A stretch of 46,840 nucleotides of DNA from Deltaproteobacteria bacterium. GTDB lineage: Bacteria > Desulfobacterota > Syntrophobacteria > BM002. The notes beneath the pieces are model-generated. The model worked only from the letters and a program-made list of their open reading frames with translations. It made no database searches and was not told the origin of the DNA. How positions within the stretch are numbered: the first letter of the stretch is position 1; each line of letters begins with the position of its first letter. A program made the translations under genes and the position numbers. The stretch covers positions 1,409,249-1,456,088 of the forward strand of contig CP070689.1 in assembly GCA_020353155.1 (NCBI GenBank), in the 5' to 3' direction. Below, piece after piece: positions 1 through 46,840 of the stretch.

Positions 1-71
1 CATTGATATTCATTACCGGTGCTTTATGCTTTGAGAAACACGATTTAACCTGAAACCGGATGGTTGAACCC

Positions 72-1502
72 ATGCAATTCGAATCCGTGATCGGGCTGGA
101 AGTCCATGCCCAACTTCTCACCGAAAGCAAGATTTTTTGCGGTTGCTCCACCAAGTTTGGTGCGGCCCCGAACACCCATACCTGCCCCGTTTGTCTTGGC
201 ATGCCCGGAGTGCTTCCGGTCCTGAACCGTAAGGTAGTAGAGTTCACTATCCGGTTGGCTGTAGCTACCAACTGCAAGATAGCTAACACGAGTAGGTTCG
301 CCCGAAAAAACTATTTCTATCCCGACCTGCCTAAAGGTTACCAGATCTCCCAGTATGAACTGCCTGTAGCCCAGCAGGGCTGGATAGATATAGAGTTCAA
401 TGGTGAGATCAAACGAATAGGGATTACTCGAATTCATCTCGAAGAGGATGCCGGCAAGCTGGTCCATGATGAGAAACAGCCACTCAGCTATGTCGACTTC
501 AACCGCACTGGCGTGCCTCTTGTTGAAATTGTATCCGAGCCGGATCTCAGGACTCCAGAGGAGGCATCCACCTTTTTGAAAAAGTTGCGGGATATTGTCC
601 GCTACTTGGACATATGTGACGGCAACATGGAGGAAGGGAGCTTGCGCTGCGACGCCAACATCTCCTTGCGACCAGAAGGGTCGGAAGGTCTTGGCGTCAA
701 GACCGAAGTAAAAAACATGAACTCTTTCCGTTTCGTCCAGAGGGCCCTAGAGTATGAAATTAAAAGGCAACGGGCAATACTCGAACAAGGGGGCACCATT
801 GTCCAGGAAACCCGCTTGTGGGACAGCGATGCAGGGGTAACCCACGGCATGCGCGGCAAGGAGGAAGCTCACGACTACCGCTACTTCCCTGATCCGGATC
901 TGGTGCCGGTGGTGGTGGATGAGGAGTGGATAGAGAAGGTCCGTTCAGAGCTACCCGAACTACCCGACGCCAAAAAAGCGCGGTTCATGAAAGATTATGG
1001 CTTGCCGGAGCAAGATGCTGTTGTGCTGACTGGCAGCAAGGAACTAGCAACCTACTTCGAGGCTTGTGTTGACCGCTTTCCCCAGCCAAAAAAGGTGAGT
1101 AATTGGATCATGGTAGAACTGCTCAGGGAGTTGAACAAAGACGAGCGAGAAATCGACCAATGCCCGGTGACTCCGGAGCACCTCGCCCATCTCCTCGAGC
1201 TAATAGATGATGGTATCATCAGTGGCAAAATCGCCAAGACTGTATTCGAGGAGATGTACTCCTCTGGTAAAGATCCTAAGGTGATTGTTGAGGAAAAGGG
1301 ACTGAAACAGGTTACGGATGAGGGCGAAATTGGCAAGGTTATTGACACTGTACTGGCTGCTCATCCCAGCCAAGTTAAAGATTACCGCAGGGGTAAAGAA
1401 AAACTTTTGGGGTTCTTCGTCGGTCAAATTATGAAGCAGACCCGAGGTAAGGCCAATCCCAAGTTAGTCAATGAGATTCTCAGAGAGAAGTTAAACCAAT
1501 AG
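72..1502 (+). CDS. gatB: Aspartyl/glutamyl-tRNA amidotransferase subunit B
   Basis: GatB subunit of the GatCAB complex, which amidates mischarged Glu-tRNA(Gln) or Asp-tRNA(Asn) in the cytoplasm. The N-terminus carries the family signature GLEVHAQL, and Cys23, 25, 38 and 41 form the CxC...CPVC zinc site. An aminoacyl-kinase-like core follows, then a C-terminal YqeY-like tRNA-binding tail ending in [16 protein letters not shown]. From ATG72 the protein is 476 residues, normal for the family. An in-frame ATG at 60 would add four residues, and neither start has a clear Shine-Dalgarno. No gatA or gatC lies downstream, so its partners, if adjacent, are left of the window. Identification is secure; the start is uncertain. 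Confidence 0.97.
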
Positions 1503-1637
1503 ATTCGAGATGGTTCACAGGGGCCGCTAACCACAGAGACACTGAGAACACAGAGGAACGTTTTGGGTGTCCGACCGGTTCTCTGCCTGTAACGCGCCAA
1601 CAACATCCGGGAAATCTCGAAGTGGAGATGAAACCCT
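1503..1637. other. Short spacer with degenerate CACAGAG repeat
   Basis: Spacer between gatB and mtnA. It contains a run of degenerate ACCACAGAGACACTGAG-type units near 1530-1557. A GGAGATG motif at about 1624-1630 may serve as ribosome binding site for mtnA. No gene or terminator is evident. Confidence 0.4.
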
Positions 1638-2681
1638 ATGGTACCTACTATTACCTGGCAAGATGATTACGTAGTCATGATAGATCAGCGCAAGCTGCCT
1701 TTCAAGGAAAGCTATGTGGTTTGCAAAACTCCTGCCCAGGTGGTAAGCGCCATTAGCAAGATGGTGATCCGTGGTGCCCCCGCCATTGGAGTGGCCGCAG
1801 CCATGGGTCTCTCTTTGGGTGCCAGTAGGATCAAATCCCAAAACCGTTCTACTTTTGAGCGTCAATTCTTGCGCATTTGTCAGCAAATGGCCAGAGCCAG
1901 GCCTACGGCCAGCAATCTCTTCTGGGCCATTCAGTCCATGCAGGAGGTGCTCAAACAACATCCCAAGGCGGGAGTGGCCGAACTAAAAGACCTTCTGCGA
2001 AAGAAGGCGGATGAACTCCTTGCCGCAGATCAAGCTATTAATCGAGCCATTGGTCTCAATGGCCAGATAGTCATACCAGACGGGGCCACAGTGCTCACCC
2101 ACTGCAACGCTGGCGCCCTGGCCACAGCGGGTTATGGCACCGCCCTTGGGGTAGTAAGGGCTGCCTGTGAGGCAGGGAAGAAGATCCAGGTCCTCGCTGA
2201 TGAAACCCGTCCTTTTTTGCAAGGCAGCAGATTAACAGCCTGGGAACTGCAGCAGGACAACATTCCCGTTACCCTAATTACGGACAGCATGGCTGGCTAT
2301 CTGATGAGTAAGGGGAGGGTTCAGCTAATTGTAGTGGGTGCCGACAGGGTAGCGGCTAACGGAGACGTGGCCAACAAAATAGGCACTTATTCTCTCGCCG
2401 TCTTGGCTAAGGAAAACAAGGTGCCATTTTATGTAGCCGCACCCCTGTCGACCGTAGATCTGTCTGTTCCAACCGGCGAGGAAATCCCTATCGAGGAAAG
2501 GGACCCTAAAGAGGTGACCCACAGTCTTGGTAAGGCCATAGCCCCGACCGGGGTCGCCGCCTGGAACCCGGCCTTCGATGTGACTCCCAACCGTTTTATA
2601 AAAGGAATCATCACTGAGAAAGGTATCGCCCGCGAGCCCTACAAAAAGACACTGAGAGCCATGAAGGAAGAGAACGCATAA
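1638..2681 (+). CDS. mtnA: S-methyl-5-thioribose-1-phosphate isomerase
   Basis: Aldose-ketose isomerase of methionine salvage, converting 5-methylthioribose-1-phosphate to the ribulose form. It belongs to the eIF2B-like fold. Visible family marks are [11 protein letters not shown] at about 45-55, the catalytic-cysteine segment [10 protein letters not shown] (Cys156), [14 protein letters not shown] at 191-204, and [17 protein letters not shown] with the catalytic Asp236. The Cys/Asp pair sits close to the Cys160/Asp240 known in the Bacillus enzyme. Length 347 is typical. No other mtn genes are in the window, so the pathway is either elsewhere or the enzyme acts in another route, such as the bacterial 5-deoxyribose/MTA shunts. 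The stop codon lies in the loop of a strong hairpin. Confidence 0.95.
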
Positions 2682-2695
2682 CGTTCTCTTCCTTC
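2663..2695 (+). terminator. 14-bp perfect hairpin over the mtnA stop codon
   Basis: A perfect 14-bp stem (GAAGGAAGAGAACG, with its complement at 2682-2695) encloses a five-base loop that contains the mtnA TAA stop. The 5' arm is coding sequence (residues KEEN). No T-tract follows, so intrinsic termination is not assured. It may instead protect the 3' end of the mRNA. Confidence 0.5.
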
Positions 2696-2825
2696 ACTAG
2701 GCACTAAGCACTAGGGACTAAGCACTACTCAGAAGCCTTACGTTACCGGCATAGGGGAGTTCTTGGTATTCAAACAGTTCCTTAAGAGAAATCGGTGCCT
2801 AGTGCCTACTGCATAGTGCCTAGTT
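2696..2825. repeat. AGTGCCTAGT-type degenerate repeats
   Basis: This spacer carries units such as CTAGGCACTAAGCACTAGG at the left end. At the right end are GTGCCTAGTGCCTACTGCATAGTGCC-like units on the opposite sense, so the two can pair. The same family recurs near 28501-28532 and 31448-31483. Confidence 0.6.
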
Positions 2826-2850
2826 ACTAAATAAGGAGGGAGTGAAAACC

Positions 2851-3768
2851 ATGGTGGAGAAGGCTAAGAAGATCTGGATTGATGGAAAGTTTGTGAACTG
2901 GGATGATGCTAATGTTCACATCCTCACTCACACCCTGCACTACGGCCTGGGGATATTCGAAGGCATTCGCTGTTATGAATGCGAAGACGGACGTTCCGCA
3001 GTATTTAGACTTCCAGAGCATGTTGAGCGGTTTTTCCACTCTGCTCATTCCATGTCGATGAAGATACCTTTCAGCCAGGATGAAATCATCCAGGCCATTC
3101 TCGACACTCTCAGGACAAATGAACAAAAAGCCGCTTACATCAGACCCCTTGCCTTTATTGGAGAGGGGGCCATGGGCCTGCATCCCCAAAACAACCCTGT
3201 GAGAGTTTCTATCATTACCTGGCCCTGGGGAGCTTATTTGGGCGAGGAAGGACTTACCAAAGGGATTCGGGCCAAGATTTCATCTTTCACCCGACACCAT
3301 CCCAACATCTTAATGACCAAAACCAAAACTTGCGGCAACTACGTAAACTCAATCCTGGCCAAGCTGGAGGTCACCAAGGACGGCTACGATGAGGCGATTA
3401 TGCTCGATCCAGATGGTTATGTTGGCGAGGGCACTGGAGAGAACATCTTCATCGCTCGCAGAGGCGTGCTCAGGACTCCACCGCTAACTTCCATCCTAGC
3501 GGGAATTACCAGAAATTGTGTAATTACCATAGCCCGCGACCTCGGCTTTGCGGTACTCGAGGAGAGATTTTCTCGAGACGATCTTTATGTTGCCGACGAG
3601 GCTTTTTTCACCGGAACCGCAGCAGAGATCACCCCAATCCGGGAGGTTGATCGGAGGACAATTGGAGAGGGACTCCCAGGGCCTTTGACCAAGAAACTGC
3701 AGGACACCTTCTTTCAAGTGGTAAGAGGCGCTGAGCAGGAGTATCAGCACTGGTTGACGTATTTATAG
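2851..3768 (+). CDS. ilvE: Branched-chain amino acid aminotransferase
   Basis: Fold-type IV PLP aminotransferase that makes Leu, Ile and Val from their keto acids with glutamate. The sequence shows [11 protein letters not shown] (30-40), the PLP lysine Lys159 in [13 protein letters not shown], and the phosphate-binding segment [13 protein letters not shown] with [10 protein letters not shown]. Length is 305 residues, as in the class. An AAGGAGGG ribosome site at 2833-2840 is well placed for ATG2851 and too close to the upstream GTG2842, which decides the start. A D-amino acid transaminase or aminodeoxychorismate lyase assignment is less likely given the full-length IlvE signature. Confidence 0.93.
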
Positions 3769-3788
3769 CATAGGGTCGGAGAGCTACC

Positions 3789-4145
3789 GTGGACGTTGAG
3801 GACCTATACGCACTGATTCCAGAGTTCATTTGCAGCGAAGGCTGCTACGAGTGCTGCAAGAACTTTGGTGTGCCTTCCAGAACCAAAGTGGAAGATGCAC
3901 GAATAAAGAAGTTCCTGAAGGACAACTCCATGCAACCTGGGGAGGCTAGTGGCCAAACCTGTCCATATCTGGACGAAACCTTACCAGAAGGGGGGTGCTC
4001 CATTTACCCTGTCAGGCCCTTAATATGTCGCCTTTACGGCACATCTCCCAGTTACCTTTGCAGAATGGGGGTAAGGCCGGTGAGGCTACTGGAGGAAGAT
4101 GAAGAGGAAGAAATCTTTTATCTCTACCGAAAAAACTTTTTCTAG
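3789..4145 (+). CDS. YkgJ-type cysteine-cluster protein
   Basis: Small protein of 118 residues starting at GTG, 20 bases after the ilvE stop, so probably co-transcribed. It has the YkgJ-type CxxCC arrangement: Cys15, 19, 22 and 23, then Cys58, Cys70 in GGCSIYPVRPLICRLYG, Cys80 and Cys91. The family probably binds zinc or an Fe-S cluster, and its function is not established. The acidic C-terminus (EEDEEEE) is local to this protein. Pairing with ilvE gives no clear functional hint. Confidence 0.85.
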   Translation: MDVEDLYALIPEFICSEGCYECCKNFGVPSRTKVEDARIKKFLKDNSMQPGEASGQTCPYLDETLPEGGCSIYPVRPLICRLYGTSPSYLCRMGVRPVRLLEEDEEEEIFYLYRKNFF

Positions 4146-4149
4146 GTCT

Positions 4150-4344
4150 CTATTCAAGCCTGTAATAAGGCTCGCCGCCTGCCTTTCCCACCAAAGCAAG
4201 CTGCCCCCCACATTGCTCGCACACATGGAGGCTGCTCAGCATCTTTACCTCGGTGTTGGCAGGATCTTCCAGCGATATTAAATCGGTAGGAATGTAGATG
4301 GACACTCCACACTGTTGGCACATGCATTCCATCTCTTCACTCAT
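4150..4344 (-). CDS. Small zinc-ribbon protein, unknown function
   Basis: Hypothetical protein of 64 residues with two CxxC knuckles (Cys9/Cys12 and Cys42/Cys45), typical of a zinc ribbon. It is convergent with the Cys-cluster gene, and the two stops are only a few bases apart. A longer frame to 4464 exists, but an AGAGGTG ribosome site sits about 6 bases before the ATG at 4344, which fixes the start. No family name is recognised. A role in nucleic-acid or protein binding is possible but not shown. Confidence 0.65.
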   Translation of the reverse strand: MSEEMECMCQQCGVSIYIPTDLISLEDPANTEVKMLSSLHVCEQCGGQLALVGKAGGEPYYRLE

Positions 4345-4464
4345 AAAATCACCTCTTGCGAAATCAAACTGCAATTCAAGCTTTAACCACCGAGGAAAAT
4401 ACCCGGAAAAATTAGTCCTGGCAAGAGAAAGGTGATTTATTGTGGCTAGGGCCCTAAAGGGCAA

Positions 4465-4704
4465 TTATATTTTAAACTAACGACTGACTGTTTGTGTCCA
4501 GACACAAATACCCTCTCCCCTCCCCTGGCGGGAGGGAACAAAGGGGAAAAGATCGCATAGCGCATAGCGTTGAGAGGAAGTATCTTTTGCTATGCGCTTG
4601 GTGCTATGCGCCATGCGTTTGGTCACCCCCCCCCTAACCCTCCCCCATTAAGGGGGAGGGAATTCAGTGAGTTCCGGATAGACACTTAATACACTCTTTG
4701 TCAG
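4465..4704. repeat. Repeat-rich spacer: CTATGCGC and CCCTCTCCCC palindromes
   Basis: Contains CCCTCTCCCCTCCCC facing GGGAGGGAACAAAGGGG, then CGCATAGCGCATAGCG. A 29-base unit at 4589-4617 (starts GCTATGCGCTTGG) recurs with one mismatch at 46580-46608. A second C-rich/G-rich palindrome lies at about 4626-4660. No gene is seen. Confidence 0.7.
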
Positions 4705-4716
4705 ATGGAGGACCTT

Positions 4717-5859
4717 ATGGATTTCGCCATGCCAGAAAATGTGGCTAAAGAATTGGAGGAGTTTGCGAATTTCCTCAAAAAGCACATGGATCCCTTCCTC
4801 ACTGAGTGGTACGAGAAGGAAATCATTCCCCGGGAGTTTTTTCAAAATCTAGGACAGGAAGGCTGGCTGGGGTTCAAACAGAAGGATGGACAGTTTGTCG
4901 AACAACCTTATCTGACGCAGACCATTCTTATGGAACATCTGGCCAAGGTCTCCCCGGGGGTTGCAGTGGCAGTATTGGTCCACATCTCTCTCGGCATGGT
5001 CCCTCTTTTTCTTTTCGGCTCAGAATCACAGAAGGCAACTTACTTGCCTTCGGCCGCCAGGGGAGAGACTCTCCTTTGCCTTGGCAATACAGAGCACAAG
5101 GCCGGAAGCGATGTTGCCAACATCGGGATGGAGGCCGAGAAAGTGGATGGCGGTTGGGTGCTCAACGGTACCAAGGCCTATGTCACCAACGGCGCAATCA
5201 GTGACCTCGCGCTGATTACTGCGGTCTCTGACCCCGATGCCAGTCGAAATCGCCGCCTGTCCATGTTCCTAGTTGACCTCTCCTCAACCGGGGTATCCAG
5301 AAAAAAATTGAGCAAACGAGTCTGGATACCCTCTGACCTGACCAGACTACGTTTCGACAGGGTCTTTGTTCCCGACGAGAACCTCGTGGGTGAACAGGGT
5401 AAGGGACTGCACCATGTACTTTCCACCTTCACTCAAAGCAGAATACCCATCAGTGGACTGACCTTAGGTACAGCGGTGGGAGCTTTTGAGGCGGGACTGG
5501 AACGGGCCACAAAACGTGAAATCTTCGGACAAAGGATCGCGGATTTTCAGGCAAAATCTTTCGAAATTGCTGATTTTTTCACCCGCATCCAGGCAGCTCG
5601 GTTACTGGTGCTGAAGGCTGGTTGGACAAAAGACCAGGGCAAAGATTTTCGCCTGGAAGCCTCCATGGCCAAATACATGTCGGTGGAAATCGCGCGACTG
5701 ATAGGGGTTTGGGCGGCTGATCTCTTTGGCGCTGCTTCGGTGATGGAGGATCACCCGGTGCACAAATTTCCCATGGATGCTTGGGCTTCTTCATTGGGAG
5801 AAGGAACCCAGGACGTGCAGAAATTGATAATTTTTAGGGAAATTATGAAGAAGAATTAA
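4717..5859 (+). CDS. Acyl-CoA dehydrogenase
   Basis: FAD-dependent acyl-CoA dehydrogenase of 380 residues with the usual order: N-terminal helical domain, middle beta domain (NTEHKAGSDVANI at about 124-136, where most members have TEPxAGSD), and C-terminal helical domain. The likely catalytic base is Glu362 in LGEGTQDVQ, the position of the short/medium-chain family. A GGAGG at 4707-4711 favours ATG4717 over ATG4705. No electron-transfer flavoprotein, thiolase or CoA ligase is adjacent, so the substrate cannot be deduced. Confidence 0.9.
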   Translation: MDFAMPENVAKELEEFANFLKKHMDPFLTEWYEKEIIPREFFQNLGQEGWLGFKQKDGQFVEQPYLTQTILMEHLAKVSPGVAVAVLVHISLGMVPLFLFGSESQKATYLPSAARGETLLCLGNTEHKAGSDVANIGMEAEKVDGGWVLNGTKAYVTNGAISDLALITAVSDPDASRNRRLSMFLVDLSSTGVSRKKLSKRVWIPSDLTRLRFDRVFVPDENLVGEQGKGLHHVLSTFTQSRIPISGLTLGTAVGAFEAGLERATKREIFGQRIADFQAKSFEIADFFTRIQAARLLVLKAGWTKDQGKDFRLEASMAKYMSVEIARLIGVWAADLFGAASVMEDHPVHKFPMDAWASSLGEGTQDVQKLIIFREIMKKN

Positions 5860-5861
5860 GA

Positions 5862-5886
5862 GATTGCGGATTTCGGATTGGGTAAT
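5862..5886. repeat. ATTGCGGATTTCGGATT unit
   Basis: One unit of a degenerate intergenic repeat, here just after the acyl-CoA dehydrogenase. Related units occur at 9661-9745, 10484-10561 and, inverted, 34771-34793. Confidence 0.55.
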
Positions 5887-6011
5887 GGTCTTATAAATTT
5901 GAGACTACAGATATAGATATTTCCCGCAGCGTGCTTAATATTTTACATAAGAAAAGCTTATCTGGTAAATTAGACTTAAGGACGTCACTGAATGGTCGAG
6001 GAGGAGAGCAA

Positions 6012-7904
6012 ATGGCCAAGAGAACAAGTCGTCCATCATCCGAGGATAAAAATTTATTCGAAAAACTCAGGTCTTCATTGGGCGGCATTCCGCCCAAGGG
6101 GGATCCCGGACGTCGCAAATTTCACTTCTCTTTCTGGTACTTTCTAATGGCTCTACTGGCTTTGTCGCTCATTCACGACTATTTCATGGCTAGACAGGTC
6201 AACACTATCCCCTATTCTGAGTTCAAACGCTACGTGACCGAGGGGAAGGTCCAGAAACTGTCCATAAAGCCTCAGCAGATAACCGGCATACTCACTCAAG
6301 ACGACAAAGGAGAAAAGGATCGGCAGTTTGTTACCGTAAGGGTTGACGACCCAGAATTGGTAAAGCTGCTGGACGAGAAAAAAATCGACTACACCGGTCA
6401 CTATGAAAGCAAATGGTTGGCTAACATCCTGGCCTGGATTCTGCCCCTCGCTTTTTTCATCATTGTGTGGAGGTTTCTCATCGGCCGCATGGCCGGTGGC
6501 CCACAAGGGGTCCTCTCGGTGGGGAAAGCACGGGCGAAAATTTACGCAGAACGTGAGGTGGGTGTAACTTTCAAGGACGTTGCTGGTATTGACGAGGCCA
6601 AGCAAGAGCTTGAGGAGATTGTTGAATTCCTCAAAACTCCAGAGAAGTTCACTCGCCTCGGGGGAAAAATTCCCAAGGGTGTCTTGCTGGTGGGAGCGCC
6701 GGGCACGGGGAAGACTTTGCTAGCCAAGGCCGTGGCCGGTGAGTCCGGAGTTCCCTTTTTCAGCATCAGCGGCTCTGATTTTGTCGAGATGTTCGTTGGC
6801 GTGGGTGCTGCTAGAGTGCGTGATCTTTTTGCCCAGGCCAAAGAGCATGCTCCCTGCATCATTTTTGTGGATGAACTGGATGCCTTGGGTAAAGCGCGGG
6901 GCATGAGTCCCATGGGGGGGCACGATGAGCGGGAACAAACTCTCAATCAACTCTTGGTGGAAATGGACGGATTCGATGCCACAGTCGGGGTCATCATCTT
7001 AGCTGCCACAAATCGTCCCGAGATTCTCGATCCCGCCCTTTTGCGCGCAGGGCGCTTCGACCGGAATGTAGCCATAGACCGACCTGACGTGCGCGGTCGG
7101 GAAGCTATTCTCAAGGTTCATGTAAAAGGTGTAAAGCTTGGACCTGACGCGGACCTTGCCAAGGTAGCTGCTCTGACCCCTGGTTTCGTGGGGGCGGACC
7201 TGGCCAACCTGATCAACGAGGCAGCCCTGCTTTCAGCCCGCCGCGAAAAGAAAAGCGTTGGCATGGCCGAATTTCAGGAGGCCATAGATCGGATCATTGG
7301 TGGACTGGAAAAGAAAAATCGGATGATGAACCAAAAGGAAAAACTCATCGTGGCCTACCATGAAAGTGGTCACGCCCTGGTGGCCATGAGCGTGCCCACC
7401 GCCGATCCCGTCAATAAGGTCTCCATTATTCCCAGAGGGATTGCTGCCCTGGGCTACACTCAGCAACTTCCCACCGAGGACCGTTACCTCATGACTAAGG
7501 AGGAACTCCTTGACCGACTTTGTGTGCTTTTAGGAGGTCGCGCGGCGGAGGAAATTGTCTTCAAAGACATATCTACAGGAGCACAGAATGACTTGCAGCG
7601 GGCTACCGACATTGCCCGCAGTATGGTGACAGAGTATGGAATGAGCGATAAGTTGGGCTTGGTCACCTACGCCAAGGAGAGAAGGCCTCTCTTTCTGGAT
7701 ACTGGTTTTTCACCCGCCAAAGAATACAGCGATGAGACCGCCAAAGAGATTGATAACGAGGTCTCACGCTTAATTTCAGAGGCTCACGACCGGGTCAAGA
7801 AAATACTCATGGAAAAGAGAGAACAACTGGAGGTTCTCTCTCAAACTCTACTGGAAAAAGAGACTGTCCTTGGAGAGGAACTGAAGGAACTGCTCGAAGT
7901 GTAG
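6012..7904 (+). CDS. ftsH: ATP-dependent zinc metalloprotease FtsH
   Basis: Membrane-bound AAA+ protease that degrades misfolded membrane and short-lived regulatory proteins. It has two transmembrane segments (about 38-58 and 136-157) flanking a periplasmic domain. The AAA module has Walker A GAPGTGKT at 228-235, Walker B IIFVDELD and the second region of homology ending RAGRFDR. The peptidase motif HESGH is at 450-454, with the third zinc-ligand region in [18 protein letters not shown] just upstream supports ATG6012; an in-frame ATG-like extension to 5931 is probably untranslated. Length 630 is normal. It stands alone here, without the tilS or folP neighbours common elsewhere. Confidence 0.96.
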
Positions 7905-7916
7905 ATTGCCAACCTA

Positions 7917-7990
7917 GGTTTCAGGTGTCAGGAAAAGAAAGACAGAGGCTAAAATTTGAATCCTGAAGCGTCAACACTGAAACCTGAATA
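7917..7990. repeat. TTTCAGGTGTCAGG-type repeat
   Basis: GGTTTCAGGTGTCAGG followed by AACCTGAA-type units on the opposite sense. The same words recur in the hairpin at 12977-13027. Confidence 0.5.
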
Positions 7991-8008
7991 CTTAAGACCG
8001 GCTGTAAA

Positions 8009-8050
8009 AAATCCCACCTCCCTCTAGGTAGTTCCTTCGCTTGAGGTGGT
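8009..8050. terminator. Bidirectional terminator between ftsH and pepA
   Basis: CCACCTC at 8014-8020 pairs with GAGGTGG at 8043-8049. An A-run lies on the left, read as T-run on the minus strand, and TTTATTTG lies on the right. Placed between two convergent genes, it can serve both. Confidence 0.7.
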
Positions 8051-9568
8051 TTATTTGTTGTCCTTTGAAAGGGGCTTCCAGCTTTGAAGCAGCCGGGTAA
8101 GTAAATGTACGCCCATACCTGTGGCCCCTTTGGGCACCAAAGCACTCCCCTTATCCGCCCAGGCACAACCGGCAATGTCCAGATGAGCCCATGGAACTCC
8201 CTCGGGTACGAACTGCTTCAAAAAAATCGCAGCAGTAATTGCCCCAGCTTTGCGGCCGTCCACGTTTTTTAGATCGGCAACTTCGCTCTTCATCGACTCG
8301 AAGTAGCTATCCCAAAGGGGCAGTGGCCAAACCCTCTCACCGCTTTCCTCCGCCGCAGCCTGCAATCTCGCTTGTAACTCTTCGTTGTTACCCATAAGTC
8401 CCGCGACATTGTCACCCAGTGCCACGATACACGCTCCGGTAAGAGTGGCAAGATCAATTATGGCCTGAGGCTTATAGCGGTCAGCGTAGGTCAGCGCATC
8501 GGCGAGGATCATTCGTCCCTCAGCGTCTGTATTTATCACCTCAATGTTCAGACCGCTCAAGGAGCGGATCACATCTCCCGGCTTGTAGGCCTTGCCGCTG
8601 GGGAGATTTTCCGTAAAAGGAATTAAAGCAACAACCCTCACTGGCAATTTCAAGGCTGCAATAGTCTGCATGGCCCCAATTACGGCAGCACTTCCTGCCA
8701 TGTCATGCTTCATCTTGTCCATGTCCTTTGCCGGCTTTATGGAAATTCCACCGCTGTCAAAAGTGATACCTTTGCCTACAAGAACCACGGGAGGGCTCTC
8801 TTCGCCCGAAGGCCGATAATCCATCACCGCCATAAGACCCGGTTCTTCGCTTCCCTGGGCCACTGCCAGAAAAGCGCCCATCCCCAGCTTCTTGGCCTCT
8901 GACTCTCGTATAAGTTTGAAGCGCATGCCAGCCCGCGCCGCTACATCCTTCGCCCTCTTAGCCAAGAAGGTAGGAGTAGCTTGATTGGAGGGCAAGGTGA
9001 CTAGATCTCGAGCCAGACAAATTCCTGCCGCCATAGTTTTTGCCCGGTCTACACCACTTGTTAATGGTTTCGTCTTCCTTTTGCTGATAATAGTTAAGGA
9101 GTCAAAGTCCTTGATTTTGTCCCGCTCTTTGGTAAGTAATTCAGTGAATTGGTAGAGGCCCAGCATTCCACCTAGGACGCAAGCTTCAGCCGTTTCTCCC
9201 ATTGCGAGAGGAAATTCGTCGTCCAGTGGAATCGGCAGAACCGCCCGGGGCTGGCGCCGATCCCTTAAGGTTTTTAGAGCCTGAGCCATAGCCTCTCTCA
9301 AAGTCTGGGCAGTGAAATTTTCCCTTTTCCCCAGCCCCATGAGAAGAATCCTTTTTATTGCCGCAGACCCCTGAGTGAAGAGAAGAACATTTTCCATGTG
9401 CTCGCCGCGAAAATCACCAGCTTCTATTACCTGATTGATAATTGATCCAGTAACGTTGTTCACTGCAGCCGCAGGCTGCAGCAATTTATCGTCCTGATCA
9501 AAATGAAAGATTACTACCGCTTCCGCAGCCGTAGTGGTTATGTCACCTTTTAGAATCTTTATTTCCAT
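8051..9568 (-). CDS. pepA: Leucyl aminopeptidase (cytosol aminopeptidase, M17)
   Basis: Dinuclear metallo-aminopeptidase that removes N-terminal residues from peptides in the cytoplasm. The protein is 505 residues with an N-terminal macro-like domain and a C-terminal catalytic domain. The hallmark metal/catalytic segments GKGITFDSGGISIKP and NTDAEGRMILADAL are intact, as is DLATLTGACIVALG. In some bacteria PepA also binds DNA, but nothing here shows that. It is convergent with ftsH and shares its terminator. Upstream is a repeat-filled spacer to the TPR lipoprotein. Confidence 0.95.
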   Translation of the reverse strand: MEIKILKGDITTTAAEAVVIFHFDQDDKLLQPAAAVNNVTGSIINQVIEAGDFRGEHMENVLLFTQGSAAIKRILLMGLGKRENFTAQTLREAMAQALKTLRDRRQPRAVLPIPLDDEFPLAMGETAEACVLGGMLGLYQFTELLTKERDKIKDFDSLTIISKRKTKPLTSGVDRAKTMAAGICLARDLVTLPSNQATPTFLAKRAKDVAARAGMRFKLIRESEAKKLGMGAFLAVAQGSEEPGLMAVMDYRPSGEESPPVVLVGKGITFDSGGISIKPAKDMDKMKHDMAGSAAVIGAMQTIAALKLPVRVVALIPFTENLPSGKAYKPGDVIRSLSGLNIEVINTDAEGRMILADALTYADRYKPQAIIDLATLTGACIVALGDNVAGLMGNNEELQARLQAAAEESGERVWPLPLWDSYFESMKSEVADLKNVDGRKAGAITAAIFLKQFVPEGVPWAHLDIAGCAWADKGSALVPKGATGMGVHLLTRLLQSWKPLSKDNK

Positions 9569-9599
9569 CGGTCGCTCCTTTGCTCAGCATTCAGCTATC

Positions 9600-9785
9600 A
9601 GCACTTCCACTAGATATTTTGCTACAGATTATGTTTTTACCACAAGGGCCACAAAGGCTATCTGAGATTTTAGATTTCAGATTGTAGATTATAGTGGTAT
9701 TTAAGCTACAGATTTCGCAATCTACATTCAACAATCCGAAATTTCAACTCATTGTGTACTTTGTGCTCTTTGTGGTTGAGGAGTA
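9600..9785. repeat. Degenerate repeats upstream of pepA
   Basis: Two repeat types interleave. One is GATTTCAGATTGTAGATT and its inverse CAATCCGAAATTTC. The other is CCACAAGGGCCACAAAGG facing TTTGTGCTCTTTGTGG. They can pair across the spacer. No gene is seen. Confidence 0.55.
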
Positions 9786-9792
9786 GACAGGC

Positions 9793-10464
9793 TTATTTCC
9801 CCTCTGATGGAAACATTTGGAGCAGTAGTGGATCAAGGGTGTAATTGGGGTCAAGTTGGCGCAACTGTTTAACTGCGGTCCAAGACTCGCCTACCTGATC
9901 TGCCTTGGCCGCAGCCAGTGCCAAGCAGTGCCAACTGTCCGGGTCACTAGGTTCTAACCTGGTGGCCCGCCGACATGAGACTATAGCCTCGTGGTAATGT
10001 TTCTGTCTCAGGCTAGCCATGCCAAGGCCACGATAATTTTCACCACATTCGGGCTCTATTCTAACGGCCCGTTGAAAGGACTGCTCTGCCCTCACATATT
10101 CATCTAATTCCATGTATGCCATCCCAAGATTGTAGAAGAGATCTCCTCTTTCCATACCAAGATCAATTGCTCGCAGGTATTCGGAGGTCTCGTCTGGGTG
10201 AAGGCCGAGTTGGCCGTAAGCGTAGCCCAGGTGATAGTGGGCCAAGGCGTTACCGGGCTCCTGACTCAACACTCGCAAATGTTGATTAATGGCCTCTTCG
10301 TAACGACCTTGTCTGAGAGGCAAATCAGCATATTCAGGACAGACCCAGCGGTCATCTGCGAGGTATTTCCTCCGCTCTTTTAGGCTTTGACAACCAAAGG
10401 GAACGAGGAAGAGAAGGATTAGGAAGATTCCTAACGCCAGGCGTGCACCCTTACTGAGGTTCAT
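9793..10464 (-). CDS. TPR-repeat lipoprotein
   Basis: Protein of 223 residues. A lipoprotein-type signal peptide (hydrophobic 9-22) ends at a somewhat atypical lipobox VPFGC, with Cys25 as the probable lipidation site. About four to five tetratricopeptide repeats follow, from residue 50 to 215 (for example ALAHYHLGYAYGQLG and LFYNLGMAYMELDEY). It resembles PilF/NlpI-type outer-membrane TPR lipoproteins that scaffold envelope complexes. A PilF role would be speculative because no other pilus genes are adjacent, although a prepilin peptidase lies at 22155. Confidence 0.8.
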   Translation of the reverse strand: MNLSKGARLALGIFLILLFLVPFGCQSLKERRKYLADDRWVCPEYADLPLRQGRYEEAINQHLRVLSQEPGNALAHYHLGYAYGQLGLHPDETSEYLRAIDLGMERGDLFYNLGMAYMELDEYVRAEQSFQRAVRIEPECGENYRGLGMASLRQKHYHEAIVSCRRATRLEPSDPDSWHCLALAAAKADQVGESWTAVKQLRQLDPNYTLDPLLLQMFPSEGK

Positions 10465-10792
10465 AGTCTAACCCCTCTTCGTTAGTCTTAGATTTCACAT
10501 TTCAGATTGACATAAGTCTAAACTATAGAATCTGCAATCCGAGATCCGCAATCCGAAATCTGTTCACTGCAAACTTGATGCCGAGATGTTAGCAGAAATT
10601 TCCCGATTTTTCTCTTTCGGATTTGCCGACCTACTATGATGAGCAGCTAGTATGGACAGGGTAAGATACTCGGAACGACAGAAGAAGCACTAGGAAACCA
10701 TTTTCATTTCCAAATCACCCACAACTCTGTAATGGGCTCAGTCCGCAGTCAGGTGGCAAACATTTTTGAGGAAACTCCTGAAATGTTAAGAA
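10465..10792. other. Divergent spacer with one repeat cluster
   Basis: Space between two divergent genes. From 10484 to 10561 it holds degenerate CAATCCGAGATCCGCAATCCGAAATC units. From 10565 to 10792 no repeat, gene or RNA is recognised. Confidence 0.5.
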
Positions 10793-10821
10793 TTGACAGG
10801 GCTAAATCCCCCCGTTAGTAT
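10793..10821 (+). promoter_or_regulatory. Sigma-70-type promoter for the acyl-CoA synthetase
   Basis: A perfect TTGACA (10793-10798) is followed after 17 bases by TAGTAT (10816-10821, four of six matches). The coding start lies about 58 bases downstream. Confidence 0.6.
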
Positions 10822-10878
10822 CTGCTGTCGTGGAGAGCCATTGCAAGAATTCCTAAACAGCTTCTTAGAGGTGCCACC

Positions 10879-12972
10879 GTGAAAGACTTCTTCTACCCAG
10901 AGAGTGTTGCAGTTGTTGGTGTGTCCCCCTCTCCCAACAACCTTGCCCGAGCTATTGTCTATCATCTCAGTGAATTCCGCTACACGGGCAAGATTTACTT
11001 AGTTGGCCCCAAGGGCGGCTCTTTCATGGATCACCCTATTTATCCGACAATTTCCCATATACCCGACCAGGTTGATCTTGCCGCAATCCTTACCCCAGCC
11101 TCTACCTTGCCTGAAATCATGGAGATGTGTGGACAAAAGGGTATCAAGCGAGTGGTAATCGAATCTGCTGGTTTCAGTGAATTGGGGAATGAGGGAAAAG
11201 GGTTGGAAGAGCAGTTGGTTACCATAGCACGCAAGTATGGCATCCGCTTCATTGGCCCCAACTGCATCGGGGTAATCAACAAGGAAAATGGCTTGGCAAC
11301 TCCATTCATGCCCTTTCGCAACACCTTTAATTCAGGCCCCCTTTCCATCATCTCCCAGAGTGGAGGAGTGGGGGGTGCTCTGTTGAACGAGCTAGCAAGT
11401 GAAAACCTCGGTTTTAACAAATTCGCCTCCATTGGCAACAAGTTGGACACCGATGAGAACGACCTTCTCGAGTACTTCCTGGAAGATAAAGGCACAGAGG
11501 CTGCTTTTCTCTATCTGGAAGGGATTGCGGACGGTCGCCGACTAATGGAAATCGCTTTCCGCTCCAGCAAACCCATCCTAGCACACAAGTCCAATACTAG
11601 CGAGGCCAGTACACGAATCGCCCGGTCACACACTGGTTCTCTCTCCGCCTCCGAGGAGGTGGTCAACGCAGCTTTTCGACAGTGCGGCATCCACCGGGTT
11701 ACCGATATGAACTCAACCTTAACAGCCATCAAGGCACACGGTCTTCCCCCAATGCGTGGCGACCGTCTCGCGGTAATTTCACGCTCAGGGGGTCACGCTG
11801 TTGTCGCAGCCGACTCTGCGGCCAAATATGGTTTTGTCCTGCAACCTTTTCCGGAAGACTTTCTAAGAATGGTGGAAAGCCGGCTCCGAGCCGGAGTTAT
11901 CCGTCTCGGCAACCCCATGGATCTGGGGGACCTTTACGAGTTTGACCTTTTTCACCAAATCGTGAGCGACACCCTGGCCCGTGAGGACATTGACGGGATG
12001 CTGGTTGTCCTAAACTACAACGGCATCTTTTTTCAGGATGATAGCCGGAGCTTGGTGGGAAAAATCAAGGAGATCTGTTTGCAAGGAAAGAAACCAGTGG
12101 CCCTATGTCTCGTAACTACCGGAGAGGAGTGGCACTTAAACCGCCGCAATCACCCTGGCTTTCCCATGTTCACCGATCCAGAGGAGGCTGCAAAGGCTCT
12201 GGCCCTTTCCAGAGATTTCTGTCACCGCAATATTACCAGCTTTAAAGAGGCCGAAACCTTAGCAGTTGATCAGCAGAAACCTTTAGCTATTTTGACCGAG
12301 GCCGAAGCTCGAGAGGCACGGCAGCTTACCACGGCTGAATCCTTTGAGATCCTTGCAAACTACTCCATTCCTTTGGCTCCATGGGGCCAGGCGAGGAGTA
12401 GTCAGGAGGCGGCGACTCAAGCGGCGGCCTTGGGATTTCCAGTGGCCATGAAGGTGATGGGCGAGGGATTTATCCACAAATCCGATGTGGGAGGAGTATT
12501 GCTAAATCTCAACACCGAGGCTGAGGTGAGGGAGGGATACGAGCGTCTGGCTGCCTTGATGCAGACGACTGAATCCAAGCCCAAGGAAAAAGTTGTCCTG
12601 GTGCAAAAAATGGTTTTTGAAGGGCATGAAGTTTTTGTGGGTGCCAAGCAGGATCCCTCCTTTGGTCCAGTAATTCTCGCTGGTCTAGGTGGTTTATACG
12701 TTGAGGTCTTCGGTGATGTGGCCCTTAGAGTGGCTCCAGTAAGTGCCGCCGAAGCCCTGAAGATGTTTGGCGAAATTCATGGCAGCCAGCTTCTGAAAGG
12801 TGTGAGAGGGCAGCCACCTGGAGACCTTGAAACTCTCATCGACATTGTCCAACGGATCTCTCAACTAGTCTGCGATTTGCCCCAGATCCAAGAACTGGAC
12901 TTAAATCCCATCAAGGTCTTACCAAAGGGCCAAGGATGCCTGGTAGTGGATTGCAGGATGGTACTTGCTTAG
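10879..12972 (+). CDS. ADP-forming acyl-CoA/acetyl-CoA synthetase, fused alpha-beta
   Basis: Protein of 697 residues joining the alpha and beta parts of the NDP-forming acyl-CoA synthetase superfamily. It contains a CoA-binding Rossmann domain (VAVVGVSPSPNN, 10-21), succinyl-CoA-ligase-like domains with SQSGGVGGAL (159-168), and ARSHTGSL (248-255) containing the candidate phospho-histidine His251. A ligase-CoA domain (SRSGGHAVVAAD) and a C-terminal ATP-grasp domain (MKVMGEGFIHKSDVGGV, ELDLNPIKV) follow. The reaction is acetyl- or acyl-CoA + ADP + Pi giving acid + CoA + ATP, or the reverse. There is no GNAT domain, so it is not a Pat-type protein acetyltransferase. It starts at GTG with TTAGAGGTG upstream. 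Substrate specificity cannot be read. Confidence 0.9.
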   Translation: MKDFFYPESVAVVGVSPSPNNLARAIVYHLSEFRYTGKIYLVGPKGGSFMDHPIYPTISHIPDQVDLAAILTPASTLPEIMEMCGQKGIKRVVIESAGFSELGNEGKGLEEQLVTIARKYGIRFIGPNCIGVINKENGLATPFMPFRNTFNSGPLSIISQSGGVGGALLNELASENLGFNKFASIGNKLDTDENDLLEYFLEDKGTEAAFLYLEGIADGRRLMEIAFRSSKPILAHKSNTSEASTRIARSHTGSLSASEEVVNAAFRQCGIHRVTDMNSTLTAIKAHGLPPMRGDRLAVISRSGGHAVVAADSAAKYGFVLQPFPEDFLRMVESRLRAGVIRLGNPMDLGDLYEFDLFHQIVSDTLAREDIDGMLVVLNYNGIFFQDDSRSLVGKIKEICLQGKKPVALCLVTTGEEWHLNRRNHPGFPMFTDPEEAAKALALSRDFCHRNITSFKEAETLAVDQQKPLAILTEAEAREARQLTTAESFEILANYSIPLAPWGQARSSQEAATQAAALGFPVAMKVMGEGFIHKSDVGGVLLNLNTEAEVREGYERLAALMQTTESKPKEKVVLVQKMVFEGHEVFVGAKQDPSFGPVILAGLGGLYVEVFGDVALRVAPVSAAEALKMFGEIHGSQLLKGVRGQPPGDLETLIDIVQRISQLVCDLPQIQELDLNPIKVLPKGQGCLVVDCRMVLA

Positions 12973-12976
12973 ATAG

Positions 12977-13027
12977 CAGGTGTCAGGTTTCAGGTTTCAG
13001 CTTGTGTGTTTCCTCTCCTGACACCTG
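12977..13027. terminator. Hairpin between convergent genes, built from repeat units
   Basis: CAGGTGTCAGG (12977-12987) pairs perfectly with CCTGACACCTG (13017-13027). AGGTTTCAGGTTTCAG lies between them. It sits between two convergent genes and belongs to the same word family as 7917-7990. There is no long T-run, so it could be a repeat, a terminator or both. Confidence 0.5.
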
Positions 13028-13034
13028 AAAACTG

Positions 13035-13391
13035 TTACTCGACTTTGCGGAGTATGAGATCGTCTCCTTGCCGGAGAACCTGAAAAACATCACCTTGTTG
13101 AAAGCCAAGTTTCTCTAAAAGGAGAGAGCGAGTCAAAGTAATGCTGCCGCTTTGGCCGATACTTCTTCGATAGCCCGGGTCAGTAATCTGGGCAACCTCC
13201 TTCTCCTTGGCTTTTGGCATCTCGAATTGTGGAATCTCACCAAGCTGTCGCAGGCCCCTCACATAGAGGTCCTGCACCTGGCTTTTCATTTTGATCCCAA
13301 ATATTCGTTGGATCTCTTCCATTGACTTTCCTTTTTGTACCTCCAGGGCTACCGTCTTGGGATCCACAGGAGGACTGCCGCCTGCCGCCAT
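13035..13391 (-). CDS. AbrB/SpoVT-like DNA-binding domain protein
   Basis: Protein of 118 residues. Residues 80-117 (GSITLTRSLLLEKLGFQQGD and VFQVLRQGDDLILRKVE) match the pattern of AbrB/MazE/SpoVT swapped-hairpin domains, which bind DNA as dimers. The N-terminal half has a possible helix-turn-helix (SMEEIQRIFGIKMKSQVQDL) that I do not recognise as a named domain. AbrB-type proteins are transition-state regulators or antitoxins, but no toxin gene is adjacent. Assignment rests on the C-terminal pattern only. Confidence 0.6.
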   Translation of the reverse strand: MAAGGSPPVDPKTVALEVQKGKSMEEIQRIFGIKMKSQVQDLYVRGLRQLGEIPQFEMPKAKEKEVAQITDPGYRRSIGQSGSITLTRSLLLEKLGFQQGDVFQVLRQGDDLILRKVE

Positions 13392-13657
13392 AAATATCCC
13401 TCCATCAGTCGAGACGCCTTATCAATAATACTGGAGAAATTATTCGAAGCTAATGTTGAGGTAGGTATGTGTCGTACGCTATTTCCTGCTTACCACATTT
13501 TAACGGTATTTGGTCTCATGTCAATGCTGGATAATACTGGCTCTTTTTTGTTACTTCAAAATCTGCTATGGTTATCCAATGATATCAAATCCATATCTTT
13601 TTTATTATCCTTTATCATGTTTTTGTCATCATCAGTCAACAAGGGGAGATCCTAGTA
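13392..13657. other. AT-rich divergent spacer
   Basis: Contains the promoters of the divergent genes by position. The section 13540-13640 is notably AT-rich. An AAGGGGAG ribosome site lies before ATG13658. No repeat or RNA gene is recognised. Confidence 0.4.
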
Positions 13658-14452
13658 ATGATCAATTTAAATGCTAGTTTTCACGCGAGACTGCCTTGGT
13701 GCCTGTTACTAGCAGCTTCTTTATTGCTGCTGCCGGCATGCGGTAAACGGAGGGCTGAGGAAACAGACATGTCTGTCCTTCAGCACCCAAAGTACAAAGA
13801 ACTCCGTGGCGAGAACAAAGAGCTGCTGCAAAGTTTGGAGTCTCTAGAGGGCGAAATAGCCAAAACTAAGTTGCGAACACTAGAAAAAGAGGCTCAGATC
13901 AGAGAACTTGAGGATCGCCTAGAATCACAACAGAAAATGTTGGATGAAGCCATTCAGGAAGTGGTAAGGGCAAAAGCCAAGCTTCGTAGTCTCGAAAGTA
14001 AGGCTGAGGCAGCCTCGGAAATGGCTGAGGCTGAAATTGCGGTAAAAGCCCTGAAGGTTCAGCTAGCGGCTCGGGGTGAGGATCCCGAGGTGGCAAAGGC
14101 TGAGCAATTGTTGAAGATGAGCGTGGAGGAGTTCGAGAAGGGAAACTACGGAGGCGTGCTCTATCTTACCAGCCAGGCCAAAGGACAAATCAAAAGCGGT
14201 CAGATGCGCCTTGGGGACGAGAAGAAGCTGAAATCAATCGAGGGCGAAGTATTGTTCGCCCAGCCCCTTCCTCTACAGGTGTTGAAAAATAGTAATTTGA
14301 GGGAAATGCCGGATCTCAAGAGTAACATACTCACCACCCTGGATAAGGGCACTCTGCTCATCGGTTACTCTTACAAGGACCAGTGGGTGAGGGTGGCCAG
14401 AGAGGATGGGATTACCGGCTGGATTTTTCAAACCTTGGTAGGCGGTCGTTAG
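13658..14452 (+). CDS. Coiled-coil lipoprotein with C-terminal SH3b domain
   Basis: Protein of 264 residues. A signal peptide ends in the clear lipobox LLPAC, giving lipidated Cys28. Residues about 45-145 are a long charged coiled coil. A helical linker follows (SVEEFEKGNYGGVLYLTSQA). Residues about 200-262 look like a bacterial SH3 domain (QVLKNSNLREMPDLKSNIL, then WVRVAREDGITGWIFQTLV). Such proteins sit in the envelope and bind peptidoglycan or partner proteins. The precise function is unknown. It is convergent with the cyclase gene. Confidence 0.75.
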   Translation: MINLNASFHARLPWCLLLAASLLLLPACGKRRAEETDMSVLQHPKYKELRGENKELLQSLESLEGEIAKTKLRTLEKEAQIRELEDRLESQQKMLDEAIQEVVRAKAKLRSLESKAEAASEMAEAEIAVKALKVQLAARGEDPEVAKAEQLLKMSVEEFEKGNYGGVLYLTSQAKGQIKSGQMRLGDEKKLKSIEGEVLFAQPLPLQVLKNSNLREMPDLKSNILTTLDKGTLLIGYSYKDQWVRVAREDGITGWIFQTLVGGR

Positions 14453-14494
14453 TTTGGGGGCAGCTTAAGGCCAGGTCCTCTGGGCCTGCATTTC

Positions 14495-16225
14495 TTATTT
14501 GGCCTTACTCTTCTTTCTCTTCTTTTTCTTTTTTTGGGCGCCAGCTAGAACGACCTGGTTTCTTCCCAGCTCTTTTGCCTCATACAGGGCCTCATCTGCA
14601 TTCCGGATGACGGACTCGGCATCTTCGCCACTTTCCGGGTAGGAAGCGACACCCACGCTTATCGTTACTTTTATGGACTCGCCGTCATCACCAAATCTTT
14701 CTTCGGCCACCTTATGGCGAATGCGCTCAGCTGCTTCCACGCCCTGCTCTGGACCAATTTCCGGAAGCATAACTATAAATTCTTCCCCGCCATAACGGGC
14801 AGCGTAGTCGCTGCTGCGGATAGACTCCTTGAAAACTGATGCCAATCTGCTCAGCACTTCATCCCCCGCCAGATGGCCATATGTGTCGTTGTATTTCTTG
14901 AAATGATCTATATCGATAACGAGTAATGAAAATGTGTGGTTGTGCCGTTGAGAGCGACCTACCTCCCTGTCAAGAGTTTCCATTAGATGTTTGCGATTGT
15001 AGAGCCCAGTAAGACTATCCGTAATGGAGATCTCGTGAAGCTCGACGTTCTTTTCGCGCAGAGTTTCGTTGATTGCGGCAAGTTCCTCGCGCCCTTGGCG
15101 CAGCCGCGCTACCATGTCATTGAAAACCTCGGTGAGATAGCCCACCTCATCGCGACTACCGACGGGCACATCCACATCTAGATCGCCCGCGGCCACCTTA
15201 CCAGCCCCACTGGTCAGCCTATTGAGTGGCCGGACTAAGCTGAGGCTAAGGAGGTAGGCTGCAAGACCGATGATAAGCAGCAGTCCAACAACTAATGCCA
15301 AAGTGAGGTTGCGCAGCCGGACAATCTGAGCATAGGCCTTTGCTCTTTCTTTCTCAGCAACAACCCCCCAACCCAGCTCTGACATCCGTTTAAGAGCTCC
15401 CACCACCGGTTTGCTATGATAACTTAGATAAGCATTGGGGTCCCCTTCTTGAGAAAAGAGTTTTTGCGTCGTGCTATTTAACAGTTTGGTTTCCAGAAAC
15501 TTTGCTGAAATAGATTTGGAACTCTCTAGCAAAAAGCCATCTTGAGTGATCAAGTAGAGCTCGCCTATTTCTCCTTGGGCGTATTTGACCAAGACTTTAC
15601 TGATGGTGCGAAAGTTTAGCTTTGCCACCATAACGCCTAACAACCGCTCGTTGGCAGTTCGAATGGGCTGAGCAATCACAATAACACCCGCTTGCAAGGT
15701 CTCTTCCCAATAGGCACTGCCAATGGTGTACTTGTTTGCCTGGGCTCTTTCCAGCCATCTCTCTGGTAGTTTGACCGTGGTGACCTTGTCTGAGCTGGTA
15801 GCTACCGATGCCCCCTGCAAGTCCAGAAGCATAAGTTCCTGGTAATCTACGATTTTTCCCCTGACCGATTCTAGGTAATCTTTAAGTCTCCGGTGGGCTA
15901 CCACGTTTTCTATGTGGGCGCTTCCCTCGCGCAAAATCTTTTCAAGATTTTCTAAGACAACGTAAGAGCTAGAAAAAACGCGAAGATCGTAGAGTCGATC
16001 TTTTAACCACAAATCAAGTTCACGGGAGACTTGACTGGTTACGACTCTCAGTTCCTGTTTGATCTTTTCATTAAGGAATTTACGATTTTGCACATATGAA
16101 AGCCAACCCATGGTCACCGATGGGATGATAGTGGCAAGCAGAGCGAACACTATTATCTGGGTTTTGATGCTCTTTAAAGGAGCAACCTGGAGGAATTGTT
16201 CTTTACTAAGCTTTTTGACAGCCAA
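14495..16225 (-). CDS. Membrane diguanylate cyclase (Cache-HAMP-GGDEF)
   Basis: Protein of 576 residues that should make c-di-GMP from two GTP. The order is TM1 (about 22-43), a periplasmic sensor region of about 250 residues with Cache-like double-fold features, TM2 (about 307-330), HAMP (331-383), a short signalling helix and GGDEF. The active site is GGEEF (479-483). An RxxD allosteric product site (RSSD, 470-473) stands exactly five residues before it, so feedback inhibition is expected. The C-terminus is an unusual lysine/arginine-rich tail (KKKKKRKKSKAK). It lies 52 bases downstream of the FHA-cNMP-PilZ gene on the same strand and is probably co-transcribed. Confidence 0.92.
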   Translation of the reverse strand: MAVKKLSKEQFLQVAPLKSIKTQIIVFALLATIIPSVTMGWLSYVQNRKFLNEKIKQELRVVTSQVSRELDLWLKDRLYDLRVFSSSYVVLENLEKILREGSAHIENVVAHRRLKDYLESVRGKIVDYQELMLLDLQGASVATSSDKVTTVKLPERWLERAQANKYTIGSAYWEETLQAGVIVIAQPIRTANERLLGVMVAKLNFRTISKVLVKYAQGEIGELYLITQDGFLLESSKSISAKFLETKLLNSTTQKLFSQEGDPNAYLSYHSKPVVGALKRMSELGWGVVAEKERAKAYAQIVRLRNLTLALVVGLLLIIGLAAYLLSLSLVRPLNRLTSGAGKVAAGDLDVDVPVGSRDEVGYLTEVFNDMVARLRQGREELAAINETLREKNVELHEISITDSLTGLYNRKHLMETLDREVGRSQRHNHTFSLLVIDIDHFKKYNDTYGHLAGDEVLSRLASVFKESIRSSDYAARYGGEEFIVMLPEIGPEQGVEAAERIRHKVAEERFGDDGESIKVTISVGVASYPESGEDAESVIRNADEALYEAKELGRNQVVLAGAQKKKKKRKKSKAK

Positions 16226-16277
16226 AGGAAACCTTTCTACCCTATCCCGGATCTTTCATTAATTCGCCTGAGTCGGG

Positions 16278-17522
16278 TTAGCCAGATAAGTACTTTTTAA
16301 GCTTTTTGGCATCCGACTCTGCCATGCCTGTGTAGTCGATGCCCAGCATGGTCATCTTTTGATCCGTTCGGGCAGGTTTAACCCGGCGAATTGTCCCCAG
16401 AGTTCTTATCTCCCCCCATGGTTGTGAAAGTTCGATTTCTAACCGCACCTCACTTTGGGGTAGAAATGCGTCCGCTGATGCTCCCGATACTCCAACTACG
16501 ATTCCAGATTCGGTGAGGTCAACGGCAACACCAGTCCAGGAACTCGCTTGTAACGCTCCACTCGGAGTGGTTTGGGGCAACACTACCAGCTTCACTTGTA
16601 TTCGCTCCTTGAGGCGAGACTCCCTCGTACGTTCATCCACTCCTACGGCGGCACGTTTCTGTTCAGTGCTCCCCAATCTTTTTTGGTAATACTCAACCAG
16701 CACTTTCTTGACCGTGGGATGCTCTTTCACCACTCTTCTCATGCTGGTATAACTGAGCTCGACAATGACACTGGTATCCACAGCCATCACTGAACCCGAG
16801 CGTGGCTTACCAGTGAGGAATGACATTTCACCAAAAAATTGACTTACCTCCAATAGGGCAAGCTCCAGTTCCTCTCCGTGATGATCTCTGGTGAAGACTT
16901 TGACCTGACCATCCAGAATTACATAAATTGACCGTCCTGGATCTCCCTCACGAATGATCATCTCCCCAGCATTAAATACGTGGAGCGTTGCTTCATCCGC
17001 GAGCTTCTTCCGCTCATCCGCATTCAAGGGGGAGAAAAAAGGAATAGCGGCAACTGCCTCCTGAAGCCTTTCAGACCACGGCTTGCTTTTTTGTACTTCC
17101 TCCTCTTCCCTTTTCTCTGGAGAAACCTGGAAATTCAGATCCTCCGAGGCGGTGGCAAGGATTTGCACTGTCTCAAAAAGTTGGTCGCCACTGCCCGAAA
17201 GCTCCTTCTCTATGAAGCGGAAAGTAATTCCTCCAATTTTAAAGGTATCACCGGACCTGAGGACCACTCTTTTCACCCGTTGACCACGGATTAGGATGCC
17301 ATTGGCGCTTCCCAGATCCTCTACAACCCATTTACCATCTGCGAATATTACTCTGGCATGGTTTCGTGAGGTGGTGGGGTCTGGAAGGGTGATGGTGTTG
17401 TCCGCGGACCGGCCAATAGTAGTAGGTCCCAGCAATGGGTAGATCGTCTTTTGCATAGACCCTATTTCGAATGCCAGATAACTCTGTTTCATCAACCCAT
17501 TCCTGTCCGCTGCATAAGACAT
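16278..17522 (-). CDS. FHA - cyclic-nucleotide-binding - PilZ signalling protein
   Basis: Soluble protein of 414 residues with three ligand-binding domains. FHA (about 27-105) has GRS 37-39, SRNH 52-55 and NG 74-75 for phosphothreonine binding. A cNMP-binding barrel (about 160-280) has the phosphate-cassette segment FGEMSFLTGKPRSGSV and Arg241. PilZ (about 300-412) has RLKER (303-307) and DLTESG (335-340) for c-di-GMP. No catalytic or DNA-binding domain is visible, so it is probably an adaptor or effector. ATG17522 has no ribosome site, while Met11 (17492) is preceded by a weak AGGAATGG. A palindromic-repeat end abuts the upstream start. Confidence 0.88.
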   Translation of the reverse strand: MSYAADRNGLMKQSYLAFEIGSMQKTIYPLLGPTTIGRSADNTITLPDPTTSRNHARVIFADGKWVVEDLGSANGILIRGQRVKRVVLRSGDTFKIGGITFRFIEKELSGSGDQLFETVQILATASEDLNFQVSPEKREEEEVQKSKPWSERLQEAVAAIPFFSPLNADERKKLADEATLHVFNAGEMIIREGDPGRSIYVILDGQVKVFTRDHHGEELELALLEVSQFFGEMSFLTGKPRSGSVMAVDTSVIVELSYTSMRRVVKEHPTVKKVLVEYYQKRLGSTEQKRAAVGVDERTRESRLKERIQVKLVVLPQTTPSGALQASSWTGVAVDLTESGIVVGVSGASADAFLPQSEVRLEIELSQPWGEIRTLGTIRRVKPARTDQKMTMLGIDYTGMAESDAKKLKKYLSG

Positions 17523-17524
17523 GT

Positions 17525-17548
17525 AGCAATCGTTTAAATATCCGGGCT
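17525..17548 (-). repeat. Solo end of the 182-bp palindromic element
   Basis: On the minus strand it reads AGCCCGGATATTTAAACGAT then TGCT. This matches the first 24 bases of the element (compare 38860) with a few changes. It stops directly before the upstream ATG of the FHA gene. Confidence 0.6.
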
Positions 17549-17836
17549 AAGTGTTGAAAATGCTACAGCGAGCCTCCATTTCGCGCAATGGTCCCGTTCA
17601 AGTCAACCATCCAGGTCCAAAGGAGCTTGAAACCCTCTTTGTCCACCGACTCATGGGGAACTTATGCACATTTCTTGCCAATTTTATGGGGACCTTGGGA
17701 CTGTGCGAACATGTGGGCTTGGTTTACTGGGTCATTGGAGTATGGAGTGATGGCACAGGATTTGAAAAGGGCAAGATTTGTATTTTTTTGGAAGCTCACT
17801 TGGTTAAGACATGTTATATTAGCTGCTTATTATATC

Positions 17837-17866
17837 AGTCCAGATCATTCATTAAACATCCGGACT
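17837..17866. repeat. 30-bp mini-palindrome from the two element ends
   Basis: AGTCCAGATCATTC joined to ATTAAACATCCGGACT: both termini of the element with its centre missing. It lies just upstream of the map ribosome site. Confidence 0.55.
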
Positions 17867-17890
17867 AGGAAGCTGCTGAGGAATTTAATT

Positions 17891-18769
17891 GTGAATAAGA
17901 TAAAAAGAAACGCCCCCTGCCCTTGTGGAAGCGGACTGAAGTATAAGAAATGCTGTTTGGGTAAAAAGAGAATAGTAGTAGGGGAAAGGGTCAAGGAAAT
18001 CTATGCTAAAAATTTTAACATCAGGCTAAAAGAAAAAGCGGATGTGAAGGGTATCAGACGAGCGGGGCGGCTGGTTCTCAAAACCCTTGATCTTGTGGAG
18101 ACTAAGATCAGGCCGGGCATTTCAACTGATGAGATCAACACCATTGTGCATGAGTTTACCATTCAAAATGGTGCCATTCCTGCGCCGCTGAACTATCGGG
18201 GATTTCCTAAATCAGTCTGTGTTTCTGTAAATGAAGTGATTTGTCATGGCATCCCGGGAGAGCGAGTTTTACAAGACGGGGACATAGTCAATGTGGATGT
18301 GACTTCCATCCTCAATGGCTACTACGCCGATGCCAATAAGACCTATTTCGTGGGCACACCTGGACCCAAGGCCAAGAGGATAGTGAGTGTGGCTCGCGAG
18401 AGTCTCAAACTAAGTTTGGCCATGGTGAAACCTGGCAATACTATAGGTGATATAGGCTGGGCTATACAACAATATGCCGAAGGTGAAGGCTGTTCGGTGG
18501 TGGAGGAATTTACCGGACACGGAACAGGCTTTGAGTTCCACGAACCCCCACAGGTACCCCATTTCGGCAGGAAAGGCGAAGGGGTTCCCCTGGTACCCGG
18601 CATGGTATTCACCATAGAACCTATGATTAATCTGGGAAAGAAAGAACTGCAAATTCTGGATGACAACTGGACGGCAGTTACCCGGGACGGATCCCTTTCT
18701 GCCCAGTTTGAGCAAACAGTCCTCGTAACCAACAATGGCTATGAAAGCCTAACTCCCTACAAAATCTAG
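17891..18769 (+). CDS. map: Methionine aminopeptidase type I with SEC-C zinc motif
   Basis: Removes the initiator methionine from nascent proteins. The protein is 292 residues. An N-terminal SEC-C motif has Cys10, Cys12, Cys21 and Cys22 (APCPCGSGLKYKKCC), followed by the pita-bread fold. Metal ligands are visible as Asp in VNVDVTSI, Asp in YADANKTY, His in GHGTGFEFHEPP, Glu in FTIEPMINL and Glu in AQFEQTVLV. GTG17891 has GAGGA eight bases upstream, whereas the frame continuing back to 17588 has no family resemblance. The SEC-C subtype is known from several bacteria and may help binding to the ribosome or SecA-like partners. Confidence 0.94.
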   Translation: MNKIKRNAPCPCGSGLKYKKCCLGKKRIVVGERVKEIYAKNFNIRLKEKADVKGIRRAGRLVLKTLDLVETKIRPGISTDEINTIVHEFTIQNGAIPAPLNYRGFPKSVCVSVNEVICHGIPGERVLQDGDIVNVDVTSILNGYYADANKTYFVGTPGPKAKRIVSVARESLKLSLAMVKPGNTIGDIGWAIQQYAEGEGCSVVEEFTGHGTGFEFHEPPQVPHFGRKGEGVPLVPGMVFTIEPMINLGKKELQILDDNWTAVTRDGSLSAQFEQTVLVTNNGYESLTPYKI

Positions 18770-18779
18770 CAAAAAGGCA

Positions 18780-18962
18780 ATTCTCCGAAATCTGTAAGGC
18801 TATTGTGTCAGATTCCACTAGTTTTCTCCGCCCTTGGAGTAATGGAGCAATGGCGTGATGGAGTAGTGGAAGCTAAACGATTCTAATAATAGCCACTCTA
18901 ACCATTACTCCAATACTCCACAACTCCAATACTCCGATGACCGCTGAGTATCCGTGGTCATC
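18780..18962. repeat. GGAGTAATGG inverted repeats and a 7-bp hairpin
   Basis: TTGGAGTAATGGAGCAATGG units at about 18834-18872 face ATTACTCCAATACTCC units at about 18904-18935, so the two halves can pair. GATGACC (18936-18942) then pairs with GGTCATC (18956-18962). The same words occur at 34469-34500. Confidence 0.6.
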
Positions 18963-19009
18963 TAAAGAATCCAGTGAAAAGTACTCCTATCACAAAAGTA
19001 GTTTTTCTA

Positions 19010-19038
19010 TTGACAGCATCTATACTTCCCCTTAACCT
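19010..19038 (+). promoter_or_regulatory. Possible promoter before two tiny ORFs
   Basis: A perfect TTGACA at 19010-19015, with TAACCT 17 bases on (three of six matches) and an AT-rich TATTTATATA after it. The -10 assignment is weak. Confidence 0.35.
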
Positions 19039-19074
19039 ATTTATATAGCTTACACATAGTAGGAGGCTTCTCCG

Positions 19075-19146
19075 ATGGTAGTGAAAATGGGCCGCCTTCG
19101 CTCCTGGCGGGATAGTGTATTTTCCGTTGGGAGCCGAGAATGGTGA
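19075..19146 (+). CDS. Possible 23-residue small protein
   Basis: ATG19075 opens a 23-codon frame (MVVKMGRLRS, then WRDSVFSVGSREW). It is preceded by a perfect AGGAGG (19061-19066) at eight bases spacing, with a promoter-like TTGACA about 65 bases upstream. The stop overlaps a GTG that opens a second small frame. The peptide is basic and has no membrane segment. Nothing identifies it; it could be a leader peptide, a small protein or chance. Confidence 0.3.
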   Translation: MVVKMGRLRSWRDSVFSVGSREW

Positions 19147-19208
19147 GTGACATAGATGAGCTAAAACAAGTTCATGGCAGCCTCAAATCATTTTCTGGTG
19201 CTGATTGA
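19143..19208 (+). CDS. Possible 21-residue small protein, overlapping start
   Basis: Begins at a GTG that overlaps the stop of the preceding small frame (GTGA), the layout of translational coupling. The 21-residue product is MSDIDELKQV then HGSLKSFSGAD. It has no own ribosome site and no recognised family. Support is positional only. Confidence 0.2.
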   Translation: MSDIDELKQVHGSLKSFSGAD

Positions 19209-19476
19209 TTCAACAGATAATTAGTTTCAAATCAAACCACACTTAACGAATACAGTTCGGCTTATTCGCTCTCGACAGAAGATCTGCTAAAATAGCCCTT
19301 CAAGATATACCTCCACCCTCGTTCCTTGCTCTTCGGGCGATGAACCTTCTTCTGGAGAAATAATTCTCCCCACTCTGGATCACCCGCACGGTTCTTCCAT
19401 GGTTGCTTTAATTGGCAGAGGATCACTTGCCTTGGCTTACAATTAGTAGCTAGTTTCCATACGGAAACTCTACATC
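19209..19476. other. Non-coding spacer, nothing recognised
   Basis: No gene, strong hairpin or repeat is seen between the small frames and the GTCATTC element. Confidence 0.3.
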
Positions 19477-19568
19477 GTCATTCTGAGCGCAGCGAAGAAT
19501 CTCCTGGAAAACACAGAACCAAAGGATTCTTCCTAGTCCCGCCACTGGCGGGACTCCTCGGAATGACA
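19477..19568. repeat. GTCATTCTGAGCG palindromic element
   Basis: Begins GTCATTCTGAGCGCAGCGAA and ends GGAATGACA, with an internal AGTCCCGCCACTGGCGGGACT hairpin. This type of GTCATTC...GAATGAC element is widespread in environmental bacterial genomes. It lies about 48 bases upstream of the cNMP-binding gene. Confidence 0.65.
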
Positions 19569-19615
19569 ATCGAAAACAGAGCTTTCCAGATGGGCACCGG
19601 CGAAAGGAGGATACC

Positions 19616-20122
19616 ATGTTTATTCTGCAAACCGATCTGTTTCGGGGAATGAGCAAGGATTTCGTAAAAAGAGTTTATGACACTTCAGTAAAAGAATCCT
19701 ATAGGGAACATGAGATACTATTCCCCGAAGGAGGAAAGGCCAAGTATTTCTACATTCTATTGAAAGGACGAGTTAAGCTGGAAGTTGGTGAAATTAGACA
19801 GTTAGTTTATACGCTTGAACGTCCAGGGGAGGCTTTTGGTTGGTCCAGTCTTGTGGGCCGAGAAAACTATTCCGCCTCCGCCAAATGTATGGCAGACACC
19901 AAGTTGGTAAAATTCGACCGGGACAAGTTCCGCACCGTACTGGAAAAAGATCCTAGCAATGGGCTCGAGCTTTTCAGGCGGCTGTCAGGGGCTTTGGGAG
20001 AGAGGCTTATTAATAGCTACGGTGCCTTGGCTTTTGCCCAATTAAGCGAAGACCACCGCACCTACGGCAGTTCTCTTACACTCAAACAAGCTGGCGGCGA
20101 GGTAAGCGAGAGTTCTCAATAG
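19616..20122 (+). CDS. Cyclic-nucleotide-binding domain protein without HTH
   Basis: Protein of 168 residues covering one Crp/Fnr-type effector barrel (about 8-125: FRGMSKDFVKRVYDTSV, FPEGGKAKYFYILLKGRVKL, GEAFGWSSLVGRENYSASAK). A helix and a short polar tail follow, and there is no helix-turn-helix. It is therefore unlikely to be a transcription factor by itself; a single-domain sensor or partner protein is more likely. AAAGGAGGATACC gives a strong ribosome site. The cassette GWSSLVGRENYSASA lacks the usual Glu and Arg pair, so cAMP binding is doubtful. Confidence 0.8.
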   Translation: MFILQTDLFRGMSKDFVKRVYDTSVKESYREHEILFPEGGKAKYFYILLKGRVKLEVGEIRQLVYTLERPGEAFGWSSLVGRENYSASAKCMADTKLVKFDRDKFRTVLEKDPSNGLELFRRLSGALGERLINSYGALAFAQLSEDHRTYGSSLTLKQAGGEVSESSQ

Positions 20123-20162
20123 AAAAAACCCCCACCGACTACGCTCATTTAGTAGGTGGGGG
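20123..20162 (-). terminator. Rho-independent terminator of tRNA-Phe
   Basis: CCCCCACC (20129-20136) pairs with GGTGGGGG (20155-20162). On the minus strand the hairpin is followed by six T (20128-20123). It lies 15 bases past the tRNA 3' end and may also stop the convergent cNMP gene. Confidence 0.8.
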
Positions 20163-20176
20163 TCAAATATTAACTC

Positions 20177-20252
<76 letters not shown>

Positions 20253-20273
20253 ATTTTTACCCGAGCGCCCCGA

Positions 20274-20302
20274 CTTATACGATCCACTCGATTTTTTGTC
20301 AA
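20274..20302 (-). promoter_or_regulatory. Strong sigma-70 promoter of tRNA-Phe with GC-rich discriminator
   Basis: On the minus strand TTGACA (20302-20297), 17 bases, then TATAAG (20279-20274). A GC-rich stretch (TCGGGGCGCTCGG) follows before the tRNA. GC-rich discriminators are typical of stringently controlled stable-RNA promoters. Confidence 0.8.
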
Positions 20303-20401
20303 GGGGAAAAAGTGCCAGGAGTGTGCACCAATAAGGGCTCAAAGGGAATAACGCAGAACAAATAGCGCCGCGAAGGCCAAAGGTAATAGGTTATGGGTAA
20401 T

Positions 20402-20438
20402 AGGTCATAGGTGAGAGACATCCCATAACCCACAAATC
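20402..20438. repeat. 37-base repeat AGGTCATAGGTGAG, copy 1
   Basis: AGGTCATAGGTGAGAGACAT then CCCATAACCCACAAATC. An almost identical 37-base copy lies at 34597-34633, preceded there too by a GCG-GCCAAAGG-like stretch. Confidence 0.65.
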
Positions 20439-20497
20439 TACAAATTGTCTCTGTGCGCTCTGCCAAGTTGCGATCTTTGTGATTTAAGGAGAGTGGC

Positions 20498-21157
20498 TTA
20501 GTCTTTCTCTTCTCCGCCCTCTGAATCCAAGTGACCTTCTAGCTCTTTTGCCAGGGCAGAAAGATCATCGTCATTGAGGTCCAATTCAAGCTCTGCTCCG
20601 GGATCAGCAGTTGCTGACTCTGCTGAAGCTTCCGGCTCCAAAGATATCTCATCCTCAAAACCACCTAGATCTCCAAAGGAATCCCCATCTGCTTCAATTT
20701 CCAGCCCTAAAAACCCTTCATCTTCTTCAGCCGCACTAGAGTCTCCAGAACTAAGCTCTGCAAGATCATCCAGCTGCAACTCCCCGCCTTCAGCATCTCC
20801 CATGGAAGAGGCCTCAATGGTCTCCAGGTCATCCAGGGCAATTTCGCTTAGGCTCACTTCATCAGAGGAGTTGTCCTCAGAAGGGATCTCCAGATCTCCC
20901 ATATCGATACCTTCGGAGGCAGAAGGCTCACCCATGCCCAGTCCACCCAACTCCAGTTCAGTCTCCTGGGTAAGGCTGAGCTCTTGTTGACCACCACCGC
21001 CTTCCATCTCCCCTACTAAGCTGCCGAGAAGAAAAGGCACTTCAGGCCTGAAATCCAGCAGATTGAGATCTTCTCGAACAGTAGAAAGATCTTTGCTGCA
21101 TTTCGGACAGTTGTTCAAATGATCAAAACTGACATAACCACACTTGGAGCATCTCAT
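20498..21157 (-). CDS. Acidic protein with N-terminal zinc ribbon
   Basis: Protein of 219 residues. It opens with a zinc ribbon (MRCSKCGYVSFDHLNNCPKC), followed by about 190 residues very rich in Asp, Glu, Ser and Gly, with recurring short words such as ELELGGLGMGE, IALDDLETIE, LQLDDLAELS and LELDLNDDDLSALA. It is probably disordered in large part. AAGGAGGG at about eight bases upstream decides ATG21157 over the longer frame to 21196. Proteins with a zinc ribbon and an acidic tail occur in Deltaproteobacteria, but I know no function. Gene order places it downstream of rsmE. Confidence 0.75.
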   Translation of the reverse strand: MRCSKCGYVSFDHLNNCPKCSKDLSTVREDLNLLDFRPEVPFLLGSLVGEMEGGGGQQELSLTQETELELGGLGMGEPSASEGIDMGDLEIPSEDNSSDEVSLSEIALDDLETIEASSMGDAEGGELQLDDLAELSSGDSSAAEEDEGFLGLEIEADGDSFGDLGGFEDEISLEPEASAESATADPGAELELDLNDDDLSALAKELEGHLDSEGGEEKD

Positions 21158-21264
21158 GACACCCTCCTTAATCTCGCACCCCCTGCTTGCCTGCAAGCAG
21201 GAGCTGGGTGGATTCGGAGTAGGTTTTGTGAGGCAGTATAGCCGAAGCCAGCCTCAGGTCAAGA

Positions 21265-22014
21265 CTAAAGACCCAAGTCGCCCAGTTCATATTGTATCAG
21301 GCCAATTACCACAATTGCAGCAGTTTCTGTCCTCAGTATTCGCCGACCTAGAGAAATAGATTGGAAGCCGGCAGCAGCAGCCTCTTCAGCCTCCTTTGCG
21401 GAGAATCCTCCTTCCGGACCGATAAGTACACAAGCCTGGCGAGCTCTACCTTTCCCTTCGAGGACCTGCCTCAAGTTTTCTTTTTCTTCCTCCTCCCAAC
21501 AAAAGAGCTTTAGTTCCGTATCTGCCGCCTGCTGCAGCAGCTGGCGAAAATCGGTGAGCGGCCATATGCGCGGAACCATGTTCCGCCCGCTCTGTCTTGC
21601 CGCTTCTTGAGCTATTCTACCCCACCTTTTTATTCTGCTGAGGTCTTTCTCCCCTGCCAACCAACGTTGCGCCCTCTCTGTCCGGACCGGGACAATTTCA
21701 TTTACTCCGAGTTCGGTGACCTTCTGAACAATTAGATCCATGATGCCTGGCCGGGGTAGTCCTAGTGCCAACATCAGGCTAAGAGTCGACTCGCGGTCTA
21801 CCCTTTTACCAGCATTCACCTTGAACCGAACAAGCTGTCGTCCCACCTCCAAGATCTCTGCGGGGAATTCACTTCCACTGCCGTCAAAAAGTACGACAGG
21901 TTCTCCGACTCCCAAACGCAGGACCCGAGTCATATGGTGAGCTCTTTTGCCAGTTACTAACCTCTCTCCTGGCTTCAAAGGCTCACCTTCAATAAAGAAA
22001 CGGCGCAGTTTCAT
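21265..22014 (-). CDS. rsmE: 16S rRNA (uracil(1498)-N3)-methyltransferase
   Basis: SPOUT-class SAM methyltransferase that modifies U1498 in helix 44 of 16S rRNA. From ATG22014 (MKLRRFFIEGEPL) it has 249 residues, the family norm. It has an N-terminal PUA-like domain and a C-terminal trefoil knot with LIGPEGGFSAKEAEEA and LGRRILRTETAAI. The frame continues to ATG22068, and neither start has a clear ribosome site. It lies between the acidic zinc-ribbon gene and the prepilin peptidase on the same strand. Confidence 0.94.
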   Translation of the reverse strand: MKLRRFFIEGEPLKPGERLVTGKRAHHMTRVLRLGVGEPVVLFDGSGSEFPAEILEVGRQLVRFKVNAGKRVDRESTLSLMLALGLPRPGIMDLIVQKVTELGVNEIVPVRTERAQRWLAGEKDLSRIKRWGRIAQEAARQSGRNMVPRIWPLTDFRQLLQQAADTELKLFCWEEEEKENLRQVLEGKGRARQACVLIGPEGGFSAKEAEEAAAAGFQSISLGRRILRTETAAIVVIGLIQYELGDLGL

Positions 22015-22154
22015 GGAAACAGGCCAAGCCGACTGAGCCCAAAAGTGGCCCTCGACCACCATAGGCAATCAGTCAAATGAAGATTGTAAGCAAGATGAGT
22101 GCCGAAATTACCCTAAACCGGCCAAAGTAGCCGAAATTAAGAGACAAATCTTTC

Positions 22155-22943
22155 TCACACTGGCCCGCTGAGTCTGTACAAGTACCAGTTAATCAGCGCC
22201 GGTCCCCAAAAAACATAACTCATGGCCCCCAAGGCTAAAAATGGTCCAAAGGGGATCTTAGTTCCCCCTCCAGATTTGTCCCTAAGCATGAACAGCAACC
22301 CCGCCAGCGAACCTGCCAAGGAACTGGCAAATAGGGTGTATATTACCCCCGGAAGCCCCAGAAAGGCGCCGATCATAGCCAAAAGCTTGATGTCACCACC
22401 ACCCATGCCCTCACGTTTCCTCAGCAACTGGTAGCCCATTGCTACCAAGAAAAGCACTCCCCCACCTGCCAACAAACCGAGCAAAGATTGCCAGAGATTA
22501 ACATCAGGAAGGAGAAAAGACGCGGCCACACCAATGACAATTCCGGGCAGAGTAATTACGTCGGGAATCGTATAGGTGTCGAGATCTATGAAAATGATCA
22601 CCAACAATGCGGAAAAGAATATAAAGTATACCGGCAACTCCGGACTCAATCCGAAAGTCCTGAAAAGGGCAAGCCCGTTCAGGCCGCTTAGCCCCTCCAC
22701 CAGTAAATATCGCGGTGAAATGGACGTCTTACACTTACGGCACTTACCTCGGAGAACCAGGTAGCTGAGCAAAGGGATATTGTCATAGAAACGAATAGGA
22801 GCATGGCAACTTGGACAGTGCGAACCGGGCTTGACTAGAGAGTGGCCTTTGGGAAGTCTCAATATGCAAACATTGAGGAAGCTGCCAATAGCCGCTCCCA
22901 CAGCGAAAACCCACAAAGCTAAAATCGCACTGCCGAGATCCAT
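22155..22943 (-). CDS. pilD: Type IV prepilin peptidase / leader peptidase
   Basis: Bifunctional inner-membrane aspartic protease that cleaves prepilins and pseudopilins and N-methylates the new end. The protein is 262 residues with about eight hydrophobic segments. Its cytoplasmic loop carries Cys43xxCys46 and Cys68xxCys71 (zinc). Catalytic Asp regions are FIDLDTYTIPD (Asp120 area) and GGGDIKLLA, and the C-terminal GGGTKIPFGPFLALGA motif is present. It implies type IV pili or a type II secretion system elsewhere in the genome, since no pilin genes are in the window. Confidence 0.93.
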   Translation of the reverse strand: MDLGSAILALWVFAVGAAIGSFLNVCILRLPKGHSLVKPGSHCPSCHAPIRFYDNIPLLSYLVLRGKCRKCKTSISPRYLLVEGLSGLNGLALFRTFGLSPELPVYFIFFSALLVIIFIDLDTYTIPDVITLPGIVIGVAASFLLPDVNLWQSLLGLLAGGGVLFLVAMGYQLLRKREGMGGGDIKLLAMIGAFLGLPGVIYTLFASSLAGSLAGLLFMLRDKSGGGTKIPFGPFLALGAMSYVFWGPALINWYLYRLSGPV

Positions 22944-22983
22944 AGGTTAATTCCTTATCTGACCTCTTCGGCAATCTAATAAT

Positions 22984-23061
22984 CTGTGGGAGCGACTTTC
23001 TAGTCGCGAATTGCCAACGTGCTGAGGATGCATAATCGCGGCTGAAAAGCCGCTCTCACAG
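22984..23061. repeat. TGTGGGAGCG palindromic repeat with two inner hairpins
   Basis: TGTGGGAGCGACTTTCTAGT at the left faces AAGCCGCTCTCACAG at the right. Each arm also has its own small hairpin (GCGACTttcTAGTCGC and GCGGCTgaaAAGCCGC). It resembles REP/BIME-type intergenic units known in Pseudomonas and others. Confidence 0.65.
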
Positions 23062-23115
23062 GAATTTGATAATAAGGATCTTAAATACAAGTTTCATGCC
23101 TAATCTTGCCAAAGA

Positions 23116-25524
23116 TTAAGTACTAATCTTCTGGCTCTCCTTATATCCGCAGGACTTCACCGGGCAGGCCAAGTATTCTTCCCCCTTGCTCTGACGGACT
23201 AGCATATAAGGATTGCTGCACTGGGGACATTCTTTGTCCACTGGTCTCGACCAAGAAACAAACCTGCACTTGGGAAACCTACTGCAGCCATAGAACCGCC
23301 TCCCTTTCTTGGATGCTCTCTCCACCAACTCTCCTTCACAGTTAGGTTGGGGACAGGCCACCCCCGTGCCAATAGATCGGGTGTTTCGGCAACTGGGATA
23401 TTTTTCGCAGGCAAGAAATGGTATGCCCTGGCGGCTCTTGCGAACGACAAAGCGTCCACCGCATTTGTCGCAAATTTCATCGGTGTATTGAACTTTCTTA
23501 TCTTTACCTTCTTGTTTATCCTCTTGCAGCGAGCGGGTATTTTTGCATTCAGGGTATCCGGTACAGGCCAAAAAGGTTCCAAACCGCCCATTCTTCTCCA
23601 CCATGTCACGGTTACAAAGTTCACACTTTCCCCTAACTGCACCCTCTATGGCTACTTGGATCTTTCCTTTACTATCCCTGGCGAAGTTCTTACTACTCTT
23701 ACAATTTGGATATCCGGAGCAGGAAAGAAACAGCCCATTCTTTCCCCAACGAATGTGCATCTTTTTCCCGCATTGCTCACAGTCGATGTCAGTGGGTACT
23801 CCTTCCCTCTTAACATCGGTCATTTCTGTTTGGGCCCGCTCTAAGGCCTGGTGGAATCGCTGGTAGAATTCTTCAATCACTTGGAGCCATCCCTGACTAC
23901 CGCTCTCTACCTGGTCAAGCTTTGCCTCCATCTGGGCGGTAAAAGCAACATTCAGGACCTCGGGGAAATTGGCCACCAGCAAATCATTCACCAGCATGCC
24001 CAGCTCGGTGGGTGTGAACCGCCCTTTTTCTTTTTTGGTATACTCCTTCTTTTGAATAACCCCCATAATACTGGCATAGGTACTCGGCCTTCCAATTCCT
24101 TGCTCTTCCAACTCTCGAATAAGGGACGCCTCGGTGAACCTGGGCGGCGGCTGGGTGAAATGCTGCTTCGGTTCTACCTTTATCAATTTCAGCGCACTGC
24201 CTTCCTTTAGATCTGGGAGTTTCAAACCCTCTTCTAATCCAGTTTCACCATTGTCTGAACCCTCTATGTAGAGCTTCATGAATCCAGGAAAACGGATCAC
24301 AGTCCCGCTGGCTCTTAGAATGAAGTCACCCGCGGCAACTTGCATTACCGTTTGGTCCAGTTGGGCCGGACTCATCTGGCTTGCCACGAATCTTTTCCAT
24401 ATCAATTCATATAGTGCCAACTCTTCTTTTTTCAGGTAGGTTGCCATCTCCTTGGGAGTCCTGGCAACCGCGGTTGGACGAATTGCCTCATGGGCATCTT
24501 GAGTTCCTTTGCGGCTGGGATATACTGGGGCTTTCTTGGGAAGATACTCCGCGCCCAGATTGTCCCTGATCCAGCTGCGCCCATCCGCAACCGCCTCCTT
24601 GGCAATCCGGGTAGAATCTGTTCGCATGTAAGTGATGAGACCCACGGCACCCTGTGTGCCTAGTTCGATTCCTTCGTAGAGACGTTGCGCGATGGCCATG
24701 GTCCGCTGAGCTGTATATCTAAGCTTGCGAGCGGCCTCCTGCTGCAGGGTGCTGGTGATAAAGGGCGGGGCAGGATTTCGTGACCGTTTCTTTTTTTCAA
24801 CCTTTCCCACCTGGTAGCTGGCTTGCTCCAGGGCCGACACTAGTTCCGAGGCCTGTTCCTGGTTGGATATTTTGATCTTCTCGCTACCCCTTCGCCACAA
24901 TCGAGCCTCAAATTGTGGCTCCACCTCACCCTCCAACAGTGCAATAATCGTCCAGTACTCCTCACTGTCGAAAGCCAGTATTTCAGCTTCCCGTTCACAT
25001 ATTAGACGGAGGGCAACTGATTGGACACGACCAGCGCTTAGCCCACGACGGAGCTTATCCCAGAGAATGGGAGAAATCTGATAGCCAACCAGCCTGTCAA
25101 GGAGCCTTCTGGCCAACTGGGCCTCAAATTTCTGCTTATCAAGTTCTCCAGGTTTCTTCAAAGAGCTTTCGATGGCATTGCGAGTCAGTTCGTTGAACAG
25201 CACTCGGTAAATATCCTTTCTCGAGGACCGCAATTCCTCTGCTATATGCCAGGCGATTGCCTCGCCCTCTCGATCTGGATCTGGTGCCAGGTAGATGCTT
25301 TCAGCCTCCTTCGCCGCCTTCCTCAGATCTTTAATGACCTTTTCTTTTCCTTTGATCACCTTGTAGTATGGCTCGAATTCGTTTTCGATATCGATTCCGA
25401 GTTCATTTTCCGGAAGATCTTTAATGTGTCCTACGGAGGCCCGGATATCGAAACGGTCGCCGAGATAGCGATTTAGGGTCCTGGCCTTGGTTGGTGATTC
25501 AACAATCAGAAGTGACTTGCCCAT
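23116..25524 (-). CDS. topA: DNA topoisomerase I with five C-terminal zinc ribbons
   Basis: Type IA topoisomerase, relaxing negative supercoils by a single-strand break through a tyrosine. The protein is 802 residues. The Toprim domain is at the start (LLIVESPTKARTLNRYL, and DPDREGEAIAWH). The active tyrosine is in LITYMRTDSTRIA, and the family motifs GRPSTYASIM and ELGMLVNDLL are present. The C-terminus has five four-Cys ribbons in a row (starting CEQC, CELC, CDKC, CPQPNC and CPQC), more than the three of Escherichia coli. dprA lies upstream on the same strand, a common pairing. Confidence 0.96.
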   Translation of the reverse strand: MGKSLLIVESPTKARTLNRYLGDRFDIRASVGHIKDLPENELGIDIENEFEPYYKVIKGKEKVIKDLRKAAKEAESIYLAPDPDREGEAIAWHIAEELRSSRKDIYRVLFNELTRNAIESSLKKPGELDKQKFEAQLARRLLDRLVGYQISPILWDKLRRGLSAGRVQSVALRLICEREAEILAFDSEEYWTIIALLEGEVEPQFEARLWRRGSEKIKISNQEQASELVSALEQASYQVGKVEKKKRSRNPAPPFITSTLQQEAARKLRYTAQRTMAIAQRLYEGIELGTQGAVGLITYMRTDSTRIAKEAVADGRSWIRDNLGAEYLPKKAPVYPSRKGTQDAHEAIRPTAVARTPKEMATYLKKEELALYELIWKRFVASQMSPAQLDQTVMQVAAGDFILRASGTVIRFPGFMKLYIEGSDNGETGLEEGLKLPDLKEGSALKLIKVEPKQHFTQPPPRFTEASLIRELEEQGIGRPSTYASIMGVIQKKEYTKKEKGRFTPTELGMLVNDLLVANFPEVLNVAFTAQMEAKLDQVESGSQGWLQVIEEFYQRFHQALERAQTEMTDVKREGVPTDIDCEQCGKKMHIRWGKNGLFLSCSGYPNCKSSKNFARDSKGKIQVAIEGAVRGKCELCNRDMVEKNGRFGTFLACTGYPECKNTRSLQEDKQEGKDKKVQYTDEICDKCGGRFVVRKSRQGIPFLACEKYPSCRNTRSIGTGVACPQPNCEGELVERASKKGRRFYGCSRFPKCRFVSWSRPVDKECPQCSNPYMLVRQSKGEEYLACPVKSCGYKESQKIST

Positions 25525-25610
25525 TCAATGTCCTCGATGCGTTGTCTAGTTTCCAGTACTCGAATCCTAAATTAATCATAATATAACTACTAAAAAGAAC
25601 ATAACCATCT

Positions 25611-25792
25611 AGTCCGAATATTTCATGAATTGCTGTCGCGAGACCACAAAGATGGGCGGGCCACTGGGCTACCGCAGGGTATTGGTCCCGAGGCGTACCT
25701 TAAAGGTACGTCGTAGGGGCCGATACCCGAGGACGCCCGGAAGGACGCCCATATCTGTGGTCGCAGCACGTGATTCATGAAATATCCGGACT
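25611..25792. repeat. 182-bp palindromic element, copy A
   Basis: Almost the whole length folds on itself. The outer 20 bases (AGTCCGAATATTTCATGAAT) match the inverse of the right end with one change. A middle stem of ACCACA..GATGGGCG pairs with CGCCCATATCTGTGGT. The centre is GGCGTACCTTAAAGGTACGTC. It has no open reading frame. Its right end supplies two of the three bases of the dprA stop codon. Copy B at 38860 has exactly the same length. Confidence 0.85.
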
Positions 25793-26900
25793 AATTATAA
25801 AATTCGCGAACAAAAAATGTACCCGGAAGCTGTTTTACCAGTCCTTTGATCTCCAAACGCAGCAGCAGTTCCGCTGTTTCGGCTAAAGCAAGATTTAGCG
25901 CGCGAGCAATTGCGTCTATATGCAAAGGGTCCATGCCCAGCACTTCCCACAGTTGTCGTTCTTTTTCATTCAGTTCGGGCTGCTCGCCAATTGGCATGCT
26001 TTTGCCTTCTTTATGCAACTTGCGATCCACCATGGGAATGAGCTCTTCGATTATATCCTCTGCGCTCTCCACCAATTTGGCTCCCTCTTTAATCAGCCGG
26101 TGTGACCCTTCCACAGTGGGCCGGCCAACAGGACCGGGTACGGCAAAAACCTGACGGCCCTGGTCCAAAGCCATTCTTGCAGTAATAAGCGAGCCGCTTC
26201 TCACCGTAGCTTCCACCACCATTACGCCCAAGGAAAGACCGCTAATGATCCTGTTACGAACAGGAAGATTCCCTGGCTCCGGTGGGGTGCCTAAGGGAAA
26301 TTCACTTACAATGGCTCCAGAAGAAGCTATTTCCTTGGACAAAGTAAGATTCTCTTTTGGGTAGACCACATCAAGGCCTGTCCCCCAAACCGCCAGGGTT
26401 CTGCCACCACCCCCTAGGGCACCCCTATGAGCAGCACTGTCGATACCTCGGGCCATACCGCTCACAACGGTCCAGCCATGCCAGGCCAATTCCTGGCAGA
26501 TTTTCTTGCAGACGCTCAAGCCGTAGGCTGAGGCTTGCCGCGAGCCTACCACAGCAACAGCCCGCTCATCTTCTGGCAACAGCTTACCCCTCAGGTAAAG
26601 AAGTGGTGGAGGGTCTGAAATGTTCGCCAGATAGTTAGGATATTTATCCGTGCCCCATTGAATTATTTCAATGCCAAGAGAATGAAGACGAATCTTCTCC
26701 TTCTCGGCAGCCTCTCTCAAAAGGGAGGACTTGATCGCATCAATAGTAGTACTTTTAAGACCTCTGATTTCCTCCAACTCACTGCGGCGAGCGGTAAACA
26801 CTCGGTCGGGGCTGCCAAAGCGGCGGAGTAACCGATGAAAGTTCCTGCCACCTATACCAGGCGCTAGGCTCAAAGCCAACCAACCGATTTCTCCGTCCAT
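25791..26900 (-). CDS. dprA: DNA-processing protein DprA (DNA protecting protein)
   Basis: Binds single-stranded DNA entering during natural transformation and loads RecA; it is also present in non-competent bacteria. The protein is 369 residues. It has an N-terminal SAM/helix-hairpin-helix region (LSLAPGIGGRNFHRLLRRFG), a Rossmann-like core (VVGSRQASAYG, GMARGIDSAAHRGAL, GTGLDVVYPKEN) and a C-terminal winged-helix domain (LNEKERQLWEVLGMDPLHID). The stop codon TAG is formed by the terminal bases of palindromic element copy A, so the native 3' end may have been altered by the insertion. Confidence 0.95.
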   Translation of the reverse strand: MDGEIGWLALSLAPGIGGRNFHRLLRRFGSPDRVFTARRSELEEIRGLKSTTIDAIKSSLLREAAEKEKIRLHSLGIEIIQWGTDKYPNYLANISDPPPLLYLRGKLLPEDERAVAVVGSRQASAYGLSVCKKICQELAWHGWTVVSGMARGIDSAAHRGALGGGGRTLAVWGTGLDVVYPKENLTLSKEIASSGAIVSEFPLGTPPEPGNLPVRNRIISGLSLGVMVVEATVRSGSLITARMALDQGRQVFAVPGPVGRPTVEGSHRLIKEGAKLVESAEDIIEELIPMVDRKLHKEGKSMPIGEQPELNEKERQLWEVLGMDPLHIDAIARALNLALAETAELLLRLEIKGLVKQLPGTFFVREFYN

Positions 26901-26922
26901 ACCTAATACCTAGTTTTAAACC

Positions 26923-26963
26923 AAAAAAGGGGCCATGCAAGCTGATTTCCCAGCTCCATGGCC
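26923..26963 (-). terminator. Rho-independent terminator after the LysM gene
   Basis: On the minus strand, GGGCCATG pairs with CATGGCCC, with an inner AGCTG/CAGCT stem, and is followed by TTTTTT. It separates the LysM gene (ending 26995) from dprA. Confidence 0.85.
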
Positions 26964-26994
26964 CGCAGGGATTTCTTATGTCGACAGGTGTCTA

Positions 26995-28068
26995 TTATTC
27001 TCCGGTCTTCAGCCTTATGCGTTCTCCCGGGGTGAACTCGAAAAGGGCCTTGGTAACCAGAGCCGCGGCTGTTTCCTGTTCCACTGCCAACACCAGGAGC
27101 TCGCCAATAGGTTCAGCCGAAAGAACAAGTTTGGTCTCCTTCGGAGCAAAGGAACCCTCCGCTTTCGGATCCCGAAAGACTTCGAAGCGGTTTCCGGCCT
27201 TAATATCATCTGCCTCGCCCAGATCTATGAAGACAATTTGTCTATCACCTATTAGAAAGGTTTCCCCCCTGGCTAAAATGATGTTGCCCTCAATGGGTTC
27301 AGCACCGGCTTCAAAGGTAATCTCCCCAGATCTTTTCCTGTAAGGCATTAACTTATCGCCTGGGGAGATGGATTCGTATGAACTCCTAACCATTGCTTTT
27401 GCGAATTCCGCACTTACCTCGGTTACCTCCACCACGCCTAGAATTGTGTTGAGATATCCCACTTCTTTATTGGTGACGGGGTGCCTGAACATTTCAGAGG
27501 TTTTAAAAACAAAGAACCGGTTACCCTCTTCGACCTCGGCTGATTTTTGGAACTGGAGGTAAATCTTATCAGCCGCGCCGATGAGTTTCCTCTGCCTCTC
27601 TTCTCCCACAATCAACCCATCGCCTTTGGGGATGAAGGGGGTTATGAATCCCACCTGATCTATTTCTGAGAAAGTGATGCTAGGGGCCTTAGGGGGCAGA
27701 GGAGGCGGAGGTGGAGGCGGAGTTATTTCTGGTTCTACTTCCGGTTCCGGAACTGTTTCCTCCATAGCAGTAACTGTCTCGAAAAACTTTGGTATCTCGT
27801 AGTAGACTCGCAACTCCGTACCTGGATAAATCCAGTGGGGATTGGTGATATGTGGATTTAACTGCCAGACCTTTGGCCAGACCCAGGGATTTCCATAAAG
27901 CCCTTCGCAGATATCCCAAAGGGTGTCACCTTTTACCACCACGTGGATATAGGTTTCTTGATCAGCCTCGGCGGAAGGAGTTGCTTCTTGCGCCACCACT
28001 TGTGATATTTGGCTGAAACCAAAGAGTAGCGCACCCACCATAATCCAAACAAGGACTGTTCGTTTCAC
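26995..28068 (-). CDS. Secreted LysM-domain protein
   Basis: Protein of 357 residues. It has a signal peptide (MKRTVLVWIMVGALLFGF onward, cleavage near VVAQE) and one LysM peptidoglycan-binding domain at about 40-92 (HVVVKGDTLWDICEGLYGNP). A proline run (TPPPPPPPLPPKAP) then leads to about 230 residues of beta-rich C-terminal region of unknown fold. The WPKVWQLNPHITNPHWIYPG form of LysM is typical of Deltaproteobacteria and spirochaetes. It is periplasmic or cell-wall attached. Catalytic motifs are not seen. It has its own terminator and a long repeat-bearing upstream region. Confidence 0.85.
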   Translation of the reverse strand: MKRTVLVWIMVGALLFGFSQISQVVAQEATPSAEADQETYIHVVVKGDTLWDICEGLYGNPWVWPKVWQLNPHITNPHWIYPGTELRVYYEIPKFFETVTAMEETVPEPEVEPEITPPPPPPPLPPKAPSITFSEIDQVGFITPFIPKGDGLIVGEERQRKLIGAADKIYLQFQKSAEVEEGNRFFVFKTSEMFRHPVTNKEVGYLNTILGVVEVTEVSAEFAKAMVRSSYESISPGDKLMPYRKRSGEITFEAGAEPIEGNIILARGETFLIGDRQIVFIDLGEADDIKAGNRFEVFRDPKAEGSFAPKETKLVLSAEPIGELLVLAVEQETAAALVTKALFEFTPGERIRLKTGE

Positions 28069-28563
28069 GGTTGACTTCTCCTTTGTTTGGGTGGAGTCTT
28101 TTATTTGACTGCTGCCATTGATCTTCTAACCTGTGACCAATACACACATTTTTTCTATGTGTCAACCTTGATGACTTAGCAAAAAGCATACCTTACCAGG
28201 GACCAAATCAATCTATCTACTGTATTCTCCTGATATGATTAGTTTTTAGACGCTTTGATATATTAGGGCTCGGTCCGGTGTTAAGTCTGTTTTTGATTTT
28301 CTTCTGGAATGAATCTGCGGCTTTTGACGTTGCCCCTTGGAAAACCTATTTCCATACTAGACGCTGGAGACCGAAGAAATTTATCATTTCGCATTTCACA
28401 TTTAGCATTTCTCATTGAAGATTAGCAATCTAGCTTAGATTTTCAACTCTCGTTAATGCCGAATGACAAATAAGAAATGAGCAATGCCAATTGAGAAATG
28501 GTGCCTAGTGTCTAGTGCTTAGTGCCTAGTTGTATCACGGAGTGCTTTGCGCTCTGCGATTGC
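28069..28563. repeat. Spacer with three repeat types upstream of the LysM gene
   Basis: From 28379 to 28500, CATTTCGCATTTCACATTTAG-type units face AAATAAGAAATGAGCAATGC-type units and can pair. From 28501 to 28532 are GTGCCTAGTGTCTAGTGC units. The part 28140-28375 holds the likely promoter region, without a recognisable element. Confidence 0.5.
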
Positions 28564-29631
28564 TTACCTCCGCCTCCTAGCCCGCCCTTGAGGGCTGGCA
28601 AACCTTGCCTCCCAGGCAATCAAAACAGGGCTGGCAACAAAAATCGATGAGTAAGTACCCACCACCACCCCCACTATGAGGGCAAAGGCGAAGTCATGGA
28701 TTACGCCGCCGCCCAAAATGAAAAGTGCGGTGACTACAATCAGTGTGGTTCCTGAGGTTAGTATAGTTCGACTAAGGGTCTGATTTATGCTGCTATTGAC
28801 TACTTCGGCAAAATCGCGCTTCCTGCTCTTGCGCAGATTTTCCCTGATCCTGTCAAAAACTATAATCGTATCATTCAGAGAGTAACCAATGATAGTGAGT
28901 AGGGCCGCCACCACGGTAAGATTGAACTCTTTGTTGGCAATGGCGAAGGCACCTAGGGTGATAAGCACATCGTGGATGAGGGCAGTTACCGCTCCCAGTG
29001 CGAACTTCAGCCTTAATACCCAACAGCAGGCCATAGTTATAACCAAAGCGGCCAAAATCAGCATGGGAATGCTCACACCCGCGGTCCGAAGGGCATACAC
29101 CCCCAGAATTAGGGCCCCTGCCATTATGAGTGCCGGCATCCATTTGAGTTCAAACCTTCCTGATATGTAAATAGCGATGAAAAGCAGGGCGTAGTAGATG
29201 GCCAAAAGCGCCTTCTGGCGCAAGTCTTTACCTACTTTGGGACCCACCATCTCCACTCTTTCAACTGTCACGGTATTTTCGCCGTACACTTTCTCTAGGC
29301 TGTCTTTCACCTCTTTGCTCAGGTTGGCCAACTCCGACCTGGAGATATCGGTGCGAATTAGAAAGACATCCTCCCCCTCTCCTCCAAAGCGCTGGATCGC
29401 ACTTCGCTCCAACCCCAGAGGCTTGAGGCCCTGTCTGATCCTTTTAACTTCAGTGGGATCTTTGAACCGCAACTGCACCACTGTGCCACCGGCAAAATCG
29501 ATGCCGTAAAGACCTCCGCCGCGGTAAAGAAGGGCAGCGATGCCAATGAGGATCAACCCCAGTGAAATGGCGAAGGCAAATTTGCGTCGACCGACAAAAT
29601 CAATGTTAATGTCCGGTTTGATAAACTCCAT
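28564..29631 (-). CDS. secF: Protein translocase subunit SecF
   Basis: Six-TM RND-type subunit that works with SecD to drive late steps of Sec export using proton motive force. The protein is 355 residues. After TM1, the periplasmic domain begins with the signature [17 protein letters not shown]. The transmembrane core includes the conserved [13 protein letters not shown] and [16 protein letters not shown]. It lies downstream of secD in the same direction with a 103-base repeat-bearing gap. Confidence 0.96.
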
Positions 29632-29670
29632 AATTCCTCTCTACTAGCTCCGTCTACGCAACACGATAAA

Positions 29671-29709
29671 TGCCTAAAGTGAGCTAAAGTGCCTAAAATG
29701 TCTAAAATT
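29671..29709. repeat. TGCCTAAAGTG repeat, copy 1
   Basis: TGCCTAAAGTGAGCTAAAGT then GCCTAAAATGTCTAAAAT. An inverted, slightly changed copy lies at 38011-38049 before the SPOR gene. Confidence 0.6.
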
Positions 29710-29734
29710 CAAAGACAAGACATCTAACGGGTGA

Positions 29735-31354
29735 TTAGATGCTTAAAGTCTTCATTCGCCTTTTTTGTAGCAAGTAATCGAATAACAACCTGGTACCAAA
29801 AATAGCGGTAAACATGCTGGCTATAATCCCGAGGCTGAGGGTAACGGCAAAACCTCGCACCGGACCTGTGCCGAATTGAAACAGAACAATGGCAGCGATC
29901 AGCGTGGTGACGTTTGCATCCAAAATGGTAAGGGTAGCCTTGCTATAACCACTATCCAGAGCCGCCCTGGGCGTTTTACCCAGCCGCAACTCCTCTCGCA
30001 CCCTTTCAAAAATCAGAACATTGGCGTCAACAGCCATACCAATGGTGAGAATGATACCGGCGATACCCGGCAAGGTAAGAGTGGCGCGCAAAGCGGCCAG
30101 CCCAGCCATGATCAAAATAATGTTGAGAACAAGAGCCATATCGGCAATTATCCCCGAACTACCATAGTAGATAACCATAAATACCACTACCAGTACGCCG
30201 CCCGCCGCCATGGAGAACAAACCCTTACGGATAGAATCTCTTCCTAGGGATGGGCCTACTGTCCGCTCTTCAAGAATTTTCACTGGTGCGGGCAAGGATC
30301 CAGCCCGCAGCACCACGGCAAGATCTTTGGCCTCTTCCATGGTGAATTGTCCTTCTATTATTGCATTACCGCCGCTGATTCGGTCCTGGATGGTAGGGGC
30401 CGAATAGACGTTGTCGTCAAGTACTATGGCCAACCTTTCCTTTACGTGATCCCCGGTGACTTTTTCAAATAGTTTAGCCCCGCGATCGTCAAAACTCAGG
30501 GCCACGTAGGGACGATTGTACTGGGTGTCAATGCGCACTTCGGCATTGGTAAGGTACTCGCCAGTAAGCAGGGTCCGGTCCTTTAGCAGGTAGGCGTTGC
30601 GACTCACCTGTCCGGTTACCGGATCAACCCGGCGGCCATAGTATATTTTGTCACCCGCAGGTATTTTGCCCTTGAGGGCCTCTTCGACACTCTGCTGCTC
30701 ATCAACCAGCTTGAATTCCAGCAAAGCAGTCTTGCCTATCAAGTCAATTGCCCTCTGCGGATCCTTTATCCCCGGGAGCTGGATCAAAACACGATTTTCG
30801 CCCTGAGTCCGAATGTCAGGCTCACTAACACCAAATTGATCAATGCGGTTACGGATTGTCTCAAGACCCTGGTCTACAGCGAGCTTTTTTATGTGTCGGA
30901 CCTGGTCTGCTTCAATCTTTAGGATGACCTGGAGTTGTTCCTGGCTGACTTTACGATCTACAACCTCCAACAAGGGGAATTTGTCTTTGATAAGCTGAGC
31001 CACCTGTTGCCAGTCCTGATCCTGCGGCAAGAGCAATCTCACCCCGTCTTCACCCTGGCGCTCAACCAAGCGAAAACGAATATGTCCACTGCCCAGTTCG
31101 TCCTTTAACTCCTGGGCAAATCTTTCTGCCGTATTCTCCACAGCCTTGGCATTCTCCACCTCGAGAATAAGATGCATCCCCCCCTGGAGATCTAAACCCA
31201 GATGAATCTTTTCCTCAGGAAAGAATTTCACCCACCAGCTAGGCAGCTCCTGGCCCACCGTGGGGAGCAGATAAACCAACGCCACCACCAAAACCGCTAA
31301 CACCAGAGCTGCACGCCATCTCAGGTCCTTCACGCTAAATTTCTCCTCAAACAA
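29735..31354 (-). CDS. secD: Protein translocase subunit SecD
   Basis: Partner of SecF. The protein is 539 residues: TM1, then the large periplasmic domain opening with LGLDLQGGMHL, with P1 base and head regions, and five more TM segments at the C-terminus (FMVIYYGSSGIIADMALVLN, GMAVDANVLIFERVREELR). All conserved segments are present, and length is within the family range. It is part of the tgt-yajC-secD-secF series typical of many proteobacteria. Confidence 0.96.
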   Translation of the reverse strand: MFEEKFSVKDLRWRAALVLAVLVVALVYLLPTVGQELPSWWVKFFPEEKIHLGLDLQGGMHLILEVENAKAVENTAERFAQELKDELGSGHIRFRLVERQGEDGVRLLLPQDQDWQQVAQLIKDKFPLLEVVDRKVSQEQLQVILKIEADQVRHIKKLAVDQGLETIRNRIDQFGVSEPDIRTQGENRVLIQLPGIKDPQRAIDLIGKTALLEFKLVDEQQSVEEALKGKIPAGDKIYYGRRVDPVTGQVSRNAYLLKDRTLLTGEYLTNAEVRIDTQYNRPYVALSFDDRGAKLFEKVTGDHVKERLAIVLDDNVYSAPTIQDRISGGNAIIEGQFTMEEAKDLAVVLRAGSLPAPVKILEERTVGPSLGRDSIRKGLFSMAAGGVLVVVFMVIYYGSSGIIADMALVLNIILIMAGLAALRATLTLPGIAGIILTIGMAVDANVLIFERVREELRLGKTPRAALDSGYSKATLTILDANVTTLIAAIVLFQFGTGPVRGFAVTLSLGIIASMFTAIFGTRLLFDYLLQKRRMKTLSI

Positions 31355-31445
31355 TAAATTTTTAGTTCGGGTAAGATAATAACGACTTCAAAATCCCCTA
31401 AAACCTTTAAATAGCATAATGTAGAATAAGGAACCGCAGTATCGA

Positions 31446-31484
31446 AATAGTGCCTAGTGCATACTGCCTAGTGCCTAGTAGATT
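31446..31484. repeat. AGTGCCTAGT repeat
   Basis: Tandem degenerate units AGTGCCTAGTGCATACTGCC in the secD-yajC gap. It is the same family as 2696-2825. Confidence 0.55.
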
Positions 31485-31535
31485 GCAGCCTGCTGGGCCA
31501 AGCGCTAAGCGTCCGGCCGCCAACCCCAAGCTCCC

Positions 31536-31874
31536 CTACTTCTTGTCTGGCTCCGTCTCCTGGGATGCCATCCCGGCAATGTAACCTCGTCCCACTTTTA
31601 CCCTTACCTTTTCGGCGATTTCCAAGGTGATTACTTTCTCGGTGATGCCGGTGATTTTCCCGTGCAGCCCGCCAACAGTTACCACTTGATCGCCCCTCTT
31701 TAGGGTACCCAGTAATTCGCGGTGCTTCTTCTGTTTTTTCTGCTGCGGTCGAATCAGCAAAAAATAGAAGATGGCAAACATTAGCAGCAGCGGCACCAAA
31801 GCGGCGAAGCCACCTCCCTGACCGCCACCGGTCCCTCCGGTCCCCATGGCATACGCTACGCCTATCCAGTTCAT
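31536..31874 (-). CDS. yajC: Preprotein translocase subunit YajC
   Basis: Small single-pass membrane partner of SecDF. The protein is 112 residues. A Gly-rich N-terminus (GTGGTGGGQGGGF) leads to one TM (LVPLLLMFAIFYFLLIRPQQ), ending in the family hallmark RPQQKKQKKH. A soluble domain with RGDQVVTVGGLHGKI follows. Confidence 0.95.
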   Translation of the reverse strand: MNWIGVAYAMGTGGTGGGQGGGFAALVPLLLMFAIFYFLLIRPQQKKQKKHRELLGTLKRGDQVVTVGGLHGKITGITEKVITLEIAEKVRVKVGRGYIAGMASQETEPDKK

Positions 31875-31953
31875 AGAAAGCCTCCTCGTGCTTAAAGGGA
31901 AGCAGGCGTGATTTGGAGTTATGGTTTTTTACTGCCCAACCCCGTTTCCAATT

Positions 31954-34112
<2,159 letters not shown>

Positions 34113-34189
34113 TACTCTACTACCATAGAGACCGATTGACGAGCCAAGCAAGCTAAGCACAGTTGCTGGTTGAAGTCAACTGCTGTCCG

Positions 34190-34387
34190 TCAGAAAAGGT
34201 TACTTTTCTGGCCCAGATAGATAAGCACCATGCCGAGGCACATGGCCAGAAAACCAAAGGTGCGCAATTGGGCCGCTGGTATTTCGCTGACTTTAACCAA
34301 CCAAGCTTTGATCTTCTCGGGAAAGGCAAAATAAGGCAGACCTTCAACAATCAAAACCATACCCACAACACTGAGGAAAAACTTCAT
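34190..34387 (-). CDS. DUF2065 small membrane protein
   Basis: Protein of 65 residues with two hydrophobic segments (FFLSVVGMVLIVEGLPYF and LRTFGFLAMCLGMVLIYLG) joined by a short polar loop, the pattern of the DUF2065 (YjeT-like) family. The function is not known. It lies upstream of queA on the same strand, about 77 bases apart. Confidence 0.8.
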   Translation of the reverse strand: MKFFLSVVGMVLIVEGLPYFAFPEKIKAWLVKVSEIPAAQLRTFGFLAMCLGMVLIYLGQKSNLF

Positions 34388-34955
34388 GGCATATCCTAGC
34401 GAGTTCGACGATGTGCATTTCGAGACCCAAGACTACAGGGTCAAGCCTGAACCGAATGGCCATCCCCTCGCATTTGGAGTAATGGAGTATTGGAGTATCG
34501 GAAATTTTGAAAGTGTTGATTGTAAGTCGCGCCCTTGTTACATGTCAAGAAAGACTAGGAGCCCTGCGCTAAGGGCAGAGCCCATAGCGTCGCCAAAGGT
34601 CATAGGTGAGACACATCCCATAACCCATAAATCGATGATTTTAAGAATTTGCGCTATGCTTTGGGCGCTATGCGTTTTTTCAACGGACAACTGACCACTG
34701 AATGCTGACAAACCGCAAATTGCTATATTAGCTGCCAGCCGCCAGCTGTATTTCCCTGTGCCTTTTCAAATCCGCAATCAGAAATCCGAAATGGGTTGGC
34801 TCCATGCCCCACGCTCTCTGCCCTATGCCACCTCCTTTGCACTTGAATATGCCCGGGAAATGGGCTAGTTTTTGGGCGCACTGTAGAATCCTATCACCAA
34901 ATAAATCTCCTCTCCCCTCAAGGGGAGAGGGACGCTCTAGGGAACAAGGTGGAAC
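34388..34955. repeat. Spacer filled with at least five repeat families
   Basis: In order: GGAGTAATGGAGTATTGGAG (34472-34497), the 37-base AGGTCATAGGTGAG copy 2 (34597-34633), GCGCTATGCTTTGGGCGCTATGCG (34651-34674), an inverted AATCCGCAATCAGAAATCC unit (34771-34793), CATGCCCCACGCTCTCTGCC (about 34803-34829) and CTCCTCTCCCC facing GGGGAGAGGG (34907-34931). AAGGTGG before ATG34956 is the alr ribosome site. No gene is seen. Confidence 0.65.
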
Positions 34956-36080
34956 ATGGTTGGTAGCACTATCGAAATCGATTTAGCAGCCCTGCGTTAC
35001 AACTTCTCAAAAGTAAGAGAGTTGGTGGGACCAAGTACGGCAGTATTAGGTGTGGTAAAATCGGATGCTTACGGCCACGGAATGCTGCCTGTGGCACGAG
35101 AACTCGAGAACCTGGGTGTTGAGTACCTCGGAGTCAGCAATTGTCGGGAGGCGGTGACCCTTCGCCAAGGAGGTTTAAAAGCACCCATACTCCTTCTGCT
35201 TGGGGTTGAAGAGGATGAACTTGCTCTTGTTATCCAACATGGCCTAACCCCGGCAATCTACCGAAGTGATGTGGCCAAGGCGGTTTCCGCCACGGCTCTG
35301 GCTGCGGGTACCAAAATACCTGTTCATCTTAAGATCGACACCGGCATGGGCCGTTTAGGAGTTCCTTTTGGAGAAGCCGAAAAGTTTTTAGAGTTGATTA
35401 AATCATTGGAGGGGATAAGGGTAGAAGGACTGCTCTCCCATTTCGCCTCTGCCGATGAACATGACAAATCCTTTAGCAATCAGCAGCTCGAACGTTTTCG
35501 CCGGATACTAGGCTGGGCGCAAGACCTTGGCTTGAATCCACGCTATGCCCACATTGCTAATTCTGCTGGAGTGATTGATCTTCCTGACTCTTACCTCCAG
35601 CTAGTACGACCGGGCTTGATGCTATATGGCGCACCACCATCACATGAACTCCATCATCCGATCCTACTCCGACCGGTGATGACCCTGAAAACCCGGGTGC
35701 TTCAACTTAAAGAGGTTCCCGCCGGCTCGCCTATTGGTTACGGTTGCACCTACACCACCTCACGACCCAGTCTTATTGCCACCTTGCCCGTTGGGTATGA
35801 CGACGGCTATGACAGGCTTTTGTCCAATAAGGGTGAGGTCTTGGTGCGGAACCGAAGGGCACCTGTGGTTGGTCGTATCTCAATGTGCCTCACCACCGTA
35901 GACGTCACTCACATTCCTGCAGTGCAGCCGGATGACGAAGTTGTTCTTCTGGGAAAACAGGGAGATGAGCAGATTACCGCCGATGATATTGCTGCCAAGA
36001 TCTCTACTATTAACTATGAGATATTTTGCAACTTAGGTGGTAACCGTAAAAAAGTGTTTTTAAACAGCTCTACTATGTAA
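34956..36080 (+). CDS. alr: Alanine racemase
   Basis: PLP enzyme making D-alanine for peptidoglycan. The protein is 374 residues. The PLP lysine is Lys35 in VKSDAYGHG, the other catalytic base is probably Tyr262 in IGYGCTYTT, and KIDTGMGRLGV and RPGLMLYG are normal. In the substrate loop the usual CMD/SMD reads SMCL: Cys311 takes the place of the Asp (Asp313 in the Geobacillus enzyme), while Met310 is kept. The rest is intact, so it is probably active, though the change is notable. AAGGTGG precedes the ATG. Confidence 0.92.
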   Translation: MVGSTIEIDLAALRYNFSKVRELVGPSTAVLGVVKSDAYGHGMLPVARELENLGVEYLGVSNCREAVTLRQGGLKAPILLLLGVEEDELALVIQHGLTPAIYRSDVAKAVSATALAAGTKIPVHLKIDTGMGRLGVPFGEAEKFLELIKSLEGIRVEGLLSHFASADEHDKSFSNQQLERFRRILGWAQDLGLNPRYAHIANSAGVIDLPDSYLQLVRPGLMLYGAPPSHELHHPILLRPVMTLKTRVLQLKEVPAGSPIGYGCTYTTSRPSLIATLPVGYDDGYDRLLSNKGEVLVRNRRAPVVGRISMCLTTVDVTHIPAVQPDDEVVLLGKQGDEQITADDIAAKISTINYEIFCNLGGNRKKVFLNSSTM

Positions 36081-36117
36081 CTAACCTGTCCGTTGTGGGT
36101 TTACTTAGTTCACCGCT

Positions 36118-36200
36118 TGGAGCATGGAGCTTGGCGCATGGAGTTTTCGTTTTAGCCCTATGCTCTATGCTCTATGCTCTATGCCCCATGCCTCACAACG
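36118..36200. repeat. Tandem CTATGCT repeat between alr and argS
   Basis: CCCTATGCTCTATGCTCTAT and on to CCCCATGCC. It is preceded by GAGCATGGAGCTTGGCGCAT, which can pair with part of it. Similar words occur at 34803-34829 and 43980-44045. Confidence 0.6.
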
Positions 36201-36286
36201 GACAGTAAACAGCAATATATCTCGACAGGCGGAATTGCCTGTGATACTAAAAACGGTCCAAAGACAGCTCAACGAGCAAAACAGCG

Positions 36287-37954
36287 ATGATCAGAGACAA
36301 AATTCTCGAAAAACTCAATCGAACTCTGGAACAGTGCGGCGAGCGTAACCTTTTCCAAATTCCTCCCGGATTTGAGGTTCAGCTTGAAGTTCCAAGAGTC
36401 GAGGCGCATGGAGATTTTGCCACCAATCTCGCCCTAAATCTTGCTAAACCCAACCGCTGCTCCCCTAGGGACATTGCCACATCTTTTGTTGAACAGCTAG
36501 CGGACGGCGACGGGCTCTTTACCGGGGTGGAAATCGCCGGCCCCGGATTCATTAACTTAGTGATAAGTCCTGCAGCCTGGTATGAGGTTCTGGATGAAAT
36601 TCACCGCCTCGAGCATAACTATGGCCGTTCTGAATTCGGTCTCGGCAGGTACGTACAAGTGGAGTTCGTTAGTGCCAATCCGACCGGTCCCCTCCATGTG
36701 GGCCATGGGCGAGGAGCCGCTGTTGGCGATGCCCTTGCCAGCATACTGGAAGCCACCGGCCACCGGGTGGAACGTGAGTACTATATAAACGACGCCGGGA
36801 CCCAGATCGAGACTCTCGGCCGCTCCGTCTTCCTCCGCTACCAACAGCTTCTAGGCCGGCAGGTGGAGTTTCCCGAAACTTGCTACCAGGGGGACTACAT
36901 TCAAGCCCTGGCAAAGGAGATGCAGGAAGTCCATGGCGACTCTCACCTAAATAGTTCGGAGGAAGAGTTCTTGCCATTATTCAGCGATTATGCGGCCAAA
37001 AGTATTCTCGAGGGTATTCGCAAGGACCTGGAAGATTTCGGGGTCCATTACGATCGCTGGTTCAGTGAGAAGAGTCTTTATGAGAACGGTGCAGTGGACC
37101 GGGTGATAGAAACCCTGAAAGCATCCGGTAACATTTACGAAAAAGATGGTGCATTCTGGTTTCAGTCCACCGCCCTGGGAGATGAAAAAGATCGGGTGGT
37201 GGTCAGAGCTAATGGCATGACCACCTATTTAGCCTCAGATTTGGCTTATCATCAGGACAAATATCTCCGTGGCTTCGATCTGGTCATAAATCTTTGGGGT
37301 GCCGACCACCACGGCTATATGGAGCGAATGTACGCCGGGGTTATGGCACTGGGCAGAAAGAGAGAAGATCTCAGATTGCTCTTGGTCCAGCTGGTCAACT
37401 TGTTGCGCAAAGGCAAACAGGTGACCATGTCTACTCGGGCCGGTGAATTCGTGACTCTAAAAGACGTGATCGATGAAGTGGGCCGCGACGCCGCGCGCTT
37501 TATTTTCCTCACCCGGCGTTCGGACAGCCCACTCGAATTTGATCTTGAGCTCGCCAAAGAAAAGAGCGCTGACAACCCAGTCTACTACGTCCAGTATGCC
37601 CACGCCAGGATTAGCAGCATTATTAGGATGGCCAAGGAACAACAGCTAGATCTAGATAATCCTGAGAACCTAGATCTTGAGCACTTGAACTTGCCTGAAG
37701 AGATGGCTCTTATCAAGCAACTCAGCTTGTATCCCGAGGTAGTGGAGAACAGTGCCCGTTTTTTGGAACCCCATCGGCTACCTTATTATTTGACCGAGTT
37801 GGCTTCTGCCTTTCACAGCTACTACAAACATCATCGAATTATCCAGGATGATCTGGGTATGGCGCAAGCCCGCTACTATCTGGTCAAGGCCATTCGCCTA
37901 GTGGTAGGCAATGGTTTGGCGCTCCTTGGTGTCTCAGCTCCTGAACAGATGTAG
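36287..37954 (+). CDS. argS: Arginyl-tRNA synthetase
   Basis: Class I synthetase charging tRNA-Arg. The protein is 555 residues. An N-terminal Arg-tRNA recognition domain (about 1-110) is followed by SANPTGPLHVGHGRGA with HVGH at 137-140 as the HIGH motif. KQVTMSTRAGEF stands in the KMSKS position, which is usually degenerate in ArgRS. A C-terminal DALR anticodon-binding domain (YAHARISSIIRMAK to ALLGVSAPEQM) closes it. It is followed by the SPOR gene, a common neighbour. Confidence 0.97.
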   Translation: MIRDKILEKLNRTLEQCGERNLFQIPPGFEVQLEVPRVEAHGDFATNLALNLAKPNRCSPRDIATSFVEQLADGDGLFTGVEIAGPGFINLVISPAAWYEVLDEIHRLEHNYGRSEFGLGRYVQVEFVSANPTGPLHVGHGRGAAVGDALASILEATGHRVEREYYINDAGTQIETLGRSVFLRYQQLLGRQVEFPETCYQGDYIQALAKEMQEVHGDSHLNSSEEEFLPLFSDYAAKSILEGIRKDLEDFGVHYDRWFSEKSLYENGAVDRVIETLKASGNIYEKDGAFWFQSTALGDEKDRVVVRANGMTTYLASDLAYHQDKYLRGFDLVINLWGADHHGYMERMYAGVMALGRKREDLRLLLVQLVNLLRKGKQVTMSTRAGEFVTLKDVIDEVGRDAARFIFLTRRSDSPLEFDLELAKEKSADNPVYYVQYAHARISSIIRMAKEQQLDLDNPENLDLEHLNLPEEMALIKQLSLYPEVVENSARFLEPHRLPYYLTELASAFHSYYKHHRIIQDDLGMAQARYYLVKAIRLVVGNGLALLGVSAPEQM

Positions 37955-38010
37955 AGGTTTTGCAAACTGTTTTTGCTTCTTTGGCTTGCATAATATTATT
38001 CTTTCTTTAT

Positions 38011-38049
38011 ACTTTAGGCACCTTAGCTTACTTTAGGCATTTTAGACAT
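38011..38049. repeat. TGCCTAAAGTG repeat, inverted copy 2
   Basis: ACTTTAGGCACCTTAGCTTA then CTTTAGGCATTTTAGACAT: the reverse complement of the 29671-29709 unit with a few changes. Confidence 0.6.
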
Positions 38050-38080
38050 TCGAGGCACTTTATCCATTTCTTCTAATACC

Positions 38081-38824
38081 ATGAGTTCAGGCAGAAGATC
38101 CAAAGGTCGAAAAAAGGTACTTCGCTTCGAGTTGAGCAAACTGGCGCTCGCAGGCTGGTGTTTTGGTCTCCTCGTGGCCCTGCTCTGGATGTTTGTCCTC
38201 GGGGTTTTTGTGGGCAAAGGAATCACTCCTGCCAACATCAATTTGGCAGAAATCAAGAAAAGGATGGTTGACGAAGGCGTCTGGCCCGGATCTGGTAAAG
38301 CTGTTCAGCAGGAGGAATCTACCCGAACCACCAATACCAAAAGAAAAATCCCCCTCAATGATCTAGAATTCTACGAAAAGCTGGCCCAAAAAAAGAAGGC
38401 ACGGCTCCAAGAGTTCACCCCGGAAAAAACAGCGGTCAAGGACGAGCCAGCCGCTGCCGAGGTTCAACCAAAACCAGCCGATACAACCCAGACTCAACCC
38501 AAACCAGATGGTGCAACCCAAGCTCAACCCCCATCAGGCGCCCAGAAAACCACGGAAGTTTCCAAAGAGGAAAAGCCCTCTAGAGGTAGCTTCACCGTTC
38601 AGTTAGCCTCATTTAAAGATCAAAACAGTGCCAAGAAATTTGCTGCCCAATTTCAAGATTTGAAGCCCAAACCATTTGTCAGGACAGTGGATCTGCCCGG
38701 TAAAGGACGCTGGTATAGGGTGCAAGTTGGACAGCTTTCGAGTCGTGATGAGGCCGATGCCCTGGCAGATCGCCTTGCCAAAAAATATCAACTCAAAGCT
38801 TTTGTCATAAGCTTGGACGGCTAG
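38081..38824 (+). CDS. SPOR-domain membrane protein
   Basis: Protein of 247 residues. A basic cytoplasmic N-terminus leads to one TM (about 28-46, LAGWCFGLLVALLWMFVLGV). A Pro/Gln/Lys/Thr-rich low-complexity linker (about 110-160, with repeating QPKPADTTQTQPKP words) then leads to a C-terminal SPOR domain (168-245: SFTVQLASFKDQNSAKKFAA ... RWYRVQVGQLSSRDEADAL). SPOR domains bind glycan strands stripped of stem peptides at the division septum, so a role near cell division is likely. Confidence 0.9.
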   Translation: MSSGRRSKGRKKVLRFELSKLALAGWCFGLLVALLWMFVLGVFVGKGITPANINLAEIKKRMVDEGVWPGSGKAVQQEESTRTTNTKRKIPLNDLEFYEKLAQKKKARLQEFTPEKTAVKDEPAAAEVQPKPADTTQTQPKPDGATQAQPPSGAQKTTEVSKEEKPSRGSFTVQLASFKDQNSAKKFAAQFQDLKPKPFVRTVDLPGKGRWYRVQVGQLSSRDEADALADRLAKKYQLKAFVISLDG

Positions 38825-38859
38825 CCATATTTACTCTTCAAAAGATAGGAAATTAGTAG

Positions 38860-39041
38860 AGCCCGGATGTTTCATGAATTGCTGTCACGAGACCATGAGG
38901 ATGGGCGTGCCACCGGGCACCCGCAGGGTGTTGATCCCGAGGCGTACCTGAATGGTACGTCGCAGGGGCCGACACCCGAGGACGCACGGAAGGACGGCCA
39001 TATCCGTGGTCGTAGTAAGCGATTCATAAAACATCCGGGCT
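38860..39041. repeat. 182-bp palindromic element, copy B
   Basis: Same length and architecture as copy A (25611). It begins AGCCCGGATGTTTCATGAAT and ends with the near-inverse ATTCATAAAACATCCGGGCT. At several pairs both arms have changed together compared with copy A, keeping the stem. It lies between the SPOR gene and the radical-SAM gene. Confidence 0.85.
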
Positions 39042-39180
39042 AAATAACTTGACAGACATTCGGATCTTATGGTTTATTTTCCTCCAGCCCTATTTTTTAT
39101 AATTCCATCGCGCTCGGTTCCCCGCTCTTTTTCTCCAGCTATCTTCTAGTGTGAACAAATTTTTATAATGGAAAATTGTC
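39042..39180. other. Spacer upstream of the radical-SAM gene
   Basis: Starts with a TTGACA (39049-39054) right after the palindromic element, which could be a -35 box; no good -10 is seen 17 bases on. ATG39181 lacks a clear ribosome site. Confidence 0.3.
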
Positions 39181-40659
39181 ATGAAGGTCCTGCTAGTATA
39201 TCCTGAATATCCACTCACCTTCTGGAGCTTTGACTACGCCCTCAAGTTTATCTCCAAAAAGGCTGCTTATCCTCCCCTGGGGCTGCTTACCGTTGCTGCA
39301 ATGCTCCCTGAAGACTGGGACCTCAGACTAGTTGATTTAAACGTGGAAAAACTTCGAGACCGAGATCTGGAGTGGGCTGATTATGTGATGATCAGCGCCA
39401 TGTTAATCCAGAAACCATCAGTACACTCTATTTTACAGAGATGCCGTTCTTTGGGAAAGAAGGTCGTTGCCGGAGGACCTCTCTTCAACAGCACCCCCGA
39501 ACAATATTTCGATCTAGTGGATCATTTGATCCTGAACGAAGCAGAGATTACCCTTCCACCTTTTCTAGCAGACCTCGAAAACGGCAATCCCCAGAAGGTG
39601 TATCGCGCCGACACCTACCCTGAATTGAGTATGACACCTACCCCGCGTTGGGATCTGATCAACATAAAAAAGTATGCCACCCTGATGATTCAGTGTTCAC
39701 GGGGCTGCCCATACGACTGTGAATTCTGCGATATTACTACCTTGTATGGCCGTAGACCGCGGGTAAAGGAGGCTGGCCAACTTATTGGCGAACTGCAGGT
39801 AATTTACGATTTAGGCTGGCGAGGCACCGTGTTCATCGTTGATGACAATTTCATTGGCAATAAGGTGAAGATCAAAAGGATGCTTCCCGATTTGATCAAA
39901 TGGATGCAGGAGCACCAGTATCCTTTCCATTTTACCACTGAAGCATCCATCAATTTGGCTGATGATGACGAGCTTATAGAGTTGATGGCCGAAGCAGGTT
40001 TTGACACCGTCTTTATTGGTTTGGAGACACCCAACGAGGAGAGTTTGCTCGAGTGCGCCAAGATCCAGAACCGCGGTCGTGACATGGTGGCCGCCGTAAA
40101 GAAGCTCCAGGCAGAAGGAATCCAGGTTCTTGGTGGCTACATAGTCGGATTCGACAGTGATGATGAGGGAATTTTCCATCGGCAGATCAAATTTATTCAA
40201 GAATCCGGCGTGGTGACAGCAATGGTTGGACTGTTGAATGCCCTACCGAAGACTAAACTATGGAAACGACTCATGGCGGAAAATCGTCTGCAAGTTGACA
40301 CCACGGGCGATAATACCGACGGTACCATTAACTTCATCCCCAAGATGGACACGGAAACCCTTATTACCGGCTACCGCAGAATCGTCCGAACCATTTATAG
40401 CCCACGTTATTATTACCGACGAGTTTGCAACTTTCTAGAGCACTATCAGCCCCGCCGGAGGTGCACGATGCAGCGCCATGATATCAAAGCCTTTTGCAAA
40501 TCGATTTTTTATCTCGGCATTGTGGGAAACGGAATATCCCAGTGGTACTACTGGAAGATGATGTGCAAATCTTTGATATTCTACCGAAAGTTATTCCCCG
40601 ACGCGATAAAATTGATGGTCTTCGGCTATCACTTCCGCAAAGTTGCCAAAAAGGTGTGA
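39181..40659 (+). CDS. B12-binding radical SAM protein, HpnP-like (DUF4070)
   Basis: Protein of 492 residues. A cobalamin-binding-type N-domain (1-145, with FWSFDYALKFISKKAAYPPL and VVAGGPLF) is followed by a radical SAM barrel whose cluster cysteines are Cys176, Cys180 and Cys183 (CPYDCEFC). A C-terminal region of DUF4070 type contains YSPRYYYRRVCNFLEHY. The opening residues closely recall the hopanoid C-2 methylase HpnP, but many relatives of unknown substrate share them. No hopanoid genes are nearby, so a radical methyltransferase on an unknown substrate is the safe call. Confidence 0.8.
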   Translation: MKVLLVYPEYPLTFWSFDYALKFISKKAAYPPLGLLTVAAMLPEDWDLRLVDLNVEKLRDRDLEWADYVMISAMLIQKPSVHSILQRCRSLGKKVVAGGPLFNSTPEQYFDLVDHLILNEAEITLPPFLADLENGNPQKVYRADTYPELSMTPTPRWDLINIKKYATLMIQCSRGCPYDCEFCDITTLYGRRPRVKEAGQLIGELQVIYDLGWRGTVFIVDDNFIGNKVKIKRMLPDLIKWMQEHQYPFHFTTEASINLADDDELIELMAEAGFDTVFIGLETPNEESLLECAKIQNRGRDMVAAVKKLQAEGIQVLGGYIVGFDSDDEGIFHRQIKFIQESGVVTAMVGLLNALPKTKLWKRLMAENRLQVDTTGDNTDGTINFIPKMDTETLITGYRRIVRTIYSPRYYYRRVCNFLEHYQPRRRCTMQRHDIKAFCKSIFYLGIVGNGISQWYYWKMMCKSLIFYRKLFPDAIKLMVFGYHFRKVAKKV

Positions 40660-40675
40660 ATTTCTCATTTCACAT

Positions 40676-41254
40676 TTATCTTTTTCCTTGAATCTCTCTT
40701 CCTATAGAGAAGGCCTTACCGAGATAATCTCCAGTTCCATGATAAGCACGGTTTTCCGGGGCAAAAAGTATTGGTTTGAGCTTGTCTAGGGCTGGAAGCT
40801 TGTCTTCACCAAGCACGGTCTCTTCCACCTTGACATCGAGAATCTCGCCGATGAACTGAGTGTGAAGACCTAGCTCGAAAGTGTGGATCAACTTGCACTC
40901 GATGACGAAGGGAAATTCTTCTATGTAAGGTGCATTTATTAAATCACTTTTAACCGGAGTCAAGCCGGTGGCAGCAAATTTGTCCACGTCTCGCCCTGAA
41001 ACCATGCCAAAGTAATCAGCCTCTTTGACATAATCCTCAGACGGCAAGCTGATGGTGAATGCCTTCTGTTCCACCAGGCAATTGTAACTGTAAGTTGCCT
41101 TGCGAAGAGAAACTGCCACACAGGGAGGAACGGAGCAGGAAATTCCCCCCCAGGCGGCGGTCATTACGTTTGGCTTCCCCTCGCTATCGTAAGTTCCCAC
41201 AATGAAAACCGGAGTTGGATAAAGCAAGGTCTTTGCACCTAAAGATTTTTTCAT
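40676..41254 (-). CDS. Flavin reductase family protein (FMN split barrel)
   Basis: Protein of 192 residues. It has the FMN-binding split-barrel pattern ([60 protein letters not shown]). This group supplies reduced flavin or acts as a flavoredoxin-like electron carrier in anaerobes. GGAGG six bases before ATG41254 fixes the start over the upstream TTG. The MFS gene lies upstream, the spacing is short, and co-transcription is possible. Confidence 0.88.
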
Positions 41255-41294
41255 CAGCAACCTCCTGATCTTTGGTTGGTTTGTTCTCCTTGTT

Positions 41295-42515
41295 TCACTG
41301 ATTGATTGACTTTCCTTTATTTGGATTGAAGTTCTTCATAAAAAGGTAGAAAAAGCCAATTAACAAAAAATTCAGCAGTCCCGTGAGGTGGAAGCTATTT
41401 TCAAAACCGATTTTCTGAATTATACCACCCATAAGAGCTGAGCTGAGCATCATGCCTAAATAGATGCAAGTATTGTAACCCCCCATAGCCAATCCTCGCG
41501 ACTCCAGGTCAACAACCTCTGCGATAAGAGCACCCACGGAGGTAAAGGCCAAGCCCATACTAATTCCCAGAACAGTAGCCGTTAGTAAAAAGTGAAGTAG
41601 ATTTTCAGACAGGGCAAAACCAACCATAGCCCCAGTATACCCAAGAAGACCAATAATCACCAAAGTACTACGCCTGGCAACCCTGTCGCTCAGGTAACCA
41701 AAGGGAATACGAGATAGGGCGTTCCACAGCCCTTGCACCGCAAAAACCAGTCCGATTTCAGCCACATTGAGGCCCTGATTATCGGCATGGAGAGGAAAGA
41801 AGGTTACAAACATCCCCAGGCCAAAACAGCCCCCGAGGGTAACCAGCCAACAACCCACAAGGGGACGATTATGCAAAAGTTCCCTGGCTATACCAGATTC
41901 ATTCCTTTTGGCCCGGTCTTTGAGAATATGGCGAGCCCGGGGCAAATAAAAAAGGACCAGCCAAAAAGTGATAAAGATAAGAATCCCTGAGATGAGAAAG
42001 ACCTGGAGGAACCCTAACTCCTCAGCCAAGAACCCTCCCAATGCCGGGCCAAGACTCATGGAAGTGTAGAGAGCAGTGGTATACCAGCCATAGGAACGCC
42101 CTAGGTGAGTGACTGGAGAAATATCAGCCACCAGTGACATCATGGTTGGGCCGAAGGCAGCCAAGCCAATGCCAAAAAAGAGATAAATCCAGACCATCTG
42201 CCAAGGGGTTTTGCTGAAGTAGAGCAAGAATGAGGTGGCTGACAGAATGAGGGCTCCAAAGCAGGCCAGTCGTTTACGCCCCAAGCGGTCAGACATTATC
42301 CCAAAAGGAAGAGACAACAAGGCCGCCATAACTAGAAAGGCGGAATTGATGATTCCCACTAATACTGTATCAGCACCGAGAGATGTGGCGTAAAGGGGAA
42401 CCACCGGAAGCCGCATGTGCGAACCCAGGTAGCCTCCAAAGGCGACTCCACAGCAGATAAATAGTAGGGTTGAATAGGAGGGGGCAGCAGCTTTGTCGCG
42501 AGCAAGAAGAGTCAT
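41295..42515 (-). CDS. Major facilitator superfamily transporter
   Basis: Protein of 406 residues with twelve hydrophobic segments. Motif A-like loops are seen after TM2 ([16 protein letters not shown]) and in the second half ([15 protein letters not shown]). It resembles drug/sugar-type efflux MFS. Substrate is unknown. The start ATG at 42515 lies inside an end of the palindromic element (TATTTCATGAC on the minus strand) and lacks a ribosome site, so either the true start differs or the insertion altered it. Confidence 0.9.
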
Positions 42516-42529
42516 GAAATATCCGGATT
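42513..42529 (-). repeat. Solo end of the palindromic element at the MFS start
   Basis: On the minus strand AATCCGGATATTTCATGA, matching the element terminus AGTCCGGATATTTCATGA with one change in the shared part. The ATG inside it is the MFS start codon. Confidence 0.6.
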
Positions 42530-42664
42530 AGACGATAGCAAAGTAAAGTCGCATTGTAGCCAAGAATAGCAAGTTTGACCAGAAAATCGTAATAGGCCGG
42601 ATAAACTTTGATCTGGGTGAAGTGGGGGGAAAATTGGCTTGCTGGATTATTATTCAGGGATTAC

Positions 42665-43963
42665 CTACATCCTCCCATCCCTTTTAGAGTCGTAGAAGAT
42701 GTTTTTGGGCTCCTGGCCGGCTAGAAGGATTCGGTAGGAATCAACCATGAATCCTGCGATGATTTGATTGGTCATGATAACAGATGGGTCAGGCCGGTAT
42801 TTGCACGAGGCTCTGACCCTTTCTGGTGAGTCGACATCGCGCTCATCAACTATGTCGTAAAGCCCCAATAGTTCTGCAGGAGTTTTTTTGTTTTTTGTTG
42901 GATCGTAAATAACAACCTGGCCCGCATCCACGTTAGTTCCGCCACTGATCATTGTCTTTTTCTGTTCCTTGCATTTCTCACTCATAACGATTCTTGTTTC
43001 AAAATTGTCAACGCAATCGAATATAACATCATAGGATGAAATATCTGTTTGTCTCCTGAAATATTCAATCCATGAATCGGCCTCTATGCCAAATAAATTA
43101 TGCAGCCTCCTCGCCAGTGTTTCTGCTTTGCTCTTCCCCACGGCATCGTAAAATAGAATCTGCCGGTTCAAATTTGTTGTCTCAGCCACATCAGGATCCA
43201 TAAAGGTGCTTCGCCGAAATCCTGTATATGCAAGCCCGAGACCTAGGAAAACTCCCAAGGCCCCTGAACCGGTCACCAGTATCCTTTGGTCTCTTGCTGA
43301 AACTTCGAGTTTGCTTCTCTCATATGAAATTATGCTCTCGGATACTTTGCCATGCATTAGAATATTCTTGGTCTCTTCCAGTGCTATTCCAGAGACAATA
43401 ATGTCGAAAACGCCGTCATCAAAATGACCTTTGGGTAGGTTGTTGGGACAGATCAGCTGGTAAAGTTCCTGCCACTCTCGTCCCTTCAAATAAGTAAATA
43501 TCTTGAAGCCTTCTTGTCCGTTCTCCTCATAGCAAAACCCCCTTATGACGGGGATGTTTTCCTTGTGACCCTTTTCCAGCAGAAGTTTGTTTGCCAGGCC
43601 GAACTGACACAGGTCTACTAATAACCTGCAGTTATTGAAAATATCATCAAGGAGGGAATGGGTGTAAAACCCTTGCAGGTGAATCAAATTGAGTCGAGGA
43701 TTTATTCTTTTTGCTGTGTTGATCAGGTTCTCGTCCAATACCGGTGCGACGACAGCTATATTGTTGACACCAAGGGCTGCCGCCGACATTATATATAGGG
43801 ATGCCAGAAGATCTTCATCGCCCACCACACCAATTTTTGCCTCATCCAGTACTTTTTGATCCCAGCCCCGAATACGCAGTTGTCGGTCAAAGCGCTCTTC
43901 GAGCGGTACTTTCTTCTCCGTAACTGGATACACCGGGGTTATTTCGTCATCTACAGAATACAT
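42665..43963 (-). CDS. Two-domain ThiF/E1-like adenylating protein
   Basis: Last gene of the putative ubiquitin-like operon. Numbering is from the longer frame (444 residues). An N-terminal E1-type domain opens with RFDRQLRIRGWDQ (36-48), close to the YDRQIRLWG of eukaryotic Aos1/Uba1, but its nucleotide loop is degenerate (GVVGDEDLLAS). The second domain (239-429) is intact: GSGALG 244-249, DPDVAETTNLNRQ 268-280, GKSKAE 288-293 and DCVDNFETR 328-336. Cys399 before YRPDPSVIMTN is a candidate thioester cysteine. This is an Aos1-Uba2 layout in one chain. The start is uncertain: ATG43963, or ATG43999 inside repeat-like sequence; neither has a good ribosome site. Confidence 0.88.
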   Translation of the reverse strand: MYSVDDEITPVYPVTEKKVPLEERFDRQLRIRGWDQKVLDEAKIGVVGDEDLLASLYIMSAAALGVNNIAVVAPVLDENLINTAKRINPRLNLIHLQGFYTHSLLDDIFNNCRLLVDLCQFGLANKLLLEKGHKENIPVIRGFCYEENGQEGFKIFTYLKGREWQELYQLICPNNLPKGHFDDGVFDIIVSGIALEETKNILMHGKVSESIISYERSKLEVSARDQRILVTGSGALGVFLGLGLAYTGFRRSTFMDPDVAETTNLNRQILFYDAVGKSKAETLARRLHNLFGIEADSWIEYFRRQTDISSYDVIFDCVDNFETRIVMSEKCKEQKKTMISGGTNVDAGQVVIYDPTKNKKTPAELLGLYDIVDERDVDSPERVRASCKYRPDPSVIMTNQIIAGFMVDSYRILLAGQEPKNIFYDSKRDGRM

Positions 43964-44042
43964 GGCCTCACCGTCAAATGAGCATAGAGCTCTTAGCATA
44001 GAGTAAATGACAAAAAGCTAATTTCCCTATGCCCTATGCTCT
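43964..44042. repeat. CATAGAG repeat between JAMM and E1 genes
   Basis: GAGCATAGAGCTCTTAGCAT then AGAG, and CCCTATGCCCTATGCTCTC. It is related to the CTATGCT words at 36118-36200. The longer E1 reading frame runs through this segment. Confidence 0.45.
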
Positions 44043-44843
44043 CTACATTCTCTCGATGAGCTCGGGCGGCGGATTGATGTTGGGCTGGATGTTTTCCTCA
44101 ACCTCTTTGCTGAGTAGCTCTATGTCAGCCTCAGTTAAAGACCTTCCCGTGTCTATGAAGACAATATCTGAGCTTTTCTTGCTCACCATACTGTGCCCTG
44201 AGAGCACTCCCCTTTCCTTGTAGTGGATCTCTTGCTCGTGCCAACCTTCATCGTCAATGACAATGCTGTAACAAAAGCCACCGTATATTGTTTCCATGAT
44301 AGTTGCTTCAGAGATAGCCCCGTCGGTTATCAGGGAAACACTGCCTTTTTCCAGGTCACTCTCTTCGAACTCACCCTTCACCAACAAATGGAGATCCTGG
44401 ATGGGAACCTCCTTCTTGGCCACAACCCATCTGAGACGGGCAGTAACAAAATCCAGAACCGTTGCCTGGTTTTGCTCATCGGTGTGAGAAAAGTGTTTAT
44501 ACTTGAGAGCGCCATGGGAATGTATCCAGCCATTTATAATGGCGTCCGCAGGTAGGGATTCGTGATACTCAGCTATCCTTTCAGGGCCAAGGGTGGTAAA
44601 GTCTTGCAGGTTCTGATCGTTTTTGGGCAAGCCAACATCTGCTATTAGTTCGGGATTGTTCTTGTCTGCAATTGTGAACCCATACCACACATAACTCTCT
44701 TGGTGAATCTCACGAACGAGCTCATTGATTTTGAAAGCCTTAGCCTTGGCATAATTAGCCATAGTGATTTCTTGCGGCAAGGTCGCAAGGATCACTTCCT
44801 TAGGTTCAGGCCGTTCAAGCTCTGAGAGGCTTCTGAATCTCAT
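44043..44843 (-). CDS. JAMM/MPN+ metallopeptidase (deubiquitinase-like)
   Basis: Protein of 266 residues. The zinc-site pattern is Glu49 (in IHQESYVWYGF), HSH at 108-110, Ser119 and Asp122 (WIHSHGALKYKHFSHTDEQ). The HxH-to-Ser gap is one residue longer than in AMSH-type enzymes. This family removes ubiquitin-like tags or trims their C-termini. About 140 residues follow the motif, with no known domain (ends NPPPELIERM). Its ATG overlaps the stop of the ClpX-like gene by four bases, so translation is coupled. The E1-like gene follows. Confidence 0.85.
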   Translation of the reverse strand: MRFRSLSELERPEPKEVILATLPQEITMANYAKAKAFKINELVREIHQESYVWYGFTIADKNNPELIADVGLPKNDQNLQDFTTLGPERIAEYHESLPADAIINGWIHSHGALKYKHFSHTDEQNQATVLDFVTARLRWVVAKKEVPIQDLHLLVKGEFEESDLEKGSVSLITDGAISEATIMETIYGGFCYSIVIDDEGWHEQEIHYKERGVLSGHSMVSKKSSDIVFIDTGRSLTEADIELLSKEVEENIQPNINPPPELIERM

Positions 44844-45943
44844 TCCAGTCTTGACCTCACATAAGCTGCATCCACCAGGAATTCACCATTATAGGTTCCA
44901 GGCAATCTGTACATATCTTCTAATAAAACCCGATGGAGAATACTTATCAAACCCCTTGCTCCTGTCCCCTCTCTCTGGGCACGTATTGCCACTTCGGCCA
45001 AGGCATCATCACTGAACTCCAAATCGATGTCCCAGGCCTTGAGGTCGCTGGCGTAGGCCAATAGGGGACTTCCTGCACTCTTACTCAATATGTCCTTGAG
45101 ATCCTGAGTTGTGAGCCCGTCGTATACAACCTTTACAGGAAATCTTCCCATCAGCTGCCTCTCCATGCCGAAGGCTGCCAGGTCTTCTGTCATAAGGTAG
45201 TTTTTCCAGTCGCCTACCATACCCTGCCTTGACATCCGAGCCTTGACTATAGTGTCCAGGTGCTCAAAAGCTCCCCCGGCAATAAACAATACGTGTTTTG
45301 TGGACAAGGAAACTTTTTCCCTACCTAGGTCAACAACGTTCTCCACCCCATCCACCAGGTGCAGTAGCCCTTTTTGGACACCCTTGCCGGAAACATCTTT
45401 GTAGGAGACCATCTCAGTTGCCACCTTGTCAATTTCATCCAAATACACTACTCCCATCTGAGCCACATGTGGATTTCCACCCGCTGCAACTAAAAGGTCC
45501 ACCAAGATATCGGTAGCGTTTCTGCCCACGTAGCCCACCTCACTAAACCTGGTCATGTCTTCGTGGACGAATGAAACCCCCACCAATTGTGAGGCTATCT
45601 CACTGGTGTAGGTTTTACCGCAGCCAGTGGGACCTATGATCAAGATATTTGCCTTTGGGGTGCTGGTATGTCTGAGAGCGGCGTCAATATCATCACCGTT
45701 TTCAGCAATCGCCTCTTTCAGGGCTTTTCCCAGCCTCCTATAGTGAAAGGCGATAGCTGTGGAGATAACTTTCTTTCCCTTTTCCTGGCCGATAACAAAT
45801 TTGTCTATCAGTCCTTTGAGTTCAGAGGGAGTGCTGTTAAACTCAATGACTTCTTGCACAGCTTCTCTTGTCTGTTGATCCCGCATCTCTTCCATCTTGG
45901 TTTCGATGCGCTGGCGACTATGGTCTGATACCTTGTCGAACAT
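44840..45943 (-). CDS. ClpX-like AAA+ unfoldase lacking the zinc domain
   Basis: AAA+ ATPase of 367 residues from ATG45943, preceded by AGAGGTGG; a GTG three codons earlier is possible. Numbering below is from that GTG. It has the ClpX-type insert-free core: Walker A GPTGCGKT 107-114, pore loop GYVG 140-143, Walker B VVYLDEID 168-175, LLHLVDG, LFIAGGAF, arginine-finger region MGRFPVK and sensor-2 GTGARGL 329-335. The ClpX N-terminal zinc-binding domain is missing, replaced by a charged helix (1-40). The ClpP-docking IGF loop is not seen (QGMVGDW in that region). It is therefore likely a stand-alone unfoldase or remodeler for tagged proteins. Confidence 0.88.
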   Translation of the reverse strand: MFDKVSDHSRQRIETKMEEMRDQQTREAVQEVIEFNSTPSELKGLIDKFVIGQEKGKKVISTAIAFHYRRLGKALKEAIAENGDDIDAALRHTSTPKANILIIGPTGCGKTYTSEIASQLVGVSFVHEDMTRFSEVGYVGRNATDILVDLLVAAGGNPHVAQMGVVYLDEIDKVATEMVSYKDVSGKGVQKGLLHLVDGVENVVDLGREKVSLSTKHVLFIAGGAFEHLDTIVKARMSRQGMVGDWKNYLMTEDLAAFGMERQLMGRFPVKVVYDGLTTQDLKDILSKSAGSPLLAYASDLKAWDIDLEFSDDALAEVAIRAQREGTGARGLISILHRVLLEDMYRLPGTYNGEFLVDAAYVRSRLE

Positions 45944-45954
45944 CTTCACCACCT

Positions 45955-46524
45955 CTATATTACTTGGCTACCTTCAACCTTTGTTATGAAGTTCTGCAAC
46001 TGCTCAATGCGTTTTTCTAAAGGGTCCTGGAGTAAGCGCTCGTTTTCGAGTGATGATTTCTCTCTACCTGGACCCATTGGCTTGCGATGAGTCAATTCTT
46101 TTATGTCGATCTTTGCCTGCTCATATAGCAACAGCGTTTCAAAATGATAACTCTCCAGTTTCTCTGCCCCGAGAGCGGGATTTAGATCAAACAAGAGTTT
46201 GCTCAAGGCAATTTCCTCTGGTGTCTGGGCGAACTCCAGATAAGGGTTATTAATCTTGTCGATGATTGCTAGGGTTACAACATATTCATTTTTCTCTATT
46301 AAAGAGAACAAGGGAATCCTGAAAGGCTGCTTTCTCCTTACTCTGGCAAACTCTGCCTTTTCCTCGATGAGGAAATCTTCAGGGCTTTCAAGTTTTTCGA
46401 GGAAACTCTCTTCCAGACCGTACTCCTTTACCAACCCACTTACTCGATTGAAAAGAGTTGGCCTCAAGAACTCTTTTTTCTTTTTTTGCGCCCTATCACT
46501 CTTTATTTGTTGTAATAAATTCAT
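45955..46524 (-). CDS. Unknown 189-residue protein of the ubiquitin-like operon
   Basis: I do not recognise this protein. It has a basic N-terminus (KSDRAQKKKKEFLRPTLF), a mixed alpha/beta middle and a charged, helix-prone C-terminus (NERLLQDPLEKRIEQLQNFI) that could be a coiled coil. There is no TM, signal peptide, cysteine cluster or Gly-Gly end, so it is not an obvious ubiquitin-like modifier. It ends about 11 bases before the ClpX-like start, which suggests a linked function such as substrate adaptor or target. A GGTGA about 10 bases upstream may be its ribosome site. Confidence 0.7.
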   Translation of the reverse strand: MNLLQQIKSDRAQKKKKEFLRPTLFNRVSGLVKEYGLEESFLEKLESPEDFLIEEKAEFARVRRKQPFRIPLFSLIEKNEYVVTLAIIDKINNPYLEFAQTPEEIALSKLLFDLNPALGAEKLESYHFETLLLYEQAKIDIKELTHRKPMGPGREKSSLENERLLQDPLEKRIEQLQNFITKVEGSQVI

Positions 46525-46610
46525 TAATCTAATTCACCACGGATGTTTAACTGCAGAGCGTCGATAAAAAGGTTTTTTCGCTATGCGCTTGGCGCTATGC
46601 GCCATGCGGA
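46525..46610. repeat. CTATGCGC repeat, copy 2
   Basis: The unit at 46580-46608 (GCTATGCGCTTGGCGCTATG and on to CCATGCG) matches 4589-4617 with one difference. It lies between the E2-like and the 189-residue genes and could form a hairpin in their shared mRNA. Confidence 0.65.
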
Positions 46611-46838
46611 CTATATTCTATAATCATCGAATTCCACAGTTTTGACATATTGCCTTGGGTCATCGAGGCTGTGATATCCCCTTCGACGCCTGGCGTCGTA
46701 GCCGTGAAGCAAGGCATTGAACCCTTCCTCCAACACCTGAATAATATTCCTTGCACTAAACTCTTGTGGCGGGTGGAACCCTGTCAGACAGATCTCTTGC
46801 CCCGAATCGTGAGCGTATAGAAATGGATGCTTGTATTT
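46611..46838 (-). CDS. E2 (UBC-fold)-like protein, C-terminal part
   Basis: Partial gene running off the right edge; 75 residues are visible and no start is in the window. Near the edge it reads KHPFLYAHDSGQEICLTG, which matches the E2 catalytic pattern HPN...G.ICL, so the cysteine at 46788-46790 is the probable thioester site. Next comes a helix of E2 type (SARNIIQVLEEGFNALLHGY), then a basic stretch (DARRRGYHSLDD) and the end KTVEFDDYRI. Position as the first visible gene of an operon with E1-like, JAMM and AAA+ genes supports the call. The catalytic Asn of HPN is replaced by Phe, as in some bacterial E2s. Confidence 0.7.
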   Translation of the reverse strand, partial: KYKHPFLYAHDSGQEICLTGFHPPQEFSARNIIQVLEEGFNALLHGYDARRRRGYHSLDDPRQYVKTVEFDDYRI

Positions 46839-46840
46839 TT

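Follow-up and report, generated by a model that had tools for sequence, protein, structure and literature searches.

The window, that is, the whole stretch of 46,840 nucleotides of DNA that was analysed, carries towards its end a minus-strand gene for an E1-like activating enzyme. The same strand carries genes for a JAB/JAMM metalloprotease, a ClpX-like AAA+ ATPase, a conserved protein here called X and the C-terminal part of an E2-like protein, the last of which is cut by an assembly gap (Table 1). An alternative ATG of the E1 gene, upstream at 43999, would extend the protein to 444 residues. The 432-residue form is preferred because the nearest relatives conserve M1-YSVDDEITPVYPV and an SD-like sequence precedes the start.

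Table 1. Coordinates in the window of the genes, domains and residues discussed in the text; residue numbers refer to the 432-residue E1
Feature	Position	Strand	Evidence
E1-like activating enzyme, 432 aa, two ThiF-type halves	42665..43963	(-)	Frame, Pfam, AlphaFold, Foldseek, relatives
Inactive adenylation half (IAD), residues 22-214	43322..43900	(-)	MoeB/ThiF profile matches, Rossmann fold in AlphaFold model, hhalign to AAD
Arg-finger motif R24-F-D-R27-Q28	43880..43894	(-)	Invariant 35/35; aligns with MoeB R11-YN-R14-Q
Degenerate IAD nucleotide loop GVVGD, residues 45-49	43817..43831	(-)	Sequence and alignment of 35 relatives
Active adenylation half (AAD), residue 216 to C-terminus	42668..43318	(-)	PF00899, 2e-31
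Intact Gly-rich nucleotide loop GSGALG, residues 232-237	43253..43270	(-)	G232, G234 35/35; G237 34/35
ATP-coordinating motif N264-L-N-R267-Q, MoeB R73 equivalent	43160..43174	(-)	35/35; PMC12355090
K279, MoeB K86 equivalent	43127..43129	(-)	35/35
D319, MoeB D130 equivalent	43007..43009	(-)	35/35
C387, crossover-loop Cys at MoeB C187 / ATG7 C507 position	42803..42805	(-)	35/35 relatives
JAB/JAMM metalloprotease, 266 aa	44043..44843	(-)	Motif common to relatives
JAMM motif H-S-H-x8-S-x2-D	44478..44522	(-)	Sequence and alignment
ClpX-like AAA+ ATPase, 367 aa from ATG (GTG at 45952 possible)	44840..45943	(-)	Pfam/NCBIfam, ClpX alignment
Protein X, 189 aa, conserved in operon, no known family	45955..46524	(-)	Pfam and relatives' loci
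C-terminal fragment of E2-like protein (KYKHPFLYAHDSGQEICL...)	46611..46840	(-)	Cut by 100-N assembly gap at window end

An earlier note on this DNA had described the protein as a one-chain E1 with a degenerate first half and an intact second half, and this description is borne out by the sequence, by 35 relatives, by the AlphaFold model and by profile comparisons. The Pfam ThiF match (PF00899, 2e-31) covers the C-terminal half. A profile made from 35 N-terminal halves matches MoeB at 2.9e-12 and ThiF at 5.8e-9, and aligns with the profile of the C-terminal halves at 2.5e-16 (hhalign). Given these three matches, the two-half pattern is not a product of chance. Both words quoted in the note are present in the 432-residue protein: RFDRQLRIRG begins at R24, in the IAD, and NLNRQILF spans residues 264-271, in the AAD. 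As had also been claimed, the C-terminal half contains all the adenylation motifs that define the ThiF/E1 superfamily (GxGxxG, D, NxxRQ, K and D), here G232-S-G-A-L-G, D256, N264/N266/R267, K279 and D319. The N-terminal half is a homologous, degenerate copy that has indeed lost the Gly-rich loop, which reads GVVGDEDLLAS, while the C-terminal half is devoid of an RQ motif of its own ahead of the nucleotide loop. The losses are thus complementary, as one composite site predicts. Thirteen residues (R24, R27, Q28, G232, G234, D256, N264, N266, R267, Q268, K279, D319 and C387) are invariant in the 35 relatives, which are bacterial and DPANN; the sole exception among the residues tested is G237, kept in 34 of 35. 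In one relative (L049:4609-6003), the two halves are separated by an inserted collagen-like linker rich in Gly and Pro.

The fold of the N-terminal half, on which the earlier description hinged, is a ThiF-type Rossmann fold both by model and by profile. The AlphaFold model, built from eight relatives (pLDDT 71, pTM 0.80), gives both halves a beta-alpha-beta Rossmann core; pLDDT is low over residues 1-32 and the crossover loop, where the contact between finger and site is not resolved. Using Foldseek, the whole chain, both halves included, was matched to the single-chain UBA7 (E 9e-15, TM 0.64 by query length), and further full-chain matches were to UBA1, UBA6 and the bacterial E1 of 8tz0. The model and these matches agree with an intramolecular pairing, which the note had suggested checking: the two halves are predicted to pack as a pseudo-dimer like that of UBA7 or UBA1. 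Arginine fingers have been described in MoeB (Arg14) and in ThiF (Arg11); they are not essential in either enzyme, and that of ThiF comes from the neighbouring subunit (PMC13139853); in human UBA1, Arg57 helps hold the position of the gamma-phosphate (PMC12355090). In the window's E1, the arginine finger of the N-terminal half would reach the active site of the C-terminal half.

The claim that this pseudo-plus-active layout is of a eukaryotic type stands as far as the predicted UBA7/UBA1-like pseudo-dimer is concerned, but not as regards its absence from bacteria, since BilD also combines an IAD with an AAD (PMC11354881). A special likeness to Aos1-Uba2 was not recovered. The IAD profile has its best matches in MoeB and ThiF and, among eukaryotic IADs, matches NAE1 alone, weakly; the AAD profile scores 97.9 bits with Uba2 against 88 bits with Uba4 and MoeB, values too close to discriminate. 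A specific kinship to eukaryotic E1s was therefore rejected. The first place of UBA7 in the Foldseek ranking does not argue for kinship, since a homodimer has no single chain that could be matched along both halves. The phylogeny set the halves, from bacteria and DPANN, against bacterial references, eukaryotic E1s being compared by profile only. In the resulting 52-row tree, the IADs group apart from the AADs (100/100 and 94/87), and bacterial and DPANN members are found in both groups. A recent internal duplication of the E1 is rejected on account of this split, and the mixed membership of both groups suggests that the two-half chain is old, within the limits that long branches set to the tree.

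C387 (Cys399 in the earlier note, which had singled it out) is conserved in all 35 relatives. It lies 68 residues beyond D319, versus 57 between D130 and C187 of MoeB, with no inserted domain. This is where ATG7 has its catalytic cysteine, on the crossover loop (PMC12355090). ThiF and MoeB also have a crossover cysteine, yet form no thioester with their carrier (PMC13139853), and so conservation of the cysteine alone proves nothing: it permits thioester chemistry at C387 but does not prove it.

The full operon, in the order Ubl, E2-like protein, X, ClpX-like AAA+, JAMM protease, E1, was found with all six genes on one strand and in one cluster at 20 loci, a few loci starting with E1. In the window, the AAA+ and JAMM genes share 4 nt; across loci, the overlap measures 4 nt at 19 of 21 and 1 nt at the other two. 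The window's JAMM protein has no match in Pfam, and its best relative scores 16.5 bits against PF14464 (Prok-JAB), below the cut-off of 25; no other peptidase gene was seen in the operon. The AAA+ protein shares with ClpX the AAA+ core, retaining Walker A, Walker B and the GYVG pore loop. It differs from the genome's own ClpX, a full-length protein with its docking loop (C1:605856-606950), in lacking a zinc domain at its N-terminus, and the 13-residue loop that bears the [LIV]GF ClpP-docking tripeptide is deleted from every member. Its NCBIfam ClpX score is 246 bits, under the curated cut-off of 359 bits.

The Ubl is a protein of about 122 aa ending in ...I[KR]PQEGG, with PQEGG in every Desulfobacterota member. 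Its C-terminal Gly-Gly, as expected of a modifier, is either exposed or masked by a tail: several copies (L010, L050-L053) stop exactly at GG, and in others the chain continues with R, L, IYL or a longer tail. At two loci (L039:3618-4436 and L042:12299-13111) the Ubl is joined through ...PQEGG to a domain that by eye resembles a GNAT acetyltransferase; such a fusion may be a natural precursor for cleavage by the JAMM protease. Profile searches with the Ubl against Pfam, PADLOC and PDB profiles gave no significant or meaningful match, ubiquitin variants appearing only at E ~0.2. The E2-like protein (361-403 aa) belongs to no family that could be matched; Pfam and PADLOC searches member by member, and PDB profiles, gave nothing significant or meaningful. 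Across 20 divergent members, from bacteria to archaea, a cysteine (C308 in the copy at L036) is invariant, and H295/P296 and Q-x-I/L-C are near-invariant. By eye, the stretch before the cysteine, FPxCRVAV...YKHPFL......GQxICL, looks like the E2 pattern. An AlphaFold model from seven sequences (pTM 0.58, the Cys loop being of low confidence) contains a helix, beta strands, the HP..C element and a helix; compared with PDB folds by Foldseek, it had no match. Prok-E2_B occurs in three other genomes of the phylum and is absent from that of the window, and no alignment was obtained between the E2-like profile and three Prok-E2_B proteins (hhalign). Motifs and context suggest a Ubl (beta-grasp) fold and an E2 (UBC) fold, respectively, for these two partners, neither of which the profile and fold searches confirmed.

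The E1 N-half profile was found in 21 of 395 genomes drawn from the phylum, representing 13 of 245 genera, and the E2-like profile in exactly the same 21 genomes. Where the E1 lies away from the other operon genes, these are found elsewhere in the genome. One genus (L054-L056 with L079 and L080) has its E1 far from the remaining operon; in two of its members the N-half loop reads GSGPYPAS, and the crossover region carries insertions. At another locus (L005:4827-5201), a gene for a small GxxExxY-like protein sits between the E2-like gene and X. Several neighbours of the operon loci look like housekeeping genes. At the sensitivity used, no relative was found in phages with the E2-like query or in viral contigs with the E1 and E2-like queries, and plasmids returned only ThiF-domain matches of the E1 and no operon relative. 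In the window's own assembly, which consists of contigs joined by 100 N (window 46840 / L003:6090-6189 / L036), the operon is present as two halves: a second place holds complete Ubl and E2-like genes (E2-like at C1:2750532-2751629, L036), followed by another 100-N gap. The two parts are about 93% identical where they overlap, and the split is apparently due to strain variation or mixture. No description of this gene set was found in the open-access papers searched; the six-gene operon is apparently undescribed so far.

Relatives also occur in DPANN archaea. One copy (L011), from a Woesearchaeota assembly, is nested among bacterial ones in the AAD tree. It is either a transfer or, less likely because its neighbours include TrmB-like regulators (recognized by eye), a product of misbinning. 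Among 279 genomes of the same phylum as this assembly, six more have a distant two-half E1. Most of the neighbourhoods of these six encode a JAMM protein and a protein showing the HPF..C pattern, together with a Ubl candidate that has GG or GA close to its end, where the bacterial Ubl has GG. An AAA gene lies within ~6 kb at only two of the seven DPANN loci (L070:9657-11150 and L074:9789-11270), where a proteasomal-type AAA ATPase (PF00004) adjoins the E1, the JAMM protein and the Ubl candidate; PF17758 scores above its cut-off in the ATPase of L070, and the C-terminus of neither ATPase has an HbYX motif. Some DPANN relatives retain a GSG-type loop in the N-terminal half of the E1, so that its loss is probably a derived state in the lineage of the window. 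The bacterial operon showed no candidate for an E3. One DPANN E1 (L071:6194-7828) has an N-terminal Cys-rich stretch, CPTANC..CSAC..CNFC, which could be a treble-clef or RING-like domain and possibly a built-in E3. Downstream of the DPANN cluster, two genomes encode a protein of ~570 aa (L073:2433-4130 and L072:1417-3135), part of which, in the L073 copy, reads like a protein-kinase core (SQEKEILERVDNPNIVRYFGTYDI).

The anatomy of the E1, the invariance of its residues, the operon, the co-occurrence of the E1 with the E2-like protein and the loss of the docking loop point to the E1 of a system for Ubl conjugation whose coupled unfoldase has no protease, a reading to which I assign a probability of about 70%. 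Weighing against it are the lack of profile or fold matches for the Ubl and the E2-like protein, the crossover cysteine that ThiF and MoeB carry without thioester formation, the lack of a visible E3 and the small share of DPANN loci with an AAA gene nearby. In such a system, the JAMM protease would trim the Ubl precursor after the invariant Gly-Gly. The C-terminal half of the E1 would then bind ATP and adenylate the exposed glycine, while the N-terminal half, unable to hold ATP, would complete the site across the pseudo-dimer with the arginine finger of its RxxRQ motif. C387, on the crossover loop, would take the Ubl as a thioester; the E2-like protein would then receive it on its invariant cysteine and pass it to targets. 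The AAA+ unfoldase, unable to dock ClpP by the usual loop, would pull on proteins that bear the Ubl, and the co-translated JAMM protease would meanwhile free the Ubl, the two acting as a segregase plus deconjugase.

A reading in which the Ubl tags proteins for degradation would depart from this scheme in the last step only: the AAA+ would feed a protease, either ClpP through some other contact or another peptidase, as a counterpart of the ubiquitin-proteasome system. The pore loop of the ClpX-like AAA+ and the proteasomal-type ATPase at two DPANN loci are compatible with this, but the docking loop is deleted from every AAA+ member, a separate full ClpX with that loop is encoded in the genome, the DPANN ATPases lack HbYX, and JAMM is the only peptidase gene of the operon; degradation thus keeps a minor, though real, share of the probability. 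It is unlikely that the enzyme instead activates a sulfur carrier, in which case a ThiF/MoeB-type reaction would adenylate a GG-ended carrier for conversion by a sulfurtransferase to a thiocarboxylate destined for a cofactor or thiolated tRNA. The operon has no gene for a rhodanese or desulfurase and none for thiazole or molybdopterin; conserved instead are a partner with an invariant cysteine, the unfoldase and protein X, and one half of the E1 has lost its site, unlike the homodimeric MoeB and ThiF. Nevertheless, MoeB and ThiF are matched by the profiles of both halves, the crossover cysteine of these enzymes does no thioester chemistry (PMC13139853), and JAB proteases are described in sulfur-carrier operons too (PMC1779556).

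An anti-phage role of the Bil type was also considered, since BilABCD likewise comprises a Ubl, an E2, a JAMM protease and an IAD+AAD E1 (PMC11354881) and since the distribution of the present genes is sporadic (13 of 245 genera). The E1 has no helical Cys domain, however, the Ubl is single-domain, two extra genes are conserved, the partner genes have no convincing PADLOC match, and the plasmid, phage and viral-contig searches yielded none of these operons, several of whose neighbours are housekeeping-like; a Bil-type function is accordingly rated as quite unlikely. The remaining alternative concerns the E1 itself, which might dimerize through its C-terminal halves like MoeB, leaving the N-terminal half as a substrate- or partner-binding domain. 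The low pLDDT of the finger region and the crossover loop leaves some room for this arrangement, but the full-length UBA7/UBA1 match spans both halves as a pseudo-dimer, R24, R27 and Q28 are invariant and no RQ motif is left in the AAD, so that I regard it as very unlikely.

If the conjugation-unfoldase reading is true, the operon adds a bacterial and archaeal Ubl cascade in which an E1, a putative E2, a JAMM protease and an AAA+ motor are encoded together, and raises the question of whether prokaryotes have a form of ubiquitin-coupled unfolding that involves no proteolysis. A bolder proposal, which I hold only tentatively and consider somewhat less probable than its negation, is that of a self-contained prokaryotic Ubl system in which tagging is coupled to an unfoldase plus deubiquitinase and not to a protease, with a ClpX-derived, Cdc48-like segregase devoid of a ClpP dock, a proteasomal-type ATPase as the motor in some DPANN, and a further E1 design. 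That design would unite a canonical pseudo-dimer body with a noncanonical crossover-loop cysteine. Since DPANN relatives keep more of the lost nucleotide loop, the order of the losses is testable.

Comparison with known systems places the enzyme as follows. BilD is likewise a bacterial one-chain E1 with an inactive N-terminal half and an active C-terminal half, so the layout as such is known; it has a helical Cys domain of ~80 aa (Cys417), whereas the window's E1 has its cysteine on the crossover loop, and BilA has two Ubl domains, ISG15-like, where the operon's Ubl, judged by its length, has one (PMC11354881). What sets the present system apart from BilABCD is the layout without a Cys domain and the AAA+-linked operon, in which X and the ClpX-like AAA+ are conserved. 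The Cap2 operons and neighbourhoods 6a-6e of the Iyer 2006 survey also gather E1, E2 and JAB in one operon, but the window's operon has neither an E2-E1 nor a JAB-E1 fusion; the part of the survey consulted contains neither the present operon nor any mention of an AAA+ in prokaryotic Ubl operons, ClpS being the only Clp link (PMC1779556). The canonical eukaryotic E1s (UBA1, UBA7, SAE1/UBA2 and NAE1/UBA3) share the IAD+AAD pseudo-dimer, the IAD arginine and the intact AAD motifs. The window's E1 lacks their FCCH/SCCH cysteine domains, 4-helix bundle and UFD: at 432 aa versus ~1000, the chain stops straight after the last AAD elements, with no C-terminal ubiquitin-fold domain. ATG7, UBA4 and UBA5 share the position of the crossover-loop cysteine and the lack of a separate cysteine domain, but are homodimers with two active sites, in contrast to the single chain and single active site of the present pseudo-dimer. 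MoeB and ThiF, the closest sequence relatives of the IAD, share the adenylation residues and the position of the cysteine, but are symmetric sulfur-carrier homodimers without E2-like, JAMM or AAA+ partners. With its pseudo-dimer core and its crossover-loop cysteine, the design of the window's E1 lies between the MoeB-type dimers and UBA1.
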